From Alishewanella agri BL06 (GTDB lineage: Bacteria > Pseudomonadota > Gammaproteobacteria > Enterobacterales > Alteromonadaceae): a stretch of 64,000 nt of DNA. The stretch's first letter is position 1, and every line of letters starts with the position of its first letter. The notes below the pieces were generated by a model, which saw only the letters and a list, made by a program, of their open reading frames with translations, was not told where the DNA came from and did no database searches. The DNA lies in assembly GCF_000272005.1 (NCBI RefSeq), contig NZ_AKKU01000026.1, forward strand, positions 124,001-188,000, given 5' to 3'. The position numbers and the translations under genes are program-made. Below are positions 1 through 64,000 of this stretch, one piece after another.

Positions 1-592
1 CATTTAATAGCGCCAGACCTTCTTTGGCGGCCAGTGTCAGTGGCTGTAAGCCGACCAGGGCTAAGGCTTCTTTTGCATCATAGATTTGACCTTGATAACA
101 GATTTCACCTTCGCCAATCAGCGGCAGCACCATATGCGCCAGCGGCGCCAAATCACCGGACGCGCCGACTGAGCCTTTTTCCGGAATGCACGGATAAAGC
201 CCGGCGTTGACCATGTCAATTAACAGCTGGATCACGCTTAAGCGGATGCCAGAGAAGCCACGGGCCAGGGAGTTAATTTTCAGTACCATCATTAGCCGTA
301 CCGTGCTGTCGGCCATAAACTGACCAAAACCGGCGGCGTGTGATAACACGATGGAGCGCTGTAACAGTTCCAGCTCTTCATGCTTGATGCGGGTATTGGC
401 CAGCAGCCCAAAGCCGGTATTAATACCGTACACAACTTTGTTTTGCTTAATAATATCGGCGACACAAGCAGCCGATTTTTCGATAGCCGGGATCGCAGCC
501 GGATCCAGTGTCACCGTGACCGGGCCTTGCTGCACGGCACGCAGCTGCGCCAGTGTCAGTTGGCCGGGAGTAAGTTGTAGGGCGTAGTGCAT
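1..592 (-). CDS. hutH: Histidine ammonia-lyase HutH (N-terminal part, cut by window edge)
   Basis: First enzyme of histidine breakdown, converting L-histidine to urocanate and ammonia in the cytoplasm. About 197 N-terminal residues are visible, starting [14 protein letters not shown]. The YGINTGFG segment typical of the aromatic ammonia-lyase family is present. The [15 protein letters not shown] segment holds the Ala-Ser-Gly triad (about residues 143-145) that cyclises into the MIO electrophile, so the visible part looks functional. The ATG lies 3 bp after the hutU stop codon, so hutC-hutU-hutH is probably one leftward transcript under HutC control. The rest of the gene lies beyond base 1. 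Confidence 0.96.
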
Positions 593-595
593 AAA

Positions 596-2272
596 TTAGT
601 CTCTGTTTAACATAGGGAGGTCAAGACCCTGCTCGTGAGCACAGTCCACCGCAATCTGATAGCCGGCATCGGCATGGCGCATTACACCGGTGCCCGGATC
701 ATTCCACAGCACCCGGCTTAAGCGGGCGGCAGCCTGCTCGGTACCATCAGCCAGGATCACCACACCACTGTGTTGGCTGTAACCCATACCCACACCACCC
801 CCATGATGCAGCGATACCCAGGTGGCGCCACCGGCGGTATTAAGCAGGGCGTTCAGTAATGGCCAATCCGATACTGCATCTGAGCCATCCAGCATGGCTT
901 CGGTTTCGCGGTTCGGGCTGGCAACGGAGCCGGAGTCCAGATGATCGCGGCCAATAATAATGGGGGCGGAGAGTTCGCCGTTTTTCACCATCTCATTAAA
1001 GGCCAGCGCAATGCGGGCGCGATCTTTTAAGCCGATCCAGCAAATCCGTGCTGGCAAGCCCTGAAACTGAATGCGTTCACGCGCCATATCCAGCCAGTTA
1101 TGCAGGTGCGGATCGTCCGGGATCAGCTCTTTTACCTTGGCGTCAGTTTTATAGATATCTTGCGGATCGCCAGACAGTGCTACCCAGCGGAAAGGGCCAA
1201 TGCCCTGACAAAACAGTGGCCGGATATAGGCGGGTACAAAGCCAGGGAAATCAAAGGCATTGGCTACACCGACATCCTTTGCCATCTGGCGGATATTATT
1301 ACCATAGTCCGTTGCTACTGCACCGCGCTGCTGCATGGCCAAAATGGCTTTTACCTGTACGGCCATTGAGGCTTTAGCGGCCGCGACCACGGTATCTTCA
1401 TCCTCCGTACGTTTGGCTTTCGCCTGCTCCAGCGTCCAGCCCTGTGGCAGATAGCCATTCAGTGGATCGTGCGCCGAGGTTTGATCGGTGACCACATCCG
1501 GCGTGATACCGCGGGCCACCAGCTCGCTAAACACATCGGCCGCATTGGCCAGCAAGCCGATTGAGGTCGGTTTACCGCTGGCTTTGGCTTGTTCTAACAT
1601 AGCCAAAGCTTCATCCAGCGAGTAGGCTTTTTGATCCAGATAGCGGGTCTTGAGCCGGAAATCGATGCGGCTTTCATCCACTTCACAGGCCAGCATATGA
1701 AAGCCCGCCATCGTCGCGGCCAGTGGCTGGGCGCCGCCCATGCCACCGAGGCCGCCGGTCAGGATCCACTTGCCTGCTGCCTTGCCGGCAAAGTGTTGCT
1801 TGGCAATAGCGACAAAGGTCTCATAAGTACCCTGCACAATGCCCTGAGTACCGATATAGATCCAGGAGCCGGCCGTCATCTGGCCGTACATCATCAGGCC
1901 TTTGCGGTCCAGCTCGTTAAAGTGCTGCCAGTTGGCCCAGGCCGGTACCAGATTCGAGTTGGCGATCAGTACCCGTGGCGCATCCGGATGCGTCGGAAAC
2001 ACGCCAACCGGTTTCCCGCTTTGTACCAGCAGGGTTTGGTTATCTTCCAGCCGGTCCAGGACTTCGACGATTTTATCAAAGCAGGCCCAGTTACGGGCGG
2101 CACGGCCAATACCGCCGTACACCACCAGCGCCTGGGGATGTTCGGCCACTTCCGGATCCAGATTATTCATCAGCATGCGTTTGGCGGCTTCGGTTTGCCA
2201 GCTCTTAGCGGTGATTTGGCTGCCACGGGGGGCGCGGATCACCCGGCTTTTATCAATGCGGTTATCGTTCAT
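596..2272 (-). CDS. hutU: Urocanate hydratase HutU
   Basis: Second step of the Hut pathway: hydrates urocanate to imidazolone propionate using tightly bound NAD+ as electrophile. The 558-residue length is normal for the family. The glycine-rich [12 protein letters not shown] segment (172-183) belongs to the NAD-binding domain. The family signature [10 protein letters not shown] is at 403-412 and places the conserved cysteine at residue 411. The gene sits between hutC (11 bp upstream) and hutH (3 bp downstream), all leftward, so it is presumably derepressed by urocanate through HutC. A 218-codon open frame on the opposite strand here is a codon-bias shadow, not a gene. Confidence 0.98.
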
Positions 2273-2283
2273 AGCAACCTCGG

Positions 2284-2991
2284 TTAGCGGGGTAGTGCAA
2301 AGTTAAGGTGGCCTCCCAGCCGGTAACGACTGCCGGGAGAGGTTAAATAGGCCAGGCTGACCGCGCCGTCACGGCTAAAGGTGCGGCGGGTCAGACGCAG
2401 GCAGGGTTCGGGTTTTTTCAGCAGCAACTGCTGACAGGTAAAATCATCCGGCCAGATAGCTTCAACAATATGCTCGGCTTCGGTCAGCGGTGCGATCTGG
2501 CTTAAATACAGATGCGGGGTGATTTCCTGAAAGTCCTGTTGGGTATACAGCGGCACCTGTTTCGGGTTGACATAACGCGCTTCCAGTTGCAGTGGCAGAG
2601 CATCGGAGTAATGCACGATCAGCGAGAAGAATACCGGCTCATTGCGTTTTAACCCCAAAGCCGTCGCCACGATAGTCGGGCAAGGCAGCTCGGTGAGTTG
2701 TAACAACTTAGCGCGGTAGGCATGGCCACTGCTTTGCACCTCATCGGCAATATTGCGGATTTCCAGCAACGAGGATTGCGATTTTAACGCGGCGACAAAG
2801 CTACCGACGCCCTGGGTGCGGTACAGGATACCCTGTTCGGTCAGTTCCTGTAACGCGCGCCGGGCCGTCATCCGGCTGACGGAGAACTGCTCTGCCAACT
2901 CATTTTCGGACGGCACCCGGCTGTGCTCCGGCCAGGCGCCGCTTTCGATCTGGCGCAGCATAAATTCTTTAATTTCGGCAAATTTTGCCAT
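2284..2991 (-). CDS. hutC: Histidine utilisation repressor HutC (GntR family)
   Basis: A GntR/HutC-family repressor of 235 residues. The N-terminal winged helix-turn-helix (about 5-70) includes the typical [20 protein letters not shown] stretch and a following wing. The C-terminal UTRA ligand-binding domain (about 90-230) has the family pattern of a [16 protein letters not shown] strand. In this family urocanate acts as inducer. The gene is first in the leftward hutCUH run and faces hutI. The palindrome at 3052-3063, 61 bp upstream of its start, is the likely operator, so HutC probably represses itself, hutUH and hutI together. The start is a clear ATG at 2991. Confidence 0.96.
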
Positions 2992-3034
2992 AGCGAGGCT
3001 GACCTGTTAGCAAGGGTTACACAGTGATGTGCTA

Positions 3035-3079
3035 AAAATAGCGGATCTTAGTTGTATATACAAGTTTTTCAGTTAGACT
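3035..3079. promoter_or_regulatory. HutC operator with divergent hutC and hutI promoters
   Basis: A perfect 12-bp palindrome TTGTATATACAA lies at 3052-3063 and resembles known HutC operators (TGTATATACA core). Each arm can act as a -35 element. Rightward, TTGTAT (3052-3057), 16 bp, then TAGACT (3074-3079) serves hutI. Leftward, TTGTAT (3063-3058), 17 bp, then TATTTT (3040-3035) serves hutCUH. One bound repressor would therefore cover both -35 hexamers. The palindrome is seen directly; the promoter assignments are inferred. Confidence 0.8.
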
Positions 3080-3148
3080 ATTTGCAAAGTGGTTAAACAG
3101 CATAACACCCCGGCTATGGAACACAGCCGCGGTAAACAGGAGCACAGA

Positions 3149-4369
3149 ATGGCAGACTTTGATGCGGTATGGCTAAATGCGAAGCTGGCGACGATGACAG
3201 ATAACGGCAGCCCCTATGGTGCTATTGAGCAGGGGGCATTGGCGGTTAAGGATGGGCTGATTGCCTATGCCGGGCCTCAGGCCGAGCTGCCGCCTTTTGA
3301 TAGCCTGACGACGCCACTTTATGATGCGCAGGGGCAGTGGCTGCTGCCTGGCCTGATCGATTGCCATACCCATTTGCTGTATGCCGGTAACCGTGCCAAT
3401 GAGTTTGAACTACGTCTGCAAGGTGCCAGTTATCAGCAAATTGCCGCGGCCGGCGGCGGCATTGCCAGTACCGTTCGAGCAACCCGCGACGCCAGTGAAG
3501 AAGAATTGTTTAAGCTGGGTAAAGATCGTTTAAATGCGCTGCTGCGTGAAGGGGTGACTACGGTTGAAATCAAATCCGGCTATGGTCTGGATTTAGCCAG
3601 TGAACAAAAGCTGTTAGAAGTGGCGGCTTTGCTAGAGCAGCATCATCCGGCCAGTATTATCAAAACCTTTTTGGGCGCGCATGCCTTACCGCCGGAATTT
3701 AAAGATAATGCCGATGGCTATATCGAGGCGGTGTGTCAGATGTTGCCGACGTTGCAGCAGCTCGGCTTAGTAGATGCCGTAGATATCTTCTGTGAGGGCA
3801 TTGGTTTTAGTGTCGCGCAAAGCCGTAAGGTGTTCGCGGCGGCAACGGCGTTAGGTCTGCCGGTAAAAGCCCATGCCGAGCAGTTATCGAATTTGGGTGG
3901 CAGTGCGCTGGTGGCTGAGTTTGGCGGTTTATCGGCCGATCATGTTGAATATCTGGATGAAGCCGGTGTGGCGGCGATGGCGAAAGCCGGTACTGTCGCG
4001 GTATTGTTGCCGGGGGCCTATTATTTTCTGCGTGAAACCCAGCTGCCGCCGCTGGCGCTGCTGCGGCAATATCAGGTACCGATGGCGGTTGCCAGCGATC
4101 TGAATCCCGGCACCTCACCGTTTTGTTCTTTGCAGTTGATGCTGAATATGGCCTGCACGCTGTTTCGTTTAACCCCGGAAGAAGCCCTGCTCGGCGTCAC
4201 CCGTCATGCTGCAACTGCGCTGGGGCTGAAAGATCGGGGGCAACTGCAAGCGGGTATGCGGGCAGACTTTGGCTGTTATGCGATAACTCAGCCGGCTGAG
4301 CTGTGCTATCAGTTTGGGGTATCGCCGTTAAAACAACTGGTTATAGGTGGGACGATCCAGCGCTTTTAG
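3149..4369 (+). CDS. hutI: Imidazolonepropionase HutI
   Basis: Third Hut enzyme: opens the imidazolone ring to give N-formimino-L-glutamate. It is a metal-dependent amidohydrolase of 406 residues when started at the ATG at 3149, which has AGGAG 6 bp upstream and gives the usual family length. The longer frame from 3089 lacks such a site. The HxH metal motif is in [12 protein letters not shown] (His73, His75). VKAHAEQ and SADHVEYL supply further histidines and [11 protein letters not shown] is the conserved late aspartate segment. It is transcribed alone, divergent from hutC, and convergent with the toxin-antitoxin pair and hutG that follow. Confidence 0.97.
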
Positions 4370-4376
4370 CTTAGTA

Positions 4377-4661
4377 TTAACTCAACGCCCGCATTACAGC
4401 CTGTGGCTCTTTAGCTACCACATTAAGTAGTGCTAATGCGGGGCCTTGTGGTTTGCGATCACCTCTTTCCCAGTGTCTCAGTGTTGAAACGCTGATACAA
4501 AACTTCGCCGCAAACTCCATTTGGGTTAACCCGAGATCACGTCTGATTTGTGCAACATCGACTTGAGCGGCTTGATGTGTTCTGGCTGCAATTTTTTTTC
4601 CACTGCTAAGATCGATAGCCTCTTGCAACCCTCTCGCAATACTTTCAAAGGCTGTTGTCAT
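4377..4661 (-). CDS. HigA/NadS-type antitoxin (XRE family)
   Basis: A 94-residue protein with a C-terminal helix-turn-helix of the Cro/C1 (XRE) type: the segment RRDLGLTQMEFAAKF followed by STLRHWERGDRKPQGPAL is the classic HTH with the W-E-x-G signature. The N-terminal half (SIARGLQEAIDLSSGKK) resembles antitoxins of the HigA/NadS group. The ATG overlaps the toxin stop codon by one base (TGATG). A GGAG 8 bp upstream lies inside the toxin gene; a GTG three bases earlier is an alternative. Toxin-first order is typical of higBA loci. It probably neutralises the toxin and represses the pair through the palindrome at 5014-5028. Confidence 0.88.
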   Translation of the reverse strand: MTTAFESIARGLQEAIDLSSGKKIAARTHQAAQVDVAQIRRDLGLTQMEFAAKFCISVSTLRHWERGDRKPQGPALALLNVVAKEPQAVMRALS

Positions 4662-5002
4662 CACTCACGCTCCAAAGCTTGTTTCACTAATATTTCTACC
4701 AATTTAGCCAACACATTTCTTTCTGCTTTCGATATATTGGCTTTTTCATTTTTACCAAACACAGTAAGTAAATAGAGCGGGATACGTTGATCATGAAAAT
4801 AGTAGATTATTCTTACACCACCACTTTTTCCCTTATTACCGCGGCTCCAACGCAGCTTGCGCAGACCACCTGTGCCTTCGATGAGATCCCCAGCCTTTGG
4901 ATGCTCAGCAAGATAATCGATAACTGCTTTGCGTTCAGCTTCCTTAAGTAGTATCTCTGCGCGGCGAATAAATTCCGGTAATTCGGTTATGGTCGTTAAC
5001 AT
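4661..5002 (-). CDS. HigB/RelE-type toxin
   Basis: A 113-residue basic protein of the RelE/ParE superfamily, closest in pattern to the HigB-2 group. It has the family layout: an N-terminal TITELPEFIRRAEIL helix, then HPKAGDLIEGTGGLRKLRW, then GGVRIIYYFHD and a C-terminal FGKNEKANISKAERN segment. Such toxins usually cleave mRNA on the ribosome; that activity is inferred from the family. It is translationally coupled to the antitoxin that follows. The ATG at 5002 has no recognisable Shine-Dalgarno. The predicted -10 element ends at 5010, so the mRNA may be leaderless. Base composition looks more AT-rich than the flanking hut genes, suggesting later insertion. Confidence 0.88.
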   Translation of the reverse strand: MLTTITELPEFIRRAEILLKEAERKAVIDYLAEHPKAGDLIEGTGGLRKLRWSRGNKGKSGGVRIIYYFHDQRIPLYLLTVFGKNEKANISKAERNVLAKLVEILVKQALERE

Positions 5003-5009
5003 AACACCA

Positions 5010-5038
5010 AGTGTAATCCAATGGATTAGTTAAGGCAA
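5010..5038 (-). promoter_or_regulatory. Promoter and autoregulatory operator of the toxin-antitoxin pair
   Basis: On the minus strand TTGCCT (5038-5033), a 17-bp spacer and TACACT (5015-5010) form a good sigma-70 promoter. The spacer is almost filled by the perfect 15-bp palindrome TAATCCAATGGATTA (5014-5028), a natural operator for the XRE antitoxin. The expected start point, 6-8 bases after the -10, falls at the toxin ATG. Confidence 0.72.
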
Positions 5039-5051
5039 ATTGCTACTGGCT

Positions 5052-6119
5052 TTATTCCACCACAGCAGCCTGACGTTGTTTACCGAGAATAAAGGCCTGC
5101 ACCAGTTGGCTTAGTACCTGACCACAATGGTTAAGTCCGGCGCTAACACCTGAGGGATGCTGCGCCGGCGCGGCTTCGGCCAGGTGCAGGTAGGCGGTCG
5201 CAGGGAAGCGGGCAAGCTGATACACCGCCTGCTCTGCCTGCGCCACGCTGATACCACTGTAATTGAGCGCACTGGCCGGCATCGCAGTAATCGCATCGGT
5301 ATCCAGCTCCAGTGCCAGTGGTGTATGGGCACTAAGTACCTTATCGCAGGCCAGATCCAGCGCTTGCTGCCAGCTTAGCTGTTGGCGCACAAAAATCTGC
5401 TGGTAGCTGATAAACTCGGCACCGGCGGCCGACAATGCTGCCAGGCTGGCGGCATTATTTTTTTGCTGGTGCAGGCCCAGTACCAGATAATGCTGCAGTA
5501 GCTGCTTCTCCATCGCATAGCTAAAACCATTACCGCTATGGCGACCTTCCAGCGCACGAAAATCGGCATGGGGATCAATATTGATACAGTTGACAGCCTG
5601 ACCGGTATGGCGGTGTAGCGCCTGTAACAGCGGCAGTGCATTATTATGACCGCCACCGATCACTATGGGGGTAAGACCGGCAGCAAAAATGGGCGCGACC
5701 GCCGCATCAACCCGCTCATCCAGCTCAGCACAGAGTTGCCGGAGCTGCATCAGCTCCGCGGCATGAGCGGCGTTCAGGTTGCTGCTCTGCTGCTGTAAAT
5801 CGGCACAGTTGACTTCACCCAGCACTAACAGCTGCTGCGCATCCAGTAAGCTGTTTGCCTGCAGATTGAGAAATTTGCTTAAAAATGCCTGCCAGCCCAA
5901 GGTGGCACCGGGCAAGCCACAGTTGGCCCGCGGGCCGATATCCTCAGGAATCCCCAGCAACACAAACTGGCCGCCCGTTGCGGCATGGCGGGCTAAATTC
6001 GCACCTAAGTCCAATGCCGGATCCGGCAGTTGGCATTGTTCGGCCAGACGGCTTTCACCCGGACGGGGTTGAAAAAAGGCGCTTAACTGCGCCTTTGTAA
6101 GATACTGAATCGCAGGCAT
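5052..6119 (-). CDS. hutG: Formimidoylglutamase HutG (arginase family)
   Basis: Last Hut step: hydrolyses N-formimino-L-glutamate to glutamate and formamide. It is a binuclear manganese enzyme of the ureohydrolase (arginase/agmatinase) fold. The metal ligands are visible: GGGH at 155-158, DPHADFR at 182-188 and ELDTD at 271-275. The last replaces the usual SxDxD but keeps both aspartates. It has 355 residues from the ATG at 6119; a GTG at 6122 is an alternative. The gene starts directly after the rraA stop codon, so it seems to be co-transcribed with rraA rather than with hutCUH or hutI, and no HutC-like palindrome is seen in front of it. A family member with another substrate cannot be fully excluded, but the hut context argues for HutG. 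Confidence 0.9.
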   Translation of the reverse strand: MPAIQYLTKAQLSAFFQPRPGESRLAEQCQLPDPALDLGANLARHAATGGQFVLLGIPEDIGPRANCGLPGATLGWQAFLSKFLNLQANSLLDAQQLLVLGEVNCADLQQQSSNLNAAHAAELMQLRQLCAELDERVDAAVAPIFAAGLTPIVIGGGHNNALPLLQALHRHTGQAVNCINIDPHADFRALEGRHSGNGFSYAMEKQLLQHYLVLGLHQQKNNAASLAALSAAGAEFISYQQIFVRQQLSWQQALDLACDKVLSAHTPLALELDTDAITAMPASALNYSGISVAQAEQAVYQLARFPATAYLHLAEAAPAQHPSGVSAGLNHCGQVLSQLVQAFILGKQRQAAVVE

Positions 6120-6122
6120 CAC

Positions 6123-6620
6123 TTACTCAATATCCAGCGCTTCCGGCGATAAAATAATGCCGGTACTGTCGGCATACAGATGATCGCCAGGTAAAAACGT
6201 CACGCCGGCAAAATTGACAGGCACCTCAGTTTCACCAAAGCCATTATCGTCAGCGCCAATTGGAATGGCGTTCACTGCCTGAATACCGATATCAAAGTCT
6301 TCCAGGGCATCCAGATCGCGTACACTGCCGTAGCACACAATACCTTCCCAACCGTTGGTGGCCGCCAGCGAGGCCAGTTCGGCATCAATCAGTGCCCGGC
6401 GTGAGGAGCCACCGCCATCAATCAGCAATACTTTGCCAATGCCACTGTCTGCCAGTACCTGACGCACCAAACCATTGTCTTCAAAACACTTTACGGTATG
6501 GATTTGTCCACCAAAAGAACGCCGGCCGCCGTAATTGGCAAAAATCGGTTCCACGACATCAACCTGATCGGCATACAGATCGCAAAGCTCAGAAGTATTA
6601 TATTCCACGGTTAACTCCAT
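6123..6620 (-). CDS. rraA: Ribonuclease activity regulator RraA
   Basis: A 165-residue homologue of RraA (161 in E. coli), which binds the RNase E degradosome scaffold and dampens mRNA decay. The sequence is strongly RraA-like throughout: the N-terminal [19 protein letters not shown], the central [19 protein letters not shown] loop and the C-terminal [20 protein letters not shown]. The family is structurally related to HMG/CHA aldolases, but true RraA proteins act as regulators. In enterobacteria rraA follows menA next to hslVU; here menA is absent and a DUF971 gene separates it from hslU. It lies immediately upstream of hutG. Confidence 0.95.
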
Positions 6621-6695
6621 ACCATGTTAAGGGTTGCCATCAGTATAACCCGCTGTCATTTAACCTCAAGCTTAAGTTCGGTCTGTAAGCTGAGA

Positions 6696-7067
6696 TTACA
6701 GCGATTTAATGTTAATCAAAGGCTCTCGGCTGGCATTAGCCGCTTTAAGCTTTGCCAGATAAGCTTGCCATAACGGTTCTTGCTGACTGGCGAGTTGTTG
6801 CAGATAGGCAAAACTATACAAACCGGTATAGTGGCCGTCATCAAAGCTGAGTTTGACCGCATAGTGACCTACCGGGGTAATGGCGGTAATGGCAACATCC
6901 CGTTTATTGGCAACTAATTTGGGGTTACCATGGCCACGCACTTCGGCGGATGGTGAATGCACCCGCAGAAATTCTGCGCTGAGGCTGCGACAGTCACCAT
7001 TGGCAGCCACCAGATCCAGGATCCGGCGCTGCCGGTGGTAGTGCAATTTTACCAAAGCTGTGGTCAT
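6696..7067 (-). CDS. DUF971 domain protein (gamma-butyrobetaine hydroxylase-like N-terminal domain)
   Basis: A 123-residue soluble protein made of a single DUF971 / GBBH-like N-terminal domain. It shows the typical start (KLHYHRQRRILDLVAANGD), the SLSAEFLRVHSPSAEVRGHG stretch and the end motif DDGHYTGLYSFAYL. In larger proteins this domain sits before a dioxygenase domain and can bind zinc; the function of the stand-alone form is not established. Its start codon overlaps the hslU stop, implying translational coupling. The same hslVU-DUF971 pairing is common in Shewanella-like genomes, which suggests, without proof, a link to protein quality control. Confidence 0.88.
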   Translation of the reverse strand: MTTALVKLHYHRQRRILDLVAANGDCRSLSAEFLRVHSPSAEVRGHGNPKLVANKRDVAITAITPVGHYAVKLSFDDGHYTGLYSFAYLQQLASQQEPLWQAYLAKLKAANASREPLINIKSL

Positions 7068-8398
7068 TACAGGATAAACCGGCTCAGATCTTCATCCTGC
7101 ACCAAGCTGCCCAGATGCTGCTCAACATAGGCGGCATCAATCGCAATCTGTTGTCCGGCATGATCGGCGGCATCATAGGAAATCTCTTCCAGTAAGCGTT
7201 CCATCACCGTATACAGCCGCCGGGCACCGATATTTTCGGTGGTTTCATTAACCTGAAACGCCGCGGCAGCGATACGTTTAATGCCATCTTCGGTAAACTG
7301 AATTTGCACACCTTCAGTCGCCAGCATGGCACGCGCCTGCTCGGTTAATGACGCCTTAGGCTCCGTCAGAATTCGCTCAAAATCGGCGGCGGTTAGGGCT
7401 TCCAGCTCAACGCGGATCGGTAACCGACCTTGCAGTTCAGGCACCAGATCCGACGGCTTGCTCATCTGGAAGGCACCTGAGGCAATAAACAGGATATGGT
7501 CGGTTTTAACCATACCATGCTTGGTATTTACTGTGCAGCCTTCGATTAATGGCAGCAGGTCACGCTGTACACCTTCGCGCGATACGTCAGGGCCGCTGGT
7601 TTCGCCGCGCTTACAGATTTTGTCTATTTCATCCAGGAACACGATGCCGTTCTGTTCTACGGCTTCCAGCGCTTCGGCTTTCAGCTCTTCCGGATTGACC
7701 AGTTTGGCGGCTTCTTCTTCAATCAGCTGCTTGAAAGCATCTTTAATTTTCAGCTTACGTTTTTTCTTTTTCTCACTGCCCAGACTCTGGAACATGCTCT
7801 GCAATTGCGAGGTCATCTCTTCCATCCCCGGCGGCGCCATAATTTCTACGCCAATGGGCCCTTGCGACAGTTCCAGTTCGATTTCTTTGTCATCTAACTG
7901 GCCTTCACGCAGTTTTTTACGGAAGATCTGCCGGGTATTGGAGTCGGTGCTGGCTTTTTCCGGCTCGCCCCAGGCGTCTTTGGGTTTGGGTAACAGCGCA
8001 TCGAGGATCCGCTCTTCCGCGGCTTCTTCGGCACGAAAGCGGTTTTTGGCAATAGCTTGTTCGCGAAACATCTTCACCGCGCTGTCTGTCAGATCACGGA
8101 TAATGCTCTCCACTTCCTTTCCGACATAGCCGACTTCGGTAAACTTGGTGGCTTCAACTTTAATAAAAGGCGCGTTCGCCAGCTTGGCCAGGCGGCGGGC
8201 AATTTCGGTTTTACCGACACCGGTTGGGCCTATCATCAGAATATTTTTTGGCGTCACTTCCTGGCGCAGCGCCGGATCTAATTGCATGCGGCGCCAACGA
8301 TTACGCAGCGCGATGGCGACAGCCCGTTTGGCCTTGTTCTGGCCAATAATATGGCGATCCAGTTCGTGGACTATTTCTCTTGGGGTCATATCAGACAT
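7067..8398 (-). CDS. hslU: HslU, ATPase subunit of the HslUV (ClpYQ) protease
   Basis: AAA+ unfoldase that feeds substrates to the HslV peptidase. It has 443 residues, the same length as the E. coli protein. The start [20 protein letters not shown] is canonical. Walker A is [15 protein letters not shown] (about 56-70) and Walker B is [10 protein letters not shown]. The GYVGKEVES pore-loop motif is present, as is the sensor-2 region [16 protein letters not shown]. The C-terminal DEDLSRFIL tail, which inserts into HslV to activate it, is intact. It lies 11 bp after hslV in a heat-shock-type operon and is coupled to the DUF971 gene. Confidence 0.98.
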
Positions 8399-8409
8399 GG
8401 GCTACCTGC

Positions 8410-8928
8410 TTACAATTCTTCAATAGTCTGGTGGTGATTGGTGTAGACACAGATATCACCGGCAATTTTCAGGCTTTTTTCCACGATATCGCGGGCGCTG
8501 AGCTCAGTATTTTGTAACAAAGCGGTGGCGGCTGCCTGGGCAAAGGGACCACCACTGCCAATGGCAATTAAATCATGTTCTGGCTGCACCACATCACCAT
8601 TACCGGTGATAATCAGTGAGGTATTGGCATCGGCCACCGCTAACAGGGCTTCCAGCTTACGCAGCATACGATCGGTACGCCAGTCTTTCGCCAGTTCAAC
8701 GGCGGCGCGCATTAAGTGGCCCTGATGCATTTCCAGCTTGGCTTCGAAGCGTTCGAACAGCGTAAAGGCATCAGCGGTGCCGCCGGCAAAACCGGCCAGT
8801 ACCTTATTGTGATAGAGGCGGCGAACCTTGCGGGCATTGCCCTTCATTACGGTATTACCCAGCGAGACCTGGCCATCACCACCGATGGCAACATGGCCAT
8901 TGCGGCGAACAGAGACGATAGTAGTCAT
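8410..8928 (-). CDS. hslV: HslV, peptidase subunit of the HslUV protease
   Basis: Threonine protease related to proteasome beta subunits, 172 residues. After removal of Met1 the catalytic Thr is exposed ([24 protein letters not shown]). The [14 protein letters not shown] segment is conserved. It forms a double hexamer capped by HslU and degrades misfolded or short-lived proteins. The only Shine-Dalgarno candidate, AGGG seven bases before the ATG, lies inside the 3' arm of a terminator-like hairpin (8933-8959). A sigma-32-like promoter precedes that hairpin. hslU follows directly. Confidence 0.98.
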
Positions 8929-8959
8929 AAAAAAGCCCTATGGCAGAAACATAGGGCTT
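8929..8959 (-). terminator. ftsN terminator hairpin that also sequesters the hslV ribosome binding site
   Basis: On the minus strand AAGCCCTATG, a 7-base loop and CATAGGGCTT form a perfect 10-bp stem followed by a run of six T (8934-8929) that ends directly at the hslV ATG. It looks like an intrinsic terminator for ftsN. The AGGG Shine-Dalgarno of hslV is in its 3' arm. A 5' leader stem-loop has been described for hslVU (clpQY) in E. coli. Confidence 0.75.
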
Positions 8960-8961
8960 AA

Positions 8962-8988
8962 GTAAGGGGGCAACTCACATTTTTCAAG
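8962..8988 (-). promoter_or_regulatory. Candidate heat-shock (sigma-32) promoter for hslVU
   Basis: On the minus strand CTTGAAA (8988-8982) is a perfect sigma-32 -35 element. It is followed after 12 bp by CCCCTTAC (8969-8962), which matches CCCCATNT at five of seven defined positions. The ftsN stop codon TGA lies within the -35 element. hslVU is a classic heat-shock operon. The expected start near 8955 would fall inside the hairpin at 8933-8959. Confidence 0.6.
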
Positions 8989-9547
8989 TGACGTTTCGTA
9001 CCTGACAAGTATTTATCCCCATTTGGCGTAAACGGTTCATATCGGCGGTGGCGGCACGTCGCGACTCATAGGGCCCGGCAACAACTCTAAACCAAACGCC
9101 ATTGCTGCCCTCGGTGCGGCGCACATCAGTTGCAATGCCAGCAAAGGCGATCTGCGCTTTCATTTGTTCGGCCTGGTTTTGCTGCCGGAACGAGCCACAT
9201 TGCAATACCGCTGGTACGCTACGTTGCTGCTGCGGTACCTCGACGGTAATCTCTTTATTTTCGAGCTCTTTAATATATTGATAAGGCTCAGCTTGTGGCT
9301 TGGGTGGTAATTCGTCCTTTGGGGCAACCTTCACCGGCGTCGCGACCGGCTCAGGTGTGACGACCGGTTGTTGCCGTAAAAACCATAAGCCGTAAATAAA
9401 GACGCTCAGCGTCAGTAAAGTCAGGGCAATCAGCAGCCAGGGTTTAGACGCAGCTGCTGGCGCTTTACCACGACCGCCCCTGGCTGCACCGGCTTTTTTG
9501 GCTGGCGCTTTCGGACGGCTGGCGCGTACATAATCTCTTTGTGGCAT
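8984..9547 (-). CDS. ftsN: Cell division protein FtsN (SPOR domain)
   Basis: A 187-residue inner-membrane division protein. It begins MPQRDYVRASRPKAPAKKAG, the basic cytoplasmic tail typical of FtsN, followed by one membrane segment (about 37-56, LLIALTLLTLSVFIYGLWFL). A proline-rich periplasmic linker comes next, with an FtsN-like E-domain segment around QYIKELENKEITVEVPQQ. The C-terminal SPOR domain (about 107-187) binds denuded septal peptidoglycan. FtsN triggers septal synthesis through FtsA and FtsQLB. It is short compared with E. coli (319) but normal for this lineage. It sits between priA and hslV as in many gammaproteobacteria. Confidence 0.93.
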   Translation of the reverse strand: MPQRDYVRASRPKAPAKKAGAARGGRGKAPAAASKPWLLIALTLLTLSVFIYGLWFLRQQPVVTPEPVATPVKVAPKDELPPKPQAEPYQYIKELENKEITVEVPQQQRSVPAVLQCGSFRQQNQAEQMKAQIAFAGIATDVRRTEGSNGVWFRVVAGPYESRRAATADMNRLRQMGINTCQVRNVT

Positions 9548-9636
9548 ACGACGAATTAATTACCTGTTTTTAGATCAACCCGTATTCTACCCGGATCGAC
9601 AGAAAAGGAAACCACACAGCGCCGATCTGCCGCGAC

Positions 9637-11823
9637 TTAGCTCAGATCTAGCGCATCGACATCCAGTTGCCACTTTATTTTCCGACTCAGCGGCCATTTC
9701 GGGATTTCAATTAATAACGCGCTCAGTAACTGGTGCAGTTGCGGCCGATGTTTAGCGTATAAATGGAGCTGCCAGCGATATTTACCCGCTTTGCGCTCTA
9801 ACGGTGATAACAAGGGGCCAAGCAATTGTACACTGGGGTATTGCTGACAAAACGTGGCCAGTTGCTGTAATAGTTGCTGACACGGCTCACTCTGATGCGC
9901 CTCGGCCCGAAATAACGCCAGATGCTGGCAAGGCGGTAAAAAAGTTTGCTGGCGCTCTAGCAAGGCACTGCGGGCAAAGGCAGCATAACCGTTTAAAATA
10001 ATATCCTGCAGTAATGCATGTTCTGGGTGCTGGGTTTGCAGGAGCACCTTACCTTTATCATGGCCACGACCAGCACGGCCGGCGACTTGGGTTAGCAGTT
10101 GGCCGAGTTGCTCGGGTGCACGAAAATCGGCACTGTACAAAGCGCCGTCTACATCGACGATGACCACTAGCGTAACAAAAGGAAAATGATGGCCTTTTGC
10201 CAACATCTGGGTACCCAGAATCAATCTGGGGCCAGCTTGTTCAATTTCGGATAACAAGCTGGCAAAAGCACCTTTGCGGCGGGTGCTGTCGCGATCCAGT
10301 CTGGTGACCGGAATATCCGGAAATAGGGTGGTCAGATGTTCTTCCAGTTGTTCGGTTCCCTGACCAACGGGTGCCAGCCGTGGGCTGCCACAGCCGCCAC
10401 ATTGGCGCGGCACGGCACGGGTCGCACCACAGTGGTGACACACCAGCTGTCGGCTATGCTTGTGATACGTAGTAAAGGCACTACAACGCTGACATTCAGT
10501 TAACCAGCCACATTCCTGACAGCTAAGAGCGGGCGCAAAACCGCGGCGATTTAAAAACAACATCACCTGTTTGCCGGCCTGCAACTGTTGTTGCATTTGC
10601 TGCAGGGTTTGCTGTGCCAGGCCGTACTGTAGTACCTGTTGTTTTAAATCAATCAGTTCTACCTTGGGTAACGCCTGGCCACTGGCACGCGCAGTGAGTT
10701 GCAGATGAATAAAACGGCCTTGCTGACAATTGTACAGTGACTCCAGGCTGGGTGTTGCGGAACCAAGCAGGATCGGGCATATCTCTAATGCGGCACGCTT
10801 GATGGCCAGATCACGGGCATGGTAACGAAAGCCATCCTGTTGTTTCAGTGACAGATCATGTTCCTCATCGATAATAATCAGCCCCAACTGACGAAACGGC
10901 AGAAACAGCGCCGAGCGGGTGCCGATGATCACTGCCGCTGCGCCACTGGCTGCCTGCAGCCAGCATTGTAATCGCTCACCATCACTGAGATTGGAATGCC
11001 ACACCAGAATCGGCGCCTGAAAACGCTGGGCAAAGCGGGACAGTGTTTGCGGGGTTAAACCAATTTCTGGTAACAACACTAACACTTGTTTGCCGGCTTG
11101 CAGTAACGGGGCAATACACTGCAGGTAGACCTCGGTTTTACCCGAGCCGGTTACCCCCTCGAGTAAGAAAGATTTGAAACTGCCCTGTGCCTGATTGAGT
11201 GCCGTCACAGCCAGCGCCTGATCTGCGGTCAGTTGCAAAGCGGGTTCTGCCAACCCTTGAAACTGGTAAGGTTCTGGTGTGGTTTGGAAGCGGGTTATCA
11301 AGCCCTTATCGATTAATTGCTTTAGCGTGTTACTGCTAAATTGCGTTTTTAGCGTGGTTTCTGACAAGGCTTGCTCAGATAATGCCTGCCACAGTGCTGC
11401 TTGTTTTGGAGAGCGACTAAAATCACTGAGTTTAGCCGCAGCGCCTTCGGCCGTTAAGCGATAGCTGGTCGGCTGATAGGCGCTAAGCTCGCGACCTTCA
11501 CGCAGCAATGCTGGCAAGGCCGCGGTTAAGACTTCGCCCAGCGGATGATGATAATAATCGGCAGCAAAACTGAGTAATTGTCGCAGCAGCTTAGGTAGCA
11601 CGGCTGTTTGGTCGATGACGGCCAATACCGGTTTTAATTGCTCCGCCGCGACCTCTGGAGTAACGTCCAGTTGCCAGACAATACCTATCAGTTCACGTTT
11701 ACCAAAAGGCACCCGGACACGACAGCCGATCTGTACCTGCATGTTAGCAGGTAACAGATAATCAAAATGCTGACGTAAAGGGACGGGCAGGGCAACGCGA
11801 ATTGCGGTCACAACAGCTTCCAT
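9637..11823 (-). CDS. priA: Primosomal replication restart helicase PriA
   Basis: Superfamily 2 helicase that recognises stalled forks and loads DnaB through PriB/DnaT. It has 728 residues from the ATG at 11823; a TTG at 11844 would add seven residues, and neither start has a strong Shine-Dalgarno. The N-terminal DNA-binding domain begins VVTAIRVALPVPLRQHFDY. Walker A is GVTGSGKTEVYLQ, the DExH box is IIIDEEHD, and a zinc-binding insertion carries four CxxC pairs (CQEC, CQRC, CHHC, CGGC). The helicase C-terminal motif VAGRAGRG is present. It is divergent from rpmE, the classical arrangement. Confidence 0.97.
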   Translation of the reverse strand: MEAVVTAIRVALPVPLRQHFDYLLPANMQVQIGCRVRVPFGKRELIGIVWQLDVTPEVAAEQLKPVLAVIDQTAVLPKLLRQLLSFAADYYHHPLGEVLTAALPALLREGRELSAYQPTSYRLTAEGAAAKLSDFSRSPKQAALWQALSEQALSETTLKTQFSSNTLKQLIDKGLITRFQTTPEPYQFQGLAEPALQLTADQALAVTALNQAQGSFKSFLLEGVTGSGKTEVYLQCIAPLLQAGKQVLVLLPEIGLTPQTLSRFAQRFQAPILVWHSNLSDGERLQCWLQAASGAAAVIIGTRSALFLPFRQLGLIIIDEEHDLSLKQQDGFRYHARDLAIKRAALEICPILLGSATPSLESLYNCQQGRFIHLQLTARASGQALPKVELIDLKQQVLQYGLAQQTLQQMQQQLQAGKQVMLFLNRRGFAPALSCQECGWLTECQRCSAFTTYHKHSRQLVCHHCGATRAVPRQCGGCGSPRLAPVGQGTEQLEEHLTTLFPDIPVTRLDRDSTRRKGAFASLLSEIEQAGPRLILGTQMLAKGHHFPFVTLVVIVDVDGALYSADFRAPEQLGQLLTQVAGRAGRGHDKGKVLLQTQHPEHALLQDIILNGYAAFARSALLERQQTFLPPCQHLALFRAEAHQSEPCQQLLQQLATFCQQYPSVQLLGPLLSPLERKAGKYRWQLHLYAKHRPQLHQLLSALLIEIPKWPLSRKIKWQLDVDALDLS

Positions 11824-12021
11824 AGCAAGAGAAACAAGACTCAAGTTTAAGGAAGCGATAGCGGCTTGCCAAGTAAAACAAAAATGTCGGCTTTTTCAGT
11901 TTTACGGTTGCAACTTTAATGGCTATCTATTAAGCTACGCGCCCTTAATTAACTGTAATTACGTATGGTGTCTGGCGATAAAAATGCGACCAGATAGCGA
12001 TGCGGCCTAACGAGGTAACCC

Positions 12022-12234
12022 ATGAAACCAGGTATCCACCCGGAATACAAAGAAATTACTGCAACCTGTACTTGCGGTAATTCATTCAAAACCAGTTCAG
12101 CACTGTGCAAAGACATCCACCTGGACGTGTGCTCAGCTTGCCACCCATTCTACACTGGTAAGCAAAAAGTGTTAGACGTAGGTGGTCGTGTTGACCGCTT
12201 CAAGAAGCGTTTCTCGGTACTGGGCAGCCGTTAA
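12022..12234 (+). CDS. rpmE: 50S ribosomal protein L31 (zinc-binding form)
   Basis: A 70-residue ribosomal protein of the C+ type. Cysteines 16, 18, 37 and 40 (CTC and CSAC) form the zinc site, which marks the zinc-containing L31 rather than the YkgM-like zinc-free paralogue. The C-terminal [13 protein letters not shown] is highly conserved. AACGAGGTAACC before the ATG gives a GAGG Shine-Dalgarno. It is monocistronic, followed 16 bp later by a strong terminator, and divergent from priA. The upstream gap (11824-12021) presumably holds both promoters; I could not assign them with confidence. Confidence 0.98.
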
Positions 12235-12250
12235 TCTGCTGTCTGTACTA

Positions 12251-12279
12251 AAAAAACCGGAGCTTGCTCCGGTTTTTTT
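12251..12279 (+). terminator. Intrinsic terminator of rpmE
   Basis: A-run, then CCGGAGC, short loop, GCTCCGG and a run of seven T. The near-symmetrical A and T tracts mean it could also act leftward. Confidence 0.9.
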
Positions 12280-12322
12280 ATGCGCTTTAGTCTGGGTCTG
12301 ACATTTGCTGTTGTGTCGGCGA

Positions 12323-13228
12323 CTACTGATTACCGGTAAGCACTTCATTCAATGAGCTGGCACCGCGCTCCGGTCGGGTACTGGAACAGTTACTGCCGGT
12401 TTGCTCACAGCTTAGGCCCCGGATTCGGGTGCCCACTGAACGACTATCGTACTGCCCGGATTGTGACAAGCGACGCACCAAGCCCTCCAGCATATTACTC
12501 GCTTGCAGCTGCTGACCTGAAACCCGAATCACTTCGATATTGTCGACTTCACGCAGGTCCGCTACCAGCGTTTGATGTTGTTGGTCCCCAGCTAACTGCT
12601 CAGTGATCTGTTGTAAATAAGGTCGGGCTGACGTTTGTCCGGATAACACTAGTCTCTTATATAGCTCTGCTGCGCCAGGTAAATCCGGCTCCATACCTAC
12701 GCCATGTTGTTTCAGTTGCCCCAGTAATAGCATGGCGCTGGCTAAGCGTTGCGCTGAAGCTTGTTCTAACAAATCAATGGCAAGAGACAAACTCTCAGGT
12801 TGCTCTTGCTGCAGCAATTGCAGTGCCCGGGCATATTGCGCCGGACCATAGTTTAATTTTACCGCGAGCTGCAGTAAGCGATCTGCTTCAGCGACATCTT
12901 GCTCTGCAACAAAGCCATTACGTAACCAGTCAGACATCAGATAAACCGCCATCGCGTTACGTTGACGTACACCCATTCTCAGGTAGCGTAATGCTTGCTG
13001 GTGATTTTGTTCCAAACCATCTCCTGTGGCGTAAGCCATCGCGACGAAAGCGGCAGCATCGCCGCTACCGCCTCGGGCGAGCCTGATCAGGCGCCGTAAC
13101 TCTTTAGTACAATCGTTATCACTACAAATATGTTCAGCAGCCTGTAGCTCACTATTACTATTGGCCTCAGCGGTAACAGGATAGGTCAGCAGACTGCCGA
13201 TAATAAGTGCTACAGAAATAATTTTCAT
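12323..13228 (-). CDS. Exported Sel1-repeat (TPR-like) protein
   Basis: A 301-residue protein from the ATG at 13228, which has AGAGG five bases upstream; an upstream in-frame start at 13273 would bury the signal peptide. Residues 1-22 (MKIISVALIIGSLLTYPVTA) form a signal peptide. About residues 50-215 carry Sel1-like helical repeats with the pattern of G-D-A-A-A-F-V-A-M-A-Y-A-T-G-D-G and A-x-x-Y-L-x-x-A. These scaffold protein-protein contacts in the periplasm. The Ser-rich C-terminus has cysteines in SCEQTGSNCSS that could form a disulphide. No specific function is recognised. It stands alone, convergent with rpmE, and has a long upstream gap. Confidence 0.75.
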   Translation of the reverse strand: MKIISVALIIGSLLTYPVTAEANSNSELQAAEHICSDNDCTKELRRLIRLARGGSGDAAAFVAMAYATGDGLEQNHQQALRYLRMGVRQRNAMAVYLMSDWLRNGFVAEQDVAEADRLLQLAVKLNYGPAQYARALQLLQQEQPESLSLAIDLLEQASAQRLASAMLLLGQLKQHGVGMEPDLPGAAELYKRLVLSGQTSARPYLQQITEQLAGDQQHQTLVADLREVDNIEVIRVSGQQLQASNMLEGLVRRLSQSGQYDSRSVGTRIRGLSCEQTGSNCSSTRPERGASSLNEVLTGNQ

Positions 13229-13643
13229 ATCGCCTCTGGTTAAAAAATAGTTAACTGTGCCGATTTTAGCCAATGACTGCTTTTGGTCAAGTGATCAGCT
13301 CGTTTATTCTGTAAAAAAAGTGTTTCATTGTTGTAAATGGTTAACTGAGTTATAACTAACTATAACTGGGTGCGATCAATGCGCCGTGCAAAAATTCCAC
13401 ATTTTTAGCCAAAACAGATGTCCAGAACTCTTGGCGTCTGTTTGGAACTTTGTTATAACAGATACGAATCCTACTAAAGTCGTAAAGACGGATTAGCACT
13501 GCTCTGGTACGTCCAGCATGATTTCAGTGTTTTTCCAGAACAGAGCTCATTAAAATGAGCCAACACCGGGCCAAACGTATAACTACAAAGCCTAAACCCG
13601 AGCCTTACTCTGTACCTACTCAAATTATCAGGAAACTTTATTA
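13229..13643. other. 415-bp intergenic control region between the Sel1 gene and the malic enzyme gene
   Basis: No convincing coding frame. It contains two similar 10-bp palindromes, AGTTATAACT (13348-13357) and TGTTATAACA (13451-13460), about 100 bp apart, and a near repeat AACTATAACTGG right after the first. The second palindrome overlaps the -10 of the promoter assigned to the malic enzyme gene. A small inverted repeat (GCTCATTAAAATGAGC) lies at about 13545-13560. A long leader of about 180 nt follows the promoter. Confidence 0.5.
13431..13459 (+). promoter_or_regulatory. Candidate promoter of the malic enzyme gene
   Basis: TTGGCG (13431-13436), a 17-bp spacer and TATAAC (13454-13459). The -10 lies within the palindrome TGTTATAACA, which suggests a repressor site. 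The predicted transcript has a leader of about 180 nt. Confidence 0.5.
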
Positions 13644-14888
13644 ATGTCCGATTTCAGAGAACAAGCCCTGCGTTATCACGCAGAACCTCGCCCTGGAAAA
13701 ATCAGTATCGAAATCAGCAAGCCAGCAGAAACCGTTACCGACCTGGCTCTGGCCTATAGTCCGGGTGTCGCTGAACCCGTGCGTGAAATAGCAGCGGATG
13801 CGACAAACATTTACAAATATACCGCTAAGGGCAACTTAGTGGCGGTTATTTCTAATGGCACCGCCATTTTGGGCCTGGGTAATCTCGGTCATTTGGCATC
13901 AAAACCGGTAATGGAAGGCAAGGCGTTGTTGTTCAAGCGTTTTGCTAATCTGGACTCGATTGATATCGAAGTCAGCCATCGTACTACCGAAGAGTTCATT
14001 AATACCGTTGCCAATATTGCTGATACTTTTGGCGGCATTAATCTGGAGGATATCAAAGCACCTGAGTGTTTTGAGATTGAACAGGAACTGATTAAACGCT
14101 GCAATATCCCGGTATTTCATGATGATCAGCATGGCACTGCCATCGTCACAGCGGCTGGTTTGCTGAATGCGTTGGAGATCCAGGGCAAAGATATCAGTAA
14201 AGCCATTATTGTCTGTATGGGCGCTGGCGCGGCCGCTATTGCCTGTATGGAATTACTGATTAAATGTGGCGCCATGCGTGAACATATTTATATGTTAGAT
14301 ACCAAAGGCGTTATTCATACCCGGCGTGAAGATTTAAATCAGTATAAGCAACTGTTCGCTAACAATACCGATAAACGCACCTTGGAAGATGCCTTGGCCG
14401 GCGCTGATGTGTTTGTTGGTGTTTCCGGCCCAGACGTGCTGCCACCGGAAGCACTAAAACTGATGGCGGATAAGCCGGTAATTTTTGCTTGTTCGAATCC
14501 GGATCCAGAAATTAAACCGGAATTAGCACATGCTGAGCGTAGTGATTTAATTATGGCCACCGGCCGTTCCGACTATCCAAATCAAGTGAATAATGTGCTG
14601 TGTTTTCCGTTTATTTTCCGCGGTGCTTTAGATGTGCGGGCCAGTGTGATTAATGATGAAATGAAACTGGCGGCGGTACAGGCGATTCGGGCGATTGCAA
14701 AAGAGCCAGTTCCCCAGGAAGTGCTGCAAGCCGCAAAGGTTCCGAGCCTGGAGTTTGGTAAAGCCTATATTATTCCAAAACCGATGGATCCCAGATTGTT
14801 ATCACGGGTTGCCCGCGCGGTTGCGGAAGCAGCCGTGGCATCCGGCGTTGCCCGGATCCCGATGCCAGAGGCTTACTTCCAGCCTTGA
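13644..14888 (+). CDS. NAD(P)-dependent malic enzyme, short form
   Basis: Oxidative decarboxylation of malate to pyruvate. This is the short 414-residue type, equivalent to the N-terminal half of MaeB and lacking its phosphotransacetylase-like extension. Visible motifs are ALAYSPGVAEPVREI near the start, NLVAVISNGTAILGLGNLG (substrate and metal region), FGGINLEDIKAPECFEIE (metal-binding Glu/Asp), FHDDQHGTAIVTAAGLLNAL and the Rossmann loop VCMGAGAAAIA. Cofactor preference cannot be read reliably. The gene lies between rpmE and metJ as in Vibrio and Shewanella relatives. A shared terminator separates it from convergent metJ. Confidence 0.93.
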   Translation: MSDFREQALRYHAEPRPGKISIEISKPAETVTDLALAYSPGVAEPVREIAADATNIYKYTAKGNLVAVISNGTAILGLGNLGHLASKPVMEGKALLFKRFANLDSIDIEVSHRTTEEFINTVANIADTFGGINLEDIKAPECFEIEQELIKRCNIPVFHDDQHGTAIVTAAGLLNALEIQGKDISKAIIVCMGAGAAAIACMELLIKCGAMREHIYMLDTKGVIHTRREDLNQYKQLFANNTDKRTLEDALAGADVFVGVSGPDVLPPEALKLMADKPVIFACSNPDPEIKPELAHAERSDLIMATGRSDYPNQVNNVLCFPFIFRGALDVRASVINDEMKLAAVQAIRAIAKEPVPQEVLQAAKVPSLEFGKAYIIPKPMDPRLLSRVARAVAEAAVASGVARIPMPEAYFQP

Positions 14889-14892
14889 TCAT

Positions 14893-14920
14893 AAAAAAAC
14901 CGCCGAAAGGCGGTTTTTTT
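14893..14920. terminator. Bidirectional terminator between the malic enzyme gene and metJ
   Basis: An A-run, CCGCC, GAAA loop, GGCGG and a run of seven T, symmetrical enough to stop transcription from both sides. It touches the metJ stop codon (14919-14921). Confidence 0.88.
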
Positions 14921-15254
14921 ATTCTTCGTCGCTATCAGCTTCGATAATTACCGGGATTTCTTTACCCATGCTGGTCAGGATTTGTCTGACCTCAGCCGGG
15001 ATCTGGTGTGGATTGTCTTTGCGTAAGTCTTCATCGGCAGGCAAAGGCTGACCGGTAAAGGCATGCAGGAAAGCTTCACACAGTAATTCACTGTTGGTTG
15101 CGTGCCGTAAATTGTTTACCTGGCGGCGGGTACGTTCATCAGTTAAAACTTTTAATACATTCAGCGGTATTGAAACGGTAATTTTTTTTACTTGTTCTGA
15201 CTTTTTACCGTGTTCTGCGTAGGGGTGAATATATTCACCATTCCACTTAGCCAT
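14919..15254 (-). CDS. metJ: Methionine regulon repressor MetJ
   Basis: Ribbon-helix-helix repressor that uses S-adenosylmethionine as corepressor and binds tandem met boxes. It has 111 residues (105 in E. coli). The beta ribbon that reads DNA is in [17 protein letters not shown]. The [20 protein letters not shown] helix region and the GQPLP segment are nearly identical to the enterobacterial protein; the tail is rich in Asp/Glu. It is divergent from metB. The AGGGA Shine-Dalgarno lies in a perfect 12-bp palindrome (15255-15266) that directly precedes the ATG, which might modulate translation. Confidence 0.98.
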
Positions 15255-15305
15255 AAGGGATCCCTTGTCGTTAATTATAATTTTGCTATTTAGCGCAAAC
15301 CCCGA

Positions 15306-15333
15306 ATTCTACTGCTTTCTGTCGGGCAGTCAA
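15306..15333 (-). promoter_or_regulatory. metJ promoter
   Basis: On the minus strand TTGACT (15333-15328), a 16-bp spacer and TAGAAT (15311-15306). The met boxes centred near 15366 lie just upstream, consistent with autoregulation. Confidence 0.65.
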
Positions 15334-15358
15334 ATAGTGTGCAATAAATAAAGATTAT

Positions 15359-15420
15359 AGACGGCTAAATGGTTTGACTTCCAGTTTTTAATGATTATAC
15401 TTTTAGACGTCTAAACATCT
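15359..15420. promoter_or_regulatory. MetJ operator boxes in the metJ-metB intergenic region
   Basis: Two clusters. The first has AGACGGCT (15359-15366), 7/8 to the AGACGTCT consensus, followed by a weak half. The second has a perfect AGACGTCT (15405-15412) flanked by AAACATCT (15413-15420, 6/8) and ATACTTTT (15397-15404, 5/8). MetJ binds cooperatively to such tandem 8-mers. The second cluster covers the metB -10 and start region. Confidence 0.85.
15374..15401 (+). promoter_or_regulatory. metB promoter
   Basis: TTGACT (15374-15379), a 16-bp spacer and TATACT (15396-15401), a near-consensus sigma-70 promoter overlapped and followed by met boxes, so repressed when S-adenosylmethionine is plentiful. 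Confidence 0.78.
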
Positions 15421-15435
15421 AAAAGAAATTTATTT

Positions 15436-16620
15436 ATGACCAAGCGCCATTCTGCCACCATCGCCGTTCGTGCCGGTATTGCTGAAGATCCTGCCTTTGC
15501 GGCTGTCACTCCACCGATTTATCTTAGCTCAACTTACCAGCTGCCGGCCTTTCGTCAAGCCGGCGCTTATGATTATTCGCGCTCGAATAATCCAACCCGG
15601 GATATTCTGGGCGAAGCCTTGGCCGAGTTGGAAGGTGGCGCTAAAGCGATCATCACTAATACCGGTATGTCAGCCTGTTTACTGGCGTTGCAGCTGCTGA
15701 CGCCAGCAGATACGTTGGTTATTCCGCACGATTGTTATGGTGGCAGTTATCGGCTATTTACCAATTTAGCCTATAAAAAGCAGGCGTTTAAGTTGATTAT
15801 CGTTAACTTTCAGCAAGCAGACTGGGTTAGTCAGTTGCAAGGCGCTACCCCAAGGATGATTTGGCTGGAAACGCCCAGTAATCCGCTACTGCAAATTACT
15901 GACATCGCTAGTGTATGCCAGCGGGCACAGCAGTTTGGTGCGCTGGTTGTAGTGGATAACACCTTTCTATCGCCAGTGTTACAGCAGCCGCTGGCGCTTG
16001 GCGCGGATATCGTGGTGCACTCCACCACCAAATTTATCAACGGTCATAGTGATATTATTGGTGGCGCGGTGATTGCGAAACAGCAAAGCGTGGCCGATGA
16101 GCTGAAATGGTGGGGGAATTGTCTTGGTTTAACCGCCGGTGCCCTGGATTCCTATTTAACGCTGCGCGGGTTAAGAACTTTGCCCTTACGGCTTAAGGCG
16201 CAGCAAGCCAATACCGCAGCAGTGGTGGACTTTTTGGTTAAGCATCCGCTTGTGGCCCGGGTCTACTATCCGGGTTTAGCCGATCATCCCGGTCATCAGG
16301 TTGCAAAAGCCCAGCAAGCCGGTTTTGGCGCAATGTGTAGTTTTGAATTAAAAGCCCCGGCAGCCTTACTGGCCGATTTTTTTGCCGCGCTACGATACTT
16401 TACCTTGGCACAGTCGTTAGGTGGCACCGAAAGCTTGATTTGTCACCCGGCGAGTATGACGCATGCCTCGATGGATGCCGCAGCGCAAAAGACAGCCGGA
16501 ATTACCGACACCTTGATTCGGTTATCCGTAGGTATCGAAGAGGTTTCTGATCTGCTGGCTGACTTAGCGCAGGCGCTGGCGGTTGTCGCAGCGGCCCTGG
16601 CTGCTCAGGGAGATGAATAA
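15436..16620 (+). CDS. metB: Cystathionine gamma-synthase MetB
   Basis: PLP enzyme that joins O-succinyl-homoserine (or another acyl homoserine) with cysteine to make cystathionine, the first committed trans-sulfuration step to methionine. It has 394 residues. The start TIAVRAGIAEDPAFAAVTPP, YDYSRSNNPTR and the PLP lysine in HSTTKFINGHSDIIGG are canonical, and GGTESLICHPASMTH is typical of gamma-synthases. The neighbourhood (metJ opposite, homoserine dehydrogenase after) supports MetB over cystathionine lyases of the same fold. The stop codon overlaps the next start (TAATG), so the two are translationally coupled. Confidence 0.95.
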   Translation: MTKRHSATIAVRAGIAEDPAFAAVTPPIYLSSTYQLPAFRQAGAYDYSRSNNPTRDILGEALAELEGGAKAIITNTGMSACLLALQLLTPADTLVIPHDCYGGSYRLFTNLAYKKQAFKLIIVNFQQADWVSQLQGATPRMIWLETPSNPLLQITDIASVCQRAQQFGALVVVDNTFLSPVLQQPLALGADIVVHSTTKFINGHSDIIGGAVIAKQQSVADELKWWGNCLGLTAGALDSYLTLRGLRTLPLRLKAQQANTAAVVDFLVKHPLVARVYYPGLADHPGHQVAKAQQAGFGAMCSFELKAPAALLADFFAALRYFTLAQSLGGTESLICHPASMTHASMDAAAQKTAGITDTLIRLSVGIEEVSDLLADLAQALAVVAAALAAQGDE

Positions 16621-17732
16621 TGACCGCAAAGGCGTATTCTCTGCTGGCAGAGAGCAAAGCTATACCTGAGCTGCAAGTAATCGTCGCCGGAACTGGCAAT
16701 GTGGGATCTGAATTTTTAACCCGTTTTAGTAAACAGCAACAACGCTTTAGCGGGAAAATTGCATTACAACTGGCGGGGATTGTTAACTCGCGGCATGCGC
16801 TTTTGGCGTCGAATTTAGCGGCGGATAGTTGGCAGCGCGACTTTCAACAGTTTGGCAAAGGTTATGCTGCGGCTGACTTGGTCGCGTATCTGCAAGACCT
16901 CGCAGGACCTAAAGTTGTCATCGATATTACGCCCAGTCAGAGTTTTGCCCGGCAGTATCCGGCCTTGATTCAGGCTGGTTGCCATATCATCAGTGCTAAT
17001 AAGCAAGGGGTAACCTTACCGGACGCAGAATATCAGGCACTACGTCAGCAGTTGCGTCAGCACAAGTTGTGCTGGTTAAGTAATACTACCGTCGGTGCCG
17101 GTTTGCCGGTACAACGGATTATCCAGGAATTACTACAAAGTGGTGATCAGATCCAACGGATCAGTGGTGTGTTCTCCGGTACCTTATCCTGGCTACTATG
17201 CCAATATGATGGCAGTAAGCCGTTCTCTGAGTTTGTGCTTGAAGCGCAGCAGCTGGGTTACACCGAGCCGGATCCTCGTGATGATTTATCCGGCAAAGAC
17301 GTACAACGCAAGTTACTAGTGTTGGCACGCGAGCTGGGACTGAAATTGGATTTAGCCGATATCCGTTTAAACCCGTTACTACCCACCGAATTAGCAACTG
17401 GAGAATGGCAGGATTTCTGGCAACAGCGTGAGCGGTTAGACAGACAAATGCTGGCGCTCTATCAACAAGCTAAAGCTAACCAGCAAGTACTGCGCTATGC
17501 GGCTAGTCTGTCGCTACAAGCAGGGCAAATTAAAGCTGAGGTCAGTTTACAAGCGGTGGCATTGGATGCACCTTTAGCTGCACTGGCGCCGTGCGATAAT
17601 ATCTTTGTGATTGAATCGAACTGGTATCGTGATAACCCGTTGGTGCTAAAAGGTCCGGGAGCCGGCAGCATTGTTACCGCCGGCGGCTTACATGCCGATT
17701 TGGCACAGCTGGTAGCACAGCTGGCTGGGTAG
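16620..17732 (+). CDS. Stand-alone MetL-type homoserine dehydrogenase (no aspartokinase domain)
   Basis: A 370-residue homoserine dehydrogenase that reduces aspartate semialdehyde to homoserine. It aligns with the C-terminal half of MetL/ThrA: the dinucleotide loop VAGTGNVGSEFL, then DITPSQSFARQYPALIQAG, ISANKQG, NTTVGAGLPVQ, FSGTLSWLLCQYDGS, EPDPRDDLSGKDVQRKLLVLARE and NPLVLKGPGAG. The aspartokinase domain that precedes this in E. coli MetL (810 residues) is missing. The start codon overlaps the metB stop (TAATG), so no 5' remnant is hidden. The catalytic half is complete, so this looks like a stable domain loss rather than decay. It should fall under MetJ control with metB. metF is not next to it. 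Confidence 0.9.
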   Translation: MTAKAYSLLAESKAIPELQVIVAGTGNVGSEFLTRFSKQQQRFSGKIALQLAGIVNSRHALLASNLAADSWQRDFQQFGKGYAAADLVAYLQDLAGPKVVIDITPSQSFARQYPALIQAGCHIISANKQGVTLPDAEYQALRQQLRQHKLCWLSNTTVGAGLPVQRIIQELLQSGDQIQRISGVFSGTLSWLLCQYDGSKPFSEFVLEAQQLGYTEPDPRDDLSGKDVQRKLLVLARELGLKLDLADIRLNPLLPTELATGEWQDFWQQRERLDRQMLALYQQAKANQQVLRYAASLSLQAGQIKAEVSLQAVALDAPLAALAPCDNIFVIESNWYRDNPLVLKGPGAGSIVTAGGLHADLAQLVAQLAG

Positions 17733-17834
17733 GTTGAGCTTTTACTAAGCGGGATATTGGCAAAAGCCGGCTAACTCGGTTAATCTGCATCTAATATGCT
17801 GCCTGGTGGCTGCTGAAGTTAACGGATTATCTGA

Positions 17835-20741
17835 ATGTCATTGTTGCCGTGGTTTCGCTTAATACTGTGCTGTTGTTTTTTTAGTCCGCTTGCGCTGTTG
17901 GCTCAAGATAGCCACCTGGCAGAGGCCGCTGCGCCGATCCCAGCTTTAGATAACTACTTCAAAGAAAGCCTGAACACCCGTGATGGTCTGCCGCACAACA
18001 CCATTAATGCCATTGCCCAAACTCCAGACGGCTACCTATGGTTTGGCACCTGGGAAGGCGTTGCCCGTTACAATGGTCGCGAGTTTAAAATTTATGATCG
18101 CAGCCCGCTTACTGGTCTGCCAGATGTTGGTGTCAGAACATTTCATCTGGACCGGCACCAGGCGCTATGGGTTGCCGGCTCTCGTGGTGGTTTAGTAAAA
18201 ATCAAAGACGGTATCTGGCAAGCACAACCCCCGTTAGGGGTGCTGATTAACCGGGTGTTACTCGATAGTCAGGATCGGTTGTGGCTAGCCACCGAAGGTA
18301 AGGGGCTGTATCGGCAAAACCCTGATGGCAGCCGCATCGTCCTGCAGCAAACAGATGGCCTGCCCTCAGATCAGGTGCATAGCCTACTTGAAGATCAGGC
18401 AGGACGGATTTGGATTGGTACGTCCGATGGCTTGGTATTTCTCGATCAGCAATTACAGCTGCAGCAACCCAGCGCAGTGGAGTTGCACCGAACCCCGGTA
18501 TTTGCATTAACTGAGCGGGAAAATGAGTTGTTGGTTGGCACAGAGCGCGGTCTGTACAGCATAGCAACGCCGACGAGTGCAGCAGAGACCTTACTTGCTA
18601 ATGTTCCGGTTTCAGCCTTGCTGCAGGAAAGCCGTGATCTGCTGTGGATTGGTACTGTCGACCGGGGTTTATTGCGTCAGCGTCACGGCATCACAGAGCA
18701 ATTAGATATCCGGCAAGGGTTGCCGAATAATCGAATTCTGGCATTGTTGCAGGATAACGAAAAAAGCTTATGGGTTGGCACTAATGGCGGGGTTTTTCGG
18801 CTGCGAGATGCCCCTTTCACTACCTTTACCACTGAGCAGGGGCTGGCGGGCAATTTTATCCGCACCGTGTTATCGCATTCTGATGGCTGTATGTATATCG
18901 GCAGTAGTCGGGGTTTAAACCAATACTGCAAAGGCCAGCTTAAACAATTGGACTTAAGTGCCGTCAGTATTGGGCAATCAATATTAAGCCTGGCCGAGGG
19001 GCCAGATGGGAGCCTTTGGGCTGGCACCTATGCAGATGGCTTGATTCAATTGCAGCAGGGGCAGATTGTGCAGCACTACCATGCCGGTAATTTGTTACCG
19101 GCAAATGAAGTCCGTGCCATTTTGCCACTGGCTGACGGCAAAATTTGGGTCGGCACCGCCCTTGGCGCAGCTTATATCGACAACGGAACCGCGCAATATT
19201 TCAGCCGGGAGCATGGTCTGCCCAGCCCCTTTATTATGGCGTTATACCAAAGCGCCGATCAGCGGATCTTTATTGGCAGTGGCGCCGGTGTGGCAGTGCT
19301 GAAGCCTGATGGAAGCTTACAACGTCTGAACTTACAACCATTCGACGATGCAGACTATGCCTTTGGCTTTGCAGAGGATACTCAAGCCGGTATCTTATGG
19401 ATGACGACTGACCGAGGCTTGTTAGCCTATGATCTGGCGAATGATCAAATCCGGATGATTGGCCGCGCACAGGGTATGCCGTTTGACAAGCTATTTCAGT
19501 TGGTACTCGATCAACAAGGTTACTTTTGGATTAGCAGTAACCGAGGCGTGTTACGGCTAGAGCGGCAAGTGGCCTTGGATGTGATTGCTGGCCGTCGTGG
19601 TTGGGTAGATATTGAGCTGTATGGCGAAAGCGATGGGATGGCCAGCGCCCAGGCGAATGGCGGATCTATGGGTGCCGCGGCGCTTTATCATGACGGCTCA
19701 GTCTGGGTTGCGACATCGATGGGGGTAAGCCGGGTCCAGCCCGAACGGTTGCAACGTTTTGCGCGCATTACGCCACCTGTGGTGATAGAAGAGCTGGCTG
19801 CAGATGGTACCGATTATGCCGTAAAAGATGGACATCAGTTGGCCGCAGGCACCAACCGGATAGAAATTCACTATGCCGGGCTCGGTTACGTGATGTCGCA
19901 GCGCATCCAATATCGAACCTTGCTGGAGGGTTTCGATTTACAATGGGTAAATCGTGGCTCGTCCATTTTAGCTGAATATACCAACTTACCGCCGGGTGAT
20001 TATCGCTTCCGGGTCGCCGCTGCCTATCCGGGCGGCGATTGGAGTAAAAATGAAGCTGTGCTGACCTTTACTGTGCTACCGCATTTATGGCAACGCGGCT
20101 GGTTTCAGTTACTGTTACTGGCAATATTGGCTGGCTCGTTAATTCTCGGTATTCGTTGGCGGTTAGGCAGTTTACAGCGCAGTGAATTGCGGCTGCGCAA
20201 GCTGGTCGCCGAACAAACCGCAGAATTGCAACTGTTAGCCCGGCAAGATGCGTTGACCGGTCTGGCTAACCGGCGGGCATTTGATGAGGCCCTGCAGCAT
20301 GAATATCAGCGGGCACAGCGCTATCATACGACACTGTGTCTGGCTTTACTTGATGTCGATCATTTTAAACGGGTCAATGATCAGTTATCGCATGCCGTCG
20401 GTGATGAGGTATTGAAGCGGGTAGCGGCGGTACTAAAACAACAAAGCCGCAGTATCGATTTGTTAGCCCGCTGGGGTGGAGAGGAGTTTGCAATTCTGTT
20501 ACCCGATACCTCACTTGAGGATGCTACCGAAGTTTGTGAACGACTAAGACACAAAGTAGAGCGGCTCGATCTGAACGATATTGCTCCGGATCTACATATC
20601 ACGATCAGTATTGGCCTAACGACTAACTATAAACTCGATTTATCACAATTGCTGTTGCATGCCGACCAGGCGTTGTATCAGGCCAAGCGAGATGGTCGTA
20701 ACCTGCTGGTCATTGCGGGTCAGCCAAACAAAAATGGATAA
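17835..20741 (+). CDS. Periplasmic-propeller sensor diguanylate cyclase (Reg_prop - Y_Y_Y - GGDEF)
   Basis: A 968-residue membrane protein. Residues 1-23 form a signal peptide. About 40-650 contain repeated two-component-regulator propeller blades (for example SLLEDQAGRIWIGTSDGL) that predict two periplasmic beta-propellers. A Y_Y_Y domain follows (about 670-745), then one membrane helix (about 755-773), a short coil and a cytoplasmic GGDEF domain. The active site is GGEEF at 881-885 and the inhibitory RxxD site is RSID at 872-875, so it should be an active, product-inhibited cyclic di-GMP synthase. This layout is close to hybrid sensor kinases but with the kinase replaced by a cyclase. The ligand is unknown. 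It is monocistronic; its 3' end overlaps the arg operator. Confidence 0.92.
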   Translation: MSLLPWFRLILCCCFFSPLALLAQDSHLAEAAAPIPALDNYFKESLNTRDGLPHNTINAIAQTPDGYLWFGTWEGVARYNGREFKIYDRSPLTGLPDVGVRTFHLDRHQALWVAGSRGGLVKIKDGIWQAQPPLGVLINRVLLDSQDRLWLATEGKGLYRQNPDGSRIVLQQTDGLPSDQVHSLLEDQAGRIWIGTSDGLVFLDQQLQLQQPSAVELHRTPVFALTERENELLVGTERGLYSIATPTSAAETLLANVPVSALLQESRDLLWIGTVDRGLLRQRHGITEQLDIRQGLPNNRILALLQDNEKSLWVGTNGGVFRLRDAPFTTFTTEQGLAGNFIRTVLSHSDGCMYIGSSRGLNQYCKGQLKQLDLSAVSIGQSILSLAEGPDGSLWAGTYADGLIQLQQGQIVQHYHAGNLLPANEVRAILPLADGKIWVGTALGAAYIDNGTAQYFSREHGLPSPFIMALYQSADQRIFIGSGAGVAVLKPDGSLQRLNLQPFDDADYAFGFAEDTQAGILWMTTDRGLLAYDLANDQIRMIGRAQGMPFDKLFQLVLDQQGYFWISSNRGVLRLERQVALDVIAGRRGWVDIELYGESDGMASAQANGGSMGAAALYHDGSVWVATSMGVSRVQPERLQRFARITPPVVIEELAADGTDYAVKDGHQLAAGTNRIEIHYAGLGYVMSQRIQYRTLLEGFDLQWVNRGSSILAEYTNLPPGDYRFRVAAAYPGGDWSKNEAVLTFTVLPHLWQRGWFQLLLLAILAGSLILGIRWRLGSLQRSELRLRKLVAEQTAELQLLARQDALTGLANRRAFDEALQHEYQRAQRYHTTLCLALLDVDHFKRVNDQLSHAVGDEVLKRVAAVLKQQSRSIDLLARWGGEEFAILLPDTSLEDATEVCERLRHKVERLDLNDIAPDLHITISIGLTTNYKLDLSQLLLHADQALYQAKRDGRNLLVIAGQPNKNG

Positions 20742-20771
20742 TAATTCAAAAAAACAGCATAATAATTCTTG
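20733..20771. promoter_or_regulatory. Tandem ARG boxes (ArgR operator) of argCBFGH
   Basis: Box 1 at 20733-20750 has TGGAT-AATA-ATTCA, one mismatch from TGAAT-W4-ATTCA. Box 2 at 20754-20771 has AGCAT-AATA-ATTCT, three mismatches. They are separated by 3 bp, the spacing used by the ArgR hexamer. Box 1 overlaps the stop codon of the preceding gene. Confidence 0.82.
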
Positions 20772-20797
20772 ATTGTGCATGTCCTTCCCACTACACT
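20769..20797 (+). promoter_or_regulatory. argC promoter
   Basis: TTGATT (20769-20774), a 17-bp spacer and TACACT (20792-20797). The second ARG box touches the -35, so bound ArgR would block RNA polymerase. Confidence 0.62.
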
Positions 20798-20854
20798 AGG
20801 CGCCAGTTTGTGCTATAACTGGTAGCTTGTGTTTTTTGTTAGTAAGAGTATTTC

Positions 20855-21883
20855 ATGTCTGATATTTCAAAATCCTCAAAAATTCGTAGCGCGGTATTAG
20901 GCGCTGCCGGTTACAGCGGCGCAGAGCTTTGTGCCTTGTTAAGCGCAAACCCTTATTTTGAACTCAGTTATGCTTTTGCCTCTGGCGGCCGTGATCCTGA
21001 GCCGCTGGCTAGCTTATATCCGCGTTTTGCCCGGCAAGTCGATATTCTGGTGGAGCCCTGGCAGGACAGCCTGATCCCTGAGCTGGATATCGAGGTGGCA
21101 TTTCTGGCGCTGCCGCATGAGGCCAGTGAAGAGGTGGCGCCTAAACTGTTGGCCAAAGGGATTAAGGTGTTTGACCTGTCCGGCGCCTTTCGCTTAAAGC
21201 AGCCAGAGCTGTATCCGCAGTACTATGGCTATGCCCATCAACATCCGGAATTACTCGAGCAAGCCGTCTATTCGTTAATGGAATGGCAAACTGAGCCGCT
21301 GGGCGATCTGGTCTCGGTACCCGGCTGTTATCCTACCGCCTGTTCACTGGCATTATTACCGGTGTTAAAGGCCGGTCTGGTTGCGGCGGATTGTATCCCG
21401 GTGATCAGTGCGACCAGCGGTGTATCGGGCGCAGGCCGTAAAGCCAGCCTGACCACCTCTTTCTGCGAAGTGGGTCTGAATGCCTATGGTTTCTTCAAGC
21501 ATCGGCACCGGCCGGAGATTGAGCAGAACCTTGGCCGTAAAGTGGTATTCACGCCTCACCTGGGTAATTTTAAACGTGGCATTCTGGCCACCTGTGTGGT
21601 GAACCTGAAGCCTGGTGTCAGCGCGGAGCAGGTCAAGTCGGCTTTTAGCCAGGCCTATACCGGTAAGCCGCTGATCCGTTTTACTGATAAATCCCCTAAT
21701 GTCGCTGACGTTGCCGGCACCCCGTTCTGTGACCTTTACTGGCAACAGGATGGCGAGCAATTGGTGATTATGTCGGCGATCGACAACCTGTTAAAAGGCG
21801 CGGCAGCGCAGGCTATGCAAGCTGCGAACGTACGTTTTGGCAAACCGGAAACGGCTGGTTTATTTGCAGGAGCCGTCGCATGA
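20855..21883 (+). CDS. argC: N-acetyl-gamma-glutamyl-phosphate reductase ArgC
   Basis: Third step of arginine synthesis, reducing N-acetylglutamyl phosphate to the semialdehyde with NADPH. It has 342 residues. The Rossmann start is AVLGAAGYSGAELCALL and the catalytic cysteine is Cys158 in SVPGCYPTACSLALLP. The GVSGAGRKA segment and the ending NLLKGAAAQAMQAAN are conserved. It is first gene of the ArgR-controlled argCBFGH operon and overlaps argB by 4 bp (ATGA). Confidence 0.97.
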   Translation: MSDISKSSKIRSAVLGAAGYSGAELCALLSANPYFELSYAFASGGRDPEPLASLYPRFARQVDILVEPWQDSLIPELDIEVAFLALPHEASEEVAPKLLAKGIKVFDLSGAFRLKQPELYPQYYGYAHQHPELLEQAVYSLMEWQTEPLGDLVSVPGCYPTACSLALLPVLKAGLVAADCIPVISATSGVSGAGRKASLTTSFCEVGLNAYGFFKHRHRPEIEQNLGRKVVFTPHLGNFKRGILATCVVNLKPGVSAEQVKSAFSQAYTGKPLIRFTDKSPNVADVAGTPFCDLYWQQDGEQLVIMSAIDNLLKGAAAQAMQAANVRFGKPETAGLFAGAVA

Positions 21884-22644
21884 AACCAGTGGTATTAAAA
21901 ATGGGCGGCCGCCTGTTGCAAGACAGAGCGGCGCTGGATGCCTTGTTAGCAGTGTGTGCCAACATTAAACAGCGGCGACCAGTGGTACTGGTGCATGGCG
22001 GCGGTGACCAGGTTGACCAGTGGCTGGCAAAATTTGGTTTTAATACCGAAAAAATTGATGGTCAGCGGGTGTCACCGGCTGAGCAAATGCCAGTGATAAC
22101 CGGTGCGCTGGACGGCGCGGTCAATGCCGAAATGGTCAGCCGGGCGATATTAGCGGGTTTAAACCCCGTTGGTCTGAATCTGTCAGCAGGTAATAGCTGT
22201 CAGTTTAGCGTGAACAATAAACTGGGCGCGGTAGGTATCGCAAAGCCGGCTGAGCCGACCTTACTTAACCTGTTATTAGAACAAGGTTTTACCCCGGTAT
22301 TTAGCTCTATTGGTATAGGTGCAGAGGGGCAGTTGTTAAATGTGAATGCGGATCTGGCTGCAGCGGCGATTTGTCAGCTGGTCAAGGGCCAACTGGTATT
22401 ACTGACTGATGTGCCGGGCATTTTAGATGCCCAGATGCAACTGATCCCAACCTTAAGCACTGCGCAAGCGGCTGAGCTGGTGACACAGGGGGTGATCAAG
22501 GGCGGCATGAAAGTCAAACTGGATGCCGCGCTGGAAACGGCTGCCGCACTGCAAAGTAATATCGTCGTTGCCGGCTGGCAGAATCCGGAAGATTTGCAAA
22601 ACCTGATGCAGGATAAGCCTGTTGGCACCTGCATTATGTATTAA
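21880..22644 (+). CDS. argB: Acetylglutamate kinase ArgB
   Basis: Second step of arginine synthesis, phosphorylating N-acetylglutamate. It is a 254-residue amino-acid-kinase fold protein of the short, enterobacterial type. It starts VVLKMGGRLLQDRAALDAL; the nucleotide loop is LVHGGGDQVDQWL, and the NVNADLAAAAICQLVKG and GVIKGGMKVKLDAA segments bind nucleotide and substrate. It lacks the N-terminal helix of arginine-inhibited NAGKs, which suggests it is not strongly feedback inhibited. It is coupled to argC by ATGA overlap. A small inverted repeat (GGCGC-N6-GCGCC) lies in the gap before argF. Confidence 0.95.
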   Translation: MKPVVLKMGGRLLQDRAALDALLAVCANIKQRRPVVLVHGGGDQVDQWLAKFGFNTEKIDGQRVSPAEQMPVITGALDGAVNAEMVSRAILAGLNPVGLNLSAGNSCQFSVNNKLGAVGIAKPAEPTLLNLLLEQGFTPVFSSIGIGAEGQLLNVNADLAAAAICQLVKGQLVLLTDVPGILDAQMQLIPTLSTAQAAELVTQGVIKGGMKVKLDAALETAAALQSNIVVAGWQNPEDLQNLMQDKPVGTCIMY

Positions 22645-22704
22645 CCTCAGGGCGCAGCTTAGCGCCAAAATATAAGGAAACCGCTTAGCGGATACGTGTG
22701 TTTT

Positions 22705-23619
22705 ATGAGTAAATTAACCCAGCTGCTGTGTTTAGCTGAACTGGATCAGACACAACTTAAGGCGCTGCTCGAGTTAGCGCTGAATATCAAACAAAACCCG
22801 CAGGATTACCAGCAGGCATTAAAGGGCCGCAGCATTGCGCTGTTGTTTGAAAAGCCCTCGCTGCGCACCCGCGTCAGTTTCGATGTTGGTATTTACAAAC
22901 TCGGTGGCCACAGTGTCTATCTGGATTTGCAAAACGGCGCTATGGGCGTGCGTGAGTCGGTAGAGGATTTTGGCAGCAATTTGGCGTGCTGGACCGATGC
23001 GATAGTGGCACGGGTTTACTCGCAAAAAACGCTGGTACAGCTGGCGCTAAGCAGTAAAAAACCGGTGATTAACGCACTAAGTGACCTTTACCATCCATGC
23101 CAGGCACTGGCCGATTTACTGACTTTAAAAGAGCAATATGGTGACCTGAATAAAGTGCATCTGGCCTTTGTTGGCGATGGCAATAATGTCTGTCATTCGT
23201 TGATGTTGGGCGCCGCCATTATGGGCATGGATCTGACAGTCGTGACGCCACAGGGCTTTGGTCCTGATGCTCATGTGCTATTAAAAGCACAGGAGTTGGC
23301 GCAGCACAGTGGCGCCAAGCTGACACTCAGTCAGCATTTGTCGTCAGCCGCAGGTGCGGATGCGATCTATACCGATACCTGGGTGTCGATGGGGAATAAA
23401 GCCGATCCGGCGCAGGTACAACGTATTTTTGCACCTTATCAAATTAATACCGCTGCCATGCAACGGTTGGCAGTAAAACATTTTATGCACTGTTTGCCGG
23501 CACATCGTGGTCAGGAAGTGACCAGTGAAGTGCTGGACAGTGAATTTTCTCTGGCATTGCAGCAGGCGGAAAACCGGATGCATGCGCAAAATGCTGTGTT
23601 AGTCAGTTTATTTAGTTGA
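22705..23619 (+). CDS. argF: Ornithine carbamoyltransferase ArgF
   Basis: Transfers carbamoyl phosphate to ornithine to give citrulline. It has 304 residues from the ATG at 22705 (a GTG at 22696 is less likely). The carbamoyl-phosphate loop reads KPSLRTR instead of the STRTR of many homologues, a variant found in several gammaproteobacterial and acetyl-ornithine-type enzymes. The HPCQALADL motif and HCLPAHRG, with the catalytic cysteine, are present. ArgE is not in the window, so whether the substrate is ornithine or an acylated form cannot be settled from sequence; ornithine is the default. There is no strong Shine-Dalgarno, so expression may depend on upstream translation. Confidence 0.93.
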
Positions 23620-23627
23620 GGTTGGTA

Positions 23628-24842
23628 ATGAGCGTAAAGAACGTAAAAAAAGTGGTACTGGCTTATTCTGGCGGTTTAGATACCTCGGCCATTGTACCTT
23701 GGTTAAAAGATAACTATGACTGTGAAGTCATCGCTTTCGTCGCTAATGTTGGCCAAGGCGACGAAGAGCTGGCTGGCGTAGAGCAAAAAGCCATTAACTC
23801 TGGCGCTAGCAGCTGCTATGTTGTTGACTTGCGTGAAGAGCTGGTAAACGAAGTGATTTTCCCGACCTTAAAAACCGGCGCTGTCTATGAAGGCCAGTAT
23901 TTGCTTGGCACCTCAATGGCGCGGCCAGTGATTGCCCGCGCTCAGGTCAAACTGGCACTGGAGCTGGGCGCTGATGCGCTCTGTCATGGCTGTACCGGTA
24001 AAGGTAATGATCAGGTGCGGTTTGAAGGCGCTTTTGCTGCCCTGGCACCGCAGTTAAAAGTTATCGCGCCCTGGCGGGAATGGGAGTTTAACTCCCGGCA
24101 ATCGCTGTTAAATTATCTGGCCGAGAAGAAGATCCCAACCACGGCTTCTGCCACCAAAATCTACAGCCGCGATGCTAACCTGTGGCATATTTCGCATGAA
24201 GGCGGCGAAATTGAAAATCCATGGAATGAACCATCTGACCAGATCTGGATGTGGACCAAATCTCCGGAGCAAGCGCCGGACAAAGCCGAATATGTTGAGC
24301 TGAGCTTCGAAGCCGGTGAGCTGAAAAAGGTCAATGGTCAGGCCATGAATGGTGTGGCAGCCATTGAACTGCTAAATGCCGTTGGCTCTGAGCATGGTGT
24401 TGGCCGGATTGATATCGTCGAAAACCGGTTAGTTGGCATGAAGTCCCGTGGCTGTTATGAAACGCCGGGCGGTACCATTATTCTGGCGGCACTAAAAGGC
24501 CTGGAAGCGCTGGTTTATGACCGCACCTCACTGAAATATCGGGAAGAAGTAGGTTTAGAGTTTGCCCAGCTGGTCTATGATGGCCGTTGGTTTACACCGT
24601 TGAAAGACGCCTTGCTGGCAGCCGCCACCTCATTAGCCGCGCAGCTGACCGGTGATGTAGTGGTCAAGCTGTATAAAGGTAATGTCACTGTGGCCAAGCG
24701 TCGCTCGCCGAATAGTTTGTACTCTGAAGCCTTTGCCACCTTTGAAGGTGATGAAGTCTATAACCAGAAAGACGCTGAAGGCTTTATCCGGTTGTACAGT
24801 CTGGCCAGCCGGATCCGGGCGCTGCACGCGAAGAAGGATTAA
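23628..24842 (+). CDS. argG: Argininosuccinate synthase ArgG
   Basis: ATP-dependent joining of citrulline and aspartate. It has 404 residues from the ATG at 23628, which follows a GAGG Shine-Dalgarno overlapping the argF stop; an in-frame start 12 bases earlier lacks this. The PP-loop motif is [12 protein letters not shown], followed by GQGDEE and [24 protein letters not shown] and the [11 protein letters not shown] segment are canonical for the short class of the enzyme. It is fourth gene of argCBFGH and is followed 3 bp later by argH. Confidence 0.98.
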
Positions 24843-24845
24843 GTT

Positions 24846-26231
24846 ATGGCGATGTGGGGTGGTCGCTTTACCGAAGCGACACTGGCTGAGTTCCGCGATT
24901 TTAACGATTCGCTGAGTTTTGATTATCAACTGGCGCTGCAGGATATCGCAGCGTCGCGCGCCTGGGCCGCCGGTTTGTTGCAAGCCGGTATTATCAATCA
25001 GCAGGAAGCACAGCAGCTGGATGCCGGTTTGGCTGACTTAGCGGTGGCGATTGAGGCGGATCCGACATTACCGTTGCAAACCCAGGAAGAGGATATTCAC
25101 AGCTGGGTGGAAGCCCAGCTTACCGCTAAACTGGGCGCGGTGGCGAAGAAGTTACATACCGGACGCAGCCGTAATGATTTGGTCGCCACCGATCTACGGT
25201 TATGGACCCGGCTAAATGCTGGCTATGTGCGACAGGCGCTACTATCGGTACTAAGAGCCTTGCTGGTATTTGCCGAGCGAGCCGGTACTGACGTGATGCC
25301 GGGTTTTACCCATCTACAGCGCGCCCAGCCGGTTTTAGTCGCGCATTGGGCACTGGCTTATGTCGAGATGTTTAAACGTGACCTGAGTCGCTTAGATGAC
25401 GCTGTTGCACGCTTAGATGTGTGTCCGCTGGGCTGTGGTGCACTGGCCGGTACTGGTGTGGCGATGGATCGGCATACACTGGCACAGCGTCTGGGATTTG
25501 CCCAGGCAGCAGCCAATAGTCTGGATGCGGTATCAGATCGTGACTATGTGGTGGAGCTTTCTGCTGCCGCCAGCTTGTGTATGACGCACTTATCACGGTT
25601 GTCGGAAGATGTGATCTTCTTCTGTTCGGGTGAGGCGGCGTTCTTTAAATTGGGTGACGCCATCAGTAGCGGTTCTTCGCTGATGCCGCAAAAGAAAAAC
25701 CCGGATGTGTTTGAGCTACTGCGCGGTAAAACCGGCCGTGTACTCGGACATTTGGTCGCCATTTTGCATGTGTTGAAAGGCTTACCTTTGGCCTATAACA
25801 AAGATATGCAGGAAGATAAACAGGGCTTTTTTGACCTGATGGCAACCTGGCAGCAATCTCTGCTGGTGTTAGCAACGGTATTACCCCATTTAGCGGTGAA
25901 TACAGAGCAATGCCGGCGGGCCGCCGAGCTGGGTTATAGCAACGCGACGGATCTGGCTGATTATCTGGTAGCCAAGGGCGTGCCGTTCCGTGACGCGCAT
26001 GAGCTGTCGGGAGCGCTGGTGTTAAAAGCTTCAGCGGCCAAGGTCGCGCTCGAAGCATTACCACTGACTGAGATGCAGCAGGTCAGCCCGCTGATTACCG
26101 ATGATGTCTACGCTGCGCTGACCATTGAAGCCGGTTTGGCCAAACGTGCCGCTCTGGGGGGCACGGCACCACAGCAGGTGCTCTGGCAGTTAAAGCAGGC
26201 ACAACAATGGTTTGATGCGCTGAGCGACTAA
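24846..26231 (+). CDS. argH: Argininosuccinate lyase ArgH
   Basis: Final step of arginine synthesis, splitting argininosuccinate into arginine and fumarate. It has 461 residues of the fumarase/aspartase superfamily. The start MWGGRFTEATLAEFRDFN is typical. HTGRSRNDLVATDLRLW and TGVAMDRHTLAQRLGF are conserved, and the signature loop GSSLMPQKKNPD holds the catalytic serine. There is no fused acetylglutamate synthase domain as found in some marine relatives, so argA must be elsewhere. It is the last gene of the operon and is followed by a strong terminator. Confidence 0.98.
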   Translation: MAMWGGRFTEATLAEFRDFNDSLSFDYQLALQDIAASRAWAAGLLQAGIINQQEAQQLDAGLADLAVAIEADPTLPLQTQEEDIHSWVEAQLTAKLGAVAKKLHTGRSRNDLVATDLRLWTRLNAGYVRQALLSVLRALLVFAERAGTDVMPGFTHLQRAQPVLVAHWALAYVEMFKRDLSRLDDAVARLDVCPLGCGALAGTGVAMDRHTLAQRLGFAQAAANSLDAVSDRDYVVELSAAASLCMTHLSRLSEDVIFFCSGEAAFFKLGDAISSGSSLMPQKKNPDVFELLRGKTGRVLGHLVAILHVLKGLPLAYNKDMQEDKQGFFDLMATWQQSLLVLATVLPHLAVNTEQCRRAAELGYSNATDLADYLVAKGVPFRDAHELSGALVLKASAAKVALEALPLTEMQQVSPLITDDVYAALTIEAGLAKRAALGGTAPQQVLWQLKQAQQWFDALSD

Positions 26232-26248
26232 ATAAAGCGCAACTAAAT

Positions 26249-26276
26249 AAAAAAACCGGCAAAGCCGGTTTTTTTA
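26249..26276. terminator. Terminator between argH and mrcA
   Basis: A-run, ACCGGC, AAA loop, GCCGGT and a run of seven T. The symmetrical tracts allow it to serve argH rightward and mrcA leftward. Confidence 0.88.
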
Positions 26277-26313
26277 TTGGATGTGCTATTGGGCTGATAA
26301 GGAGCAACAGCAG

Positions 26314-28848
26314 TTAGAATAACTCCTCCAGCTCGTCTTTCTTGTCGGTGGTTTCCCCAAACTGAATTTGTGGCACACTGCCTGACACATATTGTGTTGG
26401 CTCGGTACCCAACTTAAAGAATTCAAAGGTACTGGTATGATCAGTGCTACGGCTCAATAAACCCGTTGTTGTATCAATTCGGACCGAGGAAATACCCACC
26501 GGCGGCGTCACACTTTGCTCAGGATAGGCTGGTAAAACATCGCGGGCAAAATTTTGCCAGGCAGGCAAGGCGGTGCGGGCACCCGCTTCAACACCAGCGC
26601 TTTGTTCGCGGCCTAAATTGGCGTTCCAAAGTGCCCGGCCCAGACTGCGATTAGCATCGTCAAAACCGACCCAGGTTGTTATGGCCAATTGCGGTGTAAA
26701 GCCGGAAAACCAGGTATCTTTCGAGTCGTTGGTGGTACCGGTTTTGCCCGAGATATCGCGACGTTTCAAGTTTTGTAACTGCCAGGCGGTACCATTCCAA
26801 CCTGTGCCCTGACGCCAGTCACCGCCACCCCAAACACTACTTTTTAATGCATCAGCAATCAAAAACGCATTTTGTGCTGAAATCACTCTGGGCGCTGTGG
26901 TAACAGTTGGTTCGCTGGCAGATGTCGGCTCGCTGGTATCAGTATGCTGGCTTGATTCGACACAATCATCACAAGCCAGCAGGGGTTGATGTTTAAACAC
27001 CAATTGATCCTGGGCGTCTAAGACTTTGTCTACGACGTAAGGTTGCACCAAAAAGCCACCGTTGGCGAAGACCGCAAAACCAGTTGCAACTTCTAATGGC
27101 GTTAATGATGCAGAACCTAATGCCAAGGTCTCGTTGCGGGGTAAATCAGCCGGGTTAAAGCCGAATTTTTGTAACTGCGCGATGGATGCATCGATACCAA
27201 TGCCTCTCAGTAAGCGAATGGATACCACGTTTTTCGACTTTGCCAGAGCTTCACGGATCCGGATCGGACCATCATAAACTGCCGGCGAGTTGCGTGGTCG
27301 CCAGGCGATACCCGCGCCGCTGTCCCAGTGATGGATGGGGGCGTCATTCATAATGCTGGCCAGCGTATAGTTATGCTCCAGTGCAGCCGAATATATAAAA
27401 GGCTTAATATTGGAACCAACCTGACGTTTAGCCTGGATCGCACGGTTAAACTGGCTTTGTGAAAAACTGTAGCCACCAACCAGAGCTTTAATGGCACCGT
27501 CCTGTGGATTTAATGCCACTAGCGCACTGCTTGCTTGAGGGATCTGACTTAGTTGCCACTGTTCATTTTGCTGCCGAACCAAAATATGCATCCCCGGCTG
27601 CAGTATGGCCGCTGCGCTTTTGGGGGCAACGCCCTGACGCTCATCGCTGATATAGCTGCGCGCCCACTTCAGGCCATCCCAGTTCAGCGTTTGTTGCTGG
27701 CCGCCTTTTAGCATTACCAGCGCACTTTGCTGGTTGACCTGCAGCACGACTGCAGGCACCAAATCTTCAATGCCCTGTTGTCGGTCCAAATAATTAATAA
27801 TTTCCGCTTCATCGGGCCGTTCGGTTTCAATAAATACCGGTTCTTCCGTCTGCTGTTCCGCTAATTTAGCTTGCCAAACATTCGCCACCGGACCACGATA
27901 GCCATGACGTTCATCATAATCGTATAGATTTTGCTGCAAGGCGCGGCGGGCAAGCGCCTGTTCCTTACTATTAATGGTGGTGTAGACCTTAAAGCCTTCG
28001 GTATAAGCAACTTCTTCCCCGAAGCGCTCTACCATTTGCTGACGTACCATCTCGGCGATATAAGGTGCCGATGCTGTAATCTGTGCGCCATGCAAGCGGC
28101 TGGTTACTGGCGCAGCGATAGCCGCCTCATAAGTGGCCCGGTCGATCGCCTGCGTCTCTAGCATTCGACCCAATACCACATTGCGTCTGGCCCTGGCATT
28201 ACTGGCGGATCGCACGGGATTTAAAATCGAAGGCGCTTTCGGCAGGCCGGCGATAATCGCCATCTCATCAACGGTTAGTTCGTGGACTGTTTTACCGAAA
28301 TACACCTGCGCTGCGGCTCCAACACCAAAGGAGCGATGCCCAAGCTCAATTTTGTTCAGATACAACTCGAGAATTTCGTCTTTGGTCAGTAACTGCTCAA
28401 TATGAATCGCCAGAAAAATTTCTTTTACTTTGCGAATCAGTTTTTTCTCGCGACTGAGAAAAAAGTTTCGGGCTAATTGTTGAGTGATGGTACTGGCGCC
28501 CTGACTGAGCTCACCGGAAGTTGCCACCACAGTGGCTGCACGGATAATGCCGATAATATCAATGCCGGGATGTTCATAGAAACGGGTGTCTTCGATCGCA
28601 AGAAATGCCTGAACCAACAGTGGCGGCATCTCGTCGAGTCTTAGTGGGATACGTCTTTGCTCACCGAACTGCGAAATCAGTTCGCCATCTGCAGTAAAAA
28701 CTTGCATTGGCGTTTGCAGGCGCACATCTTTTAATGTAGCGACATCGGGCAACTCGTCTTTCAGCAGTAAATAGGTGACCAGGATGGTCGTTATACCGGC
28801 AAAAAACGCCACCACAACAAAAATTAAAAGTTTTTTAAACCAAGACAC
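26314..28848 (-). CDS. mrcA: Penicillin-binding protein 1A (bifunctional transglycosylase/transpeptidase)
   Basis: Class A PBP of 844 residues that polymerises and crosslinks peptidoglycan. It has an N-terminal cytoplasmic start and membrane anchor (about 6-28) and a GT51 glycosyltransferase domain with the catalytic glutamate in AIEDTRFYEHPGID and GASTITQQLARN. An OB-like insertion follows, then the transpeptidase with its active serine in GSNIKPF, SKN, and KTGTTND. The start codon is GTG at 28848. It is divergent from pilM, the usual gammaproteobacterial arrangement. A Ser/Thr-rich insertion with a CDDC motif (about residue 635) interrupts the transpeptidase domain before the KTGT region. 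Confidence 0.97.
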   Translation of the reverse strand: MSWFKKLLIFVVVAFFAGITTILVTYLLLKDELPDVATLKDVRLQTPMQVFTADGELISQFGEQRRIPLRLDEMPPLLVQAFLAIEDTRFYEHPGIDIIGIIRAATVVATSGELSQGASTITQQLARNFFLSREKKLIRKVKEIFLAIHIEQLLTKDEILELYLNKIELGHRSFGVGAAAQVYFGKTVHELTVDEMAIIAGLPKAPSILNPVRSASNARARRNVVLGRMLETQAIDRATYEAAIAAPVTSRLHGAQITASAPYIAEMVRQQMVERFGEEVAYTEGFKVYTTINSKEQALARRALQQNLYDYDERHGYRGPVANVWQAKLAEQQTEEPVFIETERPDEAEIINYLDRQQGIEDLVPAVVLQVNQQSALVMLKGGQQQTLNWDGLKWARSYISDERQGVAPKSAAAILQPGMHILVRQQNEQWQLSQIPQASSALVALNPQDGAIKALVGGYSFSQSQFNRAIQAKRQVGSNIKPFIYSAALEHNYTLASIMNDAPIHHWDSGAGIAWRPRNSPAVYDGPIRIREALAKSKNVVSIRLLRGIGIDASIAQLQKFGFNPADLPRNETLALGSASLTPLEVATGFAVFANGGFLVQPYVVDKVLDAQDQLVFKHQPLLACDDCVESSQHTDTSEPTSASEPTVTTAPRVISAQNAFLIADALKSSVWGGGDWRQGTGWNGTAWQLQNLKRRDISGKTGTTNDSKDTWFSGFTPQLAITTWVGFDDANRSLGRALWNANLGREQSAGVEAGARTALPAWQNFARDVLPAYPEQSVTPPVGISSVRIDTTTGLLSRSTDHTSTFEFFKLGTEPTQYVSGSVPQIQFGETTDKKDELEELF

Positions 28849-29004
28849 CGTGTGACCCCAATTTTAACTCCCAATTTCGTAATATCGCTGCTAGTATATA
28901 TTTATTAGACTGAGATTAAACGCTTTTTCTTGCCAAAAATTCGTGTCTGGGCTAAGAATACCTAAATACAAATCGGCTAACAAAAACAACGGCTGCAGGA
29001 CGCT

Positions 29005-30084
29005 ATGATAAAAAGCCTGTTTAGTAAACAACCCCCCGTGATGGTGGGTATTGATATCGGCTCTCACTCGGTGAAGGCGGTATTGCTCAGCCAACACAAT
29101 GGTCTCTTCAAAGTAGAAGCCTTTGCGATAGAGGCTATGCAGAAAGGCGCGATGTCTGACCGCGAGGTTCAGGATATCGAGGCTGTCGGTAACGTACTGG
29201 CGAAGATCCGGAAGAAAATTCCGCGCTCTGTCAAATACGCCGCCATTGCTATTTCTGGTTCTACAGTAATCAGTAAAGTGATTTTCATGGATGTGTCCTT
29301 AACGGATGCTGAACTGGAGAGCCAGATTGAGGTGGAAGCCGACACCCTGATTCCCTATCCGTTGAATGAGGTGAGTCTCGATTTTGAAAAGTTGGATGTC
29401 AATGAGGCTGACCCGTCAAAAGTTAACGTCCTGCTAAGCGCGGCACGAACCGAAAGTGTCGAAGCCCGCGTCGCTGCCTTGGCACACGGTGGTTTTACGG
29501 CAAAAGTCGTTGATGTGGAGAGCTACGCCTTAAGTCGGGCTACTGAGCTTTGTCTGGCGCAGTTACCGGCTGATGCAGGCAGTAAAGTGGTTGCAATGGT
29601 AGATATCGGCGCCACTATGACGTTGCTGAGTATCGTAGAGGATGGCAAAACGCTTTACACCCGCGATCAGGTATTCGGGGGTGAACAGTATACCCGTAGT
29701 ATTTTGTCGTATTATAACAAGAGTTATGATGAGGCCGAACACGCCAAAGTAAATGGCGAATTACCACCCAATTACACCTTTGAAGTGCTGGCTCCCTTCC
29801 AAACCATGCTGTTGCAACAAATTCGTCGCGGCATTCAGATGTACCTGACCAGTAGCGGCAGAGAAGCCGTCGATTATCTGGTGGTATCAGGCGGTTCAGC
29901 GCTGATTGAAGGCATTGATAAACTGCTGATCGACGAACTGGGTATCCACACCGTGATTGCTGATCCTTTTGCTAGCATGGAAATCGCTACAGCCGTCGAC
30001 CGTGAAACGCTAGACCGATATGCACCGCAGCTGATGGTAGCCAGTGGTTTGGCGTTAAGGAGTTTTTCACCATGGCATATATAA
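29005..30084 (+). CDS. pilM: Type IV pilus assembly protein PilM
   Basis: Cytoplasmic actin-like protein of the type IV pilus alignment complex, 359 residues. The actin-fold phosphate loop is VGIDIGSHSVKAV (14-26) and the second is VAMVDIGATMTLLSI. It binds the cytoplasmic tail of PilN and links the inner-membrane PilNO complex to the motor. It is first gene of pilMNOPQ, divergent from mrcA, with the pilN start overlapping its end by 13 bp. The C-terminal region ends PQLMVASGLALRSF, typical for PilM. Confidence 0.97.
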   Translation: MIKSLFSKQPPVMVGIDIGSHSVKAVLLSQHNGLFKVEAFAIEAMQKGAMSDREVQDIEAVGNVLAKIRKKIPRSVKYAAIAISGSTVISKVIFMDVSLTDAELESQIEVEADTLIPYPLNEVSLDFEKLDVNEADPSKVNVLLSAARTESVEARVAALAHGGFTAKVVDVESYALSRATELCLAQLPADAGSKVVAMVDIGATMTLLSIVEDGKTLYTRDQVFGGEQYTRSILSYYNKSYDEAEHAKVNGELPPNYTFEVLAPFQTMLLQQIRRGIQMYLTSSGREAVDYLVVSGGSALIEGIDKLLIDELGIHTVIADPFASMEIATAVDRETLDRYAPQLMVASGLALRSFSPWHI

Positions 30085-30665
30085 ACCTGCTGCCCTGGCG
30101 TGAAGCCGCCAGAAAAGAGCGTCAGAAAAACTATGTCATGGTGCTGGCATTGACCGCCCTGGTGAGTTTCCTGGTGTGTTTTCTGATTAATATGATCTAC
30201 AACGCCAGGCTGGATGGTCAAGCGAAACGCAATCAGTATCTGGAGAGTGAAATCCGAATTCTGGACCAACGTATTGCGGAAATCCGCGCCTTGAATGAGA
30301 CAAAACGCAGTTTGCAGCAGCGTATGACGTTGATTGAACAGTTACAAGGCAGCCGAAATCTTGGCACAGAAGTGATGTTGGAGATCACGCGCATTGTACC
30401 TACCGGCGTTTACTTGACGCAGCTTGAGAAAAAAGGCTCAGCGCTGCTGTTGTTAGGCAAAAGCGAATCAAATAATCGTTTATCCAATATGCTGCGTGAG
30501 GCAGAGCAGTCTGAGCTGTTGACCACACCTTATCTGGAATTTATTGAAGCGGCTAAAGAACGTTCCTCTTTGCTGAGTGATTTCAGAATGCACGTGAAAA
30601 TTGCCGGTTATGAAGCATTGGAACAACAAAACGTTCCTGCCGATAATCCGCAGGGGGGCAGATAA
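30072..30665 (+). CDS. pilN: Type IV pilus assembly protein PilN
   Basis: Inner-membrane bitopic protein, 197 residues. The N-terminal INLLPWREAARKERQ is the conserved PilM-binding tail, followed by a membrane segment (about 22-44), a coiled-coil stretch (about 55-95) and a periplasmic ferredoxin-like domain. It dimerises with PilO to form the periplasmic alignment complex. Its start lies inside pilM (13-bp overlap) and its stop is two bases before the pilO ATG, so translation is tightly coupled. Confidence 0.96.
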   Translation: MAYINLLPWREAARKERQKNYVMVLALTALVSFLVCFLINMIYNARLDGQAKRNQYLESEIRILDQRIAEIRALNETKRSLQQRMTLIEQLQGSRNLGTEVMLEITRIVPTGVYLTQLEKKGSALLLLGKSESNNRLSNMLREAEQSELLTTPYLEFIEAAKERSSLLSDFRMHVKIAGYEALEQQNVPADNPQGGR

Positions 30666-30667
30666 TC

Positions 30668-31267
30668 ATGGCGTTGAATATGAAGTTATCTGAGATTGAT
30701 GTAAGTGATCTAGACCTGGAAAATATGGGGGCATGGCCGTTAGCGGTGAAATTTATCTTCGCGCTGATTGTTGCTGCTCTGGTTTCGGTTCTTAGTTACT
30801 ACCTGCTAATTGACGCTAAAATTGATGAGCTGAGCGCCGCCAAACAAAAAGAAACTGAACTGAAGCAAACTTATCAAACCCGTTATGCGTCAGCAGTTAA
30901 TCTGGAAGCTTACCGCGAGCAGATGAAAGAGATGGAAGAGACCTTTGCGGTCTTGCTAAAGCAGTTGCCAACAACGCATGAAACGCCTGGTTTACTGGAT
31001 GATATTACTTATGTTGGCACGACCAGTGGCCTGACCTTTTTGCGGATTAATTGGGAACCCGAGGTTGAAAAAGAGTTTTACACTGAGTTGCCGATTAAAA
31101 TTGATGTCGTAGGCGATTACCATCAATTTGGTAATTTTGTCAGCGAAGTGGCTAAGTTGCCACGGATTGTTAGCTTGCATGATTTTACGATCCAAGCCGA
31201 TAAGGACGATAAGCTAAAGTTCAACGTAGTAGCTAAGACCTATCGGTACAAGGAGAGTAAACAATGA
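30668..31267 (+). CDS. pilO: Type IV pilus assembly protein PilO
   Basis: Partner of PilN, 199 residues. It has a short cytoplasmic N-terminus, one membrane segment (about 24-46), a coiled coil (about 48-95) and a periplasmic ferredoxin-like fold ending in a SLHDFTIQADKD strand region. The PTTHETPGLLDDITYVGTTSG stretch is typical of PilO. It overlaps pilP by 4 bp (ATGA). Confidence 0.96.
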   Translation: MALNMKLSEIDVSDLDLENMGAWPLAVKFIFALIVAALVSVLSYYLLIDAKIDELSAAKQKETELKQTYQTRYASAVNLEAYREQMKEMEETFAVLLKQLPTTHETPGLLDDITYVGTTSGLTFLRINWEPEVEKEFYTELPIKIDVVGDYHQFGNFVSEVAKLPRIVSLHDFTIQADKDDKLKFNVVAKTYRYKESKQ

Positions 31268-31794
31268 GAGCACTGCTGACAGTGGTTGTTTCTGCATTAT
31301 TTCTTACCGGTTGCTTTGACGACCTCAGTGATATTCAAGCCGAGTTAGAGACAGTAAAAGCGAATACGCGGCCCAGGGTAGAGCCTTTACCACAGGCAAA
31401 GGAATTTATTCATATCCCTTATACCATGGCTAATGTGCGTAGTCCCTTCGCTGAACCAACACCGGAGGCGATCCAGGATCGTATTTCGCAGCAGCAAGAC
31501 TGTATGCACCCGGATCCAGAGCGTCGGAAAGAACCTTTGGAACGTTTTGCACTGGACAATTTAAAAATGCGCGGGACTTTGGGCGACCAGGGACAAATCT
31601 GGGCACTGGTCGAATCGGCGGATAAAGCCTTACATCGTATTACCGTAAACAACTACATGGGGTTGTTCCACGGTAAGGTAACGAGGGTGGAGCCGACTCA
31701 TATTGATCTGTTAGAGCTGATTCCGGATGGTTCTGGTTGCTGGGTAGAGCGAACCACGAGAGTTCAGATGTTCGATGCAACTGCAGGTAACTAA
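31264..31794 (+). CDS. pilP: Type IV pilus pilotin-like lipoprotein PilP
   Basis: A 176-residue lipoprotein with signal peptide and lipobox LTGC (Cys17). It has an unstructured linker and a C-terminal beta-sandwich (about 85-170) with the conserved RSPFAEP, LKMRGTL and YMGLFHGKVTRVEP segments. It connects PilNO in the inner membrane to the PilQ secretin. Position and spacing within pilMNOPQ are standard. Confidence 0.96.
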   Translation: MRALLTVVVSALFLTGCFDDLSDIQAELETVKANTRPRVEPLPQAKEFIHIPYTMANVRSPFAEPTPEAIQDRISQQQDCMHPDPERRKEPLERFALDNLKMRGTLGDQGQIWALVESADKALHRITVNNYMGLFHGKVTRVEPTHIDLLELIPDGSGCWVERTTRVQMFDATAGN

Positions 31795-31809
31795 GTGTGC
31801 GAGTAAATC

Positions 31810-33876
31810 ATGGATAAATTAAATAAAACGAAATACGCAGGATTTAAAGGCAGCAGACTTGGTTTGTTAGTGCTTCTATGCAGTACCTTGCCTGCGTGGG
31901 CCGCACCTTTGCTCTACGAGGTTCGCTATAACCCGTTGTTGAATGGCGAAACAGAAATTGAATTTGTGTTTGATGAAGCCTTGCAGCAGGAACCAAGGGT
32001 TGAGCTGTTACAGCAACCGGCCAGACTCAGTGTCACTTTCCCGACAGCTGAACTGGAGCAGCGCGTTGCTGATATCAAGGTTGAGCAGGCTGGGGTGTCA
32101 ACAATTCGTTCGACGTTAAATGATGGTGGCGTAAATGCCGTTATCAACATGGATACCCTAAAAGTCTATCGCACCCGGTTGAATGATAATGTGTTCGCAG
32201 TGCACCTTGCCGATACACCGCAGGTGGTCCGCCCTGGCAGCGCGTCTGAAATTAATCCAAGTTTTATTAATCAGTTGCAAGCAATAGATTTTCGCCGCGG
32301 TGATCGTGGCGAAGGTCGGGTTCTGGTGTTTCTGAAAGAAAACGCCGCCGCAGTTGATGTACAGGAGCGATTGGGTAAGCTGGAAATTGAGTTCCACAAC
32401 ACGGCTATTCCAGATGAATTACTGTATCAGCTGGATGTGGTAGATTTTGCCACTGTGGTAAAAGGAGTTGAAACTTTCCGTGAAGGAAGCTCAACCAAAC
32501 TGGTGATCGATGCGACTGAGCAATTTACCTTTAACTACCAGCAAGTTGACAACATCTTTTCTGTAAGCCTACAACGTGATGCTACCAATCGCAGTATTCT
32601 GGGCGGTGGGCGTGAGTACAAAGGCCGTCCGATCTCATTAAACTTCCAGGATATCCCCATTCGTACCGTGTTACAGATTATTGCCGACTATAACGGCTTT
32701 AACCTGGTTACCAGCGATACTGTGACGGGTAATATTACGTTGCGCTTAGACGGTACGCCCTGGGATCAGGCGCTGGATATTGTATTACGGGTTAAAGGTT
32801 TGGATAAGCGGATGGAAGGCAATATCCTGATGGTTGCGCCAACCGAAGAACTGGCTTCCCGTGAAGCGAGGGAATTAGAGGCGAAACAGCAGGTTGAACA
32901 ATTAGAACCTTTGTACTCTGATCTGCTACAAATTAATTATGCCAAGGCTGCAGATTTAGCAGGTTTACTGTCAAACCGCGAAGCAACACTGTTGTCTGAG
33001 CGGGGTAGTGTGGTCGTTGACGAACGTACTAATACCATTTTGTTAAAGGATACGGCGCGCAATATTGAGAGTGTGCGGCGTTTGATTGAACGGCTGGATA
33101 TTCCGGTACGGCAAGTGCTGATTGAATCCCGAATCGTTACGGTAAATGACAATGTCACAGACGAGCTAGGGATCCGCTGGGGTTTTAGTGATCAGCAAAG
33201 CACCAGTGGCGGTAACCGTGGTGTATCGGGCAATGCAGACGGTGCTAACGGTATTTCAAACGGTAATTTTCCAGCACTGGACGATCGCTGGAATGTGAAT
33301 TTACCTGTGGCTAACCCGGCAGGCAGTATTGCTTTCCACGTGGCTCGTTTGGCCGATGGTACCTTACTGGATCTGGAGCTGTCAGCACTGGAACAGGAGA
33401 ACAAGGGTGAAGTCATTGCCAGCCCGCGTATAACCACCTCAAACCAAAAAGAAGCAAGAATAGAGCAAGGTGTCGAGATTCCTTATGTGCAGGCTGCTTC
33501 CAGTGGTGCAACGACAGTGGAATTTAAGAAAGCGGTTTTAAGTTTAACGGTTACACCACAAATTACCCCGGACAATAAAATTATTCTGGATTTAGTGATT
33601 ACTCAGAATACCCGGGGTGAGACGGTACAGACCCCAACCGGTCCGGCAACAGCGATCGATACCCAGCAAATTATGACTCAGGTGCTTGCTGATAACGGTG
33701 AAACTATCGTCCTGGGTGGCATTTATCAGCAACAAATTGTTTCAAACGTCAACAAGGTGCCTTTACTTGGTGATATCCCTTACATGGGGGTATTATTCCG
33801 GAACAAACGTGAACTCAACGAAAAGAGCGAATTGCTGATTTTTGTGACACCACGGATCCTAACTGAAGGTCAATAA
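31810..33876 (+). CDS. pilQ: Type IV pilus secretin PilQ
   Basis: Outer-membrane secretin pore of 688 residues. It has an N-terminal signal peptide (to about residue 31), two AMIN-like peptidoglycan-binding regions (about 32-240), an N0 domain (SLNFQDIPIRTVLQIIADYN) and an N1 domain. The C-terminal secretin domain has the VEIPYVQ and VTPQITPDNKIILDLVI segments and GGIYQQQ...VPLLGDIPYMGVLFRN. It lets the pilus fibre, and in transformable bacteria DNA, pass. It is the last gene of the pil operon and is followed by a nested inverted repeat. Confidence 0.97.
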   Translation: MDKLNKTKYAGFKGSRLGLLVLLCSTLPAWAAPLLYEVRYNPLLNGETEIEFVFDEALQQEPRVELLQQPARLSVTFPTAELEQRVADIKVEQAGVSTIRSTLNDGGVNAVINMDTLKVYRTRLNDNVFAVHLADTPQVVRPGSASEINPSFINQLQAIDFRRGDRGEGRVLVFLKENAAAVDVQERLGKLEIEFHNTAIPDELLYQLDVVDFATVVKGVETFREGSSTKLVIDATEQFTFNYQQVDNIFSVSLQRDATNRSILGGGREYKGRPISLNFQDIPIRTVLQIIADYNGFNLVTSDTVTGNITLRLDGTPWDQALDIVLRVKGLDKRMEGNILMVAPTEELASREARELEAKQQVEQLEPLYSDLLQINYAKAADLAGLLSNREATLLSERGSVVVDERTNTILLKDTARNIESVRRLIERLDIPVRQVLIESRIVTVNDNVTDELGIRWGFSDQQSTSGGNRGVSGNADGANGISNGNFPALDDRWNVNLPVANPAGSIAFHVARLADGTLLDLELSALEQENKGEVIASPRITTSNQKEARIEQGVEIPYVQAASSGATTVEFKKAVLSLTVTPQITPDNKIILDLVITQNTRGETVQTPTGPATAIDTQQIMTQVLADNGETIVLGGIYQQQIVSNVNKVPLLGDIPYMGVLFRNKRELNEKSELLIFVTPRILTEGQ

Positions 33877-33883
33877 AAGCCAA

Positions 33884-33914
33884 AGCTGGCGGTCAGCGAT
33901 CGCTGCCGCCAGCT
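33884..33914 (+). repeat. Nested inverted repeat after pilQ
   Basis: AGCTGGCGG (33884-33892) pairs with CCGCCAGCT (33906-33914), and the interior CAGCGATCGCTG is itself a perfect palindrome. It would make a long stem at the pilQ mRNA end but no T tract follows, so it is either a weak or Rho-assisted terminator or an mRNA-stabilising hairpin. The pilQ-aroK gap is 163 bp; no clear aroK promoter was identified. Confidence 0.6.
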
Positions 33915-34039
33915 GGCCGAGAATTAACTTGCCAATCAAAGCCCATTCCTGACATAATTCAGCGCTTCAATTTTTCGTGGGAGCCTAACGGTCCTTAACT
34001 TAACATTCCTTTGAATTAGCTGATTTAGCAATACGACAT

Positions 34040-34558
34040 ATGGCAGAAAAACGTAATATCTTCCTCGTAGGCCCTATGGGTGCTGGTAAAAGCACTATAG
34101 GTCGTCATCTGGCAGAGATGCTTCACCTAGAGTTTTATGATTCCGACCAGGAAATCGAACGCCGCACTGGTGCCGATATCGCCTGGGTATTTGATTTGGA
34201 AGGGGAAGCCGGTTTTCGGGTGCGTGAAGAAAATGTCATTCAGGATCTGACTGAACTGCAAGGGATAGTACTGGCGACCGGTGGTGGCTCAGTACTGAGT
34301 AAAGAGACCCGGAATCGTTTGTCTGCTCGTGGCATAGTAGTTTATCTGGAAACGCCTATTGAAAAGCAGGTTGCCAGAACGCAGCGTGATAAAAAACGGC
34401 CGCTCTTGCAAACAAAAGAGGAACCGAAAGAGGTCCTGGAGCGCCTGGCGGCAGAACGTAATCCACTCTATGCAGAGATCGCAGACTTCACGGTTCGCAC
34501 TGATGAGCAAAGTGCGCGTTCTGTTGCAAATCAGATTATCGAGCAATTAGGTTTTTAA
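34040..34558 (+). CDS. aroK: Shikimate kinase AroK
   Basis: Phosphorylates shikimate in aromatic amino acid synthesis, 172 residues. It has the P-loop [15 protein letters not shown], the [18 protein letters not shown] shikimate-binding region, the VLATGGGSV Walker-B-like loop and the RPLLQT lid. It is followed after 23 bp by aroB. The aroK-aroB-damX-dam-rpe order is ancestral in gammaproteobacteria. Confidence 0.98.
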
Positions 34559-34581
34559 CTTATTAGTAACGGGGGCTGCAG

Positions 34582-35637
34582 ATGCATAAAGTTGAGGTAC
34601 AACTTGGCGAGCGCAGCTACCCGATACAGATCGCCGCCAGTTTTACGGGATTATTGCCAGAGCTAGCGGCGGCGTCGCAGGTTGTTATTATTTCTAACCC
34701 GACAGTTGCTGAGCTGTATCTACCCGCCGTGGCAGCACTATTCCAGCATCCTCCAAAACACTTTCTGATCCCGGACGGCGAAGCTTATAAAACGCTGGCC
34801 TCCTTTGAACAAGCCTTATCGTTTTTACTGGAACAAAAGCTCTCGCGTCAGGTGCTGTTAGTGGCATTGGGCGGTGGCGTTATCGGTGATGTAACCGGTT
34901 TTGTTGCCGCCTGTTATCAGCGCGGCGTACGTTTTGTGCAAATTCCGACCACGCTGTTATCCCAGGTTGATTCTTCTGTTGGCGGTAAAACAGCAGTTAA
35001 TCATCCGCTTGGTAAAAATATGATCGGTGCTTTTAAGCAACCGGAACAGGTTTTAATTAATACCGCAGTTTTACAGTCTTTACCACCGCGTGAGTTCGCT
35101 GCCGGTATGGCCGAAGTCATCAAGTACGCCATTTTGGGTGATCTAGAGTTTTTGGCCTGGCTGGAGCAACATACCAAGGACATCGCTGCCAAAGATTCCG
35201 CCATCTTGTCAGAGATGATTCGACGTTGTTGTCAGATGAAAGCTGATATCGTCAGTCGTGATGAGACAGAGCAGGGTGAACGGGCATTATTAAACCTCGG
35301 CCATACCTTTGGCCATGCGATCGAAGCTTTTCTGGGATACGGTGAGTGGCTGCACGGTGAAGCGGTTGCGGTTGGGATGGTGATGGCGACGAAATTGGCG
35401 CTAAGCCGTAGCTGGTTGACGCCGTCGGATGTTGAGCGGGTAGAGAAGTTGCTGAATGACTTCCAGCTCCCGGTGCAGCCACCTGAGCGTATGCAAATCA
35501 ATGATTTCCTGCCATTTATGAAAACGGATAAAAAGGTGCAGCATGGGCAGATGCGCTTTATCCTGCCACGCCGGCTCGGACATTGTGTGCTAGCAGACGA
35601 TGTCAGTGAGACTGAGCTTTACCAAGTTTTTAGCTGA
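34582..35637 (+). CDS. aroB: 3-dehydroquinate synthase AroB
   Basis: NAD+- and metal-dependent cyclase making 3-dehydroquinate, 351 residues. The NAD-binding region is PDGEAYKTL...ALGGGVIGDVTGFVA. PTTLLSQVDSSVGGKTAVNH is conserved and NLGHTFGHAIEAFLGYGEWLHGEAV, given here only as a landmark, carries the metal-binding histidines. The GGGGGCTGCAG leader before the ATG contains a weak Shine-Dalgarno. The stop codon overlaps the damX start (TGATG). Confidence 0.97.
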   Translation: MHKVEVQLGERSYPIQIAASFTGLLPELAAASQVVIISNPTVAELYLPAVAALFQHPPKHFLIPDGEAYKTLASFEQALSFLLEQKLSRQVLLVALGGGVIGDVTGFVAACYQRGVRFVQIPTTLLSQVDSSVGGKTAVNHPLGKNMIGAFKQPEQVLINTAVLQSLPPREFAAGMAEVIKYAILGDLEFLAWLEQHTKDIAAKDSAILSEMIRRCCQMKADIVSRDETEQGERALLNLGHTFGHAIEAFLGYGEWLHGEAVAVGMVMATKLALSRSWLTPSDVERVEKLLNDFQLPVQPPERMQINDFLPFMKTDKKVQHGQMRFILPRRLGHCVLADDVSETELYQVFS

Positions 35638-37052
35638 TGAAAATCAGAGGGCTACAGCAGCAACTTGCCGCCAATACCTATCTGCTGCCGTCGCAGCGAG
35701 AGGTGTTAACCCGCTTGCTATTTCAACTGGCATTCAACGATTTTTCGCATTTGGCATTAATTGGCGCAGCGGGCAGCGGTAAATCAACCATAGCGTTAGT
35801 TCTGGCTGAATTATTGTCTGATTGTCAGGAAATGCCGGTGAATGTCGCTTTGGTAAGCTTGCCGGCAGTCGGGGCTGAGTTAAGGCAACAACTCGCCCAG
35901 CATTGGTTTGCTACGTCATCACTGAATGCCGCCGATTTATTATCCCGAATCAAAGCGCAGCCCGACGCCGAATTTGTTTTGCTGTTAGATAATGCTGACT
36001 TCTTGCAGGCCGAGGATTGGCAATGGTTGCAGCAGTTACCCGTCCGGATCTTCAGTTTCCGCCAACAGCCAGATGAGCGGATGCAGCTGAATCTAAGTAT
36101 ACCCGCGCTGACTCTGGCAGATAGTCAGCAGTTGCTGCAGGACGAACGACTTGACGCCATTAGCTTAGCTGAACGTTTTGCTCATAGTCAGGGTAATTTA
36201 TACCAGTTATTGCAACCTAAAAGCCGCCGCAGGGCCCAACTGCCAGCAAACGATAAGGCAAAGCGCGGCTTTCCTTGGCCGCTGGCGCTGCTAACTGCGG
36301 TGCTTGCGTTAGTAGCGGCCTTTATCTGGATGCTGCCGACGGCGACAGAGCCTCCTGTGGGTACTTTGCCAACAAAGCTCGTTGAACAACAACCAACTTC
36401 GCAGGCGACGCCATCTATAGTGACCTCCGGTTCTGAACAGATTAACTCTGAAACCGATACTGATCAGAGGGCACTACCTGCAGTAGAGCTGGCAGATGTC
36501 ACAAACCCGGATGCGACAGTGCCGGATATAGCCGAGATTACGCAGGATACGGAACCAGGCAGCGAGGAGCAGGTTGAGGCAACAGATATATTAGTTGCGG
36601 CAGACCAATTGTTGGTAACACCAAGCGACACTGCAGTGGTCTCCCCGTCAACGAATCTCGAGAGTGCAGCAAACGCCACACTGGCGACGGTAACGCCCGC
36701 TGACTCTGCAGAGTCAGATGTTGCCAATACTAAACACGCCATTTTAAATTGGGCTGCCAACCAACGTTTGGTACAGTTGGCCGTTCTATCAGAGCAGGCG
36801 GCAGTGTTAAGGTTTGCAAGCGACTTCCCAACAGTCGAGCACCTGGTCTATCAACGGCGCTGGCAAGGACGGGAGCAATGGGTAATCGTTGCAGGGCCTT
36901 TTGACAACAATGGTTCAGCACAAGGTTTTATTGAGCAGCTACCAGCCCGGTTACAGGCCAGCGGGCCCTTTCCGAAAATGGTGCGCTCAGTACAACAGGA
37001 AATATTAGCCTGGCAACGGTCGGCGCCGGCAGTGACAGAGCAGGGAAATTAA
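35637..37052 (+). CDS. damX: Cell division protein DamX (AAA + SPOR)
   Basis: A 471-residue inner-membrane protein. The cytoplasmic AAA-like domain has Walker A LIGAAGSGKSTIALVLAELL. A membrane segment follows at about 217-237, then an Asp/Glu/Thr/Pro-rich periplasmic linker (about 240-375) and a C-terminal SPOR domain (about 380-460) with the VYQRRWQGREQWVIVAGPF signature. SPOR binds glycans without stem peptides at the septum. E. coli DamX (428) has the SPOR part and a shorter cytoplasmic region. It is coupled to aroB by one base overlap and followed with no gap by dam. Confidence 0.93.
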   Translation: MKIRGLQQQLAANTYLLPSQREVLTRLLFQLAFNDFSHLALIGAAGSGKSTIALVLAELLSDCQEMPVNVALVSLPAVGAELRQQLAQHWFATSSLNAADLLSRIKAQPDAEFVLLLDNADFLQAEDWQWLQQLPVRIFSFRQQPDERMQLNLSIPALTLADSQQLLQDERLDAISLAERFAHSQGNLYQLLQPKSRRRAQLPANDKAKRGFPWPLALLTAVLALVAAFIWMLPTATEPPVGTLPTKLVEQQPTSQATPSIVTSGSEQINSETDTDQRALPAVELADVTNPDATVPDIAEITQDTEPGSEEQVEATDILVAADQLLVTPSDTAVVSPSTNLESAANATLATVTPADSAESDVANTKHAILNWAANQRLVQLAVLSEQAAVLRFASDFPTVEHLVYQRRWQGREQWVIVAGPFDNNGSAQGFIEQLPARLQASGPFPKMVRSVQQEILAWQRSAPAVTEQGN

Positions 37053-37886
37053 TTGGTGCAGCAAAGAAGTCGTGCTTTTCTAAAATGGGCGGGTGGTAAG
37101 TATAATCTGGTTTCTCAGATCCAACAGCACTTGCCGCAAGCCGATTGTCTGGTTGAACCTTTCGTTGGTGCCGGCTCGGTTTTTCTGAATACCCAATTTT
37201 CTGCTTATCGTTTAAACGATATTAATGCCGATCTGATTGAGCTGTATAAAATCATTCAGCAGCAAGCGGAACGCTATATCGCGGATGCCCGAATGCTCTT
37301 TGTCGACAGCGCTAATACTAAAAGCAGCTATCTGAACTTACGACAACAATTTAACGATCAGCAGGATAAGTACCAGCGTGCACTGTTGTTCTTGTATCTG
37401 AACCGGCATGGCTATAACGGCTTATGCCGTTACAATATGTCCGGTAAATTCAATGTACCCTTTGGCAGTTATAAAAAGCCGTATTTTCCGGAAGCAGAAT
37501 TATATTTTTTTGCAGAAAAAGCCCAGCGTGCGGAATTTAGCTGCTTAAGTTATCAGCAGGTGTTCGGCCAGCTGACAGCCGGTGATGTCGTGTATTGTGA
37601 CCCGCCTTATGTGCCGCTGAGTAAAACGGCGAGCTTTACCAGTTATGCCAGCCAGGGGTTTACCCTTGATGATCAAGCGCAGCTGGCGATCTTAGCAGAG
37701 CAAGCTCAGCAAAACGGCTGCAGTGTATTAATTAGTAACCACGATACGACCTGGACACGGAAGATTTACCATCAGGCTCAGTTACAGAGTATCGCTGTTG
37801 GACGTTCAATTAGTCAGAAAGGCCATAGCAGGGGCAAGGTACAAGAATTATTCGCGTTGTATCAGGCAGGCTCTACGAGTCGCTAG
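37053..37886 (+). CDS. dam: DNA adenine methyltransferase Dam
   Basis: Methylates adenine in GATC, guiding mismatch repair, replication timing and gene regulation. It has 277 residues. It contains the S-adenosylmethionine motif FLKWAGGKYNLV, the catalytic motif DPPYVPLS (about residue 183) and the late HDTTWTRKIYHQA segment, in D12-class order. The frame opens directly after the damX stop with TTG (37053) then GTG (37056) and no ATG, so translation probably depends on damX termination. The stop codon is part of CTAG, which also provides the stop of the convergent DUF2970 gene. Confidence 0.97.
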   Translation: MVQQRSRAFLKWAGGKYNLVSQIQQHLPQADCLVEPFVGAGSVFLNTQFSAYRLNDINADLIELYKIIQQQAERYIADARMLFVDSANTKSSYLNLRQQFNDQQDKYQRALLFLYLNRHGYNGLCRYNMSGKFNVPFGSYKKPYFPEAELYFFAEKAQRAEFSCLSYQQVFGQLTAGDVVYCDPPYVPLSKTASFTSYASQGFTLDDQAQLAILAEQAQQNGCSVLISNHDTTWTRKIYHQAQLQSIAVGRSISQKGHSRGKVQELFALYQAGSTSR

Positions 37887-38077
37887 TTCAGCACCAGAAA
37901 AACGATAAGTAGCAGTATTGCGACAAAAAACGCGGCAAGCACTATGCCGGTAACAATGTATGGTATTGCGCTTTGACTTTGAAAATCCTGCAGACGCTGC
38001 TGTTCTGACTGCACACCGATAAAAGCACCTAATACCGCTTTTACCACTTGCCGCAATCCGGGCTTAGCGGGACTCAT
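37883..38077 (-). CDS. DUF2970 small membrane protein
   Basis: A 64-residue protein with the DUF2970 pattern: an amphipathic N-terminus VVKAVLGAFIGVQSEQQRLQDFQ followed by one membrane helix (about 40-62). The function is unknown for the family. Its ATG is one base after the stop of the small exported protein upstream, so the two are coupled. Its TAG stop shares the palindrome CTAG with the dam stop on the other strand. Confidence 0.85.
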   Translation of the reverse strand: MSPAKPGLRQVVKAVLGAFIGVQSEQQRLQDFQSQSAIPYIVTGIVLAAFFVAILLLIVFLVLN

Positions 38078-38078
38078 C

Positions 38079-38318
38079 TCAGTTCTTTGGCGATTTTGCC
38101 GGCAGTAGCTGACTGACTAGTTCCAGAAAGTCGACGAAGTGAAATTGTGCCGAGCGACTGTTACCGGATAACCAGTTTAGCCAGTTATGTTGTGAGTCTT
38201 TGCAAGCAGAAGTAGTGCCTGTACAGTTGTCTGAGGCTGCATTGTTCTGCCAAACAGCAAAAGCAAGCAACAGGCTACTGGCTAACAGCAGTGATTTGCT
38301 CGTTTTGGTTAGTTTCAT
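38079..38318 (-). CDS. Small exported protein of unknown function
   Basis: A 79-residue open frame with a good start: AACAGGAATTAAC before the ATG gives an AGGA site. Residues 1-28 look like a signal peptide (KSLLLASSLLLAFAVWQ core, cut near NNAAS). The mature part of about 50 residues has two cysteines in CTGTTSAC that may pair, and an amphipathic end FHFVDFLELVSQLLP. I recognise no family. It is translationally coupled to the DUF2970 membrane protein, suggesting an envelope role. Confidence 0.65.
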   Translation of the reverse strand: MKLTKTSKSLLLASSLLLAFAVWQNNAASDNCTGTTSACKDSQHNWLNWLSGNSRSAQFHFVDFLELVSQLLPAKSPKN

Positions 38319-38367
38319 GTTAATTCCTGTTAACGTGATGCAGAGGCGCTAATCATAGTTGATTCTA

Positions 38368-38413
38368 TCGCCAGACACAAGCTGATTAATTATTATACGC
38401 TGTGGTCTGGCGA
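38368..38413 (-). repeat. Inverted repeat downstream of the TorF-type porin gene
   Basis: TCGCCAGAC (38368-38376) pairs with GTCTGGCGA (38405-38413) around a 28-base AT-rich loop. It lies just after the porin stop codon on the minus strand. No T tract follows, so it may protect or weakly terminate the porin mRNA. Confidence 0.4.
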
Positions 38414-38433
38414 TGAAAAGCGCGCTGCAACCG

Positions 38434-39117
38434 TTAAAACGCTTTCGAAACGCCGAAAATTACCCGGCTGTCACACAGGTTACAGTCTTTAATATCGGTA
38501 TCAACATAGGCCAGCGACAGCCCCAGGCCTAACACTTCGGTACTGAGGGTGACACCGTAATCCAAATAACTGGCGCTGCTGTCATCGGCATACTCGTTAT
38601 GGCCCAAATGAAAATCCAGTGCCAGATTATCGGTCAAGGCCAGGCTGTAGCCAGCATAGACATAGTAGTAATTACCGCTGTTGGCATAATAGTCATCACT
38701 ATAAGCCAGTCCGAAGGTAAGATCTTTGTAGGAGACCGAGCCATACAGTTCCCAGAAATTCGAGCCTTCGAATTCGGTATTCGGATAACCATAGCGCATA
38801 ATACCGACATCAGCGGTCCAATCTTCCGCAATATCACCACTCCAGCCGAACAAAACATCCAGCTCTAAGGTGCCCTGGCCACCGAAATCGACACTGGAAC
38901 CCCAGACTGAAACATACCAGCCTGATTCCGTCGCCAGCGTCAAGCCACCCTGTAAGGCGGGCGCTTCGTCGGTTTGTGAAATCCCCCGAAATGCATAATC
39001 AGATACAATCGTAATATCGCCACTAACTTCGACTGCTTGCGCAGTTTGGCTGCTCAACCCGGCCGCCAATAACAGGCCGCTTAACCCTAATGTCATTACA
39101 CTTTTGCTTGCTGTCAT
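38434..39117 (-). CDS. TorF-family putative outer-membrane porin
   Basis: A 227-residue beta-barrel protein. The signal peptide is residues 1-28 (cut after AQA). The mature start VEVSGDITIVSDYAFRGISQTDEAPALQGG, quoted as a landmark, is diagnostic of the TIGR02001/TorF putative porin family. Alternating aromatic and polar residues continue to a terminal Phe (GVSKAF), the outer-membrane assembly signal. Cysteines in DCNLCDS near the end are unusual for a porin. The family is thought to form substrate pores, but the substrate is unknown. It is transcribed alone, leftward. Confidence 0.85.
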   Translation of the reverse strand: MTASKSVMTLGLSGLLLAAGLSSQTAQAVEVSGDITIVSDYAFRGISQTDEAPALQGGLTLATESGWYVSVWGSSVDFGGQGTLELDVLFGWSGDIAEDWTADVGIMRYGYPNTEFEGSNFWELYGSVSYKDLTFGLAYSDDYYANSGNYYYVYAGYSLALTDNLALDFHLGHNEYADDSSASYLDYGVTLSTEVLGLGLSLAYVDTDIKDCNLCDSRVIFGVSKAF

Positions 39118-39343
39118 TGTTAGATCCCCTCAGATTAGATTCATCCAGACAATTCCAAGATATATGCCATTTTATAAAAGTGTTTAATAACAGTAATTTA
39201 GGGTTGCTCGGTTGATGCCTGAACCGCAGGCTTGCCGTCTGCTGGTGCAGCCTTGCCTGATTTTTGTGCAATCACCCGCTAACCATGCTGCTTTCTGCGG
39301 TAGAATTCAGTAAAGTCTGCGTTTTGTGCCGGGGAACACCGCT

Positions 39344-40018
39344 ATGCAACCTTATTTAATTGCGCCTTCTATTTTATCCGCCGATTTTGCCCGTTTGGGC
39401 GAGGATGTCAGCAAGGTGCTGGCGGCAGGCGCCGATGTCGTGCATTTTGATGTGATGGATAACCATTATGTGCCTAATCTGACGATAGGTCCGATGGTGT
39501 GTCAGGCTTTGCGTAACTACGGTATTACCGCACCGATTGATGTGCATCTGATGGTCGAACCGGTGGACAGCTTGGTGCCGCAATTTGCCAAAGCCGGGGC
39601 CAGCATTATTACTTTCCATCCTGAGGCGTCGCGCCATGTCGACCGTACCTTGCAGCTGATTAAAGATCAGGGTTGTCAGGCTGGCCTGGTATTTAACCCG
39701 GCGACACCGCTAAGTTATCTTGACTATGTGCTGGATAAGGTCGATGTGATTTTGCTGATGTCAGTGAACCCTGGTTTTGGTGGCCAAAAGTTTATTCCGG
39801 CAACTTTAGACAAACTGCAGGCGGCGCGGCATTTAATTGATAGCAGTGGTTTGCCGATCCGTTTAGAGATTGATGGCGGTGTCACGGTAGCCAATATTGC
39901 CGAAATTGCTGCCGCCGGGGCGGATATGTTTGTTGCCGGTTCTGCAATTTTTAACAGTCCGGATTATGCAGCAACGATCGCCCAGATGCGCCAGCAACTG
40001 GCAGCGGTAACGGGTTAA
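39344..40018 (+). CDS. rpe: Ribulose-phosphate 3-epimerase Rpe
   Basis: Interconverts ribulose-5-phosphate and xylulose-5-phosphate in the pentose phosphate pathway. It has 224 residues from the ATG at 39344 after GGGGAAC; an upstream in-frame GTG is rejected because the protein normally begins at [15 protein letters not shown]. Metal-binding motifs [23 protein letters not shown] and [16 protein letters not shown] are all present, with RLEIDGGV near the end. It normally sits in dam-rpe-gph-trpS; gph is missing here. Confidence 0.97.
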
Positions 40019-40026
40019 TGTATAAT
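39998..40026 (+). promoter_or_regulatory. trpS promoter inside the 3' end of rpe
   Basis: CTGGCA (39998-40003), a 17-bp spacer and a perfect TATAAT (40021-40026). The -35 is within the rpe coding region. It gives trpS an independent start. Confidence 0.6.
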
Positions 40027-40067
40027 AGCGGTCTTTTTTTTGAACTTAACACAGGACTTTGCACAGC

Positions 40068-41072
40068 ATGAGCCGTAAACCCATAGTACTCAGTGGCGCC
40101 CAGCCGTCCGGACAATTGACCATCGGTAACTATCTGGGCGCGCTGCGGCAGTGGGATCAGATGCAGGACGACTACAACTGTTTATACTGCATTGTTGATT
40201 TACATGCGATTACCGTACGTCAAGATCCTGCTGCCCTGCACAGTGCTTCACTGGACAGCCTGGCGTTGTATTTGGCTTGTGGCATTGATCCCAAGCGCTC
40301 GGCGGTGTTTATGCAATCGCACGTGCCGGAGCATAGTCAACTGGCTTGGGTATTGAATTGCTATACTCAGTTCGGTGAGCTAAGTCGGATGACGCAATTT
40401 AAAGACAAGTCAGAGCGACACAATAACAATGTCAACGCCGGCCTCTTTACCTACCCGGTGCTGATGGCTGCCGATATTCTGCTGTATCAGGCAAATCAGG
40501 TACCGGTAGGTCATGATCAGAAGCAGCACCTGGAATTGGCGCGTGATGTGGCCTTGCGCTTTAATGCGCTGCATGGCGAGGTATTCACTGTACCAGAGCC
40601 CTTTATTCCCCAGGTGGCAGCCCGGGTAATGAGCCTGCAGGAACCCACCAAGAAGATGTCGAAATCGGATGAGAACCCGTGGAATTTCGTTGGCTTGCTG
40701 GAAGATCCGAAGATGATCAGCAAAAAGTTCAAAAAAGCCATTACCGACTCCGAAGATCCACCGCGGGTGTATTTTGATTTGGACAACAAACCCGGTGTTG
40801 CCAATTTGCTGAATATCTTAAGTGGTGTGACGGGCAAAACGGTGGCCGCGCTGGAGGCGGAATACGAGGGTAAGATGTATGGCCATTTAAAAGGCGACGT
40901 TGCGGATGCCGTCATCAGCTTGCTGGAGCCGGTGCAACAAAGCTTCCGTGAAATCCGTGCTGACCAGACACTGATGCAGCAAGTGATGCGGGAAGGTGCC
41001 GCCAAAGCACGTGAACATGCCAGCCGTACCCTGGCCGCAGTGAATACTGCGGTGGGTTTTGTTGCACCTTAA
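40068..41072 (+). CDS. trpS: Tryptophan--tRNA ligase TrpS
   Basis: Class I aminoacyl-tRNA synthetase, 334 residues from the ATG at 40068. The HIGH-like motif is [14 protein letters not shown], the mobile loop is [10 protein letters not shown] (KMSKS), and [13 protein letters not shown] and [18 protein letters not shown] are conserved. It follows rpe by 49 bp and has its own promoter candidate. The DUF6671 gene follows 29 bp later and may be co-transcribed. Confidence 0.97.
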
Positions 41073-41101
41073 GCAGCCCGGTTAGCTTGGAGCCGCGCCA
41101 G

Positions 41102-41893
41102 ATGCAGCCGGTCGCTTTTTTAACCCAACATGGCAAGGTACCGCTACTGGTTGACGCTTTAGCTCCGCTGGGTTGGCAGGTTTTTGGCGTAACGGGTTTT
41201 GATACTGATTTATTGGGCAGTTTTGCCGGCGAGCAGCCACGTTTTATGACTGCCGCTGAGTGCGCGTTACGCAAAGCGGCCATTGCCGCCGAGCTGGCAG
41301 GGACTGCCATCGGTATCGGCAGTGAGGGTAGCTTTACGGCCGGTCCTTACGGTTTGGGTACCTTAAATCAGGAATTGTTGTGCTGTGTCCATCTTGATGA
41401 GGGCTGGGCGGTTACGGCGCGAGCGCAGCAACTTTGCACTGCCCGCAGCTGGCAAGTAACGGCAGCTACCGAACTGGAAACGATATTGCCTACGCTGCCT
41501 AATCAGCAGTTATTGTTGGTCAAACAGGGCCCGCGACTGGCCAAAGCATTGAGCGTTGCGCAAGCCCGGCGGCACTGCGTTGACTGGCTGGATGCCGGCC
41601 CGGTGCAATTGGAATATGATCTGCGGGCGCATTGTAGCCCAGAGCGGCAACAGGTGATCCGGTTAGCGGCAGAAAATTTGTACCAACGGTTACAGCGACG
41701 CTGTCCGCATTGCCAGACCCCGGGGTTTTGGCCAGAGCAAGCGTTAAGCGGATTGCCTTGTGCTGATTGTGGTCAACCTACGCAACAGGCGAGAGGCCAT
41801 CGCGCCAGCTGTCAACGCTGTGATTACCAGCAAGACCAGTTACACAGCGGCGGCTATGCCGATCCTGCCTATTGCCAGTACTGTAATCCATAG
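41102..41893 (+). CDS. DUF6671 family protein with double zinc ribbon
   Basis: A 263-residue protein from the ATG at 41102 (a TTG at 41087 would add five residues). Conserved N-terminal features are TQHGK, GFDTDLLGSF, an Arg/Lys pair in PRFMTAAECALRKAA and SEGSF (74-78). The EYDLRAHCSPER segment precedes a C-terminal half with four CxxC pairs (201-204, 220-223, 237-240, 258-261) ending CNP, predicting two zinc ribbons. No function is known for the family. The K...SEG pattern loosely recalls the YjjX/ITPase-type nucleotide phosphatases, which is only a hypothesis. It lies between two translation genes, trpS and sua5. Confidence 0.8.
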   Translation: MQPVAFLTQHGKVPLLVDALAPLGWQVFGVTGFDTDLLGSFAGEQPRFMTAAECALRKAAIAAELAGTAIGIGSEGSFTAGPYGLGTLNQELLCCVHLDEGWAVTARAQQLCTARSWQVTAATELETILPTLPNQQLLLVKQGPRLAKALSVAQARRHCVDWLDAGPVQLEYDLRAHCSPERQQVIRLAAENLYQRLQRRCPHCQTPGFWPEQALSGLPCADCGQPTQQARGHRASCQRCDYQQDQLHSGGYADPAYCQYCNP

Positions 41894-41952
41894 ACGGTGC
41901 AACCGATAACAGGCTGACCCATAAGCAGGGTTGGCCATAAACAGAGTACCAG

Positions 41953-42924
41953 ATGAACACAGAGTTATTAGCTGCCGATAAGCCAGCGGATCTGAACCGG
42001 GCTGCAGCCTTATTACAGCAGGGCGCTTTGGTGGCTGTGCCCACTGAAACGGTATATGGTTTAGCGGCCAATGCGGCAGATCCGACTGCCGTGGCAAAAA
42101 TTTTTCAGGCCAAGGGGCGGCCCGCGGATCATCCGTTGATTGTCCACATCCCGGATCTGGCGATGCTGGAGCAGTTCGCTATTAAGATCCCGGCCACAGC
42201 ATATCAATTGGCAGCCGCGTTCTGGCCGGGGCCACTTACCCTGTTGTTACATAAGGCACCTGATGTGAGTCCGGTCGTCACTGGCGGCTTAGAGACCATT
42301 GGTATTCGTATGCCGGCCCATCCCGCCCTGCTGGCCTTACTGCAACAAGCCAGGCTTGCGGTAGCGGCACCTTCCGCCAACCCTTATAAAAAGCTCAGCC
42401 CAACCCGTGCCAGCCAGGTGCTGCATGGCATGGCCGGGAAAGTTGCTGCGGTGTTAGATGGTGGTCCTTGCCAACATGGTCTGGAGTCGACCATTGTCGA
42501 TCTGACGGGTGAGCAAATCCAAATCCTCCGCAGTGGGCCGATTAGCGCGACACAACTGGAACAGGTGTTAGGATGCCGTGTCACGACGCCGCTACAACAT
42601 CAGGTAAAGGTTTCAGGGAATGTCGGTGCCCATTATCAGCCCAATACTCCCGTTTATCTGTTAGCGCCGGAGGCATTGTTGGCGCGCCTCGCCAGCAGTA
42701 ATGCACGTCGAGCGGTGCTTTATTATTCGGCCTTGCCAGTGACCAACGCGGCCTATCAACAACAATTGCCGGCGACAGCAGCCGGCTATGCGCAGCAGCT
42801 TTATCATCAGCTGTTTTTAGCCGATCAACAGGGCGTTGCTGAAATTCTGGTTGAGCAACCGCCACACAGTCCTGGCTGGGAAGCGGTACAGGATCGTCTG
42901 CGCCGGGCCGCCCACCATGAGTAG
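41953..42924 (+). CDS. Threonylcarbamoyl-AMP synthase, two-domain Sua5 type
   Basis: Makes threonylcarbamoyl-AMP for the t6A37 modification of ANN-reading tRNAs. It has 323 residues. The N-terminal YrdC domain (about 10-200) shows VPTETVYGLAANA, KGRPADHPLIVH, FWPGPLTLLL and APSANPYKKLSPT. After the linker SGNVGAHYQPNTPVYL comes the C-terminal Sua5 domain (about 225-320). Enterobacteria carry the short TsaC; the long form is common elsewhere. The pabA start is 18 bp downstream. A paralogous short TsaC elsewhere cannot be excluded. Confidence 0.93.
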   Translation: MNTELLAADKPADLNRAAALLQQGALVAVPTETVYGLAANAADPTAVAKIFQAKGRPADHPLIVHIPDLAMLEQFAIKIPATAYQLAAAFWPGPLTLLLHKAPDVSPVVTGGLETIGIRMPAHPALLALLQQARLAVAAPSANPYKKLSPTRASQVLHGMAGKVAAVLDGGPCQHGLESTIVDLTGEQIQILRSGPISATQLEQVLGCRVTTPLQHQVKVSGNVGAHYQPNTPVYLLAPEALLARLASSNARRAVLYYSALPVTNAAYQQQLPATAAGYAQQLYHQLFLADQQGVAEILVEQPPHSPGWEAVQDRLRRAAHHE

Positions 42925-42942
42925 CCGCTACAGGTCCGCGCT

Positions 42943-43527
42943 ATGTTATTGATGATTGATAACTATGACTCCTTTACCTGGAATCTGGTGCAGTATTTTC
43001 AGGCGTTGGGGCAGCAGGTATTGGTAAAGCGTAATGATGAGCTGAGCTTAACGCAAATCCGGCAATTAGCACCTGACTATCTGGTGATTTCACCGGGCCC
43101 GGGTACCCCGGATCAGGCGGGGATCAGTTTGGCGGCGATTGAACACTTTGCCGGCAAAATGCCAATTCTCGGTGTTTGCCTTGGGCATCAGGCGATAGCA
43201 CAAGTACTGGGCGCTAAGGTCATTCGGGCGCGCCAGGTGATGCATGGTAAAAACTCAATGCTTGAGCATCAACAGCAATCGGTTTTTGCCAGCTTGCCCA
43301 GTCCGTTGAGCGTTACCCGCTATCATTCCCTGGTGGTGGCGGCGGATACCTTACCCTCACAGGTTGTCCGAACCGCTTACACCGCGCCGGAAGCAGATGG
43401 CTGGCGCGACCTGATGGGGTTGTGGCTGCCAGAGTTACAGCTACATGGCGTGCAATTTCACCCGGAAGCCATCCTTACTGAGCATGGTCGGACCATGTTG
43501 GCGAATTTTTTAGCAGTGACTGCTTAA
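42943..43527 (+). CDS. pabA: Aminodeoxychorismate/anthranilate synthase glutamine amidotransferase PabA
   Basis: Glutaminase subunit that supplies ammonia to PabB (folate) and possibly TrpE. It has 194 residues. The triad is visible: Cys79 in GVCLGHQAIAQ, and His/Glu in HGVQFHPEAI. NYDSFTWNLVQYF at the start and ISPGPGTPDQAG form the oxyanion region. The pabA-argD neighbourhood is shared with E. coli and Shewanella and favours PabA over TrpG. There is a 265-bp gap before argD. Confidence 0.93.
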   Translation: MLLMIDNYDSFTWNLVQYFQALGQQVLVKRNDELSLTQIRQLAPDYLVISPGPGTPDQAGISLAAIEHFAGKMPILGVCLGHQAIAQVLGAKVIRARQVMHGKNSMLEHQQQSVFASLPSPLSVTRYHSLVVAADTLPSQVVRTAYTAPEADGWRDLMGLWLPELQLHGVQFHPEAILTEHGRTMLANFLAVTA

Positions 43528-43581
43528 GCTGAACGTGAAAAGTGGACCAGTGGGCTGCATGGCTGATGCCGCTTGCGTTAA

Positions 43582-43618
43582 GCCAGCATTAGGTTGTCCA
43601 AGCTAGCATCAGGCTGCC
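43582..43618. repeat. Degenerate tandem repeat between pabA and argD
   Basis: Two 17-bp units with a 20-bp period, GCCAGCATTAGGTTGTC and GCTAGCATCAGGCTGCC, differ only by C/T changes at four positions. The segment GGCTGATGCC just upstream (43561-43570) can pair with the GCATCAG of the second unit. Confidence 0.5.
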
Positions 43619-43651
43619 GCTTAGTTATTCAAATCCTATGCAAATCTATCT

Positions 43652-43685
43652 GCAGCCCTTGTTTTTTCAGGGCTGCGCCGCTTTT
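43652..43685 (+). terminator. Terminator-like hairpin between pabA and argD
   Basis: GCAGCCCT (43652-43659), a T-rich 9-base loop and AGGGCTGC (43669-43676), followed by GCCGCTTTTT. It probably ends the sua5-pabA transcript. Confidence 0.6.
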
Positions 43686-43729
43686 TCCGGGCAAGACAAC
43701 ACTATTTAAATCTGTAATAATGCAGTTAA

Positions 43730-45010
<1,281 letters not shown>

Positions 45011-45017
45011 TATCAAA

Positions 45018-45070
45018 GGCTCCTAAGGTGTCAACAAGAACACCGGAGCCGGCAGAGTTCAGACTCTGCC
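45018..45070 (+). terminator. Two adjacent stem-loops between argD and astA
   Basis: First: GGCTCC-TAA-GGTGT ... ACACC-GGAGCC (45018-45050), two stacked stems. Second: GGCAGAG-N6-CTCTGCC (45051-45070), followed 12 bases later by TTTTT. They abut with no gap. They likely reduce readthrough from argD into astAD or stabilise the argD mRNA. Confidence 0.6.
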
Positions 45071-45179
45071 ATGAGCCGATTCTTTTTAAAGCAAGCAAAT
45101 TGGTATCCAACAGTGGGCACGCAGCGAGGTCACTTGCTGCAGCGCAACTGGATATAAAGCAATAATGGAGTAAGCGACA

Positions 45180-46196
45180 ATGATGTTAATTCGCCCGATC
45201 CGAGCGAATGATTACCCGGCGCTGTATCAGATGGCAGTGGAATCCGGGCACGGCTTTACCTCGCTGCCGGTAAATGAAGAGCTGCTAATGCGTAAGATTA
45301 GCCGCTCTGAAGCGTCCTTTGCCAAAGCGGTAACCAGTCCCGGCGATGAAGGCTATCTGTTTGTACTGGAAGACAGTGTCACCGGACAGATCTGCGGTAC
45401 CAGCGCACTGGAGGCAGCAGTCGGTTTGGATGATGCCTTCTACCATTATCATCTTGGCAAGGTGGTTCACAGCTCGCGCTCGCTGGGTGTTTACAAGACA
45501 GTAGATATCCTGACGTTATGCAATGATTACACTGGCGTCAGTGAGCTCTGCACACTGTTTTTACGCACGCCATACCGACAAAAGCACAATGGTCGTTTGT
45601 TATCGAAGATGCGCTTTTTATTTCTGGCTGAGTTCCAGCAGCGCTTCGCCGATAAGGTGATTGCCGAGCTACGCGGCGTGTCCGATAGCCAGGGTAATTC
45701 ACCGTTCTGGCAATGGCTACAGGAAAACTTCTTTGCGCTGGATTTTCCAACCGCTGACTATCTGACCGGTATCGGTCAGAAAGAGTTTATCGCAGAGCTG
45801 ATGCCAAAATATCCAATCTATGTCAGTTTACTGAGTAAAGCTGCGCAGCAAGTGATTGGCAAAGTCCATGAGCAAACTCGCCCCGCTCTGGCGTTACTGG
45901 AGTCTGAGGGTTTCGCCTGTCGCGGCTATGTGGATATTTTTGACGCTGGCCCGACGGTCGAGGCCCGGGTAGAGCAAGTGCGCACGGTTCGGGACAGCAA
46001 ACGTTTTCAGGTGCGCATCGGCGAGGTAAGCGGTGGTGAGCCGTGTTTAATTAGTAATACTTCGCTCGCTGGTTTCAGAGCCTGCTGGGCCGAACTGAAT
46101 CTGATGGCAGAGCAAGACTATATTATCATCCCGCCTGCGTTGGCAACGGCACTGAATGTCAGTGCTGACGACTGGGTGCGGGTGAGCAAAATCTAA
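45180..46196 (+). CDS. astA: Arginine N-succinyltransferase AstA
   Basis: First step of the arginine succinyltransferase pathway: succinyl-CoA + arginine to N2-succinylarginine. It has 338 residues. The start MLIRPIRANDYPALYQMA, SRSLGVYKTVDILTLCNDYTG (landmark), FLRTPYRQKHNGRLLSKMRFLF and FPTADYLTGIGQKEFIAELMP are diagnostic for the family. Two ATGs are adjacent; the first is 9 bases after GGAG and is preferred. Followed by astD at 14 bp. astB and astE are not in this window. Confidence 0.96.
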   Translation: MMLIRPIRANDYPALYQMAVESGHGFTSLPVNEELLMRKISRSEASFAKAVTSPGDEGYLFVLEDSVTGQICGTSALEAAVGLDDAFYHYHLGKVVHSSRSLGVYKTVDILTLCNDYTGVSELCTLFLRTPYRQKHNGRLLSKMRFLFLAEFQQRFADKVIAELRGVSDSQGNSPFWQWLQENFFALDFPTADYLTGIGQKEFIAELMPKYPIYVSLLSKAAQQVIGKVHEQTRPALALLESEGFACRGYVDIFDAGPTVEARVEQVRTVRDSKRFQVRIGEVSGGEPCLISNTSLAGFRACWAELNLMAEQDYIIIPPALATALNVSADDWVRVSKI

Positions 46197-46207
46197 CACA
46201 GGAGTAG

Positions 46208-47680
<1,473 letters not shown>

Positions 47681-47688
47681 CCACGGAT

Positions 47689-47718
47689 AAATCGGAGCTA
47701 CGGCTCCGATTTGTTTTC
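47689..47718 (+). terminator. Terminator after astD
   Basis: AAATCGGAGC (47689-47698), a TACG loop, GCTCCGATTT (47703-47712), then GTTTTC. Perfect 10-bp stem with a T-rich tail. Confidence 0.82.
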
Positions 47719-47811
47719 CAGGCAAATATTTGCTTAAATGATTGAAAACCTTTCGCTGTTCGGGCAAGTTATCCGGCAGTCGCTTTTCAGTCAGTGGTGC
47801 ACAGGTACACT

Positions 47812-48162
47812 ATGGTTATTGATAAACCCGGATATGAACACCTGATCCAGTTTCTAACTGAACATCTGGCACTCTTTACTGCAACCGGGCCGGCGGCAGA
47901 CAGTGGTAAAACCATAGGTGTGTTGCTGGAAGAAAAAATCGCTGAACAAATTATCGCTCTCTGTACCCAACATACCGAACTGGAAACCAACCACCGCTCG
48001 CTGATAATCCGCGAAGTCGATGGTATTATGTATGACTTTCAGGAAATCCTTTCTTCGGTGCTGGATAAACCGGCTACCCAACCGCAACAAGATCTGATCT
48101 ATGAGATCGCGTTATTAATCAAAAATCTGTTCGATAACGCCATTGCCGCGTTATTTGACTAA
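47812..48162 (+). CDS. DUF3802 family protein
   Basis: A 116-residue acidic, all-helical cytoplasmic protein from the ATG at 47812; an upstream GTG at 47794 is rejected because the family begins near MVIDKPGYEHLIQFLTEHL. Conserved segments are FEEKIAEQI-like LLEEKIAEQIIALC, REVDGIMYDFQEILS and EIALLIKNLFDNAI. The family is restricted largely to Alteromonadales-like bacteria, often next to the ast genes, with no known function. It lies behind the astD terminator, so it should have its own promoter. Confidence 0.85.
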   Translation: MVIDKPGYEHLIQFLTEHLALFTATGPAADSGKTIGVLLEEKIAEQIIALCTQHTELETNHRSLIIREVDGIMYDFQEILSSVLDKPATQPQQDLIYEIALLIKNLFDNAIAALFD

Positions 48163-48268
48163 GCCGTATCGTCGCTGACGCCTCTTGCTGACGGGGATAA
48201 TTTTGCTGGCCTGTCTGCCCACTTTTCCGTAGAATACTCAGCCTTAAAATTGAGCTGGGGTCAGTCTG

Positions 48269-48679
48269 ATGGAAGCAACCGTAAGCTGGGTAAATAATCT
48301 GACTTTTCTGGGGCGCTCTGGTAGCGGTCATGCCGTGGTGTTTGATGCCGACCGCGACAGTAATACCGCTCCAACGCCAATGGAAATGCTGTTAATGTCT
48401 GCTGGGGCCTGCTCCTCGGTGGATGTGGTCGGGATTTTGCAAAAAGCCCGGCAACAGGTGCAGCACTGTGAAGTACAGCTCTCGGCCGAACGGGCAGAGA
48501 CGGTACCTAAAGTCTTTACCAAACTGCATTTGCATTTTGTGGTAACAGGTACAGATGTCAGTGAAAAGCAGGTTGAGCGGGCCGTTAATCTGTCTGCTGA
48601 AAAATATTGCTCTGTATCGATCATGCTGGCTCAAAGTGTCAAAGTAACGCATTCGTTCAGCATTAAACAGGCTGAATAA
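48269..48679 (+). CDS. yhfA: OsmC family protein YhfA
   Basis: A 136-residue OsmC/Ohr-fold protein of the YhfA subfamily. The two conserved cysteines of the fold are in SAGACSSVDVVGIL and SAEKYCSVSIML. Relatives reduce organic hydroperoxides with lipoyl or thiol partners; YhfA itself has no settled substrate. In enterobacteria yhfA lies between prkB and crp; here speD takes the place next to it and crp is absent. A weak promoter (TAGAAT near 48230) lies upstream. Confidence 0.9.
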   Translation: MEATVSWVNNLTFLGRSGSGHAVVFDADRDSNTAPTPMEMLLMSAGACSSVDVVGILQKARQQVQHCEVQLSAERAETVPKVFTKLHLHFVVTGTDVSEKQVERAVNLSAEKYCSVSIMLAQSVKVTHSFSIKQAE

Positions 48680-48751
48680 TTAGGGTGACTGCAAGGTCAG
48701 GCTGAAAGTTAACTGCGGCGTCTGGTGCGTCGTTAGCGGAGAGCAAAGAAA

Positions 48752-49558
48752 TTGGTTAAGCCTTTTGAAAAACTGAAACTACATGGTTTTAATAACCTGA
48801 CCAAGAGTTTAAGTTTTAGTCTGTACGATATCTGTTATGCCAAAACCGAACAGCATCGGCAGGAATATATTGAATATATTGATGAGCAATACAATGCGGA
48901 TCGCCTGACTGATATCCTGACTGAAGTGGTGGATATTATCGGCGCCAATATATTGAATATCGCCCGGCAGGACTATGATCCGCAAGGTGCCAGCGTCACC
49001 ATTCTGGTTAGTGAAGAGCCGGTATTAATCGATCCGGATAATTCAGAAAACCCCGGGCCGCGGCCGGATGCCGTAGTGGCGCATCTGGATAAAAGTCATA
49101 TTTGTGTTCATACCTACCCGGAAGTGCACCCGCATGATGGCATCTGTACTTTCCGCGCGGATATCGAAGTATCTACCTGCGGTATTATTTCACCATTAAA
49201 GGCGCTGAATTTTCTGATCCACAGTTTTGAATCGGATGTGGTGACAATTGACTATCGGGTACGGGGTTTTACCCGCGATGTCAGTGGTACTAAGCATTAT
49301 ATCGATCATCCGATTACCTCAATCCAGAACTTTATGGATGAAGACACGAAGAAAGCGTTCCAGATGATCGACGTTAACGTCTATCAGGAAAACCTGTTCC
49401 ATACCAAGATGATGCTAAAAGAAGGGGATTTAAATAATTACCTGTTTGGTATGGGTACCGACTCGATGACGCCGGAAGAGCAGAAGCAAATCACGAAAAA
49501 AGTATTTCGTGAAATCAAAGAAATCTTTTACGGTCGTAATCTGCCTGAAGTGAAATAA
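48752..49558 (+). CDS. speD: S-adenosylmethionine decarboxylase SpeD proenzyme
   Basis: Makes decarboxylated S-adenosylmethionine, the aminopropyl donor for spermidine. It has 268 residues of the long enterobacterial type (264 in E. coli). Self-cleavage between Lys114 and Ser115 in [14 protein letters not shown] generates the pyruvoyl cofactor. The start [20 protein letters not shown] and [20 protein letters not shown] are highly conserved. The start codon is TTG with GGAG ten bases upstream, which may limit expression. speE is not adjacent. A strong terminator follows. Confidence 0.96.
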
Positions 49559-49578
49559 CGGTATTAGCTTACCGCCTG

Positions 49579-49610
49579 ACAGCCAGCGTTATGCTGGCTG
49601 TTCTATTTTT
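49579..49610 (+). terminator. Terminator after speD
   Basis: ACAGCCAGC (49579-49587), a GTTAT loop, GCTGGCTGT (49593-49601) and TCTATTTTT. It separates speD from convergent prkB. Confidence 0.85.
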
Positions 49611-49615
49611 AAGAT

Positions 49616-50512
49616 TTAAATATTAAACAATGAGCCCTGGCCGCGGGCTTCCCGTCTTTTCTGCATCAGTGCTTCAATCAGTGGCGTTAGGATCAGCTCC
49701 ATCGCCAGCCCCATCTTGCCTCCGGGCACGACCAAAGTGTTAACCCGCGACATAAAGGCACCGTCAATCATTTGCAGATAGTACGGGAAATCTACATGTT
49801 TGATACCGCGAAAACGGATCACCACAAAGCTTTCATCCAATGACGGGATGTCTTTGGCACTGAACGGGTTTGAGGTATCAACGGTGGGTACCCGCTGAAA
49901 GTTGATATGAGTGCGCGAGAACTGCGGTGTAATATGGTTAAAGTAATCTTCCATACTGCGTACTATGCTGGCTTGTACAGCTTCGCGGCTGTGGCCGCGT
50001 TCCGACGTATCGCGGATAATTTTCTGAATCCATTCCAGATTGACGATCGGCACCATACCAATCAGCAAGTCGACATGCTGGGCGACATTATGTTGTTCTG
50101 TCACTGCGGCGCCATGTAAGCCTTCGTAAAACAGCAGATCGGTATTTGGCCGCAGGTCTTGCCAGGGCGTAAAGGTACCCGGTAGTTGATTATAGGGCAC
50201 GGCTTCGTCAAAGGTATGCAGGTAATGACGGATGCGGCCGGTGCCATTTTCCGCATAGCTGGCAAAGAAGTTTTCCAGCGCACCAAAATCATTGGCTTCA
50301 GCGCCAAAGTAGCTGATATGCCGTCCCTCTTCCTTTGCTTTGCGCACTGCCACATCCATTTCTGGCCGGCTGTAGCGGTGAAAACAATCGCCCTCAACAA
50401 AGGCGGCGTCGATGCCGAGGGTACGGAAAATATGTTTAAACGCATTACTGGTGGTGGTGGTGCCGGCACCGGAGGAACCGGTGACGGCAATAATTGGATT
50501 TTTGTGTGACAT
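49616..50512 (-). CDS. prkB: Phosphoribulokinase-like protein PrkB
   Basis: A 298-residue class I (proteobacterial) phosphoribulokinase homologue. The P-loop is VTGSSGAGTTTTSNAF. VEGDCFHRYSRPEMD, YFGAEANDFGALENFF and LLFYEGLHGAAVTE carry catalytic Asp and Walker B residues, and the end MELILTPLIEALM is typical. In Calvin-cycle bacteria this enzyme makes ribulose-1,5-bisphosphate. This gene lies beside yhfA, as in E. coli and many heterotrophs without RuBisCO, where its role is unresolved. No RuBisCO genes are in the window. Confidence 0.93.
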   Translation of the reverse strand: MSHKNPIIAVTGSSGAGTTTTSNAFKHIFRTLGIDAAFVEGDCFHRYSRPEMDVAVRKAKEEGRHISYFGAEANDFGALENFFASYAENGTGRIRHYLHTFDEAVPYNQLPGTFTPWQDLRPNTDLLFYEGLHGAAVTEQHNVAQHVDLLIGMVPIVNLEWIQKIIRDTSERGHSREAVQASIVRSMEDYFNHITPQFSRTHINFQRVPTVDTSNPFSAKDIPSLDESFVVIRFRGIKHVDFPYYLQMIDGAFMSRVNTLVVPGGKMGLAMELILTPLIEALMQKRREARGQGSLFNI

Positions 50513-50648
50513 AAGGCATACCTTAAGCTGAACTGAAAAGTACCTTAGCGGATCCTGAGGTCATTACGCAACCTGCCTTTTTGTTGATCCGAAATAGCTG
50601 TGCCGAGTACAAGCTGGTATCACAGAGCGTCTAACAGGAGAAATTCGC

Positions 50649-51041
50649 ATGTCTGGCATCTTATTGCCGCTATTGATTATTGCTTTTTTGCCTTACCTGG
50701 CCAAGCTACCTTTGGTTTGGGCAATGCAGCGGGCCGGTGGCTACAACAACCATTATCCGCGGCAGCAACAAAGCCAACTCACTGGTTTCGGTCAGCGCTG
50801 CACGGCAGCGCACTACAATAGCTTTGAAGCGCTGGCGTTCTTTAGTGTCGCAGTATTGATGGTGATCGCAGTGGGGCAGGTCAGTGACACCATGCAGTTG
50901 TTAGCCTGGAGCTTTGTCGCGTGTCGGGTGGCGTACTTATTTTGTTATTGGCTAGACTGGGCAACCGCGCGCAGCCTGATTTGGCTGGCCTCAATGGCCA
51001 GTGCCATCAGCCTGATGCTGCTGGCACTGGGGAGTATTTAA
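50649..51041 (+). CDS. MAPEG family membrane protein
   Basis: A 130-residue protein with four predicted membrane helices (about 3-25, 54-78, 80-100, 106-128) in the MAPEG fold. The YNSFEALAFFSVAVL segment is the family signature with the conserved Glu after helix 1. MAPEG members handle glutathione or eicosanoids in eukaryotes; bacterial members such as YecN-like proteins lack a known substrate. AACAGGAGAAATTCGC before the ATG is a strong Shine-Dalgarno. Its stop codon shares TTAA with the convergent nuclease gene. Confidence 0.88.
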   Translation: MSGILLPLLIIAFLPYLAKLPLVWAMQRAGGYNNHYPRQQQSQLTGFGQRCTAAHYNSFEALAFFSVAVLMVIAVGQVSDTMQLLAWSFVACRVAYLFCYWLDWATARSLIWLASMASAISLMLLALGSI

Positions 51042-52813
51042 AAGCGGAAGGTCGCTAAGATCGGATCGTGATCAGAGGAACGATAGGGCAGCGGGGCAAA
51101 TAATTGCTCTCGCTGACTGGCCGGTTTAAAGCGGGTGCTGTAATCCAGTAGGACTGGCTCATCGGCATTAATCGGCCAATGTGTAAAGCTCACCAGTTTT
51201 CCGGCCAGCGCCGGGGTGGTTAGCAGGTGGTCCAGCGAGCCACTCTGGCCGCGAAACACGAACGAGTAAGAGTCGGCTTTACCATCGTCCAGATACTGCC
51301 AGCCCTGCTGTTCAAACCAGCGGATCGGATCTTCCTGCCGGTAGGCATTAAAATCACCCATAATCACCTGATAGTCGGTATTCACACCGGTTGGCTGAGT
51401 TGCCAACCAGCTGTGCATTGCTGCCGCCGCTTCCAACCGGGCGGCATTCCAGCACGCCTGACCATCCCCCTGATCGCGTTGTAACAGATAATCGCTACTG
51501 CCGCGCCTTGGGCAGCTACCTTTGGATTTGAAATGATTAATGGTGACAGTTACCAGTTCGCCCGAGGCAGTATGACGGAAACTTTGTGCCAGAGGCGGGC
51601 GATGCAGACGGGTAAAGGGGGCTGCCGTTTGCGTTGCCGCCTGCCCTTCGGCGCTAACCCGACTTGGGCGATAAAAAATACCCACTTTAATATCGTCACC
51701 GCCCGGGGTTACCGGTGCGATCACTTGTTGGTAAGGTTCGCTACTGCGCGCATTAAGCGCCGCCAGCAAGGTCGCACTGGCACTGCCATCAGCATAGCCA
51801 TTATTTTCCAGTTCTAACAAACCGATAATATCCGCATCCAACGCCAACAGGGCGGCCACCAGTTTCTCCTGTTGACGCTGCAGTTCAGTCGGATTACGGG
51901 CACCACGACGGGTTGGAAAGGCTTCAGCCTGGCCATGACCGGTAAAAAAGTTCAGCACATTGTAGCTCGCTATGCGTAGCTCATTGGTTGCTGTTTTTGC
52001 CGGCGCTTCAGGTCTGGGGTTGTTGCTAACAAAAGTCGGTTTGGCGGTAGGCAGCAAACGATAGCCGCGCTCATCCTGATGCAGAATACCTTCAATGTTT
52101 AACACCTGATCGCCCACTCTCAGCGTTTGATAAGCGCTAAGACTGGGATCCGGATAGGGCAGCGGATCAGGATTCTGGCGATAGCTGCCATCATCCAGCA
52201 AGATGCTCCGTCTGGTATAGTCCGCCGCCAGCTGCTGCGCCGCTGCACCGGGTGCTACCACCTGGGTCGGAACCATTAAGCGCTGATCGGCCAACATCAG
52301 CTCGCCATAGCGGCCAAGATTAAAACTGTCGGTCACGACCAGCGGTTGCTCGATCCGCAGCCACATCCCTTCGTAAGCTTCCCAGCTCAGCTCTGGCGGC
52401 AGCGGTAAGGTCAGCCTTACTGGCTTTGTTTCGCCGCTGCCACAGGTATCGAGCACTGTGGCATCGATCAGGCTGGTCAGCTGCTCAACCTCTGCCACCG
52501 TGCCGCTTAGTTGTAGGATTTGACCACTTTGATACTGTTGCGCGTTAGCTAAAGCAACAAAAATGGCCTCGGCGGTTAGCGGATCCTGATCCGGACTCAG
52601 GCTCTGTATCATCAGACCGGGCAGAGGACCATCGGCATATACCACGCCCAACACCATCCCCTGGATGGTTACTGTTTTGCCAAGCAGCGGGCTTTCTTCA
52701 CCCTGGCCCTGAATTTGCGCAATACTGTGTGTTACTGACTGACAAGTCAGCGGTGCCTGTTGACAGCCAGCTGTTAAAGCGCCGGCAACGACAAGCCATA
52801 AAAATTTATACAT
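51038..52813 (-). CDS. ExeM/NucH-type extracellular nuclease, predicted lipoprotein
   Basis: A 591-residue protein with lipobox LTAGC (Cys17). The N-terminal part (about 25-270) holds an OB-fold/lamin-tail-like nucleic-acid-binding module repeated twice. The C-terminal part (about 285-591) is an endonuclease/exonuclease/phosphatase domain with RIASYNVLNFF, LLELENNGYADG, VTINHFKSKG, VIMGDFNAYRQEDPI and SSDHDPILATF motifs. Related Shewanella and Vibrio enzymes degrade extracellular DNA in biofilms. The predicted lipid anchor would keep this one at the cell surface or outer membrane. The start lies 15 bp behind the purD terminator. Confidence 0.9.
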   Translation of the reverse strand: MYKFLWLVVAGALTAGCQQAPLTCQSVTHSIAQIQGQGEESPLLGKTVTIQGMVLGVVYADGPLPGLMIQSLSPDQDPLTAEAIFVALANAQQYQSGQILQLSGTVAEVEQLTSLIDATVLDTCGSGETKPVRLTLPLPPELSWEAYEGMWLRIEQPLVVTDSFNLGRYGELMLADQRLMVPTQVVAPGAAAQQLAADYTRRSILLDDGSYRQNPDPLPYPDPSLSAYQTLRVGDQVLNIEGILHQDERGYRLLPTAKPTFVSNNPRPEAPAKTATNELRIASYNVLNFFTGHGQAEAFPTRRGARNPTELQRQQEKLVAALLALDADIIGLLELENNGYADGSASATLLAALNARSSEPYQQVIAPVTPGGDDIKVGIFYRPSRVSAEGQAATQTAAPFTRLHRPPLAQSFRHTASGELVTVTINHFKSKGSCPRRGSSDYLLQRDQGDGQACWNAARLEAAAAMHSWLATQPTGVNTDYQVIMGDFNAYRQEDPIRWFEQQGWQYLDDGKADSYSFVFRGQSGSLDHLLTTPALAGKLVSFTHWPINADEPVLLDYSTRFKPASQREQLFAPLPYRSSDHDPILATFRF

Positions 52814-52827
52814 ATTGGATGTCCGAT

Positions 52828-52852
52828 AAAAAAAGGTGCCGCAGCACCTTTT
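52828..52852 (-). terminator. Terminator after purD
   Basis: On the minus strand AAAAGGTGC, a TGCG loop, GCACCTTTT and a continuing T run (about seven T). It lies between purD and the nuclease gene. Confidence 0.85.
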
Positions 52853-52869
52853 GCACCAATGTTTAAATG

Positions 52870-54159
52870 TTATTGCTGCTGTTCACGTGCCACAGCCCGA
52901 TAACCAATGTCGGTGCGGTAATACAGCTGCTCCCAGCTAATCGCCGCCGCCAGTTTATAAGCCGCTTGTTGCGCGGCGGTGACAGTATCACCCAGCGCAG
53001 TCGCACACAGTACCCGGCCACCGTTCGTCAGCACCTGACCGTCTTTCAGTTCAGTACCGGCGTGGAATACTTTACCCGGCAAGGTCGCAGCTTGTTCCAG
53101 CCCGCTAATAACCTTGCCTTTAGCATAGGTATCCGGATAACCACCAGCGGCCAGAACCACACCCACTGCGGCCTGTGGATTGAAGTCAAGCTGCATTTGA
53201 TCCAGTTTACCGTCCACCGCAGCCTGACACAGCGCCACCAGATCCGACTGCAGCCGCAGCATAATCGGCTGCGTTTCCGGATCGCCAAAGCGGCAGTTAA
53301 ATTCGAGTACTTTTGCCGAGCCATCCGGCGCAATCATCAGACCGGCATACAGGAAGCCGGTAAACACATTACCCTCGGCGGCCATACCGCGGACGGTCGG
53401 ATAAATCACCTGTTGCATTACCCAGTCGTGTACTTGGGGGGTAACCACTGGTGCCGGCGAGTACGCGCCCATACCACCGGTATTCGGCCCTTTGTCAGCA
53501 TTATCACGGGCCTTATGATCCTGTGACGAGGCGAAGGCCAGCGCATGTTGACCATCAACCATCACGATAAAGGACGCTTCTTCACCGGTCAGGAATTCTT
53601 CAATCACTACGCGGCTGCCGGCATCACCAAATTTATTGCCACTGAGCATATCGTCGATCGCGGCAAAGGCTTCGGCTTCCGTTTGGGCGATAATCACACC
53701 TTTGCCTGCGGCCAGACCATCGGCTTTAATTACGATAGGCGTGCCTAAACGGCGCACATAGTCTTTTGCAGCGCTAATGTCAGTAAAGTTCTGGTAAGCG
53801 GCGGTTGGGATCTGATGCCGGGCTAAAAAGTCCTTCGCAAAAGCTTTGGAGCTTTCCAACTGCGCGGCTGCCTGAGTTGGGCCGAAAATCGCCAGTCCGG
53901 CGGCACGGAATTTATCCACCACACCTTTTGCCAGCGGCGCTTCCGGACCAACGATAGTTAGCGCGATCTGCTCTTGCTGAGCAAAGGCCAGCAAGGCATC
54001 AACATCATCTGCGGCAATGGCCACATTATGTAAATTGCTTTCCAGTGCCGTACCAGCATTCCCCGGTGCTACAAACACCTGAGTGACCAGCGGCGATTGC
54101 GCCGCTTTCCAGGCCAGAGCATGTTCGCGACCACCACCACCTATTACCATTACTTTCAT
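52870..54159 (-). CDS. purD: Phosphoribosylamine--glycine ligase PurD
   Basis: Second step of purine synthesis, an ATP-grasp ligase of 429 residues. The start MKVMVIGGGGREHALAWK is canonical. The ATP-grasp region includes PIVIKADGLAAGKGVIIAQT, ASFIVMVDG and FNCRFGDPETQ (metal ligands). HDHKARDN-like SSQDHKARDNADKGPNTGGMGAYSP, listed as a landmark, binds phosphoribosylamine. In many gammaproteobacteria purD follows purH; here the upstream gene is an exported methyltransferase-like protein, 33 bp away, possibly co-transcribed. Confidence 0.97.
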   Translation of the reverse strand: MKVMVIGGGGREHALAWKAAQSPLVTQVFVAPGNAGTALESNLHNVAIAADDVDALLAFAQQEQIALTIVGPEAPLAKGVVDKFRAAGLAIFGPTQAAAQLESSKAFAKDFLARHQIPTAAYQNFTDISAAKDYVRRLGTPIVIKADGLAAGKGVIIAQTEAEAFAAIDDMLSGNKFGDAGSRVVIEEFLTGEEASFIVMVDGQHALAFASSQDHKARDNADKGPNTGGMGAYSPAPVVTPQVHDWVMQQVIYPTVRGMAAEGNVFTGFLYAGLMIAPDGSAKVLEFNCRFGDPETQPIMLRLQSDLVALCQAAVDGKLDQMQLDFNPQAAVGVVLAAGGYPDTYAKGKVISGLEQAATLPGKVFHAGTELKDGQVLTNGGRVLCATALGDTVTAAQQAAYKLAAAISWEQLYYRTDIGYRAVAREQQQ

Positions 54160-54192
54160 CAGTTTTTCCGTTTTTAGTCAGGACGCCCGACA

Positions 54193-55035
54193 TCAGGGCG
54201 TAGCAGGTTTCCGAAACTTCAGGGTCATGCGGTCACTTTCACCGATGGCCAAATATTTTTCCCGATCCTGATCACCCAGTCGCAGACTAGGCGGCAAGGT
54301 CCAGACCCCGTTAGGGTGATCTGCCGTATCTTTAGGGTTCGCATTAATCTCACTGCGCGCTTCCAGCGTAAAGCCAGCCTGTTCTGCCAGTTTAATGGTC
54401 AGACTTTCCGGCATATAGCCGCTGCGGGTCCAGTCGCTGTCAAGCTTACTTTCAGGTAAACGGTGTTCGACGATACCGAGCACACCACCAGGCTTTAAAG
54501 CGGTATAAAAATGGGCAAAGGCGGTCAACATCGCTTCTTCACCGCCGGCAATATACCAGTTGTGCAGGTTGCGGAAAGTCAGCACCACATCTGCGCTGCC
54601 AGCAGGCGCAATTTCTACGCCGGGACGGGGAGCGAACTCGGTGACCCTAACTTTGCTGTAGGCTGGATCGGTGGCCAGCTTTTCAATAAAGGCCTGCCGG
54701 CTACGTTGGCCATAACCTTCTGCGCTGGCCGGGAAATGGGCAGCGTAATAAATACCCTCTTCCGCCAGCAGCGGGGCCAGAATTTCGGTATACCAGCCGG
54801 CACCCGGGGAAATTTCTACCACCGTGGCTTGCGGCGTTATCTCAAAAAACTGCAGTGTCGGCAGCGGATTGCGATATTGGTCGCGCGCAACATTAGCGGC
54901 AGAGCGCAAAGGGTTGTTATTGACGGCCTGTTCAATGCTGGCTGCGGGGGTGGTTGCAACCACTGCAGATGACAGTAACAGGCTGCTTAACAGCAGGGTA
55001 GGACGACTCAGAACACGGCTCAGTTGGGTTAACAT
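54193..55035 (-). CDS. Exported methyltransferase-like protein (COG4798 type)
   Basis: A 280-residue protein from the ATG at 55035, which has AAGGAG six bases upstream; a TTG three bases earlier also exists. Residues 1-33 form a signal peptide (LLLSSLLLSSAVVATTPAAS). The mature protein has a class I methyltransferase fold: motif I VVEISPGAGWYTEIL, a DVVLTFRNLHNWYI motif IV region and KPGGVLGIVEHRLPE. S-adenosylmethionine is not normally found in the periplasm, so whether it is an active methyltransferase is open. It lies between purD and trmJ, where many relatives have suhB. Confidence 0.82.
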   Translation of the reverse strand: MLTQLSRVLSRPTLLLSSLLLSSAVVATTPAASIEQAVNNNPLRSAANVARDQYRNPLPTLQFFEITPQATVVEISPGAGWYTEILAPLLAEEGIYYAAHFPASAEGYGQRSRQAFIEKLATDPAYSKVRVTEFAPRPGVEIAPAGSADVVLTFRNLHNWYIAGGEEAMLTAFAHFYTALKPGGVLGIVEHRLPESKLDSDWTRSGYMPESLTIKLAEQAGFTLEARSEINANPKDTADHPNGVWTLPPSLRLGDQDREKYLAIGESDRMTLKFRKPATP

Positions 55036-55148
55036 CAACAGCTCCTTCTAAAAGTGGCGATAGTTTAGCAAAGCAGCCGTCGAAATGCAGCGGCTTTTGG
55101 CAATGGCTTACTTCTGACGATTTGGGTGGCTAGACTGCTAAATTTCAA

Positions 55149-55177
55149 TCTACAATACCCAATGGCTATGTTAGAAT
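55149..55177 (+). promoter_or_regulatory. Candidate promoter of trmJ-cysE
   Basis: An extended -10, TG-T-TAGAAT (55172-55177), with a weak -35 TCTACA (55149-55154) at 17 bp. Confidence 0.5.
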
Positions 55178-55205
55178 AGCCGACCTTTTTAGTGCAGGTT
55201 GTCCT

Positions 55206-55949
55206 ATGTTAGATCAGATTAAAGTCGTATTAGTTGGCACCACGCATACGGGTAATATCGGTTCAGTGGCGCGAGCCATGAAAACCATGGGCTTATCGCA
55301 ACTGTGTCTGGTAGCACCAAAGACGGCACCGGATGGGCAGGCTTATGCGTTGGCGGCCGGTGCCAGTGAAATTCTGGCTGCAGCCAAAACCTTTGACACC
55401 CTTGAACAAGCCATTGCTGATTGTGCGCTGGTGATAGGCAGCAGCGCCCGCTCCCGTACCCTAAGCTGGCCGATGTTATCCAGCCGCGAATGCGGTATCA
55501 AAGCCGTGCAGCAAGCTGCGACAGCACCGGTGGCGCTGGTATTTGGCCGCGAAAGTAATGGTTTGAGTAACGAAGAATTACAGCTGTGTAACTACCATGT
55601 TTGTATCGAGGCCAATCCGGAATACAGCTCACTGAATCTGGCGATGGCGGTACAGATTTTTTGTTACGAAGTACGCATGGCGTATTTAGCTTCGCAGCAA
55701 CAGACGCAGGAAAGTGATCTCGCGGTTTATCCGACGTCGCTACAAATGGAAAACTTTTTTCAGCATTTGGAAACGGCGCTGACGCATACCGGCTTTATTA
55801 TCAAGCAACATCCAGGTGTAGTGATGACCAAGTTGCGTCGCTTGTTTACCCGGGCGCGGCCGGAGGAAGCCGAATACAATATTTTACGCGGTATCCTGAC
55901 CTCGATGTTGCGGTTGGAAAAAGTGGATCAGACTACTCACAAGGAGTAA
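55206..55949 (+). CDS. trmJ: tRNA (cytidine/uridine-2'-O-)-methyltransferase TrmJ
   Basis: SPOUT-class methyltransferase that 2'-O-methylates position 32 of tRNA. It has 247 residues. The N-terminal [23 protein letters not shown] and the deep-knot motifs [20 protein letters not shown] and [14 protein letters not shown] are diagnostic. The C-terminal extension (about 165-245) completes the tRNA-binding surface. It lies five bp before cysE and ahead of the isc operon, as in E. coli and relatives. Confidence 0.95.
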
Positions 55950-55954
55950 TTGGC

Positions 55955-56758
55955 ATGTTTTCCGGTATCAAAGAAGATATTCGCAGTGTATTTGATCGCG
56001 ATCCGGCGGCGCGCAGTACTTTTGAGGTATTAACTACCTATCCGGGTTTACATGCCATCTGGCTACACCGGCTGAGTCATAAATTATGGCGGGCGAATTG
56101 GAAATGGCTGGCGCGCTGGTTAAGTACTATTGGCCGCTGGTTAACGGGCGTTGAAATCCATCCCGGCGCGCGGATTGGCCGGCGTTTTTTTATCGATCAT
56201 GGTATGGGTGTAGTGATCGGGGAAACGGCAGAAATTGGCGATGACTGTACCCTGTATCATGGCGTGACACTAGGCGGTACCAGTTGGAGCCCTGGCAAGC
56301 GCCATCCGACCCTGGGGAAAGGTGTAGTGATTGGCGCCGGCGCCAAGGTGTTGGGGCCCTTATATGTTGGTGAAAATGCCCGTATCGGTTCGAATGCCGT
56401 GGTGGTAAAAGATGTGCCGGCGGGTTGTACTGTGGTCGGTATTCCGGGGCGGATTGTTGCCAAGACGGACGCTGAAACCTCAGCGCAGCGGCAACAACTG
56501 GCGAAGAAGTTTGGCTTTGATGCTTATGCGGTGTCGGCAGATAACCCGGATCCGGTGGCTAATGCGATTGGAAGTTTATTGGATCATATCCATTTTCTGG
56601 ATAACAAGGTTACCGAGCTGTGCCAGAGCGTCAATCAGCTGGGGGGGAATGTCTGTTCTGAGCTGCCGCAAGTGAAGATTGACGAAGCCGAATTTAAACT
56701 GGCCGAACAACGTGCCGCCGAGCAGCGGCGTAAAGAAGATGAAACTAGCGGCGCTTAA
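55955..56758 (+). CDS. cysE: Serine O-acetyltransferase CysE
   Basis: First step of cysteine synthesis: acetylates serine with acetyl-CoA. It has 267 residues. A helical N-terminal domain precedes a left-handed beta-helix of hexapeptide repeats (about 65-165; [36 protein letters not shown]). The C-terminal extension is longer than in E. coli. CysE beside isc fits the role of cysteine as IscS sulfur donor. The gene stop overlaps the first IscR site. The variant is the short EpsC-like type common upstream of iscR outside enterobacteria. Confidence 0.95.
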
Positions 56759-56807
56759 TACCTGACTGTTTTAGTCGGGTTTATACTTGACTAAAATAGT
56801 CAGGAAT
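56758..56807. promoter_or_regulatory. Two adjacent IscR type 1 binding sites
   Basis: Site A (56758-56782) and site B (56783-56807) each match the 25-bp type 1 consensus (ATASYYGACTRWWWYAGTCRR...) at 24 positions and share the GACT-N5-AGTC core. They abut exactly, giving a 25-bp centre spacing like the paired sites of the E. coli iscR promoter. They are bound by the [2Fe-2S] form of IscR. Confidence 0.9.
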
Positions 56808-56814
56808 GTACAAT
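56787..56814 (+). promoter_or_regulatory. iscR promoter
   Basis: TTGACT (56787-56792, inside IscR site B), a 16-bp spacer and TACAAT (56809-56814). Binding of holo-IscR would block it, giving feedback by cluster status. Confidence 0.8.
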
Positions 56815-56841
56815 AGCAGCATTCTGCAACAGGAGTTGACT

Positions 56842-57321
56842 ATGCGTTTAACCTCCAAAGGCCGTTATGCTGTTACCGCCATGCTGGACGTGGCTTTGCA
56901 CGCTGTCAAAGGCCCAGTACCGCTAGCTGATATCTCTGAGCGGCAAGGTATTTCATTGTCTTACCTTGAGCAATTATTTGCCCGTTTACGTAAGCAGGGC
57001 CTGGTCAGTAGTGTGCGAGGCCCGGGCGGGGGCTATCAGTTAGGTCTGCCGGCGGCGGCAATTTCTGTTTCTGCAGTGATTGCGGCGGTAGATGAGTCAG
57101 TTGATGCCACCCGCTGTCAGGGCAAGTCAGATTGTCATGGCGGTGCCCGTTGTCTGACCCACACCCTGTGGAGCAATCTAAGTCATCGAATTGAAGACTT
57201 CCTGACCAATATCAGCCTTGAAGAGCTGGTCAATCAGGAAGAAGTGCGGCAAACCGCTTTGCAACAAAGCCGTAAAGTAAAGAATCCGGCAACTGATATC
57301 GAAGTCAGCTGTCAGCTGTAA
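56842..57321 (+). CDS. iscR: Fe-S cluster regulator IscR
   Basis: Rrf2-family winged-helix regulator of 159 residues from the ATG at 56842 (AGGAG upstream; a longer frame from 56806 is not supported). It starts [20 protein letters not shown]. Cluster ligands Cys92, Cys98, Cys104 and His107 are all present at the E. coli numbering. With a [2Fe-2S] cluster it represses its own operon through the two sites upstream; the apo form regulates type 2 sites elsewhere. Confidence 0.98.
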
Positions 57322-57340
57322 GCGCAACACGGAGCCAACA

Positions 57341-58555
57341 ATGAAGCTACCCATTTATTTAGACTATGCTGCGACTACCCCGGTTGATCCGCGGGTTGCT
57401 GAGAAAATGATGCAATTCCTGACAATGGATGGCCAGTTTGGTAATCCGGCGTCACGTTCTCATCGTTTTGGCTGGCAAGCTGAAGAAGCGGTAGAAATTG
57501 CCCGCAGTCAAATTGCGGAGCTGGTCAATGCCGACCCGCGCGAAATCGTTTTTACCTCAGGCGCGACCGAGTCGAATAACCTGGCGATTAAAGGCGCTGC
57601 CGAGTTCTACCATAAAAAAGGTAAACACCTGATCACCGTCAAAACCGAACACAAAGCGGTGTTAGATACTATGCGCCAGTTAGAGCGTGACGGCTTTGAA
57701 GTGACTTATCTGGACGTGGAAGCCAATGGTCTGGTTGATCTGGCTAAATTAGAACAAGCCATGCGCCCGGATACCACTGTCGTCAGCATTATGATGGTGA
57801 ATAACGAAATTGGCGTGGTGCAGGATGTTGCGGCAATAGGTGAACTGTGTCGCAGTAAAGGTATTATTTTCCATGTTGATGCCGCTCAGGCCACCGGCAA
57901 GGTTGAGATTGACCTGCAACAGCTGAAAGTCGATTTAATGTCGTTCTCTGGTCATAAAACCTATGGCCCTAAAGGTATTGGCGCTCTGTTCGTGCGTCGT
58001 AAGCCTCGGATTCGTTTAGAAGCACAAACCCATGGTGGTGGTCATGAGCGCGGTATGCGTTCAGGCACCCTGGCGACACACCAAATCGTTGCGATGGGTG
58101 AAGCCTTCCGCCTGGCCAAAGAAGAAATGGCCGCAGAGCAGCAGCGGATCACCGCACTGCGTGACCGCTTGTGGAACGGCATTAAAGATATTGAACAGGT
58201 ATTTTTAAACGGTGATGCCCAAGCTCGGGTACCGAATATTACTAACGTTAGCTTTAACTATGTTGAAGGTGAGTCGCTGATTATGGCGCTAAAAGATATC
58301 GCCGTGTCTTCAGGTTCAGCCTGTACCTCTGCCAGCTTAGAGCCATCTTATGTGCTGCGGGCTCTGGGGCTGTCAGATGAATTGGCACACAGTTCAATTC
58401 GTTTTAGTATCGGCCGTTTTACTACTGAAGAGCAGATTGACCACACCATTAAAATTGTACATGAAGCTATCGCCAAGCTGCGCGAAATGTCGCCGCTGTG
58501 GGATATGTACAAAGACGGTATTGATTTAAACACTGTAGCCTGGGTCGCGCACTAA
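57341..58555 (+). CDS. iscS: Cysteine desulfurase IscS
   Basis: PLP enzyme that takes sulfur from cysteine for Fe-S clusters, tRNA thiolation and other uses. It has 404 residues as in E. coli. The PLP lysine is Lys206 ([12 protein letters not shown]) and the persulfide cysteine is Cys328 in [14 protein letters not shown]. It starts [19 protein letters not shown]. It lies 19 bp after iscR and 27 bp before iscU. Confidence 0.98.
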
Positions 58556-58582
58556 GCGCACACCAGCAAAGAGGTAATTATC

Positions 58583-58966
58583 ATGGCATACAGTAACAAA
58601 GTAATTGATCACTACGAAAACCCGCGTAACGTTGGTTCTTTCGCTAAAGATGATCCCAGTGTTGCCACCGGTATGGTCGGCGCGCCTGCTTGCGGTGACG
58701 TAATGAAGCTGCAAATTAAGGTTAATGAACAAGGCATCATTGAAGATGCCAAGTTTAAAACCTATGGTTGTGGCAGTGCTATTGCCTCCAGTTCACTGGT
58801 AACCGAATGGGTTAAAGGTAAGACACTGGACGAAGCCCAGCAGATCAAAAACACCGACATTGCGCAGGAACTGGCGTTGCCGCCGGTAAAAATTCACTGC
58901 TCAATCCTGGCTGAAGATGCCATCAAAGCTGCAATCGCTGATTACAAACAGAAGCGCGGAGGCTAA
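58583..58966 (+). CDS. iscU: Fe-S cluster scaffold IscU
   Basis: Scaffold on which [2Fe-2S] and [4Fe-4S] clusters are assembled, 127 residues. It has ligand cysteines Cys37 (GAPACGD), Cys63 (YGCGSA) and Cys106 (IHCSIL) and the release-related Asp39. The LPPVK motif at 99-103 is the HscA recognition site. It is near-identical to E. coli over most of its length. Confidence 0.99.
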   Translation: MAYSNKVIDHYENPRNVGSFAKDDPSVATGMVGAPACGDVMKLQIKVNEQGIIEDAKFKTYGCGSAIASSSLVTEWVKGKTLDEAQQIKNTDIAQELALPPVKIHCSILAEDAIKAAIADYKQKRGG

Positions 58967-58972
58967 GGCCAG

Positions 58973-59296
58973 ATGGCGATTTCTATGACAGCGGCGGCAG
59001 CTGAGCGGGTCAGTAGTTTTCTACAGAACCGTGGCAAGGGGGTCGGATTACGGGTTGGCGTAAAAACTACCGGTTGTTCTGGTTTGGCCTATGTGCTGGA
59101 ATTTGTCGATGAGCTGAACGAAGATGACCAGGTGTTTGAAGATCACGGCTTAAAGCTGGTGGTGGATGGCAAAAGTCTGGTCTATATCGACGGTACTCAG
59201 CTGGATTTCGTTAAAGAAGGTCTGAACGAAGGCTTCAAATTTAACAACCCGAATGTTAACGGCGAGTGCGGTTGCGGCGAAAGCTTCACGGTATAA
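58973..59296 (+). CDS. iscA: Fe-S assembly protein IscA
   Basis: A-type carrier of 107 residues. The three conserved cysteines are Cys35 (TGCSGLAY), Cys99 and Cys101 (GECGCGES). It passes clusters, chiefly [4Fe-4S], to targets or delivers iron. It follows iscU by 6 bp. Confidence 0.98.
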
Positions 59297-59314
59297 GTCA
59301 GGCACTGAGGCACG

Positions 59315-59839
59315 ATGAACTATTTTCAGTTGTTTGATCTGCCAGAACAGTTTGAACTGGATCTGGCAGAGCTGGGCTCGCGCTATCTGGCACTGCAAAA
59401 GCGGTTTCATCCGGATAACTTTGCCGCCGGTTCAGAGCGGGATCGGCTGCTTGCCGTGCAGCAAACCGCCAATATTAACGATGCTTATCACAGCCTGAAA
59501 CACCCGCTGCTCCGCGCTGAGCACATGCTGGCGCTGCGCGGTATTAAGCTCAGTAACGAACAACGCAGCTTTACCGATCCAGAGTTTTTAATGCAACAAA
59601 TGGAATTGCGTGAGCAGTTGGCTGAATTATCGGCCGAGCCGGATCCCGAGCAGGCACTGTTTGCAATCGAACAGCAGTTACAGCAACAACGCAAAGCCTT
59701 ACTCAAAGACTTACATCAGGCTCTGGCTGCTACTACGGCAGAGCAGGATCAGCTGGCAGCAGAACTGGTACGTAAGCTAAAATTCTTCTACAAACTGCAG
59801 CAAGAGCTGGAGTTAATCGAACAGCAACTACAAGACTGA
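59315..59839 (+). CDS. hscB: Co-chaperone HscB
   Basis: J-domain protein that brings IscU to HscA, 174 residues. It starts [16 protein letters not shown]. The HPD motif at 32-34 stimulates HscA ATPase. The C-terminal coiled helical domain (about 80-172) binds IscU. It lies 18 bp after iscA and 7 bp before hscA. Confidence 0.97.
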
Positions 59840-59846
59840 ATTCATT

Positions 59847-61703
59847 ATGGCGTTATTACAAATTGCCGAGCCGGGCCAGAGCGCGGCGCCGCATCAACAT
59901 AAATTGGCTGCCGGTATTGATCTGGGCACCACCAACTCGCTGGTGGCGACAGTCCGCAGTGGCGAAGCCAAAGTACTGCTGAATCAGGCGGGTGAGGCGA
60001 TGGTACCCTCAGTGGTGCAATATGGTGCAGCGCAGGTTGTGGTGGGCTCCGCAGCCGTCGCGGCCGCCGTCAGTGATCCGGAAAATACCATAGTGTCGGT
60101 AAAGCGTCTGATGGGCAAAGGCTATCAGGAAACGCTGGCGCTGAACGAAAAATTACCCTATCAGCTGATTGAACAAAGCGGCTTGGTAGCGATTGAAACG
60201 GCTGCCGGCGTGAAAAACCCGGTGGAAGTCTCTGCAGAAATTCTGGCTACCCTGGCTAATACCGCCAGTCAAACCCTCGGCGGTGAGCTTAATGGTGTCG
60301 TTATTACGGTGCCAGCCTATTTTGATGATGCCCAGCGTCAGGCTACCAAAGATGCCGCCAAACTGGCCGGTCTTAATGTGTTGCGCTTGTTAAACGAGCC
60401 GACGGCAGCGGCGCTGGCTTATGGCCTCGATTCTGGGCAGGAAGGCATTATCGCCGTTTATGATCTGGGCGGTGGTACCTTTGATATTTCAATTCTACGC
60501 TTACGGCGTGGCGTGTTTGAAGTGCTGGCAACCGGCGGCGATTCGGCACTGGGCGGTGATGATTTTGATCAGGCGCTGGTGAATTTTTTGCAGCAGCAAC
60601 ATGACCAGCACAGCCTGTCGGCCAGTGCCCGCCGGCAATATCAGCAACAAGCCAAAGCCATTAAAGAGCGGCTGACAGACAGCGAGATCACCGATTACAG
60701 CTTTAGTGCTGACGGCCAGCAGCTAAGTGGCAATGTAAGCCGCCAGCAATTCGAAGATTTGATTAGCCCGCTGGTTAAGCAAACCATCCGTGCTTGCCGC
60801 CAGAGTTTACGCGATGCCGGTTTAACTACCGATGAGGTGTTAAAAGTGGTAATGGTCGGTGGTTCAACCCGGGTGCCCCTGGTACGTCAACAAGTGGCAG
60901 CTTTTTTTGGTACTGAGCCATTAACCTCCATTGATCCGGATCAGGTCGTTGCTATTGGCGCGGCGATTCAGGCCAATGTACTGGTTGGCAATAAGGCCGA
61001 TAATGAAACCCTGCTGCTGGATGTGATCCCGCTGTCGCTGGGCATTGAAACCATGGGTGGCCTGACCGAAAAAATTATCCCGCGTAATACCGTGATCCCG
61101 GTGGCGCGGGCGCAGGAATTTACCACCTTTAAAGATGGTCAGACGGCGATGGCGATCCATGTGGTACAGGGCGAGCGTGAGCTGGTCGAAGATTGCCGTT
61201 CACTGGCCCGCTTTGAACTGCGCGGTATTCCGCCGATGCCGGCTGGCGGTGCCCATATCCGCGTCACGTTCCAGGTCGATGCCGATGGTTTGCTTAGCGT
61301 CAGTGCGATGGAAAAATCCACCGGCGTGCAGGCCAATATTCAGGTGAAGCCTTCTTATGGCCTGACTGATGATCAGGTGGCGCAGATGATTAGTGGCTCG
61401 ATGCAATATGCACGGCAGGATATGCAGCAGCGCTTATTGCGTGAGCAGCAAGTCGAAGCGGAGCGGGTGCTGGAAGCGGTCAGTGCCGCGCTGGCCACTG
61501 ATGCCTCACTACTGAACGAACATGAATTAACCACCATCCGCGAGGCACTACGCCAGCTAGCGGAGCTGAAACAGCAAGGCGATACGGCAGCCATTAAAGC
61601 CGCGATCGAACACACTAACCAATTAACCGATGATTTTGCGGCACGACGGATGGATAAATCGATCCGGCTGGCGCTGCAGGGTCATAAAGTCGACGAGGTC
61701 TAA
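59847..61703 (+). CDS. hscA: Fe-S cluster assembly chaperone HscA
   Basis: Specialised Hsp70 of 618 residues (616 in E. coli). The nucleotide-binding domain begins [18 protein letters not shown], with [21 protein letters not shown] and [15 protein letters not shown]. The substrate-binding domain follows with the shorter lid of this family. It releases clusters from IscU by binding the LPPVK motif with HscB. The N-terminal extension [17 protein letters not shown] is typical of HscA and distinguishes it from DnaK. Confidence 0.98.
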
Positions 61704-61704
61704 C

Positions 61705-62043
61705 ATGCCCCAAATCGTATTTTTACCCCATCCAGAGTTGTGCCCTAAAGGGGCGGCACTTGAAGCCAAAAGCGGTGAGACGGTATTGGATGTGGCGTTG
61801 AAAAACGGTATCGCGATTGAGCATGCCTGCGAAAAATCCTGTGCTTGTACCACCTGTCATGTGATCGTGCGCGAGGGCTTTTACTCGCTAAATCCGAGTG
61901 ACGAGCTGGAGGATGATATGCTGGACAAAGCCTGGGGTTTAGAGCCGGAATCACGTTTAGGCTGTCAGGCTATTATTGCCGATGAAGATCTGGTAGTCGA
62001 AATTCCAAAATATACCGTCAATATGGTTAGCGAAGGGCATTAG
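61705..62043 (+). CDS. fdx: [2Fe-2S] ferredoxin of the Isc system
   Basis: Adrenodoxin-type ferredoxin of 112 residues that supplies electrons for cluster assembly. Ligands are Cys42, Cys48, Cys51 and Cys87, with the extra conserved Cys46. The ATG at 61705 directly follows the hscA stop; a longer frame from within hscA is not used. iscX, which follows fdx in E. coli, is absent here, as the next gene ndk begins 70 bp later. Confidence 0.97.
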   Translation: MPQIVFLPHPELCPKGAALEAKSGETVLDVALKNGIAIEHACEKSCACTTCHVIVREGFYSLNPSDELEDDMLDKAWGLEPESRLGCQAIIADEDLVVEIPKYTVNMVSEGH

Positions 62044-62063
62044 GTTTTTTTTCGATTTTAGCG

Positions 62064-62069
62064 TATACT
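62064..62069 (+). promoter_or_regulatory. Candidate -10 element for ndk
   Basis: TATACT 45 bp before the ndk ATG, preceded by a T-rich stretch with no good -35. It would separate ndk expression from the isc operon. Confidence 0.4.
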
Positions 62070-62113
62070 TTGCCGCCCAAAATTTTAACCCTTTAGACTA
62101 ACAGGAGCCTGAC

Positions 62114-62545
62114 ATGGCCTTAGAACGTACTTTCTCTATCGTGAAGCCGGATGCCGTAGCGAAGAATCTGATCGGCGCAATTTACAGCCGCTTTGAAGCC
62201 GCTGGCCTGCGCATTGTTGCTGCCAAGATGTTACACTTAAGCCGGGAACAGGCTGAAGGTTTCTACGCTGAGCACAAAGAGCGTCCATTCTTCAACGCGC
62301 TGGTATCTTTTATGACGTCTGGCCCGGTAATGGTACAGGTATTAGAAGGTGAAGACGCTGTACGTAAGAACCGTGAAATCATGGGTGCCACTAACCCGAA
62401 AGATGCTTTAGCCGGTACTTTACGTGCGGATTTCGCTGCCAGCATCGATGAGAATGCGGTACACGGTTCAGACGCTGCGGCTTCTGCAGCCCGTGAAATT
62501 GCCTACTTCTTCACTGACGCTGAGCTGTGCAGCCGTACCCGTTAA
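62114..62545 (+). CDS. ndk: Nucleoside diphosphate kinase Ndk
   Basis: Balances nucleoside triphosphate pools through a phosphohistidine intermediate, 143 residues. The catalytic histidine is His117 in [13 protein letters not shown]. It starts [15 protein letters not shown] strong AACAGGAG site precedes the ATG. It sits between fdx and rlmN, a common Alteromonadales arrangement. Confidence 0.98.
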
Positions 62546-62567
62546 TCCGGTAGCTGTCTGCAAAGAG

Positions 62568-62593
62568 ACTAAGGGGGCAGCAGCCCCCTTAGT
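62568..62593. repeat. Perfect 11-bp hairpin after ndk
   Basis: ACTAAGGGGGC, an AGCA loop and GCCCCCTTAGT form a perfect stem between ndk and rlmN. No T run follows directly (the next T tract is about 25 bases later), so it may be an mRNA-stabilising element or Rho-assisted terminator. Confidence 0.6.
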
Positions 62594-62653
62594 GCATTAA
62601 GCACTGCAGGAAGAAAGTTTTTTGTTGATATTGGTTAGCTGGAGTTTACTGGC

Positions 62654-63781
62654 ATGAGCAACACCCCCGAAGTCGTCAATTTGCTGGACCTGACCCGGTC
62701 GCAAATGCAAGAGTTCTTTGTCAGTCTTGGCGAAAAGCCATTCCGCGCTGATCAGGTGATGAAGTGGATTTATCACTTCTGTGTCGATGATTTCGACAAA
62801 ATGACCAATATCAACAAAAAACTCCGCGATCTGTTAAAGGCACGCTGCGTGATTAAAGCGCCGGTCGTGGCCACCCGTCAGGACAGTGCTGATGGCACCA
62901 TCAAGTTTGTGATGGCGCTGGAAGGCGGTCAGGAGGTGGAAACCGTCTGGATCCCGGAAAAAGATCGTCGTACCCTTTGTGTGTCGTCGCAGGTGGGTTG
63001 TGCGCTGGACTGTTCCTTCTGCTCCACGGCGCAGCAAGGCTTTAACCGTAACCTCAGTGTTTCAGAAATCATTGGTCAGGTGTGGCGGGTATCACAGATT
63101 ATCGGCAGTTTTGGTGATACCGGTGAAAAACCGGTCACTAACGTGGTGATGATGGGCATGGGTGAACCTCTGCTCAATCTGAACAACGTGGTGCCGGCGA
63201 TGGAACTGATGATGGAAGACTTCGGCTTTGGCTTATCCAAGCGTCGGGTCACGCTCAGTACCTCAGGTGTAGTACCTGCCCTGGATTTACTGCGTGAAAA
63301 GATTGATGTGGCCTTAGCGATCTCGTTGCACGCGCCGAATAATGCGCTGCGCGACGAGCTGGTGCCGGTAAACAAAAAATACCCAATGGAAGAATTTCTG
63401 GCGGCCTCGCGGCGTTATATTGAGCATTCTAAGGCCAATGATAAGGTCACGGTGGAATATGTGATGCTGGAAGGCATCAATGACAGCACTGATCAGGCGC
63501 ATGAACTCGCTAAAGCATTGAAAGATACGCCATCTAAGATTAATCTTATTCCATTCAATCCGTATCCGGGTTCGCCGTATAAGCGCTCCAGCAATTCACG
63601 GATTGATCGCTTTAACAAGGTCTTACAAGAACACGGTTTTACTGTTATGGTACGTAAAACCCGCGGTGATGATATCGACGCCGCCTGCGGACAGCTGGTG
63701 GGCGATGTGATCGACCGGACGAAACGTTTACTGAAAAAGCAGCAAAAAGGCGAGAACATAGCGGTAAAAGTGCTGCAATAA
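62654..63781 (+). CDS. rlmN: Dual-specificity RNA methyltransferase RlmN
   Basis: Radical SAM enzyme that makes 2-methyladenosine at 23S rRNA A2503 and tRNA A37. It has 375 residues. The cluster cysteines are Cys116, Cys120 and Cys123 (CALDCSFC). The methyl-carrying C-terminal cysteine is Cys345 in [33 protein letters not shown] is conserved. The pilW start is 23 bp downstream, suggesting one transcript. Confidence 0.97.
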
Positions 63782-63804
63782 CAACAAATGGATGGCCAGT
63801 GGTA

Positions 63805-64000
63805 ATGCAGAAACTTCCTGTGGTAACCGCGCTGACGGCATTGTGTTTACTCTCGGCCTGTGTGTCAGAGAGCACTTATGTGGCGAATGACCGCCAGGTC
63901 ACGCAGCGCAATGTGGATAACACTGAAGCGGCTAAAACCCGTATTTCACTGGGCTTAAACTATTTGCGTCGCGGTGATAGCACCCAGGCACTGTTCAATC
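63805..64000 (+). CDS. pilW: Type IV pilus biogenesis/stability lipoprotein PilW (PilF), N-terminal part
   Basis: The first 65 codons are visible and the gene runs off the window. It has a lipoprotein signal with lipobox LSAC (Cys19), then a polar linker and the start of a TPR helix (KTRISLGLNYLRRGDSTQALFN). Position directly after rlmN is the standard place for pilW/pilF, the pilotin that assembles the PilQ secretin, linking functionally to the pilMNOPQ operon at 29-34 kb. The ATG at 63805 is chosen because the nearby ATGs either meet a stop (63788) or lie out of frame (63792). Confidence 0.85.
   Translation, partial: MQKLPVVTALTALCLLSACVSESTYVANDRQVTQRNVDNTEAAKTRISLGLNYLRRGDSTQALFN

Follow-up and report, generated by a model that had tools for sequence, protein, structure and literature searches.

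The junction between ftsN and hslV raises the question of how RNA arriving from ftsN and RNA starting at the hslV heat-shock promoter could differ at the hslV ribosome binding site when only 55 bp (8983–8929) separate the two genes. We address it in a stretch of 64,000 nucleotides from Alishewanella agri BL06 (the window, to which all positions refer), where a first-pass annotation had seen a heat-shock promoter that would start inside a terminator holding this binding site; the HslV encoded here matches the A. jeotgali protein at 100% identity. The reading we favor, which we hold to be probable without calling it secure, is that the junction masks the hslV Shine-Dalgarno sequence (SD) in a start-gated manner, such that the fold depends on where the RNA begins and most HslV comes from heat-shock transcripts.

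Layout of the junction and its two predicted RNAs

The features on which the argument rests are as follows.

8984–9547, minus strand: ftsN coding sequence (open reading frame; SPOR domain by Pfam, FtsN)
8986–8984, minus strand: ftsN stop codon TGA, within the hslV −35 element
8982–8988, minus strand: sigma-32-type −35 element CTTGAAA (direct reading; conserved in 31/31 genus members)
8969–8962, minus strand: CCCCTTAC, 12 nt after CTTGAAA (direct reading)
8959–8968, minus strand: −10 element CCCTTACTTA (direct reading and alignment with hslV promoters of other genera)
8959–8950, minus strand: stem 5′ arm AAGCCCTATG (direct reading, terminator pattern scan, inverted-repeat search)
8952, minus strand: predicted sigma-32 transcription start, an A (promoter comparison)
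8949–8943, minus strand: hairpin loop (direct reading)
8942–8933, minus strand: stem 3′ arm CATAGGGCTT, holding the SD (direct reading, inverted-repeat search)
8939–8936, minus strand: SD, AGGG, with 7 nt spacing to the hslV ATG
8934–8929, minus strand: six-T run, terminator-like tail and SD–ATG spacer (direct reading, pattern scan; not conserved in the genus)
8928–8926, minus strand: hslV start codon ATG (direct reading)
8410–8928, minus strand: hslV coding sequence (open reading frame; Pfam Proteasome, HslV)
7067–8398, minus strand: hslU coding sequence (open reading frame; Pfam AAA_2, HslU), its start being the control site of the swap test

Direct reading places every element named by the first-pass annotation (CTTGAAA, CCCCTTAC, stem, T run, SD and ATG) where it had put them, including the ftsN TGA inside the −35 element and the SD inside the 3′ arm. 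The inverted repeat 8959–8950/8942–8933 is perfect over 10 bp and encloses the SD, and its six-T tail, the first two T of which also belong to the stem, ends at the hslV ATG; a pattern scan likewise returns a terminator-like site here, and a repeat search finds this hairpin as the sole inverted repeat of at least 8 nt within 8860–9040. The promoter adjoins the 5′ arm, with the final A of the −10 element CCCTTACTTA serving as the outermost stem base. The 65-nt junction stretch folds at −17.4 kcal/mol, a stability reached by 0 of 200 dinucleotide shuffles (z −3.6), and among the 56 window open reading frames of at least 120 codons, each taken to start at its first ATG or GTG, hslV has the highest predicted cost of SD opening in upstream-extended RNA (12.6 kcal/mol, median 2.4). 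Elsewhere in the window, a GBBH-like_N protein is encoded between hslU and an RraA-like gene (6696–7067, minus strand), overlapping hslU by 1 base.

The assignment of a sigma-32-type promoter is supported by comparison. The −35 and −10 elements have the usual spacing, 14 to the aligned −10, which one study gives as the commonest spacer of sigma-32 promoters (PMC10044804), while the −10 departs from the strict consensus; a strict sigma-32 pattern run across the organism's own genome returns two places, hslV not among them. We counted along the hslV promoters from the first T of TTGAAA and found an A at position 36 in 66% of the 88 that come from outside the genus, the strongest single base past the −10. 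Among the 31 genus members this base is A 28 times, G twice and T once, always with a T before it. Lack of pairing does not remove the purine: alignment A2 shows 11/31 members unpaired at this position, although for L031 the cause is a row misaligned by one column. In the window position 36 is A8952, the likely sigma-32 start. The annotation had placed the start near 8955 and argued that the first bases of the 5′ arm would be lost; a start that takes away most of this arm is supported, but its likely place is 3 nt further downstream.

Several observations on hslV starts stand apart. A promoter scan found no sigma-32-like promoter before hslV in L042, L043 and L197 (genus g50). The start codon is GTG in 87, ATG in 86 and TTG in 6 of 179 distinct loci, the TTG loci belonging mostly to genus g28. 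By eye, L032–L034, L074 and L075 carry, upstream of hslV, inverted repeats of the type AGCCCTTT..AAAGGGC that end in the −35 and have one arm complementary to the SD region as well; these loci fail the mask tests. One genome (G078, contig 1) gives two equal-scoring hslV matches, 2265929–2266444 and 5651640–5652155, 3.4 Mb apart. The predicted heat-shock RNA of the window would open with the AUG of a four-codon reading frame (AUG UUU CUG CCA UAG; 8952–8938, minus strand) whose stop abuts the SD; it is also found in L003 and L004, and is absent from the other genus members listed.

Transcripts entering from ftsN, where read-through occurs, would carry both arms, form the 10-bp stem and hide the hslV SD, lowering its translation; in Alishewanella they may additionally terminate at the T run. 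A ribosome halted at the ftsN TGA should, from its footprint size, end at least about 10 nt short of the stem, leaving it closed. Sigma-32 RNA from about A8952 would instead begin within the stem: 8959–8953 lie upstream of the predicted +1 and are present only in RNA arriving from ftsN, so that the 5′ arm loses 7 of its 10 bases, and with the remaining three the stem could not close and the SD would stay open. Predicted SD opening costs are 3.8 kcal/mol for RNA from 8952 and 11.7 when 45 nt of upstream sequence are included, a difference that holds from 4 to 50 °C, and the RNA from 8952 alone folds no better than shuffles. With the assumed 5′ end moved stepwise, opening costs at least 12.8 kcal/mol at 8957 and upstream to 8962, 8.7 at 8956, 6.4 at 8955 and about 4 from 8954 downstream. 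The proposal that a weakened stem exposes the SD thus agrees with the folds for a start at 8952, but at 8955, the start first suggested, 6 bp of stem would be retained. Because the promoter DNA directly before +1 would double as the anti-SD strand in the unwanted transcripts, HslV would be made mainly from heat-shock messages.

Conservation in the genus and the terminator aspect

Genomes of the window's genus (g1), whose members match Rheinheimera and Arsukibacterium contigs, allow masking and termination to be separated. Absence of the hairpin and of CTTGAAA from close relatives had been named in advance as evidence against the arrangement; CTTGAAA is found in 31/31 genomes, and a stem of at least 5 bp joining bases around −8 to +3 to the SD in 29/31 (exceptions L019 and L021; in L016 and L029 the SD stem was read from the sequence, the script output being another helix of equal length). 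The stem followed by a T run that defines an intrinsic terminator is present in the window, and a T-rich tail occurs in 3–5 of the 31 depending on the criterion (L002–L004, L002–L005, or L002–L005 and L018). Because the stem on the SD is kept so widely and the tail so rarely, the conserved part is masking rather than termination. The terminator of the first-pass annotation therefore finds no support as a general feature, and termination as a conserved role was rejected.

Genus medians of predicted SD opening are 4.0 kcal/mol for the heat-shock RNA, 8.9 for the read-through RNA and 4.9 with shuffled upstream DNA; against shuffled upstream DNA, p falls below 0.05 in 18/31 members and below 0.5 in 30/31. 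In a swap test, where the native promoter is compared with promoters from other genera for masking of the locus's own SD, 24/31 fall below 0.1, the others being L015, L018, L019 and L021–L024. Changes that keep the stem pairs are present among the relatives (alignment A2: GC to AU in 2, CG to UA in 1, AU to UA in 2, and U-G at one pair in 7), but shuffled controls are only moderately exceeded, with 15–23 of 500 shuffles reaching three measures, 19/500 the paired percentage and 236/500 the number of pair types.

These data bear on the alternative that the hairpin is a plain intrinsic terminator of ftsN, squeezed into the 55-bp gap, that overlaps SD and promoter without regulatory consequence. 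Such a terminator would account for the stem with six T and for the lack of a second inverted repeat of at least 8 nt nearby, and L047 and L053 carry terminator-like hairpins at the equivalent place; we regard it as unlikely, since the tail is so much rarer in the genus than the SD stem and since, in other genera, many masks lack a T run behind the stem. The element is real and conserved in the genus, and is best read as a start-gated mask over the SD, joined in Alishewanella by a terminator-like tail.

Termination may nevertheless follow the same logic at a few loci. Behind ftsN in L047 (g49) and L053 (g35), the −10 box lies inside the 5′ arm of terminator-like hairpins of 18 and 19 bp followed by a T-rich tract, and RNA from the predicted +1 loses the hairpin, its folding energy going from −25.4 to −3.4 kcal/mol in L047 and from −30.5 to −5.9 in L053. 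The combined idea of the first-pass annotation appears to fit Alishewanella and, in purer form, two other genera, with masking as the wider theme. Terminator-like hairpins closed only by upstream DNA occur in 12/162 native loci, 143/6,966 swaps and 72/3,240 shuffles, in a scan whose limit on G-U pairs missed L053 (found by eye, then folded); 10 of the 12 native cases belong to g1 and g28, and hence to few lineages. A separate terminator scan, confined to loops of 3–8 and thus missing the long-loop cases L047 and L053, is positive in 13/155 loci, 7 of the 162 having no ftsN stop under the rule used. In that scan, genera with and without a mask are alike in their intrinsic terminators (Fisher p 1.0), and because masks and terminators are unassociated across genera, a replacement of terminators by masks is not supported. 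In L048, L159 and L164 (g50), terminator-like hairpins with T-rich tails lie within the hslV leader, downstream of the predicted +1, and could form an attenuator in the heat-shock hslV RNA.

Predicted masks with unrelated sequences in other genera

Outside the genus, unrelated sequences are predicted to mask the SD in the same manner in Alkalimonas, g28, g27, g25, g26, L198 and L199, in many cases with no T run behind the stem. The anti-SD arm of Alkalimonas (g42) shares bases with the −10 box, AAGCCCTTA pairing with TAAGGGCTT in L040 and L044, and GAGCCCT with AGGGCTC in L035 and L036, of which L035 is the Alkalimonas locus that fails the shuffle test (p 0.33). In g28, AGACCCTC within the −10 pairs with GAGGGTCT, L150 shows a compensatory change (AAACCCTC with GAGGGTTT), and L239 lacks the pairing. 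In g27 an arm directly before +1 forms about 14 bp with the SD and the start codon (L140). Stems of this kind span 11–12 bp in L198 and 7 bp in L199, and g10 shows covariation between the base that precedes CTCC and the one that follows GGAG (A-U in L186 and L199; G-C in L211, L212 and L227), with L215 as an exception.

Whether such pairing exceeds expectation was assessed on hslV from 218 genomes (31 of the genus and 187 outside), from which 173 loci were taken among the matches listed; once one exact copy (L254) and 10 loci whose promoter call was weak or absent had been removed, 162 loci in 44 genera were left. Contigs of named relatives entered the +1 comparison, the first folding sample and the start-codon count rather than the swap test. 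That first sample, 87 loci outside the genus including E. coli, Yersinia, Shewanella, Photobacterium and Pseudoalteromonas, shows no overall shift in SD opening, with medians of 3.7 for read-through and 3.9 for shuffled RNA, 46/87 loci below p 0.5 and 11/87 below 0.05. In the swap test, the native promoter hides its own SD better than foreign ones do: 12 of 44 genera have a median p below 0.1 where 4.4 are expected (binomial 0.001; KS 0.0015), p values that serve as a guide only, because the genera are related and not independent. Without the window genus the count is 11/43, and under three alternative settings it is 14, 12 and 11 of 44. Among leaders of at most 36 nt, 7/15 genera outside the window genus pass, compared with 7/36 for longer leaders (binomial 0.06); the shuffle test outside the genus gives p below 0.05 in 18/40 short-leader and 15/91 long-leader loci. 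Pairing of the SD with upstream bases peaks at −15 to −11 and −5 to −1, and in the short-leader class these peaks reach 0.218 and 0.207 with native promoters, compared with 0.102 and 0.116 with swapped ones. The same test applied to the hslU SD, as a control, yields 0/51 loci at p below 0.05 (14–15 swaps per locus; 11 genera, 29 of the loci from the window genus), compared with 23/49 in an hslV repeat of equal power (13–14 swaps per locus).

Promoter and SD are thus co-adapted across genera, and we infer that the mask has been under selection. Chance or base composition would mean that a C-rich −10 pairs with a G-rich SD by accident, the window being a fortunate instance that one genus has inherited. 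Such an account draws on the persistence of both pairing hot spots at about half strength with swapped promoters in short leaders, and on the 32 of 44 genera that fall short of a median p below 0.1; it is quite improbable, as both the composition-keeping shuffled null and the real-promoter swapped null are exceeded and the hslU control is negative. The use of such folds in several genera is apparently convergent.

Remaining alternatives and relation to known systems

A DNA operator, a palindrome that binds a protein at the promoter with the RNA stem as a side effect, is very unlikely: the near-perfect palindrome does span the −10/+1 region, but G-U wobbles keep the RNA paired while spoiling the symmetry of the DNA (one stem pair is U-G in 7/31 genus members), and the arms vary by genus in sequence and position yet include or adjoin the SD. 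It is highly improbable that the element is an RNA thermometer, in which heat-shock RNA would start upstream of the arm and the stem would melt with heat. An SD in a hairpin ahead of a heat-shock gene recalls known RNA thermometers, but the predicted +1 lies inside the stem, which RNA from 8952 would not contain, and heating to 45 °C still leaves the full stem with a predicted opening cost of 11.1 kcal/mol, and heating to 50 °C with 10.6. The 5′ stabilizing stem-loop of E. coli hslVU mRNA, matched by Rfam RF02401 (ClpQY_promoter) in the E. coli and Yersinia ruckeri leaders, belongs to the same operon and likewise combines a heat-shock promoter with a stem ahead of hslV, but is a scarcely credible model here, as the E. 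coli stem and SD both lie downstream of the predicted +1 with the SD free, the window stem covers the SD, and RF02401 has no match in window positions 8800–9150 up to E 10. The best sub-threshold Rfam match in the window, NsiR1 (23.1 bits, gathering 39; E 0.018), was taken as chance.

The start-gated mask has closer parallels elsewhere. In IS10 and IS50, fold-back inhibition of transposase synthesis hides the ribosome binding site in RNA initiated outside the element and leaves it free in RNA from the element's own promoter; there it guards a mobile element against any outside promoter, whereas at hslV it would concern a fixed neighbor, ftsN. From an intrinsic terminator, with which it shares a G+C-containing stem and T run, the window hairpin differs in that most genus members have no T run and in that the downstream gene has its SD as the 3′ arm. 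In phage T4, the long early RNAs of gene e and I-TevI mask the ribosome binding site, and RNA from the late promoter lacks part of the stem; the reports describe gene e, I-TevI/II/III, segB and Aeh1 mobE alike, with upstream-initiated RNA masked and proximal-promoter RNA, short of the 5′ stem part, translated (PMC3014915, PMC2988022). The SD within the stem of the long transcript, typical of these cases, is predicted in the window and in 29/31 genus members. As far as those reports go, the phage cases involve late promoters and homing or lysis genes, with 5′ ends and effects measured, whereas hslV belongs to a chromosomal protease operon with a sigma-32-type promoter, and both its 5′ end and the effect are predicted. 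A literature search, weak because subscription literature was mostly outside its reach, found no cellular gene with this arrangement. What is new would be a known phage-type masking in a cellular heat-shock operon, the surprise being its apparently convergent use in several genera.

We tentatively extend this reading, with rather less confidence than for the junction itself, to a broader one: evolution may repeatedly have turned alternative-sigma promoters of cellular genes into one side of an RNA fold, its 5′ strand, which keeps read-through transcripts silent either because it covers the SD or because it completes a terminator. The bases of the −10 box, or those preceding +1, would then act as promoter in DNA and as anti-SD or terminator arm in RNA. 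Such evolution would have occurred at ftsN–hslV in several genera of the Alteromonadaceae with unrelated sequences, and may be general for stress genes in compact genomes. If the proposal is true, translation of a chromosomal stress gene would be set by the origin of its RNA, through bases that are both promoter and anti-SD, and a phage mechanism would extend to cellular heat-shock control. It would account for the ability of hslV to remain silent although it follows an essential cell-division gene by 55 bp with no conserved terminator between them. It would also be a case of such folds evolving convergently, and would yield a rule that can be tested on other stress genes whose leaders are short.
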